Below the pieces are notes generated by a model. It saw only the letters and a program-made list of their open reading frames with translations, ran no database searches and was not told the DNA's origin. Shown piece by piece: positions 1 to 64,000 of a stretch of DNA of 64,000 nucleotides. Each line of letters begins with the position of its first letter. Positions within the stretch are counted from its first letter, which is position 1. This DNA comes from Lepidostoma basale (lineage: Eukaryota > Arthropoda > Insecta > Trichoptera > Lepidostomatidae), in NCBI GenBank assembly GCA_022606425.2, contig JAHDVF020000739.1, positions 372,001 to 436,000 of the forward strand, given 5' to 3'. The position numbers and the translations under genes are program-made.

Positions 1-3000
1 GCCGATATCCCGTGAGGATTCTATAAGGAGACACGGGTGCTACGGGCTCATTCGCCAAGAGCAATTTGTCTTGGTGACCGGATCTTTCATCGTGAATGTC
101 GTCCTCTGAATTAATATGGCTCATCTGTACTCCGGCACGAGGCCACGGCTCTGGCGCAGGGGCTGGATATAGCTCTGGCAACTCGGCGGATAAGTTTTGC
201 TTATAACAATAAACTGCAAGAGCCAGGATTAGGCAGAGGGCCACCACGCAACCCGCAATAGGTCCCACTGCAGAGTATGCCGGGGACAAGTCATCCTGCG
301 CCACTTGCCCCAGAGATCCCTCCCCGTAGGGTGTGGGACCGCCTAATACTCCTCCGAAGCAATTTGATTGCGCTCCACAGAAGGGGGCTGTGAGCTTCAC
401 GTCTCCGTCTCTGTCCAGCTGGCACCACTCACACCCCAATACTCCCATACAGCTAGATCTACTGTTGTAAGACTCGCATTGAAAATTAAAGCAGGAATCC
501 AAATGTGAGGCCATACTATAGAAGAAATGATTTTTTCTAGTGTTCTTCTCCGGCTGGAAATCACAAAGTGGCACGGGCGGTGGCGGGATGGAGCATGCAG
601 ACTCTGCGAGGGCACACTCGCACGGACACTCGCACTCACTCTGCTCCATGCGGTTGCAGTTGAGGCACAAGCGGTCCACCACGCTACAAGGACAGAAGGC
701 TCCCAGGTTACAAGAAGAGTTTACCATTCCCACAAACACGTTAGTGCCCGGAATGGCTGATATATGATAGCGGGCACAATGTTCTCCGTGAACGAGGTTT
801 GTCAAAACTGTATCTAATGATGTGTTGAATTCGTAAAATCTTTGCACTGTACCATCTGCATAATTTTTACATAGCTGTTTCCGGACTAGTCCCCTATGAT
901 TGAGCATATCATTGGCTATAAGAGACTCCTTGTGAGTGACGTGCTGGCGCTCCACAGGCCCCGAGCCTGCAGGGTCCATAAGGCCCGGGTGGGAGAGGAG
1001 GTATCCTCTGTCATCCATAATAAAGCATTTGACATTGGGTTCCATGCACGGTGGTAAAGACTCCAACAGCATTTTATACAGATATCCCATTGACATGTCC
1101 ATAGATAGGACAATAGTCGGTTTGGAGTTTACAATGGGATGAGTGGGAGCCAGGGAGGCGGTGATGATGTACCCAGCTCCACCCGCATCCAGATGGGGCG
1201 GTGTTAAAACCAATTTGCCCGGATTACGCAGTGCTCTCATAAACCAAGCTTTCCTGTTTGGTTCAAAATCTGATTCTAATATTGATCCGGGAAACATGAC
1301 TAGAACACCATGCTCGGAAGCTGCGTATCTCCTCACAATATACTTGTTGTAAGCTCCGTGAATGTGCTGTTGTTTAAAATAGCTCAGCATTGGATTTAAA
1401 ATACCGACATCATTGCGAATGTCAGATTTTAATCCCGGATTGGACAGCAGCCTCGTGGAATCTTTCAAGTAGGCCATGTAGCTCTGCACCAGAGTGAGGG
1501 AGATGTCTTTCCCGTTCCTGATGTCGTACAGGTACTGGAAGGGCGACTGGAAGCTGGACGGGCTGAGGTACAGCGTGCCCTTGTGGATGGTGGCTACCTG
1601 CTGGAAGTGGCGGCACAGAGGGGCATGCGGGGGCGGCAGCAGGTCCATGCGGTGGTGCTGCAGCTCCCGCGCCACGCCTCCCGCCAGCCTAGCCCCCCCT
1701 GCCCTCTTCACTCCAGTACTCTCCGTCACCACGCAGACGACGTACACTTTCCTCACCCACCTCCACGTGTATTCGATGCTGGTCCCTTCAGACTGGATAG
1801 TCATTGTTCCGCTGGAGTTATGCAGCAAGTTGTATTTCACCAGATTAAACTGTTCCGCAGTTTCCAAATAAGATATGTCAATTAGTTTCGGTTCCGACAT
1901 GATCACTTCAGGCCGTGGATAGGTGGAATGAGCAATCACACTACCGGAAAAATTAATTAAAAATGCTCTCCGGTTTCTAGAAAAAGAGTTGAAATAAATT
2001 ATATCTTCGGCGAGATCGGAGAGGTAGAGATCTAGGACAAGAAGTCCAAGAGGAGGAACTGGAAGAACAAAAGGCAGAAGCAAGTCTCTCTGGAGTGGTT
2101 CCCAGGAAGGTGATCCTGCACTAGTTTCTGCGCTCGCCTCCGCCCCCAGGGACATCCGCAGCAGAAGGAGGGAGGCCGCCCGCCCCACGGCCGCCGAGTT
2201 GTTAACTTCCACCAACGATTCCGTACAAAATACTGTGCTATCCTCGCACTGGCCCAGCAAGCCGACAGAGTTCGTTAACAATTCCGTCTTTTCTATTTCA
2301 TTCTCTATTTGCACATCACACGCACTGACAGTGAAATAATCACCAAAATTCTTCTTGGAATGAAGTATTAGTTCTTGTAATTGCGCTATTTCAGATGCTA
2401 TATGCGAAGCTTTTCCAATGTAAATAACGGTAGTGTTCTGAGAGACAGGCGAAGAGATTGTTCCTAAAATAGTTTCAAATGCCTCCGTTAACAGGGCGGA
2501 ACCGTCGCCGGTGATGGAGCTACTTGTAAATTTAATAAGCGTGTCCTTGTTGATATCGGTCGCTAAGCCAATGGGGGCTGTTTCGTTGTCGCATTTCACA
2601 GTGAGCGGAGCCATGAGGGGGCTCCCCACGGTGATGAGTCCCACGGAGTCGTGCGGCTGCAGCAGTGCAAGCAGCTCGCGGGTCAGGGCGGCCGCCAGCC
2701 GTGCGCCCTCGGGCCCCAGCCGGGGGTCCACTACCAGCAGCAGCAGCTTGGGCTGCGGCTGGAGATGCAGATGAAACAGCTTCCGAAAGTTCCCCCTATT
2801 GGCCACAGGCCCGCAAGCCTGATCCGTGGCCGCATCCTTCACCGATAAAAAATACTGCCTCTTAACTTTCAAATTAAACTTCTTGGCTGCATTCTTTATG
2901 TAAGATTTGAAATTACTCTTTGGGATATTTAATGTGACTTTATCACTGTTTATCTTGATGTCTCTTAAATGGTGAGACTTCTTAAAAGAATTCATCGGAC

Positions 3001-3421
3001 AAGGATACGTGAAGGACTGCACGTTTGAGTCGTTGACGACATTTCTCCTCATCTCCGTCAGTACCTGTGCGGCGGTGTTTATCTTGGCAGCGAGCCTTTC
3101 CGATATGGTGAAGGCCAAGTCCTCGTCCGAAATGACTCTCGAGCTGGATTGTAGAGAGTCTAGAATCTTCCCTAGAGCGGCGGCCCCCAGCTCCTCGCCG
3201 CTCGCTTCCTTAAACTTGAGAGCCAGGATGGCGGCCGCCTCCCCGATCATTCGTTTTCGAAAAATTTCGCTAGCTGATTCGCTGGCGTTCTGAGAACTCG
3301 CCACTTCCTGGCTTTTATACTCATCTTGAGCTCCCGTTGACCCGATCCCTTGTACAAAATACAAAATACAAGCGTAAACTACAAGATAACGAGTTTTCAC
3401 AAGTGGATTATTGGAAGTCAT
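1..3421 (-). CDS. CACHD1: CACHD1-like VWFA/Cache-domain membrane protein (3' end outside window)
   Basis: Read on the minus strand, one frame stays open from the ATG at 3421-3419 to the window edge (1140 codons, partial). The start is supported by an in-frame TAA nine bases upstream and a hydrophobic signal peptide at residues ~10-27. Seen in order: an N-terminal helical region, a VWA-like segment from ~225 whose metal site is degenerate (VVDPRLG, not DxSxS), a Cache region around 695-820 (VRRYAAS, GGAGYIITAS, FIMDDRGYLLSHPG), a Cys-rich stretch near 915-940 (LCLNCNRMEQ, CECPCEC), one membrane helix at ~1049-1072 and the start of a cytoplasmic tail. These blocks match vertebrate CACHD1, an alpha2delta-like partner of voltage-gated calcium channels; Drosophila has a homologue. 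The human protein is about 1270 residues, so little is missing. No intron interrupts the frame. The role in this species is inferred from the family. Confidence 0.93.
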   Translation of the reverse strand, partial: MTSNNPLVKTRYLVVYACILYFVQGIGSTGAQDEYKSQEVASSQNASESASEIFRKRMIGEAAAILALKFKEASGEELGAAALGKILDSLQSSSRVISDEDLAFTISERLAAKINTAAQVLTEMRRNVVNDSNVQSFTYPCPMNSFKKSHHLRDIKINSDKVTLNIPKSNFKSYIKNAAKKFNLKVKRQYFLSVKDAATDQACGPVANRGNFRKLFHLHLQPQPKLLLLVVDPRLGPEGARLAAALTRELLALLQPHDSVGLITVGSPLMAPLTVKCDNETAPIGLATDINKDTLIKFTSSSITGDGSALLTEAFETILGTISSPVSQNTTVIYIGKASHIASEIAQLQELILHSKKNFGDYFTVSACDVQIENEIEKTELLTNSVGLLGQCEDSTVFCTESLVEVNNSAAVGRAASLLLLRMSLGAEASAETSAGSPSWEPLQRDLLLPFVLPVPPLGLLVLDLYLSDLAEDIIYFNSFSRNRRAFLINFSGSVIAHSTYPRPEVIMSEPKLIDISYLETAEQFNLVKYNLLHNSSGTMTIQSEGTSIEYTWRWVRKVYVVCVVTESTGVKRAGGARLAGGVARELQHHRMDLLPPPHAPLCRHFQQVATIHKGTLYLSPSSFQSPFQYLYDIRNGKDISLTLVQSYMAYLKDSTRLLSNPGLKSDIRNDVGILNPMLSYFKQQHIHGAYNKYIVRRYAASEHGVLVMFPGSILESDFEPNRKAWFMRALRNPGKLVLTPPHLDAGGAGYIITASLAPTHPIVNSKPTIVLSMDMSMGYLYKMLLESLPPCMEPNVKCFIMDDRGYLLSHPGLMDPAGSGPVERQHVTHKESLIANDMLNHRGLVRKQLCKNYADGTVQRFYEFNTSLDTVLTNLVHGEHCARYHISAIPGTNVFVGMVNSSCNLGAFCPCSVVDRLCLNCNRMEQSECECPCECALAESACSIPPPPVPLCDFQPEKNTRKNHFFYSMASHLDSCFNFQCESYNSRSSCMGVLGCEWCQLDRDGDVKLTAPFCGAQSNCFGGVLGGPTPYGEGSLGQVAQDDLSPAYSAVGPIAGCVVALCLILALAVYCYKQNLSAELPELYPAPAPEPWPRAGVQMSHINSEDDIHDERSGHQDKLLLANEPVAPVSPYRILTGYR

Positions 3422-4519
3422 ATTTATTTAATAACAGAAGCCGTTCAGTCACGTTTTCAATATAAAACTTGTGAAAATCATATTCACAATACTAATTTCA
3501 TATTTAGATTAATATGAAATCGTTTTGAATAGGAAAACATACTGATATATTTAAGTAAAATGTTTCGAACCACCTTAATTGACAAAACAATAAACCAAAA
3601 ACTAACTGTCAAGAAACTTCCATAGAAAAAGCAATATTTGGACATGACTTCATTTCTACCATCAACAACTAAAAATTGTGCAATATCAAAGCCGCCTTAA
3701 AAGTATTTACCACCTGAATAGAAAATATAGTATTAATTTAATTTTGAATGGAAATAAATCTGATAAAGACAATGCTATTCTACAAAACTGGGATTGATAA
3801 AAGTATTCGAATAATAATAATACAACTTTTCCACGCCTCGTTTGAATGAATTTAGTAATTTAATTGACGCAAAGGGGGAAAATTACGAATCAATGATCAA
3901 ATCACATACCCGATAAGGTAAACAGGATGAATAAACCATCACCTGTTTATATCCTGATTCACTTCTCGAAATTCCCTTATATTATTGGTTCGCAAACATT
4001 TTCGGATCACTGGCGTCTTTGAAGGATATACATTTTGTTTTTCATGCCACTTTACGTGACTCCATAATATAAAATAAGTATTTATAAGCTTGTGACTGAT
4101 GTAATTATTAAGCGGAGCTCTTCGATGGGACCTTAGACTTACTGAATAATGCTGGTTAGGGACTCAAAACTCATATGACTAAGCAAAATTACAATTTGGG
4201 TAAGTGGGGAAGGGGTGCTTTTAATAGGTGTATCCGGAGGTGCATTGCAAGTGTAATAATGCTTGTTCGAAGAAGGAGCTTGAATACTCCACATCTTTAC
4301 TCACCATGCTAGGGGGTAGGCAGAACAGCATCACCGTGTCATATAGAGAAGCACTGCACGGATAACAACAATCATCTGGATTTTCATAATGTTTTAGTTG
4401 CTGTGGACTGGCCTGATGCATACTCTCCTGTGATCGTCACGCGAATTGCGTAAATTACAGTGATACCACCTTAATCTGCACAAATTTTGTTCCAAATTTT
4501 CACCAAAAACCCAGGTGAA
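3422..4519. other. AT-rich upstream region of the CACHD1-like gene
   Basis: No coding region, RNA gene or recognisable repeat is seen. The first ~100 bases should hold the CACHD1 5' UTR and promoter (minus strand), but no TATA box or initiator stands out. Confidence 0.5.
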
Positions 4520-5310
4520 AACAAATGTTTTTTTTATTATTGAATGGTTGCAGTAAAATAGGCACTAAGTATCAAAAATGCAATTTTCAAATTAAGTATG
4601 CAGTTTCATTCTATATGCCAAGGCTACTAACTTTGATATTGCACCAAGTCCATATAGTGCACCGTTCTATTAAAAACACTAGTTTGAACATTGCGAATTC
4701 GATAAGTGCCATCTATGATTATTGAAAGGCACTAAGTACCACGCGCGAATAACGTCAGTTTGTACCAAAATGGCTGACCGAGAAGCGCGCGCATCGTGTG
4801 AGTTAGTTAAAGAATCCAAGAAAAAAAAAGTGTTTTAGTGAATATAGTGCAAATAAAAAAATAAAAACCCACGGACTGACATATACTTCAACATCACAAA
4901 ATATCATTCCAGCAAAAAAACCCACCAGGAAACGAAGTATGATTCATTTTATGTTTAATTCGTTAAGATCCCTTCAGCCCTGTGTCGCGGGCTAGTGATG
5001 TGCTATACTGGTGTTTTGCGCATCGAACAGAATATTCAAGTATTGTTTTGAAATACTTAATATTTGTTTTCTTATATGTATATCACACTGAGTGATGATT
5101 CTTATATAAATAATTATTGAATATTTTGTAGATTCACTTGTAATGTTTAAATAATTAATTAACTTCATAAAAATCAATTAGTTAAGAGTAAATGGGAGGG
5201 AAGTTAAGTAAGTAAAAGAAGTATAGCAGAGTCAGAATTATCCATGTTCGGTTCATATTTCATACCAAAAAGCCCTAGGCCTTTTTAATGGTTGGTCTTC
5301 TTTTTTTCAG

Positions 5311-6886
5311 ATCAACTGCAAATGCTACAAAAGTTGCAAAGAAATTAGTGAGAGCCAAAAAGTCACTTTATTTCATGAATTTTACAAGCTTGACAGTAAT
5401 GAAAAGCAAGGTTCATATCTGATGAGTTTATTAAACACGCTTGGGGTTAAACGGAGGAGAAACGGAAAGTACAATGAACCAAAAGAGAGCAAGCGCCAAT
5501 GTACAGTAAGCTACAGTTTACCGAATTGTTCAGGGAATTTACTCCCAGTATGCAAAAAAACTTTTGCTACAGTTTTTGACATTAAACAAAAAAAAAATCA
5601 TGGCCTTATTCAACGGGTAAAGAATGGGGACTTAACTTACATCGAAAAAAGAGGTAATAAAAACAGAGAGCGTAAATTTGGTCCACAGCTCGAAAATAAA
5701 ATAAAGGAACATATAAACACATTCCCACGGCAAGAATCTCACTATGGTAGGGCTCATTCGCATAAAGAATAGTCCTGATTTGAACATGAATCGTTTGTTC
5801 AAGGTTTTTCAATGTCTGCATCCTGATAGCATTGTAACTTATAAAATTTACAGGGACACTTTCAGGAAAAATTTCAAGAATGTTCAATTCGGCCGTAAAC
5901 GAGTCGACACCTGTTCGACTTGTGATCTGTTAAGCACCCAAATTCGAGCTAACGTGTCAAATAAAAGTGAACTGAGCTTAAAGCTTCGTCTCCATCAAGC
6001 TCGAGCTAACAAAGCATTGGATACGATGAAAAATGACACAATTTCTTCACAGAGACCGAATAGTGACACATGCACAGCCACAATGGATCTGCAACAAGTG
6101 CTTGTGACACCCACATTAACGCATACTCAGATATATTACAGTCGTCAGCTGTCTAATTTTAACCTGGGCGTCTACATTTGTGATTTCAACGATGCCTACA
6201 TGTGCCTTTGGCATGAAGGTATTACAGGCAGGGGAGGAAATGAGATTGCTTCATGCATTGCCAAAGTGTTCAGTCAAGGACTTACACACAAAAAGAAATT
6301 GGTCATGTGGAGCGATAATTGCGCTGGCCAAAATAAAAATCGCATGATAATTCTTCTGTGGATTTATCTGATTCAGCTCGGGGTATTTGAAGAAATTCAA
6401 CAAAAAATTTTGATCACAGGGCACTCTTTTTTGAGCTGTAATAGAGACTTCGCCCTCATAGAAAAAAGAAAACGTGTTTGCAGTCCTATGGTTCTTGCTG
6501 ATTTGGCAGAAATGATAAAAGAATCAAAGGAAAAACCATTTCATGTTATTGAAATGAACAATGGAGATTTTTTAAATTTTCATGAAGCCGCAAATAAGAT
6601 CATCAATACTGAGAAGATGAGTATATCCAAAGCACAATGGATAAAAATCAACAAAATGAGCTTCATAAATTCAGAGTCAAAACAACGTTAAGCATCTTAG
6701 AACCATGGAGAGTAATAAATCTATTGAAAAGGAATAAAACTTCAGAAGATTTAAAAAGTCTTGTGATCCCACAACTAAACTGCTCCTCCAAGATCTCAAG
6801 CGCAAAAAAAGGACTTACTGCAGATGGTACCGTACTTACGGAAAGAAGAACACCGAGAATTTTACCAACAACTTTGTCAACTCTAA
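5311..6886 (+). pseudogene. Transposase-like pseudogene (DxxxGQN family), frameshifted
   Basis: Homologous along its length to the intact 687-aa protein at 47441-49584. It begins just after a strong 3' splice site (pyrimidine tract and CAG ending at 5310) with a Cys-rich start (INCKCYKSC). It then has IKEHINTFPRQESHY, a CxxC knuckle (DTCSTCDLL), DLQQVL, the core SDNCAGQNKN, ITGHSFLSCNRDFALIEK and VIEMNNGDF. The frame is broken near 5740 (frame 1 to 2), near 6680 (2 to 1) and near 6790 (1 to 2). The C-terminal part (QKKDLLQMVPYL...) then ends at TAA 6884-6886. The 5' exon was not found in a compatible phase. It is inactive as written. The family resembles domains annotated as DUF7869 in many arthropod proteins of unknown function; that name is from memory. 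Confidence 0.8.
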
Positions 6887-7129
6887 TTATTAACGTTTGT
6901 ATGTTTTGTGAAAAAAATGTCAACCGAAAAGGGGTAATAAGGTTTTTTATATATTTTTTGTATGGTAAAATGTTGAATATTTTATTTTAACTATGTGCGA
7001 GTATTGCAAGAGTAGGGGTTCAGTTTTAAATTAAATTTACCCCACACATAATTTTTTACCAGTAAATGCTTAAACATCGTTTTTTATGTCGAGATTAGTT
7101 TTTGAATTACGAATAAATCTTTTGAGTTG

Positions 7130-7545
7130 TTTTGCGTAATGTGCTATTGTATCGTTTTATCCGATTTGTATATCTCTTTTATATCATTTGTTTGTTTGTT
7201 TTTTCTTTGGCTCTTGCTATTGTCTTAGTATACCTTGTCTTATTATACCTATTTGAATTGAATTGTGAATTGTTTTTTCTTCATGTAATGCTATTGTATC
7301 GTTTTTTTAAGATTTGTACATCTCTTTTTTTATCATACTTGATTTGTTTGTTTGTTTTTTCTTTGTCTCTTGCTATTGTCTTAGTATACCTTGTCTTATT
7401 ATACCTATTTGAATTGAATTGTGAGTGGTTTTTTCTTCATGTAATGCTAGTGTATCGTTTTTTTAAGATTTGTACATCTCTTTTTTTATCATATTTGGTT
7501 TATTTGTTTGTTTTTTCTTTGTCTCATGCTATTGTCTTATTATAC
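7130..7545 (+). repeat. Three-unit tandem repeat, ~150-156 bp
   Basis: Units start at TAATGTGCTATTG (7138), TAATGCTATTG (7286) and TAATGCTAGTG (7442). Each contains TTGTTTGTTTTTTCTTTG and TATACCTATTTGAATTG stretches. The second spacing is 156 bases, a multiple of three, so an apparent 185-codon hydrophobic frame runs through. That frame looks like a by-product of the repeat. Confidence 0.8.
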
Positions 7546-8690
7546 CTGATTTGTAAATATTCGGGCGATCTACGATTAAAGCCAACTACACTTGTCTACA
7601 ACTACTACCTCCCTACACCCGTATATCAAAACGTTTGCTTTATGTACACCCGTGACATCGTGTTCAAAGAGACGAATTTTCAGTCGTGATTTAAACACAT
7701 TTGTCAATAAAAAAATATGTTTCATAAATGAGTTTTATTTAAAAATATAGACCCATGTTTGGAAAGCACTGGCGGTGTATCGAAGCCGCGGCGCAATCAT
7801 CCAATGCGTGACCATGCCGGTAGCAAGTTCATACTTGTTTATAATATTTGTATGAAGCGACTGAGGTCCTAAAAACCCTGCTTCGGAACACGCGTAATTG
7901 TTTGATACTTCGGGTGAAGAACGTAATATGTTAATGGAACTGTTTGATTGGCCTACATGGTATAAGATAAAGTCTTACGGTGTGGTTAGGCTAATTATAC
8001 AAGTACTCGTATTTAAATATTAAGTTGTAATTTTATATGTAAAAAAATTGTACGCGAACGGAAATGACCTGAGATGATTCCGAGAATTTCTGGAACGTTT
8101 AGTTAGCGGAGGGACAAGAAGAGGGTGAAACAAAATCATTAACATAAAATTTTCGGCTCAGAAAAAAATGTCATGAACACGAGGATCATTAACCATTTAT
8201 CATAAGTTTGAGTTTATCATAAATAACTGAATAATGATAATAAAAATATACAAAACGTTAACAAGAGATTATTTATTAATATATTTAAATAATACCTTTT
8301 TGGTTTTGAACGAAGCCGGCACATCACTAGTGATGTTTGATATTTAACCCTTAACGTACCGTGTTCAAAACAAAACGCTCGCTCCCATGTGGTAAATTCA
8401 GTTTACCGCTAACTTTATCTAAATATCAAGCATATGACTCGATGAATCAAAATTTAATTTATGTCATCTTGTAGGGAATTTCATTAGGAATAGTTCGATA
8501 TCTATAACATACATTGAAAATTATTTGAAAAACATATTATTATTAATTTTTTTCTGGAACCATGCGATTTCTGATATGGAATGCGTCACAGCATACGAGA
8601 CGAGCAACTGGACACCAAGTATAAACTTGTCTCGCGCCGCGGCCGGCGGGGCGAGACTTTACGTATGATAAAGGCACCTAGGCAAAATGT

Positions 8691-8905
8691 ATAGTACGTT
8701 CAAGACAACGAGTACGTATTAATATTTGTCCCTTTTGGTAAAGTGTTAATATTTTCACAGTTCTGATATTATTAAGTTGCGTGCTGCGTTTCCGTCAACA
8801 GTCGGTATTATTACGTACCTATGAAAAAGGCCAAACATATAATTTATAATACGTTCAAAACAGCGAGTAAGTATTTGTCACTTTTGATAAAGTTGTAAAT
8901 ATTAG
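8691..8905. repeat. Direct repeat pair inside element 1
   Basis: A ~60-bp block containing ACGTTCAAGACAACGAGTA at 8691-8755 recurs, diverged, at 8848-8905 (ACGTTCAAAACAGCGAGTA). Just upstream, at 8627-8657, lies a GC-rich hairpin with GTCTCGC/GCGAGAC arms, unlike the AT-rich surroundings. Confidence 0.6.
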
Positions 8906-9619
8906 CAAAACAAATTCTACCTTAACACGAATGAAGGTGAGGGCAGTCTTAGAAAATATTTTTTTTTGGGATGAAGGAAGTAATTTTTTGCTTTTTTTTT
9001 ATTACGAAATATTGAGAACACTTCAATGGAGGATTACATTTTTTTTTATAATATTAGGGTCCATAGGTTTTAAGAAAATCAACTTTAAATTGGCAGTGGA
9101 AACTCAATTGACCACATGGCAACGCGACGGTTAAGAATGCGCGTGGTACTTAGCTCTGACAAACTACAGCTACGAGGGACTTAGTACCGTTCATAGGAAA
9201 CTACGCTTGGAACTTAGGACTTGACAATTTTTTCGCTCTTAAATGTTAATAAAAAGAAAAATAAAATGTTTTCAGTTTTGGTATTAATGAAGAAAATTAA
9301 AGTAGTAAATACGAGTATATGCTTTAATGATTTCTTAAAAAAAATCATATAAAAACTTTCTACTGACATTATTATTCACATTTTCTTTATTTCCTCAAAT
9401 TGATGGCTGTGGTACTTAGCGCCTTATTTGATTCAACTATTCTTATTTAAAAAAAAAAAGTAATATTAATCGTTACTCAATTAATTTTACTCGGAACATG
9501 GTAGTTTTTAAGTGCTTAATAATTATATTTAGACGTGCTTTCTCGACATGTATTACCTTTTGAAATGCTTAGAAGCAATTTTTACATTTCTTTCTTGATT
9601 CGTTCATTCCGTGTGTCTC

Positions 9620-10055
9620 TGAATTGTTCGCATCATCGTCATCATTGACTGTCCCTCGTGTCCGAGAAAGACTGTCCTACAAGGTTGTGGATCCACGAAT
9701 CCTGGACCCATACATTCTGGGGCATCTGGGGCAGGGGAAGAGGCTGGTAGTGGAGCCGTCTCCTGATGGTCTCTCATTTCTCCTCCTCCTCTCTGCGGCG
9801 TTGTCTGTGCGCTGTGTTTCTAAGTCTTGCGTGCCTTTTGTGCTGCTACTCTCCACCTAGGTCTGTCTTCTGCAGTCTTTTCCACGCGATCACAATCGAT
9901 GTTAGTCTTTTGGAGGGTTGCTTTTAGGGAGTCCTTGAAGTGTTTTCTCTGACCACCGTATGAACGTTTCCCTTGGGTCAGCTGAGAGTGCAAAATTTTC
10001 CTTCGGAGTCTTGTGTCAGGCATTCCGATGACCTGACCAGACCAGATTGTTCTAC
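9620..10055 (-). mobile_element. LINE fragment, C-terminal RT region (family D)
   Basis: Minus-strand translation gives MPDTRLRRKILHSQLTQGK, then GGQRKHFKDSLKATLQ and TAEDRPRWR. These are the conserved post-RT segments of a non-LTR retrotransposon. A sister copy lies at 60890-61360 on the other strand. The clade is not resolved. Confidence 0.8.
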
Positions 10056-10140
10056 AATTACATTCAATACCTATTTTAAGGTTAAAAAAAAAATTTCAAA
10101 CGAGAAACAAATTAATACACTTGTAAATTTAAGTGAAAAC

Positions 10141-10260
10141 TGATGAAAACATATGTTTTCTATAAGTTTAATTATATTGTATCTTATGGATGTGACGTGT
10201 TCCATCTTAAGATATCAAATGTTTTCAAAATATCATAATTTAATATTGCTTTTGTCATTT
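10141..10260 (+). repeat. Single unit of the GAAAAC...GTTTTC palindromic repeat
   Basis: Starts TGAAAACATATGTTTTCTATAAG and contains GACGTGTTCCATCTTAAG. It matches one unit of the array at 16140-16600. Followed directly by a family-A LINE. Confidence 0.6.
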
Positions 10261-10267
10261 ACTAGAG

Positions 10268-10735
10268 AGGATGGTACGCCATACTGCTCTGTCCTGACGT
10301 ACTTCTCTGGATTCCTCTACATTCATACATCGTAACATGCTCGTGGATTTTTCCGACTTCGAATGTGGCCGCCTTTTAGTATTTGATTAATTTGACCATG
10401 CCATGCTTTCCTTGGACTTCTACGACATCTTTCCACTCACACTGCTTGTATACAACATTTTAACCATTCTTCTCTCGTCCATTCGTTTCATATGTCCAAA
10501 CCATCTCAGGGATCCTTTTTAATTTTCCTTATGCATTCTGCCTTACATTTCTTTCTTATTTCGTCGTTCGGCATTCTATCATACACTTCTTACCGCGCAT
10601 TCTTCTCGGTGATCTCATTTCTACGGTCTTCATAAGTTTCATCCTTTATTTGCTAGCTCCAAGCTTCACTTTCATGGACGGGGGTTGACACTAGAACTTC
10701 ATTACGTACTGCCAACTTAGCTTCAGTGGATATAT
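10268..10735 (-). mobile_element. Family-A LINE, 5'-truncated
   Basis: Minus-strand copy lacking the usual ACTAACTAAC start. It reads from the 3'-proximal 'CGTACTTCTCTGGATTCC' segment to the VLVPT...-equivalent region. Many frameshifts and small deletions; noncoding now. Confidence 0.8.
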
Positions 10736-10784
10736 TGAGTTCGTATTTTTTATATTAAATTATTATGCAGTAAACAAAAAAAGG

Positions 10785-11450
10785 AAAACTAACTAACTAA
10801 CTAACCATAAGAAATAATGGACTGTCACACTTTTCTTTCCTGACATATTTCTCTCGCTTCCTCAACATTCATACATCGTGTCATGCACGCGCGTCGATTT
10901 CTCTGATTTCTCACATGGCCTTTCTGATTCCATTTACATCGTTAACATATTATATATATTTTTTTACCATTCTTTCTTCATTCATTATTTCCATAAGTCC
11001 AAACCATCTTAATGATCCTTTCATTATTTTGTTTATAACACCATCATTCGCACCGCATTCACTTCTTATATTTTCATTCCACACTCTATCATACACTGAG
11101 TATCCAGACATTCGTCTAAGAGATTTCAATTCAATTCAATTCAATTTATTCAAAAAATTATAAACATTACAGAATAACAAATCCAAATCGTTTATAATCA
11201 CAATATACAAAAATAAAATTAACATTTTTTATAAAAATAATTACAATTAATATAATAAGAAAACAAATGAGAGCAAGTGAGAAAAAACGAAAAACAGAAG
11301 ACAATTAAAAAAAAAACATGTTTGGTAAAGATAAACATTTTTGTACAATAAGAAGTAGCCTCACTATTGTGGAAGATGTCCACATCTCATTTCTACTGCA
11401 TTTATTCTACTTTAATTTATTATTTGCCAGTTCCATGCTTCGCTTCTGTA
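10785..11450 (-). mobile_element. Family-A LINE interrupted by another LINE tail
   Basis: Begins with the (CTAA)n tail at 10785 and follows the family to 11128. It is broken by an AT-rich insert beginning with a (TTCAA)n run (11128-11388) and resumes at CATTTCTACTGCATTTATTC to 11450. The insert resembles the 3' UTR of the LINE at 18100-18484 in reverse orientation. Confidence 0.8.
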
Positions 11451-11811
11451 CATAAAGAAAAGTAAACACTTATAATTATATTACAGTTTAGTTAACATCC
11501 GAAACAAGAAAAGTGCAAACCAGTTTATGGCCTCCGACTGAAGTTGTACTCGGATAACGCCTTCGCCTTAAACTAAATAGCAGATAATGTTTTAGGTAAG
11601 TAATATAAGAAAAGTTTGTTTGTAAGTGTTTCGCCATTGACCTAGACAGTGACGAGAATTCCAGTCGCAGTGCATGCAACTGCATCATATTATACGTTCA
11701 ATGCACCTTTACCTTCACCACATTGGTTCAAAACTTAAAACCCAATGTCGTAGCTCCTTCAGTAACTAAACGAGATAGATTTTTAAAAATAATTAATATA
11801 ATAATTAAATC

Positions 11812-12739
11812 ATGAGATCTCTTAGACGAATGTGTGCACACTCTGTGTATAATAGAGTGTCAAATGAAAATATAGGCTGGTTTTTTAGAGGTATACGAGT
11901 ACAATACATATTCAAAATGAAAAAAAAAACACATTAAAATAATGATAATGTCTATGATATTGGCTTTATTTAATAGATAATTTTATAGCATTATTGTCTA
12001 AATATGATTTAGGGCATATGAGCGCCACGGCTAGCTCGAATGAAGCGCAATCGTGAAGTCCAATTTTCGACAATTGTCGTCTTTGTGGATGCGTATTATC
12101 CACTAGAGTGTACGTGGTGTGAAAACGATCCATGGTCTTCCGAATAACTTGCTCGGATGGACAATCATGTCGACTGTAAAATGGACGTAGTGCACGATAA
12201 GTTTGGCGAACCGAACGATGATTTTCAAAATAAATGTTCAAATTTACAAGTGCTGTTCTGACATCAGTCTATTCATGGTAAAATGGCAAAACATACTGAC
12301 TACAAATCAATTGTCAACTGTCAAATTGACAGTCTGTAGAAACAATGTTGCAAACAAAACCAAACCTCTAAAAAAAACACCCTATATAAGAAGTGAATGC
12401 GGTGCGAATGATGGTGTTATGAACAAAATAATGAAAAGGATATTTAACATGGTTTGGACACATGGAAAGAATGAATGAAGAAGGAATGGTAAAAAAATAT
12501 ATGTTAACGATGTAAATGGATTTAGAAACAGAGGAAGATCGAGAAAAACGTGGCACGATCAAATAAATCAAATATTGAATGTCGGCCACGTGAGGAGTCA
12601 GAGAAATCGACGCGCGTGACACGCGCATGACACGATGTTGAGAAATCGAGAGAAATGTCAGGAAAAAAAAGTACGGCAGTCCATTATTTCTGCATACCCC
12701 TTCGGAGAGTCGGCGTTATGGTTAGTTAGTTAGTTAGTT
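11812..12739 (+). mobile_element. Family-A LINE carrying a nested mariner-type element
   Basis: LINE sequence runs 11812-11874 (GAGATCTCTTAGACGAATG), is broken at AAAATATA, and resumes at 12383 (TATATAAGAAGTGAATGC) through to GGCGTTATGG(TTAG)n at 12739. Other copies read GAAAATATAAGAAGTG at the break, so the break is an insertion with TA duplication. Confidence 0.88.
11875..12382 (-). mobile_element. Deleted mariner/Tc1-type transposon, 508 bp, TA target
   Basis: The ends are an inverted repeat of ~18 bp (GGCTGGTTTTTTAGAGGT against GGGTGTTTTTTTTAGAGGT read from the right) flanked by TA. A minus-strand frame at 12241-11966 reads FENHRSVRQTYRALRPFYSR, then EQVIRKTMDRFHTTYTLVD. This is the N-terminal helix-turn-helix (DUF4817-like) of insect mariner-related transposases. 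The catalytic domain is absent, so the element is non-autonomous. Confidence 0.85.
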
Positions 12740-12825
12740 TATAATTAAATCAAAATAGTTGCAACCCGTGAAATATTCAGGGGATTAAAGATTTTCTACC
12801 CTTTAAATACTTGTAGACTTATTAG

Positions 12826-13078
12826 GGGATTATTTGAGAACTCCGTCATCTTGGAGGATCTTTATGTTTCGAATGGTTATCTTCGATAGCGTCAGCACAG
12901 ACTGTTTTATCTCCCAACACGCAGAACCAACCTGCATCTGGTGATGCCGGCGGGGAGGAGCAAATACGCTGCTGAATATGATCGCTTCGAAGATCGACGT
13001 CTTCATATTGACTTTAGAGAGTATCTTGTTTTCCTAAAGTCTAACCATCTCTCACGCGTTCCTGGTATTTTACTTACT
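12826..13078 (+). mobile_element. Family-B (CR1/Jockey-like) LINE fragment
   Basis: Plus-strand version of the segment encoding YFENSA-LEDV, RQHRLFYLP and ARTNL. Diverged, with small deletions, ending in TTTTCCTAAAG...CTCACGCGTTCCTG like other copies. Confidence 0.8.
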
Positions 13079-13083
13079 TACAT

Positions 13084-13237
13084 ATTTAAACAGCCGTTGT
13101 CGTCCACTGCTGGACATAGGCCTCCCCCATACTTATCCACGTATCCCTATCTTGTGCCTTTGGCATCTAATCGCCAGCAATTCTTCTAATGTTATCGGAC
13201 CATCGTGTGGGGAGTCTCCCTCTGTTTCTTCCGTCTT
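13084..13237 (-). mobile_element. LINE 3' fragment ('CCACTGCTGGACATAGGCC' type)
   Basis: Contains GTCCACTGCTGGACATAGGC, the 3'-terminal coding remnant (CPAVDDN in reverse) of a LINE common in moths and butterflies. Related scraps occur at 27850-27912, 29345-29380 and 36455-36510. Confidence 0.6.
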
Positions 13238-13732
13238 CAAATCAAATCAAATTAAATCAGTTTATTTACTCAAAAGATATTACAAACAGCATAAATGTTT
13301 AAGGCATCAATTGAGTACAGGTAAAATATTATAAAAATACAACATAATACTTTCCAAAGTCAAGAGTATTTGTCCCCTGAACGTACTTTCACTAACATGA
13401 AAAACGTCGATCTCCGAGGAGACCGCGTTCAGCAGACTAATTGCTCTTCCCACCGGCGTCACCAGAGGCAGATTGGTTCTGGCGGCCGGTAGGTAAAACA
13501 ATCTGTGCTGTCGCTGTCGGAGATATCTATCGGGGACAAAAAGACCAACATCCTCCAGTACGGCCGAGTTCTCGAAGTATCCCCTAATTAATCTGAAGAA
13601 ATGGGTTATTAGATGTCCATCGCTTCGAAGCTGTAAAGAATTGGTTCCGAGCATTCCCAGAAGAAATGCCGTGGGATAGAGCCACGGATAACTACCATAC
13701 TCCCTCATGTAGAGATACCTCAGTCATCAGAG
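13238..13732 (-). mobile_element. Family-B LINE, 3' end with readable C-terminus
   Basis: Starts with the (AATCA)n tail and has a minus-strand open frame (13708-13307). The frame contains REYGSYPWLYPTAFLLG, YFENSAVLEDV, PDRYLRQRQHRLFYLP, ARTNLPLVTPVGRAISLLN and IDVFHVSESTF. This is the carboxyl end of a CR1/Jockey-type reverse transcriptase. 5'-truncated. Confidence 0.85.
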
Positions 13733-13799
13733 ATATCTTCGCGGGGTCTCCTCTCTACCACCCTTCTGGTCCATCTATCGTCTAGTATTTTACCTGTTC

Positions 13800-14290
13800 T
13801 CAAATATACGAGTATGCCTTAAACTGTAAATATGAGTGTTGATTCGAAAATTATGTAAAAAAAATGTTTAATCCAATTAGAGCTATTTATTCAATTTTTC
13901 TTGGCGCTCCCGTGCTTCGATAGAAATGGAATGAATGCAATTCGCCACTGACGCATGCGCGTATTCCCGTGACCAAAGCTCCGTGCATGTAACATATTGT
14001 TGTGGTCTTTCTAATAAGAAAACTGCATTCACGGTGCACACGGCAGAACTGCACCACCACCGCCCCGCTCCGCCCATCCGGGGCCCACTTACTGTGACGC
14101 ACCGTGCCTCGTTTCTCTCCAACTGACGTTCAACATTCTAGTTCACATTGCTCTTGACTGCCATTAAAGGTGCCAAGTATCAAATATGAGTTTTTGATTC
14201 CAGTTAGTGTTAAATTCAAAAGCTAATAACTGTGCAAAGAGATTGAATAATAAAGTGTGTTGTATTTGAATAAATACAATTACACTTGGA
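13800..14290. other. Mixed region with a short CpG-rich patch
   Basis: No gene recognised. Bases ~13940-14130 are distinctly CpG- and GC-richer than the flanks and include GACGCATGCGCG, resembling an NRF1-type site. A promoter or a decayed repeat are both possible. Confidence 0.35.
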
Positions 14291-14292
14291 GA

Positions 14293-14605
14293 CTATGATA
14301 TTATTATAAGAGACCAAGAGGCAGATCGAAGAAAAAAATACCAAAAGTTATCTTGGGCTTTTCTTTGCCACATTCTATCCGCGACAGGGACAATGTCGTC
14401 AGCCCATCTTTTTTCGGGTCGGCCCACTCCTCTTTTTATATCCCATGATCTCCATTTGAGGACTCTGGTTGCCCATCGCTCTGTTCCCTGTCTGGCGACA
14501 TGACCTGCCCACTGCCATTTCTGCTTAGCGACAAGGTCCATTATGTCTATGACTTTTGTTCGGCGTTTTATTTCTTCATTTCTTATTTTGTCTTTTAAAC
14601 ATACC
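14293..14605 (-). mobile_element. RTE-like LINE fragment (family C)
   Basis: Minus-strand frame MDLVAKQKWQWAGHVARQGT, then RWATRVLKWR and GRPEKRWADDIV. This is the post-RT tail of an RTE-type LINE. Relatives at 22345-22815 and 58215-58690. Confidence 0.82.
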
Positions 14606-14968
14606 TACACCTAACATTTGTCTTTCCATGGAACTTTGCGCACAACTGCCAATACGGTACATAAACTAAAATGTGCGCAAAGGTCCGTGGACTTATTCAC
14701 ATTCATCATTAAATCGTTGAAATAAATCCTTGGTGTTAGTCTTGTTAAAGAATTAGTGTCAAAATGTTCAATAAAATAACTGGTCCAAGTTAAAGGCATA
14801 AAACTTGGAGAGACATCTCCAGGCGTAATCTAGTACTGTATGATTTGCAGAACCTTTCACAGTGCATTAATAAAGATTTTCTGTTTAATGCTTCCCAATC
14901 TTAATAGATGACGTTAGTGTAGAGTAAACTAAAAAATGTAAAGATAAGTGCAGCATTCTAGCATATAT

Positions 14969-15374
14969 GAGGGCATTAGTTGCAAACCTGGCAAACTCCA
15001 TCATTAGATGTTTTGAGTAAATCGCAAAAAACTGATACGCTAATAAAATGCGCTTTTTTACGATATTTATTTTTTTCACCTCAACCAGTGAGTATTTTGA
15101 AATTAATCAGCCTTGAAATAATCATCATTATGTTGATAATTAAAGTAAAATAATGAATTTCATTTTGGAGTTTGCCAGCTTTGCAACACTCAAGTGGAGG
15201 TTGCCATGTTTGCAACAATCCCTATATTTTAATAGCAATTTTTTTTCAGAATGTAGCCGAATTCGAAACTGAAAATCAATAAAAATTGTGTGCAAATGTA
15301 TTATGAATAAGACCCAATTCATATCTCACTTTTGATTGTTGGTGGAGTTTGCCGGGTTTGCAAATAATACCCTC
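14969..15374. mobile_element. MITE with GAGGG...CCCTC ends and ATAT duplication
   Basis: Terminal inverted repeats of ~31 bp (GAGGGCATTAGTTGCAAACC against GAGGGTATTATTTGCAAACC from the right), 406 bp in all. ATAT lies on both sides (14965-14968, 15375-15378). No coding content. It sits inside a copy of the long-TIR element that also occurs at 28178. Confidence 0.75.
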
Positions 15375-15378
15375 ATAT

Positions 15379-15560
15379 ACATCTTCCAAAAAATTGTCAG
15401 ACGTAGTGGTCGTAAGGGCGGAATGGGGAATGTTGTTAAAACATAAAGCGATCGCTCAACCCAACCAATGACAGGTCATAAGTCCTGCAAGCGCCTCGGC
15501 CACCATATTCTGTTCCCAGAAACCAATTTACATCTTCGTCTCTATTGAGATACAATTAGT
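15379..15560 (+). mobile_element. Partial copy of the long-TIR element found at 28178-29030
   Basis: Reverse complement of 28187-28365 with substitutions. Shared landmarks are CAACCCAACCAATGACAGGTCATAAG and TTCGTCTCTATTGAGATACAATTA. It ends at 15556, before the expected terminus. Confidence 0.75.
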
Positions 15561-15937
15561 CCTTATAATTTCACATTGTTTGCGGGCAACAGTTAGCGAA
15601 ATTTGGTCGAATAATTTGTGTGAAACGATGCACTGTGCGATGTTCAAGTTCAGTGCTAGTGAAGCAAAACTTTTCTCGTGAATGGTTTGACCGCTCCGCA
15701 TTAACTAGTTGATAACTCCGGAGGCTCGATGTAGTATGTAGCACTCGCATTGCTCGTCGAGAACTAGATTTTCAAATCTATTAATACACAAATAAAACGC
15801 ATCAATAAAAATTTAAAAAAATCCCAACAGTTTAAGTGCAAAAAAATAATAATGGTTGTAGATTGGCCGAGTGATTAAGTTTTAGATTTTAATTTGACAA
15901 TTAAATCATTGATAGAAATATAAAATAAAATAAAAAA
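15561..15937 (+). promoter_or_regulatory. Probable lipase 5' UTR / promoter region
   Basis: Lies directly upstream of the signal-peptide exon. An arthropod-style initiator match, TTCAGTGC, occurs at 15650-15657. No TATA box is placed with confidence. Transcription start is inference only. Confidence 0.3.
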
Positions 15938-15992
15938 ATGAACGTATGTAAATTACTATTAAAAACAGTGGTGTGGATTTATCTAATGCAAG
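15938..15992 (+). CDS. Pancreatic-type lipase, exon 1 (signal peptide)
   Basis: Encodes MNVCKLLLKTVVWIYLMQ, a typical signal peptide with a basic start and hydrophobic core. It ends G|GTTAGT, a good donor, leaving one base. That base joins the CT of the exon at 39192 to give Ala and continue in frame, which is the main support for the link. The protein should be secreted or enter the secretory pathway. Intron 1 would be 23.2 kb and contains repeats only. A transcript is needed to confirm the pairing, since short signal exons are easy to mispredict. Confidence 0.65.
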
Positions 15993-16139
15993 GTTAGTCA
16001 ATATGTATTATTTTTAAACTATTTATGATTTATTATATATTTTTTATTACATATAATATATTTTAAGTTGATTTAACCGGTTGTGCCCTTGACCTAGCGT
16101 CATTACGTGTTCTAAATCATGATTAATCACTAATTAATA

Positions 16140-16755
16140 CGAATGAAAACGTCCGTTTTCTAGAAGTTTTATTATATTTCATGTGATTGACGTGTTTCAC
16201 CTGTCTAAGGCATTATCAAATGTGTTAAAAAAGATGATTAATCAATCTAAAATCTATCAACTAATCGGGTGTATAATTAAAATGAATGAAAACGTCTGTT
16301 TTCTTGAAGTTTTATTATATTTTATGTGACTGACATGTTTCACCTGTCTAAGGCATTATCAAATGTGTTAAAAAAGATGATTAATCAAACTAAAATCTAT
16401 TAAAAATATCGGGTAAATAATTAAAACGTATGAAAACGTCTGTTTTCTTGAGTTTTATTATATTTTATGCGAATGACACGTTCCGCCTTTCTAAGGCATT
16501 ATCAAATGTATTTAAAAAAGACGATTAATCACATCTAAAACCTATCATATACATTTAATTATCGGGTATATAGAATTTTAAATACGAATGAAAACGCCTG
16601 TTTTCATTTCAACATGTCATTCCCTTAATAAATAGATATTAAGGGAATGGCATTATTCGCCTTACTAAAGCATAAAATGCCTTAACATCAAGTCGACCAC
16701 ATAAAATACTCGTATAATAAAATTTACAGAAAACAGACGTTTTCATTTGTATAAA
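16140..16755 (+). repeat. Tandem array of ~143-bp units with palindromic heads, closed by an inverted unit
   Basis: Units start at GAATGAAAACGTCCGTTTTC (16139), 16283, 16427 and 16583. Each has GAAAACGTCTGTTTTC, TTTTATTATATTTTATG, GACATGTTTCACCTGTCTAAGG and ATTATCAAATG. The last partial unit meets a reversed copy of the head at 16727-16747 (GAAAACAGACGTTTTC). A self-complementary stretch lies at 16607-16650. Relatives at 10141, 17608 and 36846. Confidence 0.8.
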
Positions 16756-16759
16756 TGAT

Positions 16760-17159
16760 TTAATATTGAGTTTAACAGCAATGGTTAAGACACAATAAAT
16801 AAAAGCATTGTGTAAATTGTTTCTTCAACGACTATGTGAAATTCCATGATAAATTAAACATTGAAAATTTAAAATAACTTTGTTTATAATCCACAAAATA
16901 TATTTTTTTAAATGTGACATGTTTCGGGGGATACCTCCATCTTCAGGTCTAAATATATAATAAAAACTAAACAAAGAAAGACTAATACAAAAAAACGCAT
17001 TTAAAATTCGATACAATACAAAGGAACAATACATTTAAATTTAAAAAATTAACGTGGGCTAGTTGCTATAAGTACTAATAATTATTTTTTATCAGTAAGA
17101 ACTAATACATAATATTAGACAATAATATAAAATTGTAATTTGGAAAAGACATATTTTAT
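16760..17159. other. AT-rich stretch, no gene
   Basis: Contains ACATGTTTCGGGGGATACC at 16918, similar to the arms of the hairpin at 33482 (ACATGTTTCG...GCC), so probably repeat-derived. Confidence 0.4.
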
Positions 17160-17335
17160 CTTCTTCTTCTTCGTTGGCCCTACAGCCCATATCGAGCCTT
17201 AGCCTCCAGTATTCTTCGCCTCCAACTCCTCTGTCCTCCGCTTCGACCCTCCAATCTGACACTCTTAACAATCTTGCTCAATCTCTCCCAACTTCATCCT
17301 CCCATCGCAGCCTTGGTCGTCCGATTGGTCATATT
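17160..17335 (-). mobile_element. LINE fragment (GRPRLRWEDE-type tail)
   Basis: Minus-strand reading gives DDQGCDGRMKLGEIEQDC... and KRRTEELEA, a decayed LINE C-terminal region. Begins with a (TTC)n run at 17160, the reverse of an (AAG)n tail. Confidence 0.55.
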
Positions 17336-17607
17336 TTATATAGAAATTAATAAATGATTAATTTGCATATGATTGGGAATGGGAGCTAGCGAGACTAAAA
17401 GTAGATAAGGAGAAAGGAGACTAAGGTATTTAAGGAGAAAGGAGTAAAAGGAAGAATCTGATTATTAATTATGTTTTCACCCAATTTCACCGTCTTGAGG
17501 ATTTGTAAAGTTTCAAGTGTGTTTAATTTATTGCTATTGTTAATAATGTTATTTATGCTATTGTTCCAGTTTTAATGCCTTAGCTTTCAATAAATATAAA
17601 CTATTGA

Positions 17608-17735
17608 TGAAAACGCCGGATTTCTAGAAGTTTTATTATTATATTTTACATACATATAATGCATTTATGCATATCAAACACGTCTTTCCCATATAATATA
17701 TGGTAAGACTACTAGAAAACAGACGCATTCATCAA
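17608..17735 (+). repeat. Inverted pair of palindromic repeat arms
   Basis: GATGAAAACGCCGGATTTC...AGAAGTTTTATT at 17604 faces CTAGAAAACAGACGCATTCATC ending at 17734. It is a short foldback of the family arrayed at 16140. Confidence 0.65.
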
Positions 17736-18005
17736 TATTTGATCATTATATTTTATTAGAATATTTGGTATCGAGTGTTCCAAATTTTTGAACAAAATTC
17801 CGTTAGTAGGTACTGCAGGCAATAGAAACTTGTACACTTAGGTTATCGATTAATACTCAAATTATTTTTAAATTACATCTTGCGTCGTACAATTAAATAT
17901 TTGTTGATTTTGCTTATCATAGATTCAGATCATTTACGCATTCATATTGAAACATAAAGTGATGAAAAAAAATATGCTTAAAAATAATACAACTTACAAC
18001 AACAA

Positions 18006-18772
18006 GCCATCACGCCATTTCCCCGCAGGGGTAGGCAGAGAGAATGGACCACCACACACACTTCTCTAGCTTCATCCACATTCACATAAAAATGTAGCAT
18101 ATAGTTATGAAATACATGACTATTTGACGAGTGGTCGTGATAGATTCCGGCTCCGAAGATCCAGACTTGAAAGTACAGAGAAAGGTGTTTTTTATAGAGG
18201 ATTCAAATTATTTATCGAACTGCCAAATGAGGTAAGAGATGCCGGTTCTTTTGCGATCTTTCGTCGAAAATGCTTTAAATATGTTGTAAGTACCGATGTT
18301 TAAGGTTTTTGTTGTTTTTTTCATTTGTGTTTTTTTTATATTATTAATTGTTTATAAAATGTTGTTTTAGAAGTTGTAAAATGTTTTTGTAATTTTTATA
18401 ACTTTATTAAATAATATTGTACTTTAATGTAAAATAAGTAAACTAAATATAATACTTGATTAAATAATAAATTAAATTGAATTCATATACGCACGTCGAT
18501 TCTTCCGACTTCTTACATGACTAACTTTTAAAATTTGATTAATTTGATCATGCCATGTTTTCCTCGGTCTACTTCGACTGCGTACCCATTTACATCGTAA
18601 ACGTATACTTTCTTAACCATTCTTTTTCCATCCATGCGCTTCGTATGTCCAAGCCAACACAGCGATCCTTCAATAATTTTATTCATAATACCTTCTTCCA
18701 CTCTACATTCCTTTCTTATATCAGCATTTGAAATTCTGTCGTACATCGTTCTACTACACATACTACAACTAA
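18006..18772 (-). mobile_element. Family-A LINE split by another LINE
   Basis: The 3' part is 18006-18093 (CATCACGCCATTTCCCCGCAGG, lacking its tail). The rest resumes at 18485 and reads to the MCGRTMYDRISNADIRKEC-equivalent region (18772). The 18094-18484 insert belongs to a different LINE. Confidence 0.82.
18100..18484 (+). mobile_element. Non-LTR retrotransposon 3' end (family I), inserted in a family-A copy
   Basis: Plus-strand reading LESTEKGVFYRGFKLFIELP, then EVRDAGSFAIFRRKCFKYVV and a stop near 18303. This resembles the last residues of I/CR1-type RT proteins. An AT-rich 3' UTR follows, ending AAATAATAAATTAAATTGAA. Confidence 0.65.
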
Positions 18773-18945
18773 AACGACCAAATGATTATAAATGAAACAA
18801 AATAAAATGACCGAAGACAGTCAATGGAATTGTCAATAATTGACAATTGAAAGTACTTCAATCGACGCGTCCAATATGCATTTTAGTACTAGCGTACGAG
18901 TATATAAACGATGAAACATTATTTTAATAATCTTTCGGTTTCACT

Positions 18946-19265
18946 TTGAATAATTTAGAACAAGTTAATGAAAATCTCGTTCTGGTTCTGACGGATTTAA
19001 AAGTGTTTTACGAAATGGCGCCAGCCTACATATCTGATTTATGTATTAATGATAGCCCTTACATTAGACAATCTACGCTTCGATCAGCAAACTCCTCGGC
19101 AATAGGCAGATTATTTGAGCCACGGCGCAGCTTGCGGACACATTTCAGAGATCAGGCTGTCGCGGTGGCAGGTCCATCCGCCTGGAATATGCTCCTTCCA
19201 CGCCTCAGATGCATTGACAATCCGACTGATTTTAACTAATTAAAAAACCAATCTTTTCAAAATAT
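18946..19265 (+). mobile_element. LINE C-terminal fragment (APAYISDL...AGPSAWN type)
   Basis: Open frame reading MAPAYISDLCI, then RQSTLRSANSSAIG, LFEPRRSLRTHFRDQAVAVA and GPSAWNMLLPRLR. The AGPSAWN-LP block is the usual carboxyl end of CR1/Jockey/I-type RTs. Upstream sequence is lost. Confidence 0.82.
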
Positions 19266-19374
19266 CACATAAAATATAAACTCAGATGTCAGATGCAGCT
19301 ATCATGACTAAAAAAACATTGTCAAAGCGCCCTTAAGGTGAGTTGTTCACGAAAACAGCGATATACAAATTAAA

Positions 19375-19629
19375 GGCGGGCCACACTGTTTTAAACAAGC
19401 TCGCCACATCGGTCTCCACCGGCGGTTTAAAACTGTGTAGACACTTGTTTGAAACCAAAATTCGTTTGACTTAAACAAACTTTGTGGACGGACGCGCGTT
19501 TAAACACGCATTCCACGTGTGGAGAGCTTGTTTACAACAGTATGTGAACGCTACACCAACCGTGGGCTCCACAGCTCTCCACCAAGGTCACCCCTGTGGA
19601 GAATTTGTTTCAAATAGTGTGGCCCGGCC
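19375..19629. mobile_element. MITE with GGCGGGCCACACT ends
   Basis: The left end GGCGGGCCACACTGTTTTAA matches the right end read in reverse (GGCCGGGCCACACTATTTGAA). The interior is built of further short inverted copies of TTTAAACAAGC and CTCCAC. No clear target duplication and no coding content. Confidence 0.65.
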
Positions 19630-19651
19630 TATATAGTCTAAATATAATTAC

Positions 19652-19955
19652 TATAATGAAAGGAACATTAAGATATGGTATGGAAAGAATGAACGAAGAA
19701 AGAATGGTAAAAATATTATATGTTAACGATGTAAATGGAACCAGAAATAGAGGAAGACCGAGGAAAACGTGGCACGATCAAATAAATCAAATATCGAATG
19801 TCGGCCATGTGAGGATTCAGAAAAATCGACACCCGTGCATGACACGATGTATGAATGTTGAGAAATCGAGAGAAATATGTCAGGAAAGAAAAGTGTGGCA
19901 GTCCATTATTTCTGCCTACCTCTTCGGGAGACGGCGTGATGGTTAGTTAGTTAGT
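19652..19955 (+). mobile_element. Family-A LINE 3' end
   Basis: Encodes NEERMVKILYVNDVNGTRNR, then GRPRKTWHDQINQ, and ends GGCGTGATGG followed by (TTAG)n. Starts abruptly just after the MITE at 19375. Confidence 0.85.
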
Positions 19956-20017
19956 TTTTAATTATTATGCTTCAAAGAAAAAAATAATAAATGTATTTTT
20001 TTTTCATTATTTACAAG

Positions 20018-20128
20018 TCAAATCAAATCAAATCAGTTTATTAACTCAACAGATATTACATACAGCATAAATGTTTCAGGCATCTATCTATTGAATACAT
20101 GTAAAATAGTACAATATATAACCAGTAT
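20018..20128 (-). mobile_element. Family-B LINE tail
   Basis: (AATCA)n followed by GTTTATTAACTCAACAGATATTACA, only the 3' UTR. Confidence 0.75.
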
Positions 20129-20835
20129 CCACATTATGGAGTTCTAGTGCCAACATCATGTATGGAAGTGAAGATTGGAGTTGGCAAAAAAGGGTGAAAC
20201 TAGAATAAATGCAGTAGAAATGAGATCACTGAGAAGAATGTGCGGGAAAGCGATATATGATAGAATACCGAACGACGAAATAAGGAGGAAATGTAAGGCA
20301 GATGATTGCATCATAAATAAAATTAAAAAAGGATCCCTCAGATGGTTTGGACATATGAAACGAATGAACGAGAGAAGAATGGTTAAAAAGTTGTATATCA
20401 AATCAAATCAAATCAGTTTATTTCATCAATAGACATTACAAAATTAATTTTTAAGGCATCTATTGAGAACAGGTAAAATAATATATTGTGTATAGTATAC
20501 TACCAGAAACGGATGAGAGATGTTTCAACATTAGGAAGACAGGATATTCCAGAATTAAGAGTATTTGCCTTCTGAACGTACTTTCACTAATATGAAAGAC
20601 GTCGATAACCGAGGAAAGAGATGTCGTGGAAGACCAAGGAAAGCCTGGTATGACCAAATTAATCAAATACTGAAAGTCGGCCACATTTGAAGTCGAAAAA
20701 ATCGACGAACGTGTATGTTACGATCTATGAATGTGGAGGAATCTAGAGAGGTATGTTAGGACAGAACGGTATGGTGGTCCATCCTCTCTGCCTACGCCGA
20801 CAGGGGAAAGAGCGTGATGATTAGTTAGTTAGTTA
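20125..20835 (+). mobile_element. Family-A LINE split by a family-B copy
   Basis: The coding part 20125-20397 (IMYGSEDWSWQK..., RSLRRMCGKAIYDRIPND) stops at AAGTTGTAT. After the insert it resumes at 20613 (CGAGGAAAGAGATGTCGTGG) and ends GAGCGTGATGATTAGTTAG at 20835. The two parts fit together without loss in the alignment to other copies. Confidence 0.85.
20398..20612 (-). mobile_element. Family-B LINE inserted in a family-A LINE
   Basis: Starts with (ATCAA)n AATCAGTTTATTTC and ends at ATGAAAGACGTCGATAAC. 5'-truncated, minus orientation. No clear target duplication. Confidence 0.82.
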
Positions 20836-20844
20836 CAATATATT

Positions 20845-20905
20845 TTATATATACAACATACCAGGAACGCATGAGAGATGGTTCGACATTAATTAGACAA
20901 GATAC
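20845..20905 (-). mobile_element. Family-B LINE scrap
   Basis: ACATACCAGGAACGCATGAGAGATGGTTCGAC matches the family-B 3' UTR. Confidence 0.6.
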
Positions 20906-21224
20906 TTCAACCATGAAATTTTAAATAATAACATTAATACCATGTATTCTAAAACAAATAAAAATATTTACAATTGAAGCCTGGTTATTTCGAAGGTGCT
21001 AAGTTACTTAAACATAAAACAAATAAGGAGGAAAAAACTGCTTTATACGTTACATCTACACTACATTATTCAATCACTTTTCACCTTTGCACAATTATTA
21101 ACCTTTATGATTAACACAAATTAGAATCTAAAACTCTTTGTTGACTTTTTTGAAATTTGGGATCTTTGCAACGATCAGCCCCCAATAGCCTTATCTGTTC
21201 TGACGCCGGTATAAACCGATTCAT
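20906..21224. other. AT-rich, no gene seen
   Basis: No motif, repeat or frame worth naming. Confidence 0.5.
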
Positions 21225-21790
21225 TGCGCGACGCAGAACTAACCTGCCTTCGGTTATTACGGTATGATGTAGCCAGCAGACTCAACTAGGCAAAGGCAAG
21301 GAGAGCTTTCGCAATTCTTCGCCCTGCATGGCGTTCCAGTATCATTTCGAGAAAGTTCAGGCTCGAAATATTCAACTGTAGAGTTAAAAAAGAGAAAATC
21401 TACCGCGGAAGTTATTGGAAAACTCCAGGTGTTTATGAATAGGTGCCTTCCCTCAATATTCAAGATCTATTGACCCCAAACAGTGTCAAATGCCGTTCTC
21501 TGGACCATGGCAGGTGAAAACCCAATCAGAGAACAAGTTGTTGGACGCAAATGGCTGTGGATCGGTTATACCTTGAGACGAAACCCAGCCTGCATCGCTC
21601 AGGACGCACTAGACTGGTCCCATATGGGGGGAAAGAGGAAGCGAGGCAGCCCCCCTGCAGGACGAGGTTGAAGCAGCAGGTTTCACTTGGAATGATGTTA
21701 GGCATCAGGTGTGCGATAGAGTCGGGTGGAGAAGGTTCCTTGAGGCCCTATGCACCACGGAGGTGTGACAGGACAACAAGAAGAATAAGA
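21225..21790 (+). mobile_element. LINE C-terminal fragment (RKW-W-IGHTLR family E)
   Basis: Reading across frameshifts: KLQVFMNRCLPSIF, then VSNAVLW, EQVVGRKWLWIGYTLRRNPA, IAQDALDW and GKRKRGSPP. This is a decayed RT tail of a widespread invertebrate LINE type. A second copy is at 55100-55320 on the minus strand. Confidence 0.78.
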
Positions 21791-21995
21791 ATGTGGCAAT
21801 TTTTATTTATTTATATTTTTTTATTACCGAGAAGCCTCTTCCTCCTCGCGTCGCCTCTTTGACATTGCCATATTTGAAATTCTTGCTGGAACTAATTATA
21901 TTTTCAATTTATAACTAATATTTGTACTATATAAATATATACTATATCTCATTTCTTTAAGCAATGTCAAAATTTCCGGGACTGGTTTTGAATTA

Positions 21996-22901
21996 TACAG
22001 GGTGACTCAAAATAAAGTTTATATTTAGTAGATTGATTAGAAAAAGTAAACCATTTATCGAAAAAATAGTTATTTGTTATTAAAGTAGAAATCTGCGAAT
22101 CAATTTTTCAATAATAATATCGTCTAAATGTAAATCCTCGCGTTCGCGGCACTCATTTAGTCGAACAGTAAAATTTCTTATGACGCCTCGGCTGACTGAT
22201 TAACACTCTCCACGTTTTCTACCGTTCTTGATGATCTTGTTCGCCCGAATTTTGATTTGGATTTTTTCTAGTGTTGTACCGGTCTTTTGGCCCATTTTCG
22301 AATGAGAAGTATGCTTGGCGATTCATATAAGTGGCGAAAATCTCGAATATTGCAAAATCTTCTACACGCTTCTTCTTCACCCTATTCCCGTCCAATCCTA
22401 GAGAAAGGCCTCTTCGTTCGCTTCCACGTCACTCTGTCTTGTGCATCCAGGTTATTCCGACATGTCTGTTCAGGTCATCTTTCCACCGTAGTTGCGGTCG
22501 CCCTGCACTTTTCTTTGCCGTCCACGGTCTCAAAGTCAGCAAGACATGTCATGTCATGTCAAAGTCAGTAGGTAGGTCATGAGAATGACCTACCTATTGC
22601 CCTTTTAGACTCGCTACCCGGTGGATGATGTCAGTGGCCTTTGTTTTTTTTCTCAGTGTATCGTTTCTGATTCTGTCTCTTAGGCTTATTCCTAACACGG
22701 TATTTTTCATATCTCTTCTACGCTCTATAGTCGTCGAATCACCGTTTTTGTAAAACAATCGCACGCACAGCGCGGTCCGCTCCCGAGAAACGCTCCATAG
22801 CGACTGAATTCCCAAGAGCCAGGCTACCGATTTACATTCAGATTCGTTGCGTTCACGCAGTCAGCTAAACAAACATTAACTTTCTTTTGATACATCCTGT
22901 A
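21996..22901 (-). mobile_element. Mariner-like element with LINE insertion
   Basis: Ends are TACAGGGTGACTCAAAATAAAG (21996) and, reversed, TACAGGATGTATCAAAAGAAAG (22901), each starting with the TA target. A minus-strand stretch at ~22320-22190 reads RKWAKRP, then KKSKSKFGRTRSSRTVENVES, a decayed helix-turn-helix linker of a mariner-type transposase. The catalytic part is missing. Bases 22345-22815 belong to an inserted family-C LINE. Confidence 0.75.
22345..22815 (-). mobile_element. RTE-like LINE (family C) inside a mariner-like element
   Basis: Minus-strand reading ERRRDMKNTVLGISLRDRIR, then NDTLRKKTKATDIIHRVASLK and a run-on 3' part with GGCCTTTCTCTAGGATTGG. It contains a short local inverted duplication, GTAGGTAGGTCA/TGACCTACCTA, at 22568-22597. 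Confidence 0.78.
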
Positions 22902-23164
22902 TTAGAAATTGAATTTTTTTTCATGTAAATGAAATTTTATAGACTATAAAACAAGTAAGATGAGTAACTGTATTTATTTTTTTAAATATATCTTCTTTTC
23001 ACTTATAAGCTTACAGTATTTAAATTAATAACAACTTAAGAAAGTTACATGTTTGAGGATTAAATGAAAATATGTTAATGTATATGGGACCATTTACATT
23101 TGATTACTGTAAATCTTAATTTAAAATTAAAAAAAAAAATTAACGTTTGCCACGTATTTACCAG

Positions 23165-23226
23165 ATGACGATTTGTAGCCCTCGTGGCGGAGTGGCAATA
23201 GCTATAACTACCAAACCGAAGGGTTT
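23165..23226 (+). mobile_element. tRNA-SINE head fragment (SINE family 1)
   Basis: GTAGCCCTCGTGGCGGAGTGG matches the A-box half of the SINEs at 35608 and 51667. Cut off at AAACCGAAGGGTT by a family-A LINE. Confidence 0.6.
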
Positions 23227-23492
23227 CCTGACACACTTATCTCGCTTCCTCAACATTCATACATCGTATTATGCACGCACGTCGATTTCTCCGACTCCTC
23301 ACGTGATTATTAAATATTTGATTTATTTGATCGTGTCACGTTTCCCTCGATCTTCCTCTATTTATAGTTCTATTTACATCGTTAACATATTCTTTGTTTA
23401 CCATTCTTTCTTCATTCCTCCTTTCCATGTGCCAAAACCATCTTAATGTTCTGTTCTTATATTTACATTCCACACTCTATCATATACAGATT
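23222..23492 (-). mobile_element. Family-A LINE, tail missing
   Basis: Follows the family from CCTGACACACTTATCTCGC to the YDRVSNEN-equivalent region, with several deletions. Confidence 0.8.
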
Positions 23493-23653
23493 TTCTGTAG
23501 TTTCTTCCGGTTTCGGATGTTCGCTATCATCTTCTGGTACCTGCACCAAGGTTTCAAAGGCTTATTTATGGAATGCTATGATGTTGATAATGATGATTTT
23601 TAAGAGAGATTCACTTCAAGTGCGCTCTTCGTCCGAAAAGCTTTTCTGAAAAA

Positions 23654-23770
23654 GGACTTGGACTTGGATCTTCTGGCTTACAGAGGTTCAGCTCCAATGG
23701 CTATTCCTCTTACGTCTGTAGGAAACATTATTGGAATGTGATTTGTTAGTTGTATTATTATGGGGCTAAA
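23654..23770 (+). mobile_element. Internal scrap of the CAGTGGCGG hAT MITE family
   Basis: CTTCTGGCTTACAGAGGTTCAG to TTAGTTGTATTATTATGGGG matches 61949-62060. Other internal scraps lie at 28008-28090 and 61362-61445 (reverse). Confidence 0.6.
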
Positions 23771-24104
23771 TATATGGCTCGGAGTGTCCCTCCGAAAGAG
23801 GGCGTGGGGGATTTAGGGTTTATGATAAAGTCTTACATTATTGCCAAGGAATGGAAGACCAGTTAGGGTTGGGATTGTATTTATAAAAAAATCTGTTCCC
23901 GAGGGGAAGATAAGAGGGGCAGTGGATGGAGTTGCGGTAGGAAATAGCATCCTGCGTGAGACCAAGGAATGGTGGTTATTGATGGAGAAAAGCTAATGGT
24001 GGGAGTTGATATTTTTTCTTCTTCATTATTTAACAAGAAATTTAGATTGATAGCGAAAATATTTTTTTTAATAAACGATAAAAAATAAATCGCAAGAATT
24101 CACA

Positions 24105-24640
24105 CCAATGGTATTAGAATTTATTAGACTTCTGCTCATATTGGAGATATGCGCAGAAGGTAAATCAATATTTTGAAGAAGAAATCTGGTCGTGCCAGGC
24201 TTGAACCCAGGTCCTCTGGATCAAGAGTGAAGTGTTCTGTCCTCTAGACCAGTGCTCCGCAACCTTTTCTCACCTACGGCACACCTAAGTTCTTCCTAGA
24301 ATTCCGCGGCACACCAAAAGCTAAAATTCGGTCTGGACGTGGGCGTCAATCAGCTCAGGAGACCTTGGTGACCTTTTTTTTCAACGACTTCCGGTTAGTA
24401 AAAATCGGGGAAATCGAATGATAGATCCGATTTTTCACGAATTATCTCAAAAAAGTCTCCTGAACTGATTTACGAAAAAGTCGACTCTTTCACAATTCAC
24501 GAGTTTCAACTATAACTAAATATTTTTTCTTTATATATTTGGGCAAGGCACACCTGCATTCGGCTCACGGCACACCAGTGTGCCGTGGCACACCGGTTGC
24601 GGAGCACTGCTCTAGACCACCACCCGATAATTAACAAAAA
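24105..24640 (-). mobile_element. tRNA-SINE (family 2) split by a hAT MITE
   Basis: In reverse the tRNA-like head reads GGTGGTCTAGAGGACAGAAC (A-box part) and CTGGGTTCAAGCCTGGCACG (B box), then a body with CGACCAGATTTCTTCTTC and a CTTCTG...CAGAAG hairpin. Target bases CTCTAGAC within the A box are duplicated around the MITE at 24250-24609. Confidence 0.75.
24250..24609. mobile_element. hAT MITE, 360 bp, 8-bp duplication CTCTAGAC
   Basis: Inverted ends CAGTGCTCCGCAACC at both termini, further internal GGCACACC repeats, no frame. The flanks 24242-24249 and 24610-24617 are both CTCTAGAC, which fits the hAT nTCTAGAn target preference. Confidence 0.92.
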
Positions 24641-24726
24641 AAACAGTGTAGATTATTTATAAAATTACTGATGTCTCCATAAAAATATTAAAACATTTTT
24701 CTATTTTATATAATTTATACATGATT

Positions 24727-24979
24727 ATGTAGGTAAGCGAAGCATGGAACTGTCAAAAAAAGGACGAAAGTATAATAAATGCAGTATAAATGAGATCTCT
24801 TGGACGAATGTGTGGATAAATATGTGTATGATAGTGTCAAATGAAAATATAAGAAGTGATGTGGTGCGAATAAAAATGTTATAAACCAAATAATGAAAAT
24901 AACACTAAGATGGTTTGGACACATGGAAAAAATGAATGAATAAAGTATGATAAAAAAAGTATATGTTAACGATGTAAAT
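24727..24979 (+). mobile_element. Family-A LINE, both ends truncated
   Basis: From GCGAAGCATGGAACTGTC to AACGATGTAAATGGAAC, where a reversed copy takes over. Confidence 0.8.
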
Positions 24980-25082
24980 GGAACTAACTAACTAACTAAC
25001 CATCACGCCGTCTCCTCGAAGGGGTAGCCAGAAAGAATGGTCTGCCACACTTTTCATTCCTGACATACTTCTCACGGTCGCA
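24980..25082 (-). mobile_element. Family-A LINE tail fragment
   Basis: (TAAC)n CATCACGCCGTCTCC to TTCTCACGGTCGC. Its tail abuts the truncated plus copy, so this is an insertion into or after it and not a twin-primed inversion. Confidence 0.8.
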
Positions 25083-25133
25083 GACCCAAACATTAGTGCA
25101 TTTTAACTAAATATACATTTAAAAAATATATAT

Positions 25134-25360
25134 CGCCTCTTTGCGAGAATAACGTGGTATCTCGAAAAATTGAAAAATGAAAAAAAAAAATACCTGTCTG
25201 AAAGAGACAACGTGCCAACACAATATACCACTGTTGTGTTGTCTCTTTCTCTCATAAATTCTCTGTTTTTCACTTTAAAAATACCATGTTTTTGCAGGAA
25301 AATAAAGTTAAACACGGCGGATTCGATTTTCGAAATGCACGTTATTCTCGCAAAGAGGCG
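25134..25360. mobile_element. MITE with CGCCTC...GAGGCG ends
   Basis: Perfect 23-bp terminal inverted repeats beginning CGCCTCTTTGCGAGAATAAC, plus an inner inverted pair (GAAAGAGACAAC/GTTGTCTCTTTC). Flanks are ATAT on the left and TTAT on the right, possibly a decayed ATAT duplication. Confidence 0.78.
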
Positions 25361-25494
25361 TTATATTATTTTTTTATTTTTTTTATTTTCACTATTAACA
25401 ATTAACTTCTACCATGAAATTTTAAATAACAACATATTTTTTTTAATGATGATATTATGGTAGGTCATTTTAGATTTTTTTTAATGAAAAGGTA

Positions 25495-25975
25495 CCGCGG
25501 ATCATAGAAGTTCTATCCCACGGCATTTCTTTTGGGAATGCTCGGAACCAATTCTCTACAGCTTCGAAGAGATGGACCCATATCTGTAAATTAATTAGGG
25601 ATTACTTCGAGAACTCGGCCGTACTGGAGGGTGTTCGGCTATTTGTCCCCGATAGATATCTCCGACAGCGACAGCACAGATTGTTTTACCTACCGGCTGC
25701 CAGAACCAATATGCCTCTGGTGACACCGATGGGAAGAGCAATTAGTCTGCTGAACGCGGTCTCCTCGGAGATCGACGTCTTTCATGTTAGTGAAAGTACG
25801 TTCAGAAGGCAAATACTCTTAATTCTGGAGAGTATCCTGTCTTCCTAATGTTGAACCATCTCTCATGCGTTTCTGATAATACATAATATATTATTTAACC
25901 TGTTCTCAATAGATGCCTTAAAAATACATTTTGTAATGTCTGTTGATGAAATAAACTAATTTGATTTGATTTAAT
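25495..25975 (+). mobile_element. Family-B LINE 3' end
   Basis: Encodes SRPY/FLLG-like start, GYFENSAVLEGVRLFVPDRYL, then RQRQHRLFYLPAARTNMPLV. It ends with AATAAA-like ATGAAATAAACT and (TTGAT)n. One of the best-preserved family-B tails. Confidence 0.85.
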
Positions 25976-26550
25976 AAGTTTGGGAAACTGTGGATAAATG
26001 AAATAAAAGTAAGTACGTAAAGAAAATAAAACAAGTGAAGCACAAAGATCACCGTTAGCACTCATTTGTTCTCCGTTACTTTGGAGATATTAAACTATTT
26101 GTGATAACGATGGCTCGCCAAGTTAAATATGTCAATTTCAACCTCCAGTGCGTAAGTATGCCCATTGTCCAGACTTCTTCAGCTTTTACTACCGACTTGT
26201 GCCAGTGACATGTTATCGAAAATCGACCAGTTATCAAGTCACCGAATTTAGAGCACAAAAAAATATTTTGAATCGATATTATGGGCTGTCAAATCATTCA
26301 AAATCACACCTAACGACTCTCTTGAAATGAAATCGAGTGTTTTACCGGTTAAGCTAGTCTTACGGATGATCAAAGATTTATTTTGTAGTAATATAACTAG
26401 CATAAATTAAATCAAATTCAAGAATGAATAGCCTGTCGATCATCTCAAACAAAAGTCTATCCAAAAAACCAAGATGGCTGTGCACAATTATGTTCTTGTA
26501 ACGATGAAACGAAAAAAATATAATAAAAAATATTGTATAATATTATTTCA
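25976..26550. other. No gene recognised
   Basis: Contains short frames only. Confidence 0.45.
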
Positions 26551-26554
26551 CTTG

Positions 26555-27000
26555 AAGAACAAGCACATGCGTGTCGACAGCAAGATCAGAATCTATAAAA
26601 CATGCGTGCGACCTATCATGACGTACGCTGTAGAGACGCGGGCTGACACTGTGCGAACCAAGGGACTACTAAGAACATCGGAGATGAAGGTCCTTAGATC
26701 AATTACTGGAAAAACTCTCCGAGATCGTGTCCGCAACGTAGACATAAGAAAAACTTGCGAAATAGAGGATATCGTTCAGTGGAGTAGATTCAGAAGAAGA
26801 TACTGGAGGGACCATGTAGCCCGAATGGATGGTGACAGACTTTCATATACAGCCGCTTATGAAATCCCCTCCGGACACCGCCCACCTGGAAGACCGCCTA
26901 AGAGATGGAGGGACAGCTGGATCTCATCATCCGACGAGAAATGATTTCTGTGTCACAGATCGTCAGATCTATAAAAAGAAGAAGAAGAAAAAGAAGATTA
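26555..27000 (+). mobile_element. LINE C-terminal fragment (family F)
   Basis: Open frame reading MRVDSKIRIYKTCVRPIMTY, then AVETRADT, EMKVLRSITGKTLRDRVRN, RRYWRDHVARM and GRPPKRWRDSW. This is RTE-type RT-tail sequence with an (AAG)n tail at 26980. A sister copy is at 44985 in reverse. Confidence 0.85.
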
Positions 27001-27054
27001 TTTCACTTCGTTTTTTAGTTTCGACCAGTTCAACAGCTCGCTGCCCATCTTCTG

Positions 27055-27146
27055 ATACGATATCTATCCCACGGCATTTCTTTTGGGAATGCTCGGAACC
27101 AATTCTATACAACTACAAAGAGATGGGCATCTATCTCATAACCCAT
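27055..27146 (+). mobile_element. Family-B LINE scrap
   Basis: CTATCCCACGGCATTTCTTTTG to CTCATAACCCATTT, cut by the reversed copy that follows. Confidence 0.7.
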
Positions 27147-27655
27147 TTATTTAAATCAAATCAGTTTATTTCATCAATAGGCATTACAAAATTAATTTTT
27201 AAGGCAGGTATTGAGAGCAGGTAAAATAATGTATTGTGTATAGTATACTACCAGATACGGATGAGAGATGGTTCAACATTAGGAAGACAGGATACTCTCC
27301 AGAATTAAGAGTATTTGCCTTCTGAACGTATTTTCACTAATATGAAAGACGTCGATCTCCGAGGAGACCGCGTTCAGCAGATTAATTGCTCTTCCCACCG
27401 GTGTCTGGTGGGCGATAGGTAAAACAATCTGTGTTGTCGCTGTCGGAGATATCTATCGGGGACAAAATGCCGAACACCCTCCAGCACGGCCGAGTTCTCG
27501 AAATATCCCCCGAGTAATCTAAAGAAATGGGTAACGAGATGCTCATCTCTTCGAAGCTGCAGAGAGTTGGCCCCAAGAATTCCCAAAAGAAATGCCGTGA
27601 GATAGAGCCGCGGATAGCTACCATACTCCCTCATGTAGAGTTACCTCAGAAATTT
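27147..27655 (-). mobile_element. Family-B LINE 3' end
   Basis: Starts AAATCAAATCAGTTTATTTC. A minus frame (27634-27374) reads REYGSYPRLYLTAFLLGILG, then YFENSAVLEGVRHFVPDRYL, with a deletion after RLFYL. Confidence 0.85.
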
Positions 27656-27790
27656 TTGAGAACGCTTGGCTCCTGATTCAAGGGATTTGGGTTCGAGCCT
27701 GAACACGACCAGATTCCTTCTTCATAATAATGAGCTATTTTCTGCTCATATTGAAGATTGTAAAATAAATTCTAATATCATTGATTTAGT
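27655..27790 (+). mobile_element. tRNA-SINE (family 2) copy
   Basis: B box GGGTTCGAGCC at 27690 and the body CACGACCAGATTCCTTCTTC with TTCTGCTCATATTGAAGAT. The A-box half is diverged. Confidence 0.6.
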
Positions 27791-28177
27791 TTTCTATCAT
27801 AAATCTTTGGTGTTAGTCTTTAAAAAAAACATTGGAGAGAGACAGAGAGAGATAGCGTGTGTGTGGAGAGGCTTACGTCCAGCAGTGGATGGATACATGC
27901 TGACGATGACTCCCAGTCGCTACTAAAATGGCTTCTCTTTAGTGGAATACATCGAGCTACACAAATCAAGCCCTCATTTATTCTGACACCACATTAAATC
28001 ATATTTTTAACAATGTTCCCATCAGACAAGAGGAATAGACTCAAGAACTGTACCTCTATGCTCTCAGAAAATCCAAGTCCAAGGCAAATCCAATTAATCT
28101 AAATACAATTTTTAATTTTTGGATGTTTACATATACTTGTATACGAATACTGGATTTCACCCATTGCGGGTTATCAA

Positions 28178-29030
28178 TTCATGATTTTAATTGTATCTCA
28201 ATAGAGACGAAGATGCAAATTGGAAACTGAATATGGTTGATCAAGGTGTTAACAGAACTTATGACCTGTCATTGGTTGGGTTAAGCGCACGCTTTATGTA
28301 ATTACAACATTCCCCATTCCACATTTCTTATGACCATGTCTGCCAAATTTTTGGAAGTTGTATATCGTCACCTGAGAGTAAGAGGGTTCCAACTAACAAA
28401 ATTTCACATTTGGTTTTTTTTCGTGAAAAGGGTTCTTACTAACCTTATCAATACGTACAATTAAAAAAAAAACATGTAATAGTATCGTCATTTTGATGTT
28501 ACGAAAAGAATCAAGTTCCATCTGATCATTCAAAACACACGATTCACTGAAGAAGGATTCATTGAAACTTAGAACTTTATTATTCCAACTGTTGCCAGAC
28601 AAAATTTATATGTTTCTCGGTAAAAGGATCTCTGGAAATTGGAATAAAACCCCTTTATTCCAAGATACACACCCGAAACCAAAACTTTGACTTCATTTTT
28701 CTCAGCTTTTTACTTTTGTCAGTTGGAACCTTCTTACTCTCAGGTGACGATATATGTTAAAGTCCAACACCAGAATTCACATGTCAGTTTCAATGCGCCA
28801 TCTATGAAGATTTGATTATATATGTTAATCTCTAAGATTAATCTATATAATCTACATACTAACGCCATCTATGAAGATTTTATGTTTATTAAGCATTAAG
28901 TAGAACATCTTTTTAACACAATGCGAAAGGCTACCCCGTCATTAGCGCATTGTTAGAAACACCTTGATCAACCATATTCAGTTTCCAATTTGCATCTTCG
29001 TCTCTTTTGAGATAGAATTAAAATCATGAA
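28178..29030. mobile_element. Long-TIR element, 853 bp, with nested MITE
   Basis: About 73 bp at 28178-28250 (TTCATGATTTTAATTGTATC..., GGTTGATCAAGGTGTT) is repeated inverted at 28958-29030 with few differences. No transposase frame. A MITE (28366-28750) sits inside. The part 28187-28365 recurs at 15379-15560. Confidence 0.8.
28366..28750. mobile_element. MITE with CGTCACC ends and ATAT flanks
   Basis: 385 bp with ~37-bp inverted ends starting CGTCACCTGAGAGTAAGA. ATAT lies on both sides (28362-28365, 28751-28754). Ends and flanks match the pattern of the autonomous element at 46954. Confidence 0.8.
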
Positions 29031-29440
29031 AATCTAAATACGTTTAAAAAAACGTTGTTTTCAATCGATTGGGACATGTGTATAGTAATTCCAAAGTAAG
29101 GCATATTGTAAAAAAAATGCGGATGGCCTCTAGTTAACATAATTACTACAGCTAGAATCAAGAACAATATTCCGGTTTTGCGAAGATTAATATGGATAAT
29201 AACGGATGTATTTTTGACAAAAAATAGAAGAAAAAATTACTCGCTGACCTTTTGATAGTAGATAAAAAAATATCTATGGTCGTAAGGCAGCGGAAGACAA
29301 GTAAATAATAGACAATGGAACAATTCTTCCTTTTCTTTTTTACCAATTTTACTCCATTGCTGGATATAGGCCACTTAACTATTCCTATGATACGTAAATT
29401 TAAACATTTATAAACAAAGTTAATATATGTTGGCGCATCT
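28751..29440. other. Right part of the long-TIR element, then unassigned DNA
   Basis: CGCCATCTATGAAGATTT occurs twice (28797, 28863). Beyond 29030 no feature is seen except a LINE scrap near 29345. Confidence 0.4.
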
Positions 29441-29824
29441 AACTAACTAACTAACTATCACGCCGTCTCACCGAAGGGGTAGGCAGAAAGAATGGACCGC
29501 CACACTTTTCTTTCCTGACATATTTCTCTCGCTTCCTTAACATTCATACATCGTGTCATGCACGCGCGTCGATTTCTCTGACTCTTCACGTTATTTGATC
29601 GTGCCACGTGTGTGGATACTCTGTGTATGATAGTGTCGAATGAAAATATAAGAAGTGAATGCGGTGCGAATGATGGTGTTATGAACAAAATAATGAAAGG
29701 ATCATTAAGATGGTTTGGACATATGGAAAGAATGAATGAAGAAAGAATGGTAAAAAATTATATGTTAACGATGTAAATGGAACCAGAAATAGAGGAAGAC
29801 CGAGGAAAACGTGGTACGATCAAA
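29441..29824 (-). mobile_element. Family-A LINE with 5' inversion (twin-priming structure)
   Basis: The 3' part is on the minus strand (29441-29606, starting with the (CTAA)n tail). The adjoining upstream LINE segment is inverted (29607-29824, plus strand). The whole is flanked by TTGGCGCATCT (29430-29440) and TTTGCGCATCT (29825-29835). The two parts meet at nearly the same LINE position (ACGTGGCACGATCAAA). Confidence 0.85.
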
Positions 29825-29835
29825 TTTGCGCATCT

Positions 29836-30429
29836 ATTTTATAAAATGTTTAGATAAATATACTATGCTAGTTGCAACTCGTGAAATATTCACGGAAGTA
29901 AAGATTTTCTACCCTTTAAAAACTTGGTACATTGTACTATCGTAATCATTAATAAATTATAACTTTTAATGTAATTTTTTTTTCGCACACGTTAAAAATT
30001 TCACATTTCATAACACCAAATTATTCCCCTTTTGTTTTCTACGCCATAAATAACGATAATCAGAACAAAATTCAAAATATTCATGAAATGTTCTTAGGCA
30101 TGCGCATCATGTGCATTTCGAATTACTTTCGAAGAATTCCGCTCTCTTGTATTCAAAATATTCTCGTACTCTTTCTTGACGATCCGCGAGTTTATGCCTA
30201 TTTATATTATGATTTTTACGCGCGTAAACGAAGTAAAATTCTATTATAGAAACGCCATAGACAAATAATGAAAGGTGCCCTAAAAGCTGTCATCGCTAAT
30301 ATAAGCCAATAAAAAACATGCATAAGATGGCATTGTACAATAGTATACTTGTATGAGACCATCTAGTTTGGAACTGACAAGAGAAAGATGAAAGTATAAC
30401 TTTTTTAAAGACTATTATTTTATATTTAA
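29836..30429. other. AT-rich, no gene seen
   Basis: A possible family-A scrap (GGTGCCCTAAAAGCTGTCATCGC) at 30270-30292. Otherwise nothing. Confidence 0.45.
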
Positions 30430-30715
30430 ACTAACCATCACGCCGTTTCCCGGTGGGGGAGGCAGAGAAGATGGACCGTCATACTGCACCTGACACATCT
30501 CTCTACAATTATACATCGTAACATGCACGCTCGTCGATTTTTCTTACTTCGCATGTGGCCGAATTTTAGTATTTGATTAATTTGGTCATGCCATGCTTTC
30601 CTTGGTCTTCCACGGCTTGTCTTTCCACTCACACTCTTTGTATACAACATTTTAACAATTCTTCTCTCTTCCATTCGTTCCATATGTCCAAACCATCTCA
30701 GGAATAATTTTTATT
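30430..30715 (-). mobile_element. Family-A LINE tail region
   Basis: Minus frame MERMEERRIVKMLYTKSVSG, then GRPRKAWHDQINQIL and HLLCLPHRETA, ending at CATCACGCCGTTTCCC. The (TTAG)n tail is reduced to one unit. Confidence 0.85.
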
Positions 30716-30742
30716 TATTTATGATGCAATCATCTATTTATA

Positions 30743-31460
30743 ACTAACTAACTTACCATCACGCCATTTCCTCTCGGCAGGTAGACAGAGAGGATGGATC
30801 GCCACATTGTTCTATCCTGACATAACTATCGCGCCCCTTCTACATTCACACTTCGTGACATGCACACTCGTCGATTGTTCCTACTTCGAACATGACCGCC
30901 TTTCATTAATTGATTAATTTGGTCATGCCATGTCTACCTTGGCCTTCCTCGACTTCTTTTTCCATTCACACTACTTGTATATATCTTTTTAACTATTCTT
31001 CCCTCATCCATTTGTTCCATATGTCCAAACCATCTTAGTGACCCTTTCTTACTTCATCATTAGATATTCTATCATACACTTTTTTTCCGAACATCCTTCT
31101 TAGTGACCTCTATTGCATTTATTCTACTTTCATCATTCTTCTGCCAACTCTAAGCTTCACTTCCATACATAATCGGCACTAGAACTCCACTGTGAACTGC
31201 CATCTTTGCTTCAGTCGATATATTTCTATTTGCGGTAATGACTTTTAGTGCACTATTTATTTTGTTTCCAGCACCAACCCATCTTCCGATATCTTTCTCC
31301 ATTTTTCCATCTCTTGTAAACATGCTTCCCAGGTAGACAAATTCGGTAACTTGCTCTAATTTCTCAACGTTCGCACTTATGTCACAATCTGTCATAAATT
31401 ATTATTTTTCAAATACCATAACTTTAGACACGTTCATCACAAGGTCATTTAATAGCATTA
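30743..31460 (-). mobile_element. Family-A LINE, longer copy
   Basis: Tail CTAACTAACTTACC at 30743. The minus frame near 31395 reads MTDCDISANVEKLEQVTEFV, then YLGSMFTRDGKMEKDI and LVPIMYGSEA. It is truncated in the RT palm-to-thumb region. Confidence 0.85.
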
Positions 31461-31628
31461 TAATTTATATAGGTACGTTATATAATTGAACGTGTTTATA
31501 TAAATACATCCATAATAAACTAATTCAATGCTAACGATAGCCTAATAAATAAATTATAAAAAGTATTAATAAGATTTCTTCGATATTATTTTTAAGTTCT
31601 TGCTGGTTAAGTGCCTAATTACAGCTAA

Positions 31629-31845
31629 TTTAAAAAACGGTGGATACGTGTAACATAAATTAAATAAACACAAAAGTCCGGATCGTCCATGTCAACATGT
31701 GCAACATCGAAAAAAACATTATGTGTTATTACATTATGTGCTAAATTAAAAAACGGTGGATACGTGGAACATAAATTAAATAGACAATATGTGCACCATC
31801 TAAAAAGAACATTTTGTGTTAAATTATTTTTATTTTGTTATTTTA
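31629..31845 (+). repeat. Direct repeat, 112-bp spacing
   Basis: AAAAAACGGTGGATACGTG, AACATAAATTAAATA, GTGCA(A/C)CATC and AACATT(A/T)TGTGTTA occur in order at 31634 and again at 31746. Confidence 0.75.
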
Positions 31846-31964
31846 TTTTATATCATTGTATTTTATGTTATATTATTTGTTTTAGATTTATTTTGTGGGT
31901 GTTGGACGATCGAAGTGTGCGCGGGAGATGGCTATTGGTGGCGATGAGATTCGCAACCCATCAC

Positions 31965-32083
31965 ACCGCGTCTCCCGCGGGGCGAAAAGAGAAGGATGGA
32001 GTGCCGCATCAGTAAAAGTGTGACAGTCCATTCTTTCTGCCTACCCTTTCGGGGAGACGGCGTGATGGTTAGTTAGTTTTAGT
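31965..32083. mobile_element. Two family-A 3' termini in opposite orientation
   Basis: A minus piece CATCACACCGCGTCTCCCGC (31967) meets a plus terminus CTGCCTACCCTTTCGGGG to GTGATGGTTAGTTAG (32037-32078). Confidence 0.65.
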
Positions 32084-32586
32084 AGTTATTAATAAGATAG
32101 ATCAAAAACATGGAAATAAAATTTACAAAATATACATTAACGTTGTGAATGGAGAATGAGTCGAAATATATCGAGGAAAACGAGGTACAATAAAATCAAT
32201 AATTTTTTAATACAATAGTTGCGTCGATAATTTATTATTCACACTTTTACCCTCATATTGCTAATACCATCTCGTAGAATAAAACTTCCGACCTACATAT
32301 TATCATAAATATTTGTAATACTGCGCACAGATTACAAAACATATGCAATTTTCACATTTTTCATGTCATTTAAATTTAAAATCGAATTGCTCAACGCGGT
32401 TTATTCCAGATTATTAAATTCACGATCTACAAGTATTATTATTATTATTATTATTATTTTGTTGAAAAAACTCCTTACATCATTACAGCGCAAGCCAAGT
32501 ATGAAATACAAGTCAGCGACCTAGGAGCAAGGAATGCATTATGTTAAAAAAAAGTTAATACAACCACAGCCCAGCATCAATTTCAA
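32084..32586. other. AT-rich with an (ATT)n microsatellite
   Basis: (ATT)8 or so at 32434-32458. No gene. Confidence 0.6.
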
Positions 32587-33152
32587 TTAACTAACTAACT
32601 AACTAACCATCACGCCGTCTCCCCGAAGGGGTAGGCAGAATGAATGGACTGCCACACTTTTCTTTCCCGACATATTTCTCTCGCTTCCTCAACATTCATA
32701 CATCGTGTCATGCACGCGCGTCGATTTCTCTGACTCCTCACATGGCCGACATTCAATATTTGATTTATTTAATCATGCCACGTTTTCCTCGGTCTACCTC
32801 TATTTCTGGTTCCATTTACATCGTTAACATATATTTTTTTACCATTTTTTCTTTCCATGTGTCCAAACCATCTTAATGATCCTTTCATTATTTTGTTCAT
32901 AACACCATCATTCGCACCGCATTCATTTCTCATATTTTCATTCGACATTCTGTCATACACAGAGTATTCACACATTCGTCTAAGAGATCTCATTTCTACT
33001 GCATTTATTCTACTTTCATCCTTCTTTTGCCAGTTCCATGCCATTCTAGCTTTTTTGGATAGGTTTTTGTTTGCGGTGACAACTTTAAGTGCACCATTCA
33101 CTTTGTTGCCTGCCCCAACCCTTCTTTCAATATCCCTCTCCACTCGCCCAAT
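32587..33152 (-). mobile_element. Family-A LINE
   Basis: Full (CTAA)n CATCACGCCGTC start. The minus frame reads MERDIERRVGAGNKVNGALK, then VVTANKNLSKKARM, NWQKKDESRINAVEMRSLRR and YVNDVNGTRN. Confidence 0.9.
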
Positions 33153-33481
33153 TAAATTGACAAAAATGGTTTAATGCCCTCCGGAAGAAATCAGAAACCA
33201 GATCTCTTACAATAAACATAGACTTTCTATCAAAAACATAAAAATGTAGTGAACTGTGACTCTTTGGTTATATCAATTAAATTTTAGTGATATTCCAGAT
33301 ACTCCTCTTCTTAACACAAGACATTTTCTTTATAAGTCGAGTAAGAGAAACGCAAATAAATGTTTAAATATATATTTATATTTTGAAATTTAACTTTAGT
33401 GCAACCATTTTGTACGATTTATATACAATAAAAACATAATTTTAGATAAACTTAAGACGTTAACACTGTGGAATTTCATAA
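33153..33481. other. No gene recognised
   Basis: AT-rich DNA; nothing supportable. Confidence 0.45.
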
Positions 33482-33693
33482 TGACGAATTTTTATGAATT
33501 AAAACAATGTTTTTTTCCACTTTTGAGTTTATTTTTCTTGACATGTTTCGAAAGCCTACGCCTTCATCATTGAGAGAACGATATAAAGTTTATATCGTTC
33601 TCCCGATGATGAAGGTGTAAGCCTTCGAAACATGTCGAGAAAAATAAACTCAAAAGTGGAAAAAATAGTGTTTTAATTCATAAAAATTCGTCA
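33482..33693. repeat. Foldback element with ~105-bp arms
   Basis: TGACGAATTTTTATGAATTAA at the left is repeated inverted at the right, and complementarity runs through CTTGACATGTTTCGAAAGCC and CTTCATCAT to a centre at AACGATATAAAGTTTATATCG. Almost no loop. Confidence 0.88.
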
Positions 33694-35607
33694 ATAAAAA
33701 CATATTTAAAAAAAATATGTGAAGTTTGATTATTAGTGAAAAATACAAAATGGTGACGATTTAGATTTATTATTTTGGTTTTCTTTGAAGATAATAGAAA
33801 AATAGTCAATCATTGTTTTGGCGAAAATACTTTGATATTTCAACATTATTAACTGTTTAATTAATACACTGTTATGATATCACAATTGGTTTAATTTCTA
33901 TGGAATTGTCGTGACAGCGTTTTCGTTAACCAATGTTAGCATCATCGGGTGTTTGCGATTGTTAGAGTTGATACAATCTTCCTCGTATCCGTGGAAGACT
34001 GTCCATCCTCTTATGGCTGAATAGTCTAATCCTAAATCACAATTTTGTGGCATATAGAGCAAGGAAATACGAATTGTACATTATTTATGATATGAATACA
34101 TCATACCTCGTTCTCAATGTTCAAATCAATTCGATTTTTGTAATTTCCACCCGAATCTCTGCTGTCATAAAGTTTCCCGCGGTTATTGTTAGACGAAATT
34201 TAATGTTGCAACGATCTTATAATAATTGTTGGCGCCCGATATAGTGTGCTCATTACGTATTATTCAATGACATTGTTATAAACTTTTTTCTTCGTCTGTG
34301 GTTAAGTTGAAACTGTTAATTCGTGGGGTAATCAGACATCATAATAATTTCTCAATCTCATTGACCGAGTGGAAAAAAATCGGCATTTAGTTCTGAATTT
34401 AAATACAGTGATACCAACGAAACGTGCTAGTAATATTTTTATTGCTAAATAATTTCTTTGGACCTTGGAGTGTTTTTAAATAATGGTTTTTACTCGTCCA
34501 TTACAATGCAGTTTTTAATTAAAATGATCTCAATGTTTCTTCGTGAATTTCTGATGGCCATACAACTTTTGCGATACCTTAGCCTTTTGGATGACGTAAT
34601 TATATTTTTCTACAAGATTTTACCATCAAACGTTTAGCTTATTTCACCAATTTTGTCCAGATCAATCAATTTCCATTTGTAACGGCTCGACAAACGCGGA
34701 CAATATTAGGTATGCAGTACTTGACACAAAGGGTTGCGAGGTTATGATTATTTCATAAAAATACGAAAAATACCATTCAATAAAGATATCTCCATCGAAC
34801 CTTATCCAACACAGCTGTGTGTTATTCCGTTTTACTCCGGAAAAACAATTGAAATTATAAATACCAGACCCACCACGACATCAGACGACACGAAGAAGTT
34901 CAAATATATTCATTTCTTCAATACAATTTAATTGATTTCATTCAGAAATAAGTACACATAGATCTCACCTGCGATAATATTATATATCTGAAGTCTAGAA
35001 AATCTATGAATAATTATTATATAATTTAACATGCTTTGCATATTTAAAATATTATTAATGTGTAATTTACGCACCTAATAATATTATGTCAGTACAACTC
35101 GACGATGAATGCGACATCTGTCAATCAAATTAAGTAATTTAATAAGCATAGATATTGATTGATTCACACATTATTTTTATACCCCATCCACATCCATGGC
35201 AAACCGATTGTCCCAAGCGGTTTGCCAAACGCCTGCAAATCAAAACAGCCTTATGCCAAACGTGGACAAGTGATCACAAACGCGCTATCATCAGCGTGTC
35301 AGTCTATACGTCTCGTTCGAGCATGTCGGATTGGATCTGGTTGATGTGGCAGCAATTATGTGCACGTCTACATTTTACATATTACATTGTTTCAATAATT
35401 CTTGTTAAATTATGCACGTTACAGAAGGTGATAGCGAACTTATCTTCAATGGAACATAATAGATATATTTTTTCCTTGGATCTTCAGTCTGGAGTTACAA
35501 AACTTTAACATATTCAACTAGTATAATATTTCGGAAGTAACACATTCATGTCAAAAGCTCAGTTTTTGACTTATGTCACATTAAAAATACTAGTTTGATA
35601 CTATAAT
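33694..35607. other. 1.9 kb without a recognised feature
   Basis: The longest featureless stretch. A 117-codon frame at 35155-35508 has no recognisable domain and is probably chance. Confidence 0.45.
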
Positions 35608-35860
35608 GACGACCTTCGTGGCAGAGTGGTAAGATCTCTGGCTTCCATATCAAAGGTCACGGGTTCGATTCCCGGTGATGGCAGTGTTATTGTCACACTG
35701 TCTTTGGTCTGGTGTGGAATTCACGTGACAATAAAATGGCGATAGATTGGCTACCTATCACATGTCACGAGAATCAATATAATAGCTAAAAAATTAATTG
35801 TATACAGTAATTGGGCTTAAGCGACCTGTTGTATATTAAAATAATAATAATAATAATAAT
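35608..35860 (+). mobile_element. tRNA-derived SINE (family 1)
   Basis: Head with A box TGGCAGAGTGGTAAG (35619) and B box GGTTCGATTCCC (35662). The body has TGTCACACTGTCTTTGGTCT and ATGGCGATAGATTGGCTACC, and an (AAT)n tail follows. Copy 2 at 51667. Confidence 0.9.
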
Positions 35861-36840
35861 TATAATAATTAAAGTAGAATAAAAATGTGTTCAATTATAA
35901 AATATGTTAAATTATTCTGATGACTGTTTTATTTACACACAGAAATAAAAATAATATTTGTACGTTTGTACATTAGTGGTGATTTCTTGAATAATACACA
36001 CACGTCCATCTTACACGACTTCAAGTTAAACACTGAATTCGACAACAGTGTGCATGGGAAACGAATGTTTTTCGCAAATCCCCTTTAATATGTGCCAAAA
36101 TACCGACAACTATCCGAACGGCAGCAAACGACGGCAAATCTCCACAAAGCATGAAAAATGACCCTTGTCATGAGTCTGGAGACGTTATTATGTATGTATT
36201 AGAATTAGGAAGTGTCAAAAATTTTGTTTTGGTTCTTGCACATCTATATTGACCTTTTAACTAATTTACTTGTTATTGACCTGAAATATTTGCGTGTAAT
36301 TATTTATTCACACTGTGATCAGAAATAACACTACTTCCTATTACTTGTTTTCGTATTTTTCCTGCCTAACAAAGAGAGTCATTTAAAAGAATCCGGTCTA
36401 CAGTTATAAGAAACGTATTTATTTAAATGGGATAGAAGGGAGTGGAAAATACGAGAGAAAGTCTACGTCCAGGAGTGAACGGCCACAACAGGCTGAAGAA
36501 GAATACGATTATATCAAATATGTTATTAAATGTTCAAAGAGAAATAAATTGAGCCATTATTAATTCAAATATCGAATTGAGTGTTCTAACTTAAATGTTT
36601 CAAATAATTAAATATGTGAAATTTCGGAGCCAATGGCGGGATTATATTATTATATTATATATTATGGATTCCGGGGCAATAGAGACCCCACGTGAGATCG
36701 GGAGGCGTTCATTAAAAATAGATGGGTAGTGAAATTAAAAATAATCGACGAGATATGATGTGTTTGTGCTGATTCAATTATATCGATTCGTTTATTATTT
36801 TTTGAACAATGATTTAAAACTCCAAATCAATATGTCAATA
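35861..36840. other. AT-rich with LINE scrap
   Basis: 36455-36510 (GTCTACGTCCAGGAGTGAACGG) is a LINE 3' remnant. No gene. Confidence 0.45.
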
Positions 36841-36845
36841 AAAAC

Positions 36846-36995
36846 GAAAACGTGTTTTCTTTAATTTTTATGGGAATGACATGTTTCGCCTTGCTTAGAG
36901 ATTTGATAAGGTCTTTGCAAAGCGAAACTGTAATTCCATAAAATTTAATAAAATTTCTAGAAAATTGACGTTTTCATTCACATTAATTATATTAT
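36846..36995. repeat. Foldback of the GAAAAC/GTTTTC repeat family
   Basis: GAAAACGTGTTTTC...GGAATGACATGTTTCGCC faces GCGAAACTGTAATTCC...GAAAATTGACGTTTTC. It is the same family as 16140-16755. Confidence 0.75.
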
Positions 36996-37036
36996 AATAT
37001 AAGTGAAGAAACAAGTTGTTTAATATGTAAATTATA

Positions 37037-37601
37037 CCAAAAAAACTAACTTACTAACCATCACGCCGTCTCCCCGAAGGGGTAGGCAGAAAAAATGAAC
37101 TGCCGCACTTTTCTTTCCTGACATATTTCTCTCGCTTCCTCAACATTCATACATCGTGTCATACACGCGCGTCGATTTCTCTGACTCCTCACGTGGCCGA
37201 CATTAAATATTTGATTTATTTGATCGTGCGACGTTTTCCTTGGTCTTCCTCTATTTCTGGTTCTATTTACATCGTTTACATATATATTTTTTTACCATTC
37301 TTTCTTCATTCATTCTTTCCATGTGTCCAAACCATCTTAATGATCCTTTCATTATTTTGTTCATAACACCATCATTCGCACCGCATTCACTTATTATATT
37401 TTCATTCGACACTCTATCATACACATAGTATCCACACATTCGTTTAAGAGATCTCATTTCTACTGCATTTATTCTACTTTCATCCTTATTTTGCCAGTTC
37501 CATGCATCGCTTCCATACACAAGGGTCGGTAGAAGAACACCATTGTGCACTGCCATTCTAGATTTTTTGGATAGGTTTTTGTTTGCGATGACAACTTTAA
37601 G
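37037..37601 (-). mobile_element. Family-A LINE
   Basis: Starts ACTAACCATCACGCCGTCTCC. The minus frame reads MAVHNGVLLPTLVYGSDAWN, then RINAVEMRSLKRMCGYYVYD and GSLRWFGHMERMNEE. Confidence 0.9.
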
Positions 37602-38083
37602 TTATGATAATGTATAAATAAAAAATATATATATTACAAACCTCATTTTGGATCACCGTGCTTAGGTACATAAAGTGAGAAATCCATGATTCACCTGTCG
37701 ATCAAATCTTAGGACCTTGTGTTTGTGTATTTTAATGAGTCCGAAGGTATTCAAACCTAAATCATCGAACGTGTAAGGAACAAGAAAAGTGTTAAACATA
37801 ACTTTATTGATAAGGCCATCTACAGAAATGATTGAAGTTCGTAAATATTTGAATATCTATATTTAATAACGATCAGACGTGACAACCTTGACTTCATTCC
37901 ACCATAAACATAAGTTTCAAACAGCGCAAAAATAATTAAAGCTTCTTTTGTGAATGTCTACATACTCCTCATCATTATCAGCTTTTATATGTCTGCATAC
38001 TTCTGGATGAAGGCCTTCTTCATCTGCTTCCATGTCTGAATATCCTGGGCAACACGCATCCTCGTCTTACCGGCGATTTCAAA
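37602..38083. other. No gene recognised
   Basis: 37975-38075 reads like a decayed LINE 3' end (CTGCATACTTCTGGATGAAGG). Confidence 0.4.
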
Positions 38084-38310
38084 TGAAATCAGTTTATTTT
38101 CTCAAAAGATATTACAAACAACAATTAAAGATTAAGGCATCTATTGAGAACAGGTAAAATATAATAAATATATAATACCGGGAACGCATGAGAGATGGTT
38201 CGATATTAGGAATACAAGATATTCTCCAAAGTCAAGAGTATTTGTCTTCTGAACGTACTTTCACGAATACGAAAGACGTCGATCTCCGAAGCGATCAAGT
38301 TCAGCATAAA
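38084..38310 (-). mobile_element. Family-B LINE tail
   Basis: AAATCAGTTTATTTTCTCAAAAG to GACGTCGATCTCCGAAG, 5'-truncated. Confidence 0.78.
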
Positions 38311-38458
38311 AGATTTGTACCATTACAAGGCGGATCTACCCTGGTTCCTGGACTTTTCTATACTGACATACACACAGGAACCCGCATAAAACTCGAACGA
38401 AGGGTTTCGACTGATGCATTTTGACGGTATTAACATATGGGTTTCAAACGATAACATT

Positions 38459-39140
38459 GAACTAACTAACCATCACGCCGTCTCCCCGGAGGGGTAGGCA
38501 GAAAGAATGGAACGCCACACTGTTCTGTCCTGACATACTCCTCTCGATTCCTCTACATTCATACATCTTGTCATGCACGCACGTCGATTTCTCCGACTCC
38601 TCACGTGACCGACATTCAATATTTGATTGAATTGATCGTGCCACCCTTTCCTCGGCCTTCCTCTATTTCTAGCTCCGTTCACGTCGTTTACATATACCTT
38701 CTTTACCATTCTGTCTTCACTCATTCTTTTCATGTGTCCAAACCATTTTAATGACCCTTTCCTTATTTTGTTCATAACACTTTCATTCGCACCACATTCA
38801 CTTCTTATACTTGAATTTGTCACTCTATCATATCGTCGCCCCAGAGCAATAGTGAGATAAACCAGTGCCATCTTGACAATATGACAAGCCGTAATGTTCC
38901 TTTGATATTGTTTATGGTTTGACTTGGTGGAGGCCTTGCACTTCGAGTCTCCTAGGGCCTAGGCTTATTATATTGTCAAAATGGCACTGGTTTATCTCAC
39001 TATTGCTCTGGGGCGACGATATACAGATTTGTCACACATTCGTCTTAGAGATCTCATTTCTACTGCATTTATTCTACTTTCATCCTTATTTTGCCAGTTC
39101 CATGCTTCACTTCCATAAATAAAGGTCGGCACAATAAGTA
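38459..39140 (-). mobile_element. Family-A LINE with nested ATAT MITE
   Basis: 38459-38833 begins CTAACTAACCATCACGCCG. It is interrupted at CACTCTATCATAT and resumes at 39019 (ATATACAGATTTGTCACACATTCG) through GCTTCACTTCCATAAATAAAGG. The copy at 50342 has the uninterrupted site. Confidence 0.9.
38834..39018. mobile_element. MITE with CGTCGCCCC ends; ATAT duplication proven by empty site
   Basis: 185 bp, with inverted ends ~55 bp long starting CGTCGCCCCAGAGCAATAG and differing at only a few positions. The filled site is CTATC-ATAT-[MITE]-ATAT-ACAG. The same LINE position at 50646-50658 reads CTATCATATACAG. The duplication is therefore exactly four bases. Confidence 0.93.
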
Positions 39141-39191
39141 TACAGACGTTTTTCTTTCTTTCATATTTCAATATTAAGCACCTTGTTTCAG

Positions 39192-39300
39192 CTACCGATG
39201 GGGTGTTCTGGTCAGCCATGGACGTCCGCTACTGGCGCTGCGTCCTCAAGAAAACCCAGAAGTGTCCGGATACGGACATCTCCTTCTTCATGTATACACC
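39192..39300 (+). CDS. Pancreatic-type lipase, exon 2
   Basis: Flanked by TTGTTTCAG and GTAAGA. Reads (A)TDGVFWSAMDVRYWRCVL, then KKTQKCPDTDISFFMYT(P). The KCPD-DI-FF-YT block is the usual start of the mature lipase N-terminal domain in insect pancreatic-type lipases. Codon use is GC-rich, unlike the surrounding repeats. Enters in phase 1 and leaves with two bases. Confidence 0.88.
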
Positions 39301-39534
39301 GTAAGAACATTTAAACTGGTTGAACTTCACTCCCACCTCAAGGCGATCCATTCTGGCGAAAGGCCGAGCGATCTTGTTCTCAATTCAATAGGATCATGCA
39401 CTGTTTTTTTATTACTTAGTTTGAGGTTATGAGAAGAGAAATATTTTAAATTTCGCAAAAATATGCCAATGACGTCACCGTTCATGTTACCTATAGTTAG
39501 GTAGGTACTGTAGAAATGAATTTCGTTAATGTAA

Positions 39535-39963
39535 CTAACTAACTAACCATCACGCCGTCTCCCCGAAGGGGTAGGCAAAAATAATGGACTGTCACACTTT
39601 TCTTTCCTGACATATTTCTCTCGCTTCCTCAACATTCATACATCGTGTCATGCACGCGCGTCGATTTCTCTGACTCCTCACATGGCCGACATTCAATATT
39701 TGATTTATTTGATCGTGCCACGTTTTCCTGGGTCTTCCTCTCTTTCTGGTTCCATTTACATCGTTAACATATAATTTTTTTACCATTCTTTCTTCATTCA
39801 TTTTTTCCATAATTATGTCCAAACCATCTTTATGATCCTTTCATTATTTTGTTCATAACACCACAATTCGCACCGCATTCACTTCTTATATTTTCATTCG
39901 ACACTCTATCATACACAGAGTATTCACACATTCCTCTAAGAGATCTCATTTCTACTGCATTAT
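39535..39963 (-). mobile_element. Family-A LINE
   Basis: TAACTAACTAACTAACCATC start. It reads to TCTCATTTCTACTGCAT, where an inverted copy follows. Confidence 0.88.
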
Positions 39964-39974
39964 AGAAATAATGA

Positions 39975-40348
39975 TAATAGTGACAAATGCAAATATAACA
40001 AGTGAATGCGGTGCGAATGAAAGTGTTATTAACAAAATAATGAAAGGGTCGTTAAGATGGTTTGGACACATGGAAAGAATGAGTGAAGACAGAATGGTGA
40101 GGAAGGTATATGTAAACGACGTGAACGGAGCTAGAAATAGAGAAAGGCCGAGGAAAACTTGGCACGATCAAATCAACCAAATATGAAATGTCTAATAAGG
40201 AGTCTAAGAAATCGACGTGCGTGCATGACACGATGTATGAGTGTAGAGGAATCCAGAGATTTATTTCAGGACAGAACAGTACGGCGGTCCATTCTATCAA
40301 CCTACCCCTTCGGGGAGACGACGTGATGGTTAGTTAGTTAGTTAGGTA
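39975..40348 (+). mobile_element. Family-A LINE facing the previous copy
   Basis: Frame TNANITSECGANESVINKIM, then GSLRWFGHMERMSEDRM. Ends GACGTGATGG(TTAG)n. Both 3' tails point outward, so the pair forms a large inverted repeat with ~10 bases between. Confidence 0.87.
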
Positions 40349-40603
40349 TTTATATTATGAGTTAACTTTCAATTCTATAGAGCTGACTCAGTCAAGCTCT
40401 GGTGTCCATGTGTTATCTATATACGATTATGTTCCGATATTCGCCTTACAGCTGAGGAAACCATGGAAACCTTAACCGGAACATTCAAGGTGTGACTATG
40501 GGGAGAATAAAAATATATTTAAATTTTTTTATTATATAAGAACAATTGTTTACACTTAATGTAGCTTGAACCTATAATATAATAATATACTACCGTATAA
40601 ATA

Positions 40604-41810
40604 TTAGGTCCTTACATATGAAATTGGCGTTTTGTATGGGAGGAACATAAAGTTGATTTTTTTAAATATAATATATTTATTTAATCAAAGTATGTACCAT
40701 TGCTATCTATGCACTTTTGCCATCTCATAAATCTATGAAGTTGGTTTGGACTGCCCCATTGGAGTTGAATTTTTTCCCTTGCAAAGAAGTTATCCAAATT
40801 TCGAAAAAAATAGTAATCTGTTGGGGCAAGGTCCGGAGAGTACGGTGGATGTCTTAGACATTCCAATTGAAGCTCTTCTAATTTGGTAGCCGTCTGTTGT
40901 GCAGTGTGTGGTCTAGCGTTATCATGAAGCAGCAGTGGTCTAGAGCGATTAACCAGCCTCGGTTGTTTAGCAGCTAGCTTTTCCATCATGGTTTGCAGTT
41001 GCTGACAATAGACATCTGCCGTAATCGTCTGGCCAGATTTAAGAAAGCTGTAGTGAACGACACCAGCACTAGTCCACCAAACGCTCACAAGTAACTTTTT
41101 TGGAGTCAATTTTCGCTTGGGGCATGGTTTGGCTGGTTCGGCAGGGTTCAGCCATTACGATGAGCGCTTCCGATTCATACAGGATCCACTTTTCATTATT
41201 TCATTATTGTGCCGGTTGAGTAATGCAACGCAGCAGTCAACGCGCGTTTGTTGATTTGCTTCACTCAATTCGTGAGGTACCCACCTTTCAAGCTTTTTCA
41301 CCTTTCCAATTTGCTTCAAGTGGATTAAAACAGTTTTATCACTAACACCGCAGCCTGCAGCTAACTCGGACGTGGTTTGCGATGGATCCGCTTCCACAAT
41401 AGCCTTCAATTCTTCATTATCAACTTTGGTCTCCGGCCGTCCACGGGGCTTGTTCTGCAGGTCGAAATTTCCAGAACGAAAACGTTGGAACCAAAAACGC
41501 ACTGTGTTTTCTTTTGCGGCACCGTCGCCATACACATCATTAATCCTTCGAGCCGTTTCTGCAGCACTGGTGCCACGGTGGAACTCGTACTCGTAAATAA
41601 CGCGATATTTCAAGTTTTCCATTTTGTAAACTGAGTGACGCAAAGAAAAAAACAATTGAGGAAAAAACAAATGAATTATAATTTTCGAAACACAAATACT
41701 TGAATAAATAGCTATATAATTTTGAATTTGGAATTCCTAACCAAAGAGAAGATATTTGAGATCAAAGTTGCCAGTACGGCAAAACGCCAATTTCATATGT
41801 AAGGACCTAA
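40604..41810 (-). mobile_element. Mariner transposon, 1207 bp, TA target
   Basis: Near-perfect inverted ends TTAGGTCCTTACATATGAAA...GGCGTTTTG, flanked by TA. It contains a SETMAR-type mariner transposase with deletions (40681-41622). The good end match suggests a fairly young but dead copy. Confidence 0.95.
40681..41622 (-). pseudogene. Mariner transposase, broken
   Basis: Starts MENLKYRVIYEYEFHRGTSA. The helix-turn-helix part includes TVRFWFQRFRSGNFDL, NKPRGRP and ELAAGCGVSDKTVLIHLKQIG. Near 41160 a deletion removes the segment with the first catalytic Asp and shifts the frame; only a KWILYE-like scrap remains. The rest reads LTPKKLLVSVWWTSAGVVHY, LLLHDNARPHTA and YSPDLAPTDYYFFRNLDNFF. The two Asp residues are 34 residues apart (DD34D). 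A second deletion follows DNFF before MRWQKCIDSNGTYFD and a stop at 40681. Inactive. Confidence 0.93.
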
Positions 41811-41854
41811 TATAAAAATAATACCGGTACCATTTACGAAAACCAAAATAAACA

Positions 41855-42305
41855 AACAAACAAACCAACACGCCGTTTCCCCGCAGGTAGGCAGAGAGAA
41901 TGGACCGCCACACTACTCTATCCTGGCAAACCTCTCTAGCTTCCTCCACATTCATACAACGAGTCATACACGCACGTCGATTCCTCCGACTTCTAACATG
42001 ATCAACCTTTAAAATTTGATTAATTTGGTCATGCCATGTTTTCCTCGGTCTGCCTCGACTTCGTACCCCATTAACATCATTAACGTATACTTTCTTAACC
42101 ATTATTTCTCCATCCATTGCGTTCCATATGTCCGAACCAACGCAGCGATCCTTTCATAATTTTGTTCATAATACCTTCTTCCGCTCTACATTCCTTTCTT
42201 ATATCAGCATTTGAGATTATTTCGTATATCGTTCTACCACACATACGTCTTAGGGACCTCATCTCTACCGCATTTATTCTGCTCATCCTTATTTTGCCAG
42301 TTCCA
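41855..42305 (-). mobile_element. Family-A LINE, (TTTG)n-tailed subfamily
   Basis: Starts (AAAC)n CAACACGCCGTTTCCCCGC. The minus frame reads VKKVYVNDVNGVRSRGRPRK, then QINQILKVDHVRSRRNRRAC, and in another frame SRINAVEMRSLRRMCGRTIY. Belongs with the copies at 56.8 and 60.1 kb. Confidence 0.9.
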
Positions 42306-42561
42306 AATAATGTTGTAGTAAATATCTTTTAACAGTGAGGTTTATTAAAATGGGAATTAAAAAATATCCATATTTTGATCGGTCGACTCTGTAATAAGAA
42401 TATATTTCCACAAGAATGTATATCTTGTAGTTAGTTATCTTGAAATTTTTAATCAGTGTATGAACACGAACCAATTTTTTTTTTAAATTTGCGTGCTGCT
42501 CGATGCTTTTCACTTTCCACTGATGATTTTTTGTCTAATAAGTACCTATGTATGTTTAAGT

Positions 42562-42801
42562 CAGTGGCCGTACTCCCATAGATGCCCAGAAGCCCGGCTT
42601 GCGTAAGAAATTTTGAATCAAAACCCCCAAATCTAAGTAATCATGCCCCCGCATAAACCAACAACCCACCAAATCACCTTCCGACAATGTTCCCATCAGA
42701 CGTAAGAGGAATATCCACAAGAGCTGAACCTCTGTAAGCCATTGATTCAAAATTTCTTACGCAAGCCGGGCTTCTGGGCTTCTATGGGAGTACCGCCACT
42801 G
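42562..42801. mobile_element. hAT MITE, 240 bp, 8-bp duplication GTTTAAGT
   Basis: Inverted ends of ~58 bp with two mismatches, starting CAGTGGC(C/G)GTACTCCC and including GCCCGGCTTGCGTAAG. GTTTAAGT lies on both sides. Sister copy at 61890. Confidence 0.95.
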
Positions 42802-44984
42802 GTTTAAGTGTGTATTTCCATCCCGCCAATTAATTTCATTCTGAATTTAGGCGCAGAATCAACCTCCTATAAGACATTCTTTCCCGGTAGAAACAAGTAA
42901 TCCCAGAACATAATGCCGACATTCGCCACCGCAGTACAAAATAATTGTATGTTTTTAGCGCTAAATTTGAAAATATGCAGATTCATTCAATACAATCCCG
43001 CCATTATGACGGCACGTTGTAAAAGAATATCGACCTCCTTACAGAAATCCTTTCCTGGTATAATCTAATTCCAGAAAGTATCGCCGACTTTTGCCACCTC
43101 ATAACAGCCCGCCAATTTATTTCTTTCTGATTTTAAGAGTAGCATCGACAGGCATTCTCTCCCGGTAGAAAGATCTAGACTTTCGCCACCGCAGTACAAA
43201 ATAATTGAAGGTTTTTAGCAATCCCGCCATTTAGACATGTAAAATATTATATTATCGACCCCCTTACAGAAATCCTTTCCTGATTATAATCTAATTCCAG
43301 AAGGTAAAGCCGATTTTTGCCACCGCATAAAAAACTAGCCCGCCAATTAATTTCATTATGTTTTTAAGCGTAACATCGATCTCCTACAGGCATTTTCTCC
43401 TGGTAGAACATATTGACCCCAGAACATATTGCCGATAACATAAATGCCACGTACAAAATAAGATTTAGGCGCTAAAAAACATTGATTGTGATTTAAATTC
43501 TTCCTTTTGGGACCAATGCCGTCTTAAAAGTATTAGACGACCTCCTTAAAAGAATCCTTTCCTGGTACACCGAAACACGTGTGGCGCTGGCGGGCCGCAC
43601 TTCACCCTCCGTGGTGCGTGATTGTGAATCACCTTGCGAGCTTACGAGTTGGTTTTAATGTGCCACCAAGTGATATCCGAGATTTACCCGAAAATTACTG
43701 AAACTCATTTGATATCGCAATTAAAGCTTAATTGAAGACTTCTTGAAATTATCATGCCATCTTTGAAGCCCCGTATTATACTTTCGTATAAGGCACTCTA
43801 ATATGTGCATTATTAAAAATAATTTATCACACTTGTGTACTTTGTTTTTACACCACTTTACTTTGTTTTATCGAACCAACCGGTTTCGTTTCCGCTGGAG
43901 CTTCGTCAGGCTTACAAAACACCTACGGGGATTTTCTCCTCACAGAAACATTTATCCCAGAAATAACGGTGAACTTTCAAAAACTATCCCGCGTTTAAAG
44001 CGTATAAGCAACGTCTTAAAGGTATCTTCTCCTGGTAGATACGCCAATTTCTATAAAATTAAAAATGCTATAAAATTTAATAATCTTTATCCAATTGCAA
44101 CAATCCCACCTACTCTCTAAAAATATAATATCGACCTCCTACAGACATTCTCTCCTGGTAGAAATAACTAATCTCGGACGCGTTTGCCACCTTGTCAAAT
44201 AAATTGTTTGACTTGGCGCTAAATTAAAAAATGTTATCCTAATGTTTGTTTACTCACAAAAAGTAGAATCAATCTCCTAAAGGGATCTTCTCCTGGTAGA
44301 AACATGTAACCCAGAAAGTACACCATTTTTTGCCACCTCCCAAAAATCATCCCGCCAATTATTTTCATTCTGATTAGCATCGTAGCATCAACCTCCAACG
44401 ACAGGCTTTCCATTCCATAAAACGTCACTTTTGCCACTTTTGCCACCTTTTGGCGCTATTAAAAATTATTTGAATCCATAAAAAAAACAATCTTCTTTTT
44501 CTTTCGGTGTAAATAATACCAGCCTCCTATAGACATTCTCTCCGGGTAGAAACATCAAATACCTACCACAACTTTTACCACCTCGGTATAAAATAATTGT
44601 TTAATTTGGCAAATTTAAAAATATTAATCAATTTAAAACAATCCCGCCATTTATTTAGACCTCCTTTGTAAATATTACAAAGGTAAATCGATCTCTTACA
44701 GACATTCTCTCCTGGTCTAATTTCAGAACATTTTAATAATGCCGACTTTTGCCACCCTATTTGACTTGGCGCTAAATTTAAATATATTTTCAACAATCCC
44801 GCCATTTACTCTCACAGCACTTTCTAAATGTAATATCCACCTCCTACAGGGATTCTCTCCTGGTAACATTTTGTCCCAGAAATTAACGCCGACTTTTGCC
44901 ACCTTCCAAAAATTATCCCGCCAATTAATTTTAAGCGTTTAACTCCTACATGCATACTTTCCTCGTAGAAACATCTAATTATCT

Positions 44985-45370
44985 TCTTCTTCTTAGTTTG
45001 GTCGTTATGAACGTTTATGACGGTGAACACTGTCCTGGGATAATGATGTCCATCTCCATCTCTTCGGCGGCCTTCCTGGTAATCTCTTGCTGCTGGAGTT
45101 TTCTTCTTTAATAGTTTTTTCAATTCGCGTATTCTCCATGCGGTCCACGTGATTTCTCCAAAAGCGCCTTCGGGTTCTTCTCCATCTTGCTATGTCTTCA
45201 ACACCACAAACAGACCTTATCGTATCATTTTTGATCCGATCCCTGAGGGTTCTGCCTGCGATGTAGCGTGGGGTTTGCATTTCTGATACCCAGAGAAGGT
45301 TCATTGTTCTATTGGTATCGGCTCAGACTTCTATCCCATATGCACGCATGCCTTGTATATTTTAAATTTG
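44985..45370 (-). mobile_element. LINE fragment (family F) inside the tandem array
   Basis: (CTT)n start. The minus frame reads RTLRDRIKNDTIRSVCGVED, then RRRFWRNHVDRM and LPGRPPKRWRW. Confidence 0.83.
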
Positions 45371-45439
45371 CTTTCCGCAAGAAACATTTAATGCCAGAAC
45401 ATAATGCCGACTTTTGCCACTTCGGTACAAAATAATTAT

Positions 45440-45547
45440 TTAACAACAACAAACAAACCATCAGGGGTAGGCAGAGAGAATGGACCGCCACACTACTCTA
45501 TCCTGGCAAACCTCTCTAGCTTCCTCCACATTCATACAACGAGTCAT
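45440..45547 (-). mobile_element. Family-A (TTTG subfamily) tail in the tandem array
   Basis: AACAACAACAAACAAACCATCAGGGG to ACAACGAGTCATA. Matches the tail of the 41855 copy. Confidence 0.8.
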
Positions 45548-46444
45548 AATTTGGCGCTAAATTTAAAAATACATATCAATTTAAAACAATCCAACCCATT
45601 TATTTACTCTAATAGTACACTGTAAATGTAATGTCGATCTCCTACAGAAATTCTCTCCTGGTAAAAAGATCTATCCTAGAAATTGGCGCCGACTTTTGCC
45701 ACTTCCATAAATCATCCCGCCATTAATTTCATTCTGATTTTAAGTCTAGCATCGACCTCCTACAGGCATTATCTCCTGGTAGAAATAATCCCAGAACATA
45801 ATGTCGACTTTTGCCTCTTCGATCCAAAATAATTATGTTTTGGAGCCTAAATTTAAATTACAAATTACAACAACCTAGATTCATTTAAATTACAATCCCG
45901 CCAGTTAGTCGGCACAATGTAAAAGCATTATCGACCTCCTTACAGAAATCCTGTCCTGGTATAATCTAATTCCAGAAAGTATCGCCGACTTTGGCCACCT
46001 CGTAAAACCAACCCGGCCAATAATAATTAATTTTCATTCTGATTTTAAGAGTAACATGGACCTCCTACAAACATTCTCTCCCGGTAGAAACAAGTAATCC
46101 CAGAACAATGCCGACTTTCGCCACCGCAGTACAAAATAGTTGAATGTTTTTAGCGCTAAATTTAAAAACATTAATACGCAATTCCGCCACAGTACATTGT
46201 AAAAGATTGTCGACCTCCTTACAGAAATCCTTTCCTGGTATAATCTATGTCCAGAAAGTATCGCCGACTTTTGCCACCTCAACCACCCAATTTTAATTTC
46301 ATTCTGATTTTAAAGGTAACATCGACCTCCTACAAGCATTCTCTCCTGGTAGAAAGATCTAATCCCATCTGCTAAATTAAAAAATATTCATTTAATACAA
46401 TCCCGCCATTTAGATGGCACATTGTAAAAGCATTATCGACCTTC

Positions 46445-46582
46445 TTACAAAAATCACGCCGTCTCTCCGAAGTAGGCAGAAAGAATGGATAACCACACTC
46501 CTGACATACTCGTATTTCTCTCGTTTTCTAAACATTCAGACATCGTGTCATGCGCGTGTAATGACTCCGACGAAGTAATGAC
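46445..46582 (-). mobile_element. Family-A LINE fragment
   Basis: ATCACGCCGTCTCTCCGAAG to TGACTCCGACG, with small deletions, at the right edge of the tandem array. Confidence 0.72.
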
Positions 46583-46765
46583 TTTTGTAGTTAAAATAAG
46601 TATTTGATTTTGGCATTAAATTATTAAATACGTTGTGTCCAATCGGTTCAGCTGGAATACTGCAAATTACCTTTTCCGGCATTACAAATATTCTCACGGC
46701 AATGTTGGATTGATTGGATTGATACTGTCACGCGGAAGAATTAACAATTCACGATTACACCAAAC

Positions 46766-46953
46766 AAGAACAAGAACTTATCAATGAAAGCGAAAATGGC
46801 CGTTCACAATGGAGTTCTGGTACCACCCCTAATGTATGGAAGCGACGCATGGAACTGGTAGAAGAAGGTTGGGAGGAGAATACGAGTATATAGTACGTGT
46901 GATAAAACGTTCTACGACAACATTTCAAATGCTGTTATCAGGAAGGAATATAT
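46766..46953 (+). mobile_element. Family-A LINE piece hosting the transposon at 46954
   Basis: ACTTATCAATGAAAGCGAAAATGGC, CAATGGAGTTCTGGTACC and CATTTCAAATGCTGTTATCAGG follow the family and stop at the transposon. LINE homology beyond the right end is weak at best. Confidence 0.8.
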
Positions 46954-47440
46954 CGTCCCTTTAGAGGTAAAACTCACTAACCGCAATATTGGGCCAAAAC
47001 TACTTATGAATACCAATATTCATATTTTTTCAATCTCTATTCAGGAAAAAATCACTAAGTACATATTTTAATACGTTATTCATTATTGTTAAGTGGTAAA
47101 ACTCACGATTTGAGCATTTTCGTCAATTGCCTCCAAGTAAAACTCATTAAATCACTTAATTAGTTTTACCTGGCGACAAAAAATGCAAGCTTTCATTGTT
47201 GTTTCACTAAATGCCCGCTGGCGGCGCGGCGCTTTCGATGTATTGATGACACATTATCATACTTTTCGCGCAATTTGAGTTCAACGGTCATTGTGTTCCT
47301 TAATTTGTGTGATTTTTCATAGATAGAAGAGGTAGTTTATCTTTAAATCTTTTTATTTAGTGTTCCCTCTAGTGTAAGAATACAATTATCGTGTTCCATT
47401 AAAACTTCAGTGTTTATTATTTTAAAAATCATTTATTAAA

Positions 47441-47503
47441 ATGTTTCTCTCAAGAGGAAAGCAAATGTGTTATATGGTGCAAAATCAAGAAAATAATAAA
47501 AAG
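47441..47503 (+). CDS. Putative transposase of element 2, exon 1
   Basis: ATG in AAA-ATG context, 21 codons (MFLSRGKQMCYMVQNQENNKK), ending AAG|GTAAGG. The 80-base intron has a clear 3' site (TTTATTATTTCAG). Phase 0, so the frame runs straight into exon 2. An 80-base intron is ordinary for insects. Confidence 0.8.
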
Positions 47504-47583
47504 GTAAGGCCCACTTTTCAATAATAATCCTGACAATAGCGGGGTAATTAGTATCTCTAAAGAATGTATTTTTATTATTTCAG

Positions 47584-49584
47584 GAAGAAATTCAATCAAA
47601 GAATGTAAACCAACAACTTCCAGGTAGAACATCACCAAATTTGACAACAAGTAATGGTCTGCAACAATTAACTAGTGCTTATAACTATTCTGACTCCGAT
47701 TTTTCACCCTGTAATTCAGATGAAGAATTTGTACCTCATAATGAGAATGTTTCTGATGGGAGTGAGGTTCAGGATTTACAAAGTAAAAAAAAACGATGGT
47801 CGGGAAAAAATGAAGCAAAGTGGAAAGTTAATATTACCAAATCAAACAGATCTCAGTGCCTACCATATTTAAATAAAGCTAAACAATTATCTGCAAAGTT
47901 GCCAAAGACCATTAATTGTTCTTCTTGCCGCTATAAATGCACTTCTAACTTTACTGAACAGGAGCGAAAAGACCTGTGTTCTTTGTATTGGTCTCTTGTA
48001 GATTTCCGAAGTCAGAAAGATTTTATTTTAAAATATGTTAAATCAAGTGAGCCCAAAAGAAAATATGTACCACCAAATCATGCAAATGCTCGCAAAAATT
48101 CAAAAGCGTACTTTCTCCAAAATAGTAGAGGACAGTTTAGAGTATGTTCAACATTTTTTCAAAAAACGCTTTGCATATCGAATGGACCAATCAACACAGC
48201 AATGCTTTCAATGAGCACAACAGGTTGCTTTTCTGGATCTGACAAAAGGGGTAAGAGAGAACCCGGAAACAAAACCCCCATTGAAACATTCAACTTGGTA
48301 AAAGAACACATTGAATTATTCCCTTGTGTCGAATCACATTATGTCCGCCAAAAAACTTCACGTAAGTACCTTGATAGCAATTTATCAATATTAAAAATGT
48401 ACGACCTATACTTAACATTTTGTGGAGAAAGAAATGTAACCCCCGTCAGTGCCAACACGTACAGAAGAATATTTTGCGTGAATTATAATTATTCCTTTTT
48501 CAAACCAAAAAAAGACCAATGCCTAACATGCCATAAATACGAAAGTGCAAAAGGGGAAAAGAAAAATGAATTAGAGCAGGAATACTCCACACATATTATG
48601 AGCAAACAAGATTGCTATAAAGCAAAACAGGAAGATAAAGAGAGATCAATAAATGATAAACATTTTAAAACCGTAACATTTGATTTACAGAAAGTACTGC
48701 AAATACCGTCATCTAACCTTTCACAGTTTTATTACAGTAGAAAACTCTGTGTCTACAACTTGACGATTTATGAAGGTGACGGAGAAAATGCATATAGTTT
48801 CTTCTGGAACGAATTGAATGGAAAACGTGGCAGCAGCGAAATAGGCTCTATACTTTATAGATATATAAACATTTTGCCTTCCACTGTCACTGAGGTATCT
48901 TTATTTTCAGATACATGTGGAGGGCAAAATAGAAACCAGCATGTAGCTGCCATACTGCTACATGCTGTAACTACAAGTTCTACACTGCAAGTCATAGAAC
49001 ATAAATTTTTAGAGTCCGGGCATACCTACATGGAATGCGATTCGATGCACTCTGCTATTGAAAGCCAAAAGAAAAACAAATCAATTTTTTTGATGGATGA
49101 TTGGAAAGAAATTTTTCGGCAAGCCAGATCTAAACGTGGAAACAATAAGAAAAATGAATACAAAGTCATAGAGATGAAGTATGGAGATTTTTATAATCTA
49201 CAAGCATTAAGCTCGATTTTAATTAAAAATAGAACAACAGACGAAAAAGGGAGAAAAGTTCAATGGCTGAAAATTAAAAATTTAAAATACGAAAAAAGTT
49301 CTCCAGGAGTAATATTTTATAAGTATAGTCATACTGAACCATACAAAAAGATAATTATCTCTGGACGAGGGCGTCGTTCTCAATCGATACAACTTGTGAA
49401 AGCTTACGATAGTCTTTTGCCAATTTCAAAAAACAAAAAACAGGATCTATTAAAACTGTGCACCACGGGTAATATACCAGAGGAATTGCACTCTTGGTAT
49501 AAAAATTTACCATGCGCAGATACGACAATAGAACGAGCTCCGGAGCCAGCCGAGGACGAGGAAAGTGCTAATGAAGAAGATTAA
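47584..49584 (+). CDS. Putative transposase of element 2, exon 2
   Basis: With exon 1 it gives 687 residues. Features: an acidic N-terminus; Cys cluster C133/C136/C140 (INCSSCRYKC); VKEHIELFPCVESHY; a CxxC at 334/337 (DQCLTC); D388 in TFDLQKVL; D464 in SDTCGGQNRN; H501 and D507/E514 in SGHTYMECDSMHSAIE; VIEMKYGDF; an acidic tail. Three acidic positions in this order suggest an RNase-H-like DDE/D nuclease (inference). The frameshifted homologue at 5311 conserves all these blocks. AATAAA follows at 49629. The position between matching inverted ends makes it the likely transposase. No function is claimed beyond that. Confidence 0.85.
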   Translation, partial: EEIQSKNVNQQLPGRTSPNLTTSNGLQQLTSAYNYSDSDFSPCNSDEEFVPHNENVSDGSEVQDLQSKKKRWSGKNEAKWKVNITKSNRSQCLPYLNKAKQLSAKLPKTINCSSCRYKCTSNFTEQERKDLCSLYWSLVDFRSQKDFILKYVKSSEPKRKYVPPNHANARKNSKAYFLQNSRGQFRVCSTFFQKTLCISNGPINTAMLSMSTTGCFSGSDKRGKREPGNKTPIETFNLVKEHIELFPCVESHYVRQKTSRKYLDSNLSILKMYDLYLTFCGERNVTPVSANTYRRIFCVNYNYSFFKPKKDQCLTCHKYESAKGEKKNELEQEYSTHIMSKQDCYKAKQEDKERSINDKHFKTVTFDLQKVLQIPSSNLSQFYYSRKLCVYNLTIYEGDGENAYSFFWNELNGKRGSSEIGSILYRYINILPSTVTEVSLFSDTCGGQNRNQHVAAILLHAVTTSSTLQVIEHKFLESGHTYMECDSMHSAIESQKKNKSIFLMDDWKEIFRQARSKRGNNKKNEYKVIEMKYGDFYNLQALSSILIKNRTTDEKGRKVQWLKIKNLKYEKSSPGVIFYKYSHTEPYKKIIISGRGRRSQSIQLVKAYDSLLPISKNKKQDLLKLCTTGNIPEELHSWYKNLPCADTTIERAPEPAEDEESANEED

Positions 49585-49954
49585 AAATTTGGTTTTTATT
49601 TAATTGCGTACTTAATATGTTTATAACAAATAAATTGGAATTTAGTAATATAAAATGATAGTATTTTTGCATATCCTACACTAGAAAAGCTATTATGTAT
49701 AATATGTTACCATTTTTTCCTGTCCAGGTAAAAATCATTAAGTGCAAAAAACCTTATATTTAATATAAAATACAAACATACCCCAAATATTTTTATAAAA
49801 TGTTATGTGTTATTTAATTGTTTACAATACTGCAAAAGAAATTTATCGGAATTACATGTATATTTTTTAATATCGCGTGTTGAATGTTTAAACCTCATTA
49901 TCTCAAAACTACTCCGATGTCACTTAGTGAGTTTTACCTCTAAAGGGACGATAT

Positions 49955-50341
49955 GAACAATTAATACAACTAATTATTGGTGGTTTATATTTTGAAATAC
50001 TCCATTATAAATGACAATGTAAACGCGATTTTTGTCGGTTTTACAGAGATTTTTATTTGATATATATATAGAAATATAAATACTAGTGACAAATTTGATT
50101 CCCCTTGTGAGGGCATTCTTAAACTAACCCCAATCTCCAAATAGTGTGTCCTTTTAAATCTTCCCTCAAGACATATATTTTCAAATGGATTCCCAGAAGT
50201 CCATGTGAAATTTATTTACCTCCATTTACTAATAGACATAATTCTAGAGATAATTATTTTTAGAAAAAAACGTAAAACTTCCAAATTTTCTTAACCAATT
50301 AGTAGCACCTCAAATTTGCATGATAATATTTTAAAGTATTT
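49955..50341. other. AT-rich, no gene seen
   Basis: Right flank of the transposon; nothing recognisable. Confidence 0.5.
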
Positions 50342-51330
50342 TCGTCTGATATACTTCTCTCGATTCCTCTGCATCCATTCATCATCGAGTCATGCACGCA
50401 CATCGATTTCTCCGACTCTGTAAGTCACCGAAATTAAATATTTGATTGATTTGATCTGGCCGCGTTTTCCTCGGCCTTCCTCTATGTCTAGCTCCTTTCA
50501 CATCGTTTATATAGGTACACTTTCTTGACCATTCTGTAATCATTCATTCTTTCCATGTGTCCAATCCATCTTAACAACCCTTTCATTATTTTGTTCATAA
50601 CACTTTCATTCGCATCGCATTCACTTTTTATATTTGTATTTGACACTCTATCATATACAGATTTACCACATTTCGTCTTAGATATCTCATTTCTACTGCA
50701 TTTAATAATACTTTCATATTTCTTAAGCCAGTTCCATGCTTCACTTCCATATATAATGATCGGCACAAGAACACCATTGTGCACTGCCATTTTAGCTTTA
50801 TTTGATAGGTTTTTTTTTGCAATGACAACTTTAAGTACACCATTTACTCGGTTGCCTGCCCCAACCCTTCTTTCAATATCCACTCTCCCATCTTTTGTAA
50901 AAATACTTCCGAAATAAACAAGTTCATCCACTTGTTCCAGATTTTCACCGTTCACACTAATGTTGCAGACTGTCATGGTTACTTTTTTTCTTTGGACTTA
51001 TTCACATTCATCACCAAATCGTATCGCTTGCATACTTTATACATACTAGACACCAGGGCTTGTAGTTTATCCTCGTTTTCTGCAAGTAGCACAGCGTCGT
51101 CCGCATACAACAGTCAGCTTACTGACACACCGTTCATTTTTGCACCTGCATCCAACCCTTTCAGCTCTTTATAGAGTCCATATATAGATTCAACAACCGT
51201 GGAGACATTACACACCCCTGTTTGACTACTTTATTGATATCAAACCAAGCTGTAATATCTCCATTTACTCTGAAACTAAGTAGCAATATTTCCCACAACT
51301 TAACTCTATCTATCTGGCCCATAATGAGTT
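50342..51330 (-). mobile_element. Family-A LINE, includes RT active site
   Basis: Lacks the tail. The minus frame (50976-50488) reads MTVCNISVNGENLEQVDELV, then YFGSIFTKDGRVDIERR. Further upstream GCGTCGTCCGCATACAACAG encodes the reverse of LLYADDAV, with one frame lesion. Extends to the GVKQG/LWE-equivalent part near 51330. Confidence 0.87.
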
Positions 51331-51489
51331 TTCTACTTATAGGAATACAATAAATCTATTGTATGTTTACAAATAAAATAAAATATCTACACGAATCTCT
51401 TTTTAATCTCTCTCTACGCGAATACTTAGAATTATTCAACTAAATAAAAATTATGACAATAAAACCTATATGCAGATACATAAATAAAA

Positions 51490-52266
51490 AAAATATAATA
51501 GCTAGAATGGCAGTGCACAGTGGTGTTCTTCTACCGACCCTTGTGCATGGAAGCGAAGCATGGAACTGGCAAAAGAAAGATGAAAGTAGAATAAATGCAG
51601 TAGAAATGAGATCTCTTAGACGAATGTGTGGATACTCTGTGTATGAGTGTCGAATGAAAATATATTGACGACCTTCGTGGCAGAGTGGTTACGAGCTCTG
51701 ACTTCCATGCCGAAGGTTCCGAGTTCGATTCCCGGCGATGGCAGTGTGCTTGTCACACTGTCTTTGGTCTGGTGTAGAATTCACGTGACAATAAAATGGC
51801 GATAGATTGGCTACCTATCACATGTCACGAGAATCAATATAATAGCTAAAAAAAATTTAAATTGTATACAGTAATTGGGTCCAAAGGACCTGTTGTGTAC
51901 ATAAAAAAAAAATTAATAGGAAGTGAATGCGGTGCGAATGATGGTGTTATGAACAAAATAATGAAATGATCATTAAGATGGTTTGGACATATGGAAAGAA
52001 TGAATGAAGAAAGAATGGTAAAAAAAAGTATATGTTAACGATGTAAATGGAACCAGAAATAGAGGAAGACCGAGGAAAACGTGGCACGATCAAATAAATC
52101 AAATATTGAATGTCGGACATGTGAGGAGTCAGAGAAATCGACGCGCGTGCATGACACGATGTATGTCAGGAAGCGAGAGAAATATGTCAGGAAAGAAAAG
52201 TGTGGCAGTTCATTCTTTCTGCCTACCCCTTCGGGGAGACGGCATGATGGTTAGTTAGTTAGTTAG
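51490..52266 (+). mobile_element. Family-A LINE split by a SINE
   Basis: ARMAVHSGVLLPTLVHGSEA, then RMCGYSVYECRMKIY up to 51666. After the SINE it resumes with AGGAAGTGAATGCGGTGCG (51930) and ends GGCATGATGG(TTAG)n. Confidence 0.88.
51667..51918 (+). mobile_element. tRNA-derived SINE (family 1) in a LINE
   Basis: A box TGGCAGAGTGGTTACG, B box AGTTCGATTCCCGG. The body matches the 35608 copy at most positions. A-rich tail (ACATAAAAAAAAAATTAAT). Confidence 0.9.
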
Positions 52267-52778
52267 TTAAACAAATATTACGTATGATTGCAGAAGGAAA
52301 ACAGTAAGACACAGTAAGAGTTTTTTCAAATAACGAACTCGAGTCAACTACAATAACAAAGGACGGCCATTTTAAACTTTTCGGATTCAATTGTTTCCAC
52401 GTCCGCCCAAAGTGGAGCGCATTGTCTGCAAAGATTCACTTTCCTGATAGCAAATAGCGCGTAAATTGCAGGGAAAACAATAACCCAGTTATTATGAACT
52501 TTTACTCTTTGAACGCTGGGCTGGAAACAAGCAGACACTATTATTATACACATTAAGAAGCGCTGGTAGAGTAATATTCATTTGCTCGTTCACTTTTCAC
52601 ATGTATATTGACCCGACCGGCAGTGGCAGTAGAAAAAATCTCTAGTAAAACAATATTTTTTGCGCATTTTAGCCGTCTACGATAAAAAATATTTTGAATT
52701 TAGCGCGAGTTAAAGAGATTTAATGACATGAGCAGGACCTACGTGTATGTTTTGTTCCACTCATACGCGCCGTATTTT
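52267..52778. other. No gene recognised
   Basis: Short GC-richer part at 52380-52440. Nothing supportable. Confidence 0.45.
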
Positions 52779-53325
52779 ATTGGGTTGATGCAAAAGTTAT
52801 GGCCGTTTTTTACATATACAATTAAACATTTTTTTTTAGATTTGTATTATTAATTTAATCAATTATTTAATTTCCATCCGTTCTTATAACCTTCTTTCAT
52901 CTTTCTATCAACTTATTAATACCATTAGTGTAAAATTCCGTGGATTTTGATGCGAAAAATGAGTAAGGAATGTTTTTACCTGCTCAATTGTATCAAATTT
53001 TAATAATTTAAAACATTTTGCAGTGATCGGAATGAATGAAAATCGGAAGGAGTAAGATCTGAAAAATACGGTGGATGCTTAATAACATCCCAATTCAACT
53101 CATTTAGCTTGTGTTGGGTCATCATTGCCACATGTGGTCGCGCGTTGTCGTGATGAAACACTACCCCTTTTCTGTTTACCAATTCTGGTCTATCCTTTTG
53201 AAGGGCGATGTTCAATTTGGATAATTGCTGACAATATCGTTCTGCTGTAATTGTCGGATTGCGTTCCAAGAGTTTAAAATACACAATACCCTTACAATCC
53301 CACCAAACACAAAGCATAACTTTTT
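52779..53325 (-). mobile_element. Mariner fragment with transposase C-terminal half
   Basis: Left end ATTGGGTTGATGCAAAAGTT resembles mariner termini. The minus frame reads MLCVWWDCKGIVYFKLLERN, then TITAERYCQQL, VVFHHDNARPHVA and HPPYFSDLTPSDFHSF. The second and third Asp are 34 residues apart. The 5' half is lost; truncated at 53325. Confidence 0.87.
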
Positions 53326-54429
53326 TTATGGATTTCGGCCTTCGAAGTTATTAATGGGGCTTGTCCAGGTATAGCCCAATGCAATTGGGCTTGCAAAATG
53401 TAAAAGGGTCTTTGTCACACTTATGTATTTTTGGCTTGTAATCATATAGCTAGGTGCATATATACCACAAGATATCTTAATTTTTAGTATGGATTTGAAG
53501 CCGGGCTTTATCACTCTGAAGTATGTTACTATTCGATGTGTCGCGAACTTCATTTCTATTGTCAGAATATTATCTGTCATTTACGTTTGGTGCAGAAATG
53601 TTATGAAAAGAAAGATTATACGAGAATATGAGTTTGGTAAAGCAGAAAACTATTTTTTGTATAGATTTAAAAAGGGCCTAAAATAGTATTTAAAATAAAT
53701 TAATTTAGAAAGATAAAATTCTTTTAATCCGAAAAGAAAATATTTTCGTGACCCTCTACTAACATTATAACAGAAAAAAATCGGATGGGCTTGCCTCACT
53801 GGTTGACCACAGGCACGCCACTGCTGACCGGTAATGAGTTTTTCTGAACTCAACAAAATGATAAGAATTTAATGACAAATCATAGAATATGAAATTACAA
53901 TAAATTTTTACTTAGAAACTACTACAACAAAAATAAATATTAAGCAATTTAGAGGAGAAAAGACAATTGAGATTATGTTAAGATAAATGAGAAGCACAAT
54001 TTTTTTTTAATTTCACGTAAAATTTTCTTTTTTTGTATTGTTAAAATACACATAAATTGCACCCCGATATTAAAAGATTGACAAGCAACAGAAGAGTGAT
54101 GAAGTCATGGAATATTTAAAATGTAAATTACACCATTATTAAAACTGTATATTCTTTAATCAAATTTGTTTTACCACTGCTTAATTAATTTCTTTTTAAA
54201 AAAAGCGATAAGGAGTAAGTCTATAAAAAGGCACAATAGGAAGGTGTTTTAATTATTGTTGGTATTTAATTTTAAAAATTGTGTCAGATAATGGCGAATC
54301 TAGCTCGACATAGAAGCTGGTGTAAGAAATACTATGTCGAGGCACACTCGATATTTAAGTGGTAAGGGTTAACATAATAATAGTTTATTAATATGAAGAA
54401 GGAACCAGGTTGAATTTAATTGAAACCTT
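53326..54429. other. 1.1 kb without a recognised feature
   Basis: 53340-53580 has a short open reading (minus) with no family resemblance. Otherwise AT-rich. Confidence 0.4.
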
Positions 54430-54850
54430 GGGTTAGTCAAAGTTCTGTTCTATAGACCAGGTGTGGCGAACCTTTTTGGGTGTGCGTGCAAAAAATCATA
54501 AAAATATTATTCCTCGTTCTGTGGCGTGCTTAACCAGTAAAAAAATTAACAATATAGATAAAATAAAATAAATCTTTTTTTTCTGAATTTTATTTGCAAG
54601 CTTAAGAATTACAATAGAGTTTCATAAAAATAAAGTCGTAATCAATAAATATACACATAAGTTATTTATCAATGAGATTTTTGCTGTTCTACATTCGATG
54701 ACAAATTCCTAATATGTGGTTCATATTTCGTCACTTAAAGGAATAAATTAATAATTCGCGTGCCAACCAAATTATCGAACGTGCCGCCTCGAGCACGAGT
54801 GCCCTAGGTTCGCCATACCTGCTATAGACCAACACCCAGTATTAAAAATA
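54430..54850 (-). mobile_element. SINE family-2 remnant split by a hAT MITE
   Basis: Reverse reading of the flanks joins to GGGTGTTGGTCTATAGAACAG, the same A-box stretch that is interrupted at 24250. Confidence 0.6.
54457..54821. mobile_element. hAT MITE, 365 bp, 8-bp duplication CTATAGAC
   Basis: Ends CAGGTGTGGCGAACC and, reversed, CAGGTATGGCGAACC. CTATAGAC lies on both sides (54449-54456, 54822-54829). No frame. Confidence 0.92.
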
Positions 54851-54938
54851 ATCTAATTAGAAAAATGAACCTAGTCAGAATATAAATGTAAAAACTGGTG
54901 GTTATAGTGTTGAGTAAAATACATTAGGCATGCCCCAG

Positions 54939-55084
54939 GGACCACCCCCGCAAGCAGAAGCTGAACGTTCTGGGCATGGAGTCGCTGGAGAGCCTGGGCT
55001 GGGCGCCCCAAAGGAAGAACGTCATCATCATACATGGCTTCAACGGAACAGAGGGCAAGACGCCCATGTCCAAGATCTCAGATG
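54939..55084 (+). CDS. Pancreatic-type lipase, exon 3
   Basis: Acceptor chosen at GCATGCCCCAG|GGACC because only it restores the frame from exon 2. The alternative at ACATTAG|GC shifts it. Reads DHPRKQKLNVLGMESLESLG, then WAPQRKNVIIIHGFNGTEGK and TPMSKISD. NVIIIHGF is the conserved strand and oxyanion region of the alpha/beta-hydrolase fold. Ends G|GTAAGC. GC-rich codons. Confidence 0.88.
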
Positions 55085-55099
55085 GTAAGCACATTTTAT

Positions 55100-55320
55100 T
55101 ATTATATTTCATCTTGTCCTGTCACATGTAGCTTGATGCTTAACACCACTCCAAGTGAGGTTTCCCGCCTTAACCACGGCCTGTAGGGTTCTTCTCTAGC
55201 TGGCTCATGATTTGCACGCTTTCTTTTCCTACCACAGAGAACCAATCTGGTAGGTCCTGGTCGATCTAGGCTGGGTTTCGTCCAAGGGAGCAACTACGCC
55301 TTGCGACTTGCTCTCTTCGT
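55100..55320 (-). mobile_element. LINE fragment (family E)
   Basis: TGTCCTGTCACATGTAGCTTGA to GGCTGGGTTTCGTCCAAGGG, reverse of the 21550-21780 segment, begins 15 bases after lipase exon 3. Confidence 0.72.
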
Positions 55321-55424
55321 TATACTCTGCCTGAAGACAAAAGATTTTGAATATTGAGCAGGGACCCTTATTGAATTAATACCTGAAGTTTTCTATTGAT
55401 GTCCGTTGTAGATTTTCGGACATT

Positions 55425-55960
55425 GAAATAAAATGCAGAATTGAAGTTGCACGAGCTGCATTTAATAAAATGAGAACATTCTTTTGCAACGATAATCTTA
55501 ACTTGAAACTCCAACAAAGAATGATTAAATCTTATATATGGCCTGTTCTACTATATGACTGCGAAACCTAGACTCTGAAAGTGAATGTAATGAACCGGTT
55601 GGAAGCGTTCGAAATGTGGATATACCGCAGAATGCTCCGTATACCGTGGACCGATAGGGTCAGTAATGCAGACGTACTGCAGAGAGCCAGAGCCAATAGA
55701 GAGCTGTTGTCGAGTGTGAAAATTAGAAAGGTCTCATATTTGCGTCATATGCTAAGGGGAGAAAAATACCACCTCCTTCGACTGATATTAATGGGTAAAG
55801 TGGAGGGACGTCGGGGAGTTGTAGAAGGCATCAGTCCTGGCTGCAGAACATCAAAGAGTGGACAGGAATAACAAGAGTTCAGAACTCAAAATAACACTGG
55901 GAGGCCATGTCGTAGCATTGCGAAGGAAGGTTCAAAACCTGGCCGTGGTTATAAGGGGGC
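55425..55960 (+). mobile_element. LINE C-terminal fragment (family G)
   Basis: IKCRIEVARAAFNKMRTFFC, then LQQRMIKSYIWPVLLYDCET, RLEAFEMWIYRRMLRIPWTD and RVSNADVLQRA. Typical post-RT block of an invertebrate LINE, with a stop replacing W after CET and later frameshifts. Confidence 0.83.
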
Positions 55961-56834
55961 ACCGTCAAGCAAGATTGGCGTCGAGTACCTTTTCCTCACA
56001 ACAATTTTTACTTACGATAAGAATAAATATTCGATTTACAACATATGTTTACAACAAAAACATATAAAACAATTATCACCGTACTCATTAACCTGTTTGT
56101 ATATATTTTTGATAAACTTAAGACACATAAACAATCTTCTTATTTCTACTCGACTCTTCCCGTTTCTTGTGGTCGACTTTCTATATCATTTGGCGCCGGG
56201 TGTTTGATGCGAAATGATTTGATGTATGTGATTGGTTTATAGTTTTACGGTCGATTGCCACCTGCACCAAGGTCGTGATCTTCGTGAAATATTTGAGCGT
56301 CGCCGTTAACCATCACAGGTTCAGACGACGCATTTCTAAATAACCATTCTGACCCGAATGTCCATTACATTAACGAAATTCTACTTTGAATGACCAGCCT
56401 TTTTGGTTTGTAGAAGATTTTATTTGTCCTCCTACCCCTGATCCCTCATCTTAGGGGTGTACTCTCTAGGGTTAAGGCTCCCCCGAGAATTGAGGCATGA
56501 ACAATAGAAAAAAAGTTATAATATTATATTATAGTTATAAATCTGATTTAAAATGTTTCTCTAGAATAAGTTACGTTTTGAGGGAGGCATAAAACTATTG
56601 TATTTATAATTTGTTTTTTAATCTTTCTTTTTATATATTATATAATCCCTTAAGACTCCATTTTCTTCTTCATTTGTTTTCAATGGCGAGCCAGTCTCAT
56701 ACGGATGGCTCTAAAAGGCCCTTATCACTCATATTTCTTTTGTCATTATGGTGGAAGTTTTACCCGACTTTGTATCATTTCCAAGAGTACCTGTAGCACC
56801 TACCGTAGAGGTACCTTCCTTGCCCTTATAGTCC
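55961..56834. other. No gene recognised
   Basis: AT-rich, with a short C-rich patch at 56430-56490. Confidence 0.45.
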
Positions 56835-58140
56835 ATGAACATAAAATTTAATCAAGAACCTGTAACTGAAAGAGTATGGGATGTGCAAGGTGCTTTTATG
56901 ACCGGAAGAGGTTGTATGGATCAGATTTTTGCACTTCGAACGCTTGCGGAGAAGTTTATGGCCAAAAACCGTAAGCTTTTCTGTGCGTTTGTCGATTTGC
57001 AAAAAGCCTATGATCGAGTGAACAGAGAAAAACTGTGGTCAATCTTGTCCGAATACGGAGTGAGCACAAAACTGATACGGGCGGTTGCTTCTCTCTACGA
57101 AGGGAGCACTGCCAGTGTTAGGGTAAATGGGGACATCACGCCCTGGTTTGATATCACGAAGGGTGTTAAGCAGGGCTGCGTGATGTCCCCTTGGTTGTTC
57201 AATCTGTATATGGACAAGTGTATGAAAGAACTTAAAGGTATAAATGCTGGTGCTAAGATGAGTGATCTGTCTGTAAACTGTCTGCTTTACGCGGACGACG
57301 CCGTTCTCGTTGCGGATAGTGCGGACGAATTACAAGTCTTGGTGTCGAGAATGTATGAGGTATGCAAGTCGAACGATTTAATGATGAATGTCGGAAAGTC
57401 AAAGGTGTTAGTTTTTGAAAGGGAGGAGCAAATGACAGTTTGTAATATAAGTGTAAATGAAGAGAACTTGGAACAGGTGAGCGAATTTGTGTATTTAGGT
57501 AGCATGTTCACAGCGGATGGCCGAACGGACAGTGATATTGAAAGAAGGGTTGGTGCGGGTAACAAAGTGAATGGAGCTTTAAAAGTAGTTATTGGAAACA
57601 AGAATTTATCAATGAAAGCGAAAATGGCTGTTCACAATGGAGTTCTGGTTCCAACCCTTATGTATGGAAGCGAAGCATGGAACTGGCAGAAGAAAGATGA
57701 GAGAAGAATAAATGCGGTAGAGATGAGGTCCCTAAGACGTATGTGCGGTAGAACGATGTACGACAGAATCTCAAATGCTGATATTAGGAAAGAGTGTAGA
57801 GCGAAAGAAGGTATTATGAACAAAATTATGAAAGGTTCGCTTCGTTGGTTCGGACATATGGAGCGCATGGGTGAAGAAAGAATGGTTAAAAAAGTATACG
57901 TTAACAATGTAAATGGAATAAGGAGTCGAGGTAGACCGAGGAAAACATGGCATGACCAAATTAATCAAATATTAAAAGTTGGTCATGTCAGAAGCCGGAA
58001 GAATCGACGTGCGTGTATGACTCGATGTATGAATGTGGAGGAAGCTAGAGAGGTGTGCCAGGATAGAGTAGTGTGGCGGTCCATTCTCTCTGCCTACCCC
58101 TGCGGGGAAACGGCGTGATGGTTTTGTTTGTTTGTTGTTG
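56835..58140 (+). mobile_element. Family-A LINE, best copy, open RT domain
   Basis: 5'-truncated; LINE sequence starts near 56860. A 427-codon frame stays open to 58118. RT landmarks: GAFMTGRGCMDQIF; CAFVDLQKAYDRV with the first catalytic Asp; GVKQGCVMSPWLFNLYMD; LLYADDAVLVAD (YADD at residues 152-155). The thumb and C-terminal region follow: YLGSMFTADGR, PTLMYGSEAWNWQKKDE, RSLRRMCGRTMYDRISN and GRPRKTWHDQINQ. No endonuclease is present. Ends GGCGTGATGG with (TTTG)/(TTG) repeats. RTE/Daphne-like; the clade name is tentative. Confidence 0.92.
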
Positions 58141-58214
58141 TTTGTAACTGTAACATGGTTTTAAATATGTACTTCTATGATATTGATTATGTTGTTGTTA
58201 GTTTTATATTTTAT

Positions 58215-58690
58215 TTCACCATAATCGTCATCATCAGCCTTTAGTCTCCAGTGCTGAACATAGCCTCCCTTCCCGACTTCCACAACTCTCTATATCTCGT
58301 CGCTCTGTGCCATTGACCTCCTGCCACTCTCTTCATGTCATCCGACCATCTGGCTTGTGGTCTGCCAGGATTTCTATGACCGGTTCTCGGTCGCCACTCC
58401 AGGGTGCGTCTTTACCACCGATCATCCATTGTCCTCGCTAAATGGCCGGCCCAATTCCATTTCAACGATGCTATTTTGAACGCTACGTCCGCAACTTTGG
58501 TTCTTTCTCTAATGCATTCATTTCGCTTCCTGTCTCGCAGATTAATGTTTAACATTCTCCTCTCCATTGCCCGCTGGGTCACTTGGAGTTTTTGTATTGT
58601 TCTTCTTGTGAACGTAACTGTTTCCAACCCGTATGTCAGTACTGGGAGGATGCACATTGCACATGTCAAATATCGTTTTCTTCAGGTGGT
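58215..58690 (-). mobile_element. RTE-like LINE (family C)
   Basis: Minus frame MTCAMCILPVLTYGLETVTF, then KLQVTQRAMERRMLNINLRD, ECIRERTKVADVAFKIASLK and WNWAGHLARTMDDRW. The fragment continues toward 58215 with the 3' remnant. Confidence 0.87.
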
Positions 58691-58844
58691 TCGCGAATTA
58701 TTTGGACTTAAGGACATAGGATAGTTTACCGAAAGCAGTCCATGTAAGACCCCACCTACATTCGAACATGGTTTCTTGGTTGTCTCCGCCAAGCTTGACC
58801 ACTTGATATTTTATTTACATTTAAAAAAATAAAGTATAGAAGAG

Positions 58845-58890
58845 CATAGTGATCTATTAATTCTGCCTACCTATCGGAAACAGCGTGTAG
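58845..58890 (+). mobile_element. Family-A 3' terminus scrap
   Basis: ATTCTGCCTACCTATCGGAAACAGCGTG. Confidence 0.5.
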
Positions 58891-59350
58891 ATTAAAAAGT
58901 TAATTACGCATAGTTAACTTATACTTGATACTGGCCAGGGCACCCAAAAACATTTAAAAAAGAAGTACTAGCGGCTAGTATCAAAAAAGTATTTCAGTGG
59001 AAAATGACATTTGGATATGTTTCGTTTAACCACCGACAGAGGGTTATAATTATTTTTTATTATATTTATAATAACTCTTTTGCAACGATAACCTTTATAT
59101 TTATTTATAATTCTTCTATACGGGCGAATGTAGTATTCTCTGTAACTTCTCATAAGCGGCTGGATCAATTTTGATGACATTGTGTGTGTTTGACTGAGCT
59201 CATGGATGGTTTAGGTTCACAATTGGACCCGGTAGGTGGCGCTATATTCTGGTTCTAAGGAAAACAATTTTCGTTCAGGCAGAACGACAACGTCTATCGG
59301 GTCCGCTAATATTATTATATATTTTTTTATTTTTTGTACTTGTATTTCAG
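58891..59350. other. Repeat-like DNA before lipase exon 4
   Basis: TACTAGCGGCTAGTAT at 58966 is palindromic. Sequence around 59190-59310 (ACAATTGGACCCGGTAGGTGGCGC, GGAAAACAATTTTCG) resembles a moth/butterfly dispersed repeat, not identified. Confidence 0.4.
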
Positions 59351-59444
59351 CTTACCTCTCCCGCGGTGACTACAATGTATTTACGGTGGATTGGGCGGCA
59401 TTGACCGAGTTTCCATGCTATCTTTCAGCACTCTCAAATACCAA
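59351..59444 (+). CDS. Pancreatic-type lipase, exon 4
   Basis: Acceptor TTGTATTTCAG. Reads (A)YLSRGDYNVFTVDWAALTEF, then PCYLSALSNT(K). GDYNV-VDW is the conserved strand after the oxyanion loop. Enters with two bases of the Ala codon and leaves with two bases, which pair exactly with the exon at 61576. Confidence 0.88.
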
Positions 59445-59699
59445 GTAATTATTATACATCTATATTATTTTTTAAATGTAAATATTAATTTCAGTCAAGT
59501 GCAAGTAATGACAGGTAAGTATTTACATAAAATTTGACATACAGATGAGACCCAAATCAATAATTTATAAAATTCCTAGTGCAAATCCAAAATAATAATT
59601 TCACAATAATATAAATAGCATTTTTATAAATTCAAAATAACAACATAAAAATAAACGGTTTATGGGCAATTTAGCTCTCATAAATGAGTTAAGATTTAA

Positions 59700-59952
59700 T
59701 GAAAAAAGAACTGTAAAGACAGTATACGTTATGTGAACGGAGAAAGACCTAGGAAAACGTGGTATGTTTAAATCAATCAAATATTAAATTTCAGCCACGT
59801 AAGAAGTCAGAGAATGTCAGAGATGTGCGTCCATGACACAATGTATGAATGTTGAGGAAGCGAGTAAAATATCTCCTGAAAGAACATTACGGCTGTCCAT
59901 TAATTCTGCCTACCCCTTCATTGAAACAGCGTGATGTTTAGTTAGTTAGTTT
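59700..59952 (+). mobile_element. Family-A LINE 3' end
   Basis: AGTATACGTTATGTGAACGGAG to AGCGTGATGTTTAGTTAG, several indels. Confidence 0.8.
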
Positions 59953-60074
59953 TAGATTAGTTAATTTGAACACCATTGAGATGATTAATTTATAAAAACG
60001 CTGTTTTGTAAGTAATTATATATTGCCATTTATAAAAAAAATAGTTAATCATGTATTGTGCATAAATATTGATC

Positions 60075-60886
60075 TTGGTGTCGAGAATGTATGAGGTATG
60101 CAAGTCGAACGATTTAATGATGAATGTCGGAAAGTCAAAGGTGTGAGTTTTTGAAAGGGAAGAGCAAATGACAGTTTGTAATATAAGTGTAAATGAAGAG
60201 AACTTGGAACAGGTGAGCGAATTTGTGTATTTAGGTAGCATGTTCACAGCGGATGGCCGAACGGACAGTGATATTGAAAGAAGGGTTGGTGTGGGTAACA
60301 AAGTGAATGGAGCTTTAAAAGTAGTTATTGGAAACAAGAATTTATCAATGAAAGCGAAAATGGCCGTTCACAATGGAGTTCTGGTTCCAACCCTTATGTA
60401 TGGAAGCGAAGCATGGAACTGGCAGAAGAAAGATGAGAGCAGAATAAATGCGGTAGAGATGAGGTCCTTAAGACGTATGTGTGGTAGAACGATGTACGAC
60501 AGAATCTCAAATGCTGATATTAGGAAGGAGTGTAGAGCGAAAGAAGGTATTATGAACAAAATTATGAAAGGTTCGCTTCGTTGGTTCGGACATATGGAGC
60601 GCATGGGTGAAGAAAGAATGGTTAAAAAAGTATACGTTAACAATGTAAATGGAGTAAGGAGTCGAGGTAGACCGAGGAAAACATGGCATGACCAAATTAA
60701 TCAAATTTTAAAAGTTGGTCATGTTGGTCATGTCAGAAGCCGGAAGAATCGACGTGCGTGTATGACTCGATGTATGAATGTGGAGAAATCTAGAGAGGTG
60801 TGCCAGGATAGAGTAGTGTGGCGGTCCATTCTCTCTGCCTACCCCTGCGGGGAAACGGCGTGATGGTTTGTTGTTGTTGTTGTATT
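60075..60886 (+). mobile_element. Family-A LINE, near-identical to the 57.3-58.1 kb copy
   Basis: Starts inside the RT thumb (CTTGGTGTCGAGAATGTATG). 231-codon frame from MTVCNISVNEENLEQ to the end. Differences from the other copy are few, including a duplicated GTTGGTCAT and a (TTG)n tail. Confidence 0.92.
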
Positions 60887-60889
60887 GAT

Positions 60890-61360
60890 AAATAATAAGA
60901 CACATAAAAGCCCTAGAGCAATTTCACCAACGCTGTCTACGTAGGATCCTAAATGTGAAATGGCAGGACAAACGGACAAATGACGCATACTTGCTGAGGT
61001 CAACATGACAAGTATTGAGGCTGCCAATATTTAGAAACAACTGCACTGGACTGGTCACGTCGTCAGAATGCCTGAGACAAGACTCCCAAGGAAGATTATG
61101 TACTCTCAGCTTACCCAAGGGAAACGCTCACACGGTGGTCAGAGGAAACGCTTTAAGGACTCCCTTAAAGGAAACCTGCAAAAGACTGGCATCGACTGTG
61201 ATTGCTGGGAAATGACTGCAGAAGACAGACCTAGGTGGAGAACAACAGTACACAAAGGCACGCAAAACTTTGAAGCACAGCGCAGAGACGATGTCGCAGA
61301 GCGGAGGAGAAGGAGAAAGGAGAGACCACTGGGAGATGGTGACGGCTCCATTACAAGCAC
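60890..61360 (+). mobile_element. LINE fragment (family D)
   Basis: KALEQFHQRCLRRILNVKWQ, then DKRTNDAYLLRST in one frame. MPETRLPRKIMYSQLTQGKR, then SHGGQRKRFKDSLKGNLQKT and AEDRPRWRTTVHKGTQNFEA in another. One frameshift near 61015. Confidence 0.83.
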
Positions 61361-61575
61361 CTTCCAACAATGTTATTGTCAGACGGAAGAGGAATAGCCA
61401 CATGGGCTCTGTATGCCAGAAGATCCATGTTAAAGTCCACGTCCTTATATTTTATAGCCTTTTATGTTATATTTTCATATTTTAATTGTTAATACACAGA
61501 ATATGAAATCCATAAATTGCATAATGGTTTACTTAGCTTTTTAGAAAAGGACATAATCTAAAAATATCATTTCAG

Positions 61576-61727
61576 GCTCGTGGCGCAGTGTACGGCACAA
61601 CTGTATGCACGATTGACATACGAGGGCGCACTCTCACGCATGACCACGTGCGTGGGCCACTCCCTGGGGGCGCACATCTGCGGCATGATCAGCAACCACC
61701 TCACAGAGCCGCAGCACAAGATCGTGG
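61576..61727 (+). CDS. Pancreatic-type lipase, exon 5 (catalytic serine)
   Basis: Acceptor ATCATTTCAG, donor GTGAGT. Reads (K)LVAQCTAQLYARLTYEGALS, then RMTTCVGHSLGAHICGMISN and HLTEPQHKIV(G). GHSLG is the GxSxG nucleophile elbow of the lipase family. The next expected block (GLDPA, with the catalytic Asp and later His) is not found before the ALDH gene at 62805. The protein is therefore incomplete in this window: either further exons lie beyond it or the gene is truncated. Confidence 0.9.
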
Positions 61728-61889
61728 GTGAGTGTCCTAAGATTTGGTCTAAAATTGAATTCTTAATATATTCAGCTTCGAATGCGGTAGCGCAGCGCCA
61801 TCTATTGAAATAAACCGGTATTTTTTTTATAAGGCCAAGAAACAGCATAAATCTTTCCGCATCTGTCCGTAATATATGATATCTGGTAT

Positions 61890-62138
61890 CGGTGGCAGTA
61901 CTCTTATAGAAGCCCAGAAGCCCGGCTTGCATAATATATTTTGAATCAAAACATCTTCTGGCTTACAGAGGTTCAGCTCTTGTGGTTATTCTTCTTACGT
62001 CTGATGGGAACATTGCTGGAAGGAGATTTAGTGGGTTGTTAGTTTATGCGGGGGTATGATTACTTAGATTTGGGGGTTTTGTTTCAAAATTTTTTACGCA
62101 AGCCGGGATTCTGGGCTTCTATGGGAGTACTGCCACTG
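61890..62138. mobile_element. hAT MITE, 249 bp, 8-bp duplication TCTGGTAT
   Basis: Same family as 42562. Ends CGGTGGCAGTACTC and, reversed, CAGTGGCAGTACTC. TCTGGTAT at 61882-61889 and 62139-62146. The first terminal bases have mutated from CA to CG. Confidence 0.93.
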
Positions 62139-62164
62139 TCTGGTATGTACTGTATACAAGCAGT

Positions 62165-62383
62165 GTGAGTGGAAAAGAGAAGTCATGGAAGACCGAGGAA
62201 AGCAATGGCGTGACCAAATTAATCAATACTGAAAGGCGGCGGATTCATAGTCGAAAAAGTGACGAGCATGCATGTTACGATGTAAGAATGTGGAGGAAGC
62301 TAGAGAAGTATGTCAGGACAGAACGGTATGGCAGTCCATCCTCCGGGGAAACGGTGTGATGATTAGTTAGTTAGTTAGTTAGT
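62165..62383 (+). mobile_element. Family-A LINE 3' end
   Basis: GTGGAAAAGAGAAGTCATGG to GGTGTGATGA(TTAG)n. Closest to the copies at 30430 and 63425. Confidence 0.82.
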
Positions 62384-62804
62384 TGGTATGCAATTTCACA
62401 GTACGGCACCAAAACCAAATTATTTGTTTTACAACCAAAACTTGTATATAAAATCCACAATTTTCTACATCAAAGACTTTTCCAAATGGATATGATTTTC
62501 TATTATATATAATAATCGGCAGAATCTGTAAATATGAATCCAATTTCAGACATTTCGACACCACTGAAAACACTGACTTTTTTGACTCTGAAAACACTCT
62601 AGTTTCTTATGTAATAAAAAAAAATGTATTATACATACTCTTTTATTTAATTTCATATTAACACTGTTTTGTTAAGGCAATAACTGTTTTAATAATATCA
62701 TTTGAATACATTAACATTATTCCATTATACAAATATAAAAACTGCTGTTTTGGTAATAGTTCTAATTATCTTCGGGTATTTTTTTCTGAATTATTTTGGA
62801 ACTA
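62384..62804 (-). other. ALDH 3' UTR and flank
   Basis: On the minus strand an AATAAA signal lies at 62647-62642, about 160 bases past the stop. No other feature. Confidence 0.45.
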
Positions 62805-62871
62805 TTAAACACCTTGCAGCTTGATAGTCACTGTCTTGGTCTCCAAGTACTCTTTCAGGGCATCCTCTCCC
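62805..62871 (-). CDS. Aldehyde dehydrogenase, last exon
   Basis: After TTTCTAG it reads (L)GEDALKEYLETKTVTIKLQ, then GV and TAA. Y-E-KTVTIK is the C-terminal strand of class 1/2 aldehyde dehydrogenases, which takes part in tetramer contacts. Phase matches the upstream exon (TT + G = Leu). Confidence 0.9.
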
Positions 62872-63109
62872 CTAGAAAAAAAAATCCGATTAAATTATGA
62901 GCTTATAAAATATTTACTACTTCGTGTATAATAATAAAAATAAATATGTGTAGTTTTTACCGTATCAAATATTTTATTAGGCCAGAAATTTATTGTTAAA
63001 ACAGATAATTTCTCAGCGTGATTTTTAGCCCACATCTCATGCAGTAGAGATCTGATTTTAAATCATAGTATTAATATAGGAATTTCATTTTAAGAGGATG
63101 AATACTCAC

Positions 63110-63184
63110 AATTCTCTTCCTGTGCCAGATTGCTTGAATCCTCCGAATGGAGCCTGCGGGACTACATAGTCAAAACAGTTCACC
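63110..63184 (-). CDS. Aldehyde dehydrogenase, penultimate exon
   Basis: Reads (W)VNCFDYVVPQAPFGGFKQSG, then TGREL. WVN followed by PFGG-K-SG-GRE is diagnostic of NAD(P)-dependent aldehyde dehydrogenases of the ALDH1/2 group. Splice sites TTTCAG and GTGAGT. Confidence 0.95.
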
Positions 63185-63424
63185 CTGAAATAAGATGAGC
63201 TCATAAATTCAAACATGCAGGACAGAGTGGTATAATAAATATATCATTAAACTAATCATTATAAAGTTTTTAAATACAGTATGTTATATAGTAATGAACA
63301 AATATTTGAACGCCATTCTAAAACACTGACATCTATTGGTGAAATATGACATAACTAACCACGGATTGCTAAAAAGGTCTATGAATTTCGTATACTGCTT
63401 GTGACAGCGTATGGACTAGAAAAA
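63185..63424. other. ALDH intron, no repeat recognised
   Basis: Nothing seen before the LINE at 63425. Confidence 0.5.
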
Positions 63425-63790
63425 CTAACTAACCATCACGCCATTTCCCCGGAGGGGTAGGCAGAGAGGATGGATCGCCACACTGGCCTGTCCTGGCATA
63501 CCTCTCGAGCTTCCTCTACATCCATACATCTTACCATGCACGCACGTCGATTGTTCCGACTTCGAATGTGGCCGCCTTTTAGTAATTGATTAATTTGGTC
63601 ATGCCATGTTTTCCTCGGTCGTCCTCGGCTTCTTTTCCCACTCACACTGCTTGTGTACAACTTTTTAACCATTCTACTCTCATCCATTCGTTCCATATCA
63701 GGGATCCTTTTTTAATTTTATTCATGATGCAGTCATCTACCTTACATTTCTTTCTTATTTCATCGTTCGGTATTCTATCATACAACATTT
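63425..63790 (-). mobile_element. Family-A LINE inside the ALDH intron
   Basis: CTAACTAACCATCACGCCATTTCC start. The minus frame reads MERMDESRMVKKLYTSSVSG, then GRPRKTWHDQINQLLKGGHI. Truncated at the YNRIPNDEI-equivalent region. Confidence 0.88.
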
Positions 63791-63963
63791 TACTTTGTTC
63801 ACTAATAATGATTGAGAACTCTATTTTAGAGAAACGATAATTATAATTTCAAATGTAAAATTTTGATGAGTTTAATTTTGGAATTGCTTCAGTCGGTAAA
63901 GTAGATTGCTTAGATGAAACAATTGAAAGATCCATGTAAATATATCATTGTTGAAATATATAC

Positions 63964-64000
63964 CAGAGTGAACCAGCATCCACAGATTTGGCAAATGTAA
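63964..64000 (-). CDS. Aldehyde dehydrogenase, exon entering from the right edge (partial)
   Basis: Reads TFAKSVDAGSL(W) and ends CTG|GTATAT. The split Trp codon completes with the next exon to give GSLWVNC, as in ALDH1/2 proteins. The upstream exons with the catalytic Cys and Glu lie outside the window. Confidence 0.85.

Follow-up and report, generated by a model that had tools for sequence, protein, structure and literature searches.

A probable Sola2-like transposon of Lepidostoma basale

The most probable reading of a 64,000-nucleotide stretch of the Lepidostoma basale genome (contig JAHDVF020000739.1, positions 372,001 to 436,000; hereafter the window) is that it carries a complete and autonomous cut-and-paste DNA transposon, about 3 kb long, which was probably inserted recently and most likely belongs to the Sola2 kind. 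The more general part of this assignment is almost certain: the terminal inverted repeats enclose a transposase gene, the arrangement by which a DDE/D cut-and-paste element is recognized. The transposase call made in the first-pass annotation is supported by the inverted ends around an intact gene, the predicted RNase-H-like core of its product and the ordered acidic residues in that core.

Element ends, flanks and subterminal repeats

The element spans positions 46954-49950 of the window, with 2,997 bp between its outer ends, and is seen there in one copy. Both ends are formed by the 27-bp sequence CGTCCCTTTAGAGGTAAAACTCACTAA, found at 46954-46980 on the forward strand and at 49924-49950 on the reverse strand with zero mismatches between the two, as the earlier description of perfect inverted ends had it. 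At up to three mismatches these remain the only two sites in the whole 64 kb, and two matches were recovered in none of 100 dinucleotide-preserving shuffles. Immediately outside the ends lies ATAT on either side (46950-46953 and 49951-49954), a putative target-site duplication. The flanks are thus present as first annotated and a 4-bp ATAT duplication is their natural reading, but the length stands at either 4 or 2 bp: ATAT is its own reverse complement, and hence one copy cannot separate a 4-bp from a 2-bp duplication. The boundary is accordingly ambiguous between a 4-bp ATAT with a CGTCCC end and a 2-bp AT with a ATCGTCCC end, and the uninterrupted perfect inverted repeat comes to 31 bp once the palindromic ATAT is counted in. 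The element is also A+T-richer than the window (G+C of 0.33 versus 0.37).

Further copies of GTAAAAMTCAYTAA, the inner portion of each end, occur within the element. At up to two mismatches it has 20 sites in the window, 8 of them inside the element, while at up to one mismatch all 6 sites in the window lie inside the element, two being the ends themselves; these counts are descriptive, the motif having been picked after viewing the sequence. The four internal copies are located at 47045-47058 (forward strand, one mismatch), 47137-47150 (forward, no mismatches), 47156-47169 (reverse, one mismatch, facing the preceding copy) and 49728-49741 (forward, no mismatches). By analogy, they resemble the arrays of transposase-binding sites in other transposons, making them putative binding sites for the encoded enzyme.

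On its left the element adjoins a non-LTR retrotransposon remnant (46769-46952), and as far as position 46952 this left flank aligns with retrotransposon copies in the window (for example, 62 bases at 81% identity at 18704-18765); with the same in-window copies, the right flank gave no clear continuation of the match from which the pre-insertion target could be read.

The transposase gene and the DUF7869 family

The element contains a single forward-strand gene of two exons and 687 codons with no internal stop, running from an ATG at 47441 to a stop codon at 49582-49584, in agreement with the clean two-exon gene that had been proposed. Exon 1 (47441-47503, 21 codons) is separated by an 80-bp GT...AG intron (47504-47583, donor GT at 47504) from exon 2 (47584-49584), which supplies the remaining 666 codons and the stop. 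The short first exon receives some support from relatives with a similar M-x-x-(x)-RGK motif at or near their start (P0006 and P0018, and internally in P0004). A possible polyadenylation signal, AATAAA, is situated 45 bases past the stop (49629-49634, forward strand).

The product belongs to the Pfam family DUF7869 (PF25273), scoring 28.8 bits against a gathering cut-off of 26, and all 45 of the scanned members of its group A1 match the same model (E <= 0.1). A protein search recovered 498 relatives at E <= 0.001, with DUF7869 detected in 117 among the 120 listed; a profile-based repeat of the search yielded 511 proteins, mostly the same ones among the 120 listed. A second, shorter DUF7869 group, here called subfamily B as distinct from the subfamily A of the element's own protein, comprises 152 proteins at E <= 0.001 (120 listed). 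Across the three listings the organisms named among the matches are insects or spiders, most entries carrying no name. One member, P0025 of Holotrichia oblita, is labelled in public records as the RNA polymerase subunit RPABC2, apparently a spurious name. Other searches returned little: an NCBIfam scan of six proteins gave nothing convincing and Rfam no matches; sequence searches of the PDB found nothing for the protein (E <= 1) or for either subfamily profile (E <= 10); the viral contigs held no relative by protein, end sequence, alignment or core motif, and the genome contigs no DNA relative by alignment or end sequence.

The window itself contains a decayed member of subfamily B, split over two frames at 5227-6691 on the forward strand. 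It is 83% identical to P0135 over 90% of the query, while tblastn with the 687-residue protein aligns it at 5311-5751 and 5780-6673 with about 27-28% identity. The broken homologue of the first-pass annotation is therefore real, but it lies about 41 kb away rather than nearby and belongs to the other subfamily. No inverted ends were recognizable around it among the 25 longest of 77 pairs.

The two intact exons and the possible poly(A) signal might also be those of a host gene, perhaps domesticated, that happens to sit between chance inverted repeats. We consider this highly improbable: the 27-bp perfect ends are not a chance occurrence, the repeats of the end motif at up to one mismatch are confined to the element, and the protein belongs to a large multi-member family with a decayed copy from the second subfamily in the same window.

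The window is also populated by other mobile-element sequences. A 428-residue open frame at 56832-58118 (forward strand) encodes a reverse transcriptase (RVT_1, E 6.6e-29) of a non-LTR-like retrotransposon, fragments of which are numerous, e.g. at 60147-60863, 50488-50997 and 46769-46952. A mariner-type transposase is spread over two reverse-strand open frames at 40681-41736, with HTH_48 (the Mos1 HTH) at 41155-41736 and Transposase_1 at 40681-41154, and a second mariner-type fragment with Transposase_1 (E 1.7e-20) occupies 53000-53347, again on the reverse strand. Additionally, a 76-bp direct repeat (46027-46102 and 46292-46367, 87% identical, 265 bp apart) is found to the left of the element, and a hydrophobic open frame of 187 residues built of internally repeated segments occurs at 7126-7689 on the forward strand.

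Domain architecture of the transposase

To describe the conservation of the protein we used an alignment of 134 subfamily A and 120 subfamily B proteins, taking for each count the rows that span the positions concerned. Two cysteine-containing modules precede the catalytic core, and both cysteine pairs listed in the initial annotation (C133-x2-C136 and C334-x2-C337) fall within them. The first is a putative zinc- and DNA-binding cluster, C133-x2-C136-x3-C140-x12-C153 (47917-47979), all four cysteines of which are kept in 106 of 117 subfamily A rows; C133, C136 and C140 are retained in 22 of 23 subfamily B rows, most of the B rows stopping short of this region. The second, H263-x9-H273...C334-x2-C337 (48307-48531), is an integrase-like HHCC module, with all four residues conserved in 131/133 A and 93/97 B rows. 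Both modules are inferred to bind DNA.

The core itself (48664-49158, forward strand) is delineated by predicted structures, structural re-alignment and conservation. The three ordered acidic motifs noted at the outset are found at the positions then given: D388 (codon 48682-48684), D464 (48910-48912) and D507 (49039-49041) or E514 (49060-49062). All four residues are kept together in 131 of 133 A rows and 109 of 116 B rows, and the eight commonest spacing patterns in either subfamily have 75-77 residues from D388 to D464, 41-43 from D464 to D507 and 48-50 from D464 to E514. Between the last two acids, H510 forms a DxxH motif in 131/133 subfamily A rows; subfamily B reads DRDF, with the phenylalanine in 117/119. 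In the broken relative, the position of D507, a D in 117/119 other B rows, has become N, which would fit its decay. In the structures predicted for both subfamilies, D388 and D464 lie at the ends of the strands that usually carry the acids of an RNase-H-like core, and the helix of the third acid bears both D507 and E514. The third catalytic acid may thus be either D507 or E514, both being conserved, and a preference for DDD over DDE is not proven.

The structure-prediction check suggested alongside the first annotation came out in its favor: the models contain an RNase-H-like core, and upon structural re-alignment the 50 rows listed for the A and for the B model are all integrases or DDE transposases. 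The transposon families among the 50 rows listed are mariner, Sleeping Beauty and IstA, with no Ginger, hAT or P, a listing that excludes none of them. Foldseek alone produced no match at E <= 0.001 among 434 in the PDB and 264 in the viral library, its top rows (TnsB, a terminase nuclease, Argonaute and UvrC) all having E > 0.001. Mariners such as Mos1 and SETMAR share about 7-11% identity with the 687-residue protein and, unlike this element, generate a TA duplication and lack the cysteine cluster and the HHCC module.

The likeness of the HHCC module to the integrase N-terminal domain is suggestive. Among the rows listed, 4/50 for A and 12/50 for B have alignments that begin in the H263 helix on the model side (residues 230-232 in A, 120-125 in B) and where the N-terminal domain begins on the integrase side; the multi-domain HHCC rows superimpose with an rmsd of 12.8-14 A, indicating that the domain orientation differs. 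With retroviral integrases and Ginger-type transposases the protein shares the RNase-H-like core and an HHCC module ahead of it; however, there is no match at the sequence level, and the spacing of 9 between the histidines, the C-x2-C far downstream and the extra N- and C-terminal parts set it apart from integrases.

These shared features raise the prospect that the element belongs to another known superfamily that combines short duplications with integrase-like traits, i.e., Ginger1/2, IS3EU, IS481EU, AcademX or Chapaev. The HHCC module before the core and the integrases as best structural rows speak for it, as do the 4-bp duplications of Ginger1, the 4-5-bp ones of Ginger2 and the 3-4-bp ones of AcademX (PMC10045372). 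Against it, none of the 45 scanned members matches the Pfam integrase core model (rve) at E <= 0.1. Integrase-derived families usually match the Pfam integrase core models. At this threshold the 45 proteins match 17 Pfam families, including one weak RNase_H match (E 0.056), and they show no match to the Pfam integrase zinc models. We hence regard such a placement as improbable.

Probable affinity with Sola2

Sola elements have been described as having DDD transposases, 4-bp duplications, lengths mostly of 2-9 kb and ends of 11-1124 bp (PMC10741241), and the 2,997 bp and 27-bp ends of the present element fit within these ranges. In particular, Sola2 elements in Dictyostelium fasciculatum carry ends of 12-13 bp and AWWT duplications, while those of Polysphondylium pallidum have 21-bp ends and duplications of ATAT, AAAT or ATTT (PMC3627910). 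The element resembles them in its short inverted ends and its one large transposase with three acids, and its ATAT flanks would be a 4-bp AT-rich duplication of the AWWT type. The ATAT on both sides of this single copy fits AWWT, although the palindrome allows either 4 or 2 bp, and D388, D464 and D507, which could form a DDD triad like that of Sola, are conserved, but E514 is equally so. The Sola lead that had been drawn from the 4-bp duplication is consequently the best fit, with that length still 4 or 2 bp. Membership in Sola2, judged here from published descriptions of its elements, is therefore probable. It differs from the dictyostelid Sola2 in its longer ends (27 versus 12-21 bp) and in having no Fanzor1 gene. 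Sola elements are also known in moths and as jumping into baculovirus genomes (PMC4735498, PMC8634313). A mild misfit comes from aphids: one aphid mobilome records 508 Sola elements with 0 in the next column, apparently that of complete copies (PMC9783078), whereas other aphids yield DUF7869 clusters of 10-31 members.

The element was first proposed to be an unrecognised branch or an undescribed family. It is conceivable, though rather unlikely, that DUF7869 transposases constitute an undescribed superfamily, or an unrecognised Sola2 lineage, with an HHCC module, a DDD/E core of the form D-75/77-D-41/43-D (or -48/50-E) and a C-terminal domain in a retroviral-integrase-like layout, operating by the same mechanism. 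Pfam lists DUF7869 as a family of unknown function, the HHCC module is nearly invariant, and the literature searched contained no mention of 'DUF7869' or 'PF25273' and nothing relevant on CGTCCC combined with inverted repeats and a transposase. Conversely, Sola2 as described already includes elements with AT-rich 4-bp duplications of the AWWT type from eukaryotes, metazoa among them, and a family so common in insects would be unlikely to have been overlooked by the Repbase curators. Novelty is thus not established, and Sola2, with its AWWT duplications including ATAT and its DDD transposase, is the likelier identity. Were the superfamily nevertheless a distinct one, its integrase-like layout would connect integrases with eukaryotic transposons beyond Ginger and Maverick.

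Proposed mechanism and significance

From the ends, flanks, gene, family, conserved residues and fold, as read from sequence or prediction, we infer a course of transposition including its binding sites, excision, catalysis and target choice. The DUF7869 transposase, with its N-terminal cysteine cluster and HHCC module for DNA binding followed by the RNase-H-like DDD/E core, would bind the 27-bp ends together with the subterminal GTAAAAMTCAYTAA repeats and then pair the two element ends. Excision would rely on two metal ions coordinated by D388, D464 and D507 (or E514), after which the free 3' ends would be joined at closely staggered positions to AT-rich target DNA, and repair would then give rise to the ATAT duplication. 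Ends, flanks, gene and catalytic residues are all intact, which points to a recent insertion of an element that may have kept its ability to move.

Most likely, then, the element does not found a new class but adds one more copy to the known Sola2 kind. Transposons of this type are very common in insects, yet appear in protein databases as 'uncharacterized', as 'DUF7869' or, in one case, as an RNA polymerase subunit; the present one is an intact copy that lends itself to testing. The HHCC module furnishes a concrete structural hypothesis on how DUF7869 enzymes bind element ends. Whereas the Pfam entry carries no function, the domain is placed here in the second half of a transposase core; recognizing DUF7869 as such would correct the annotation of many arthropod genomes.
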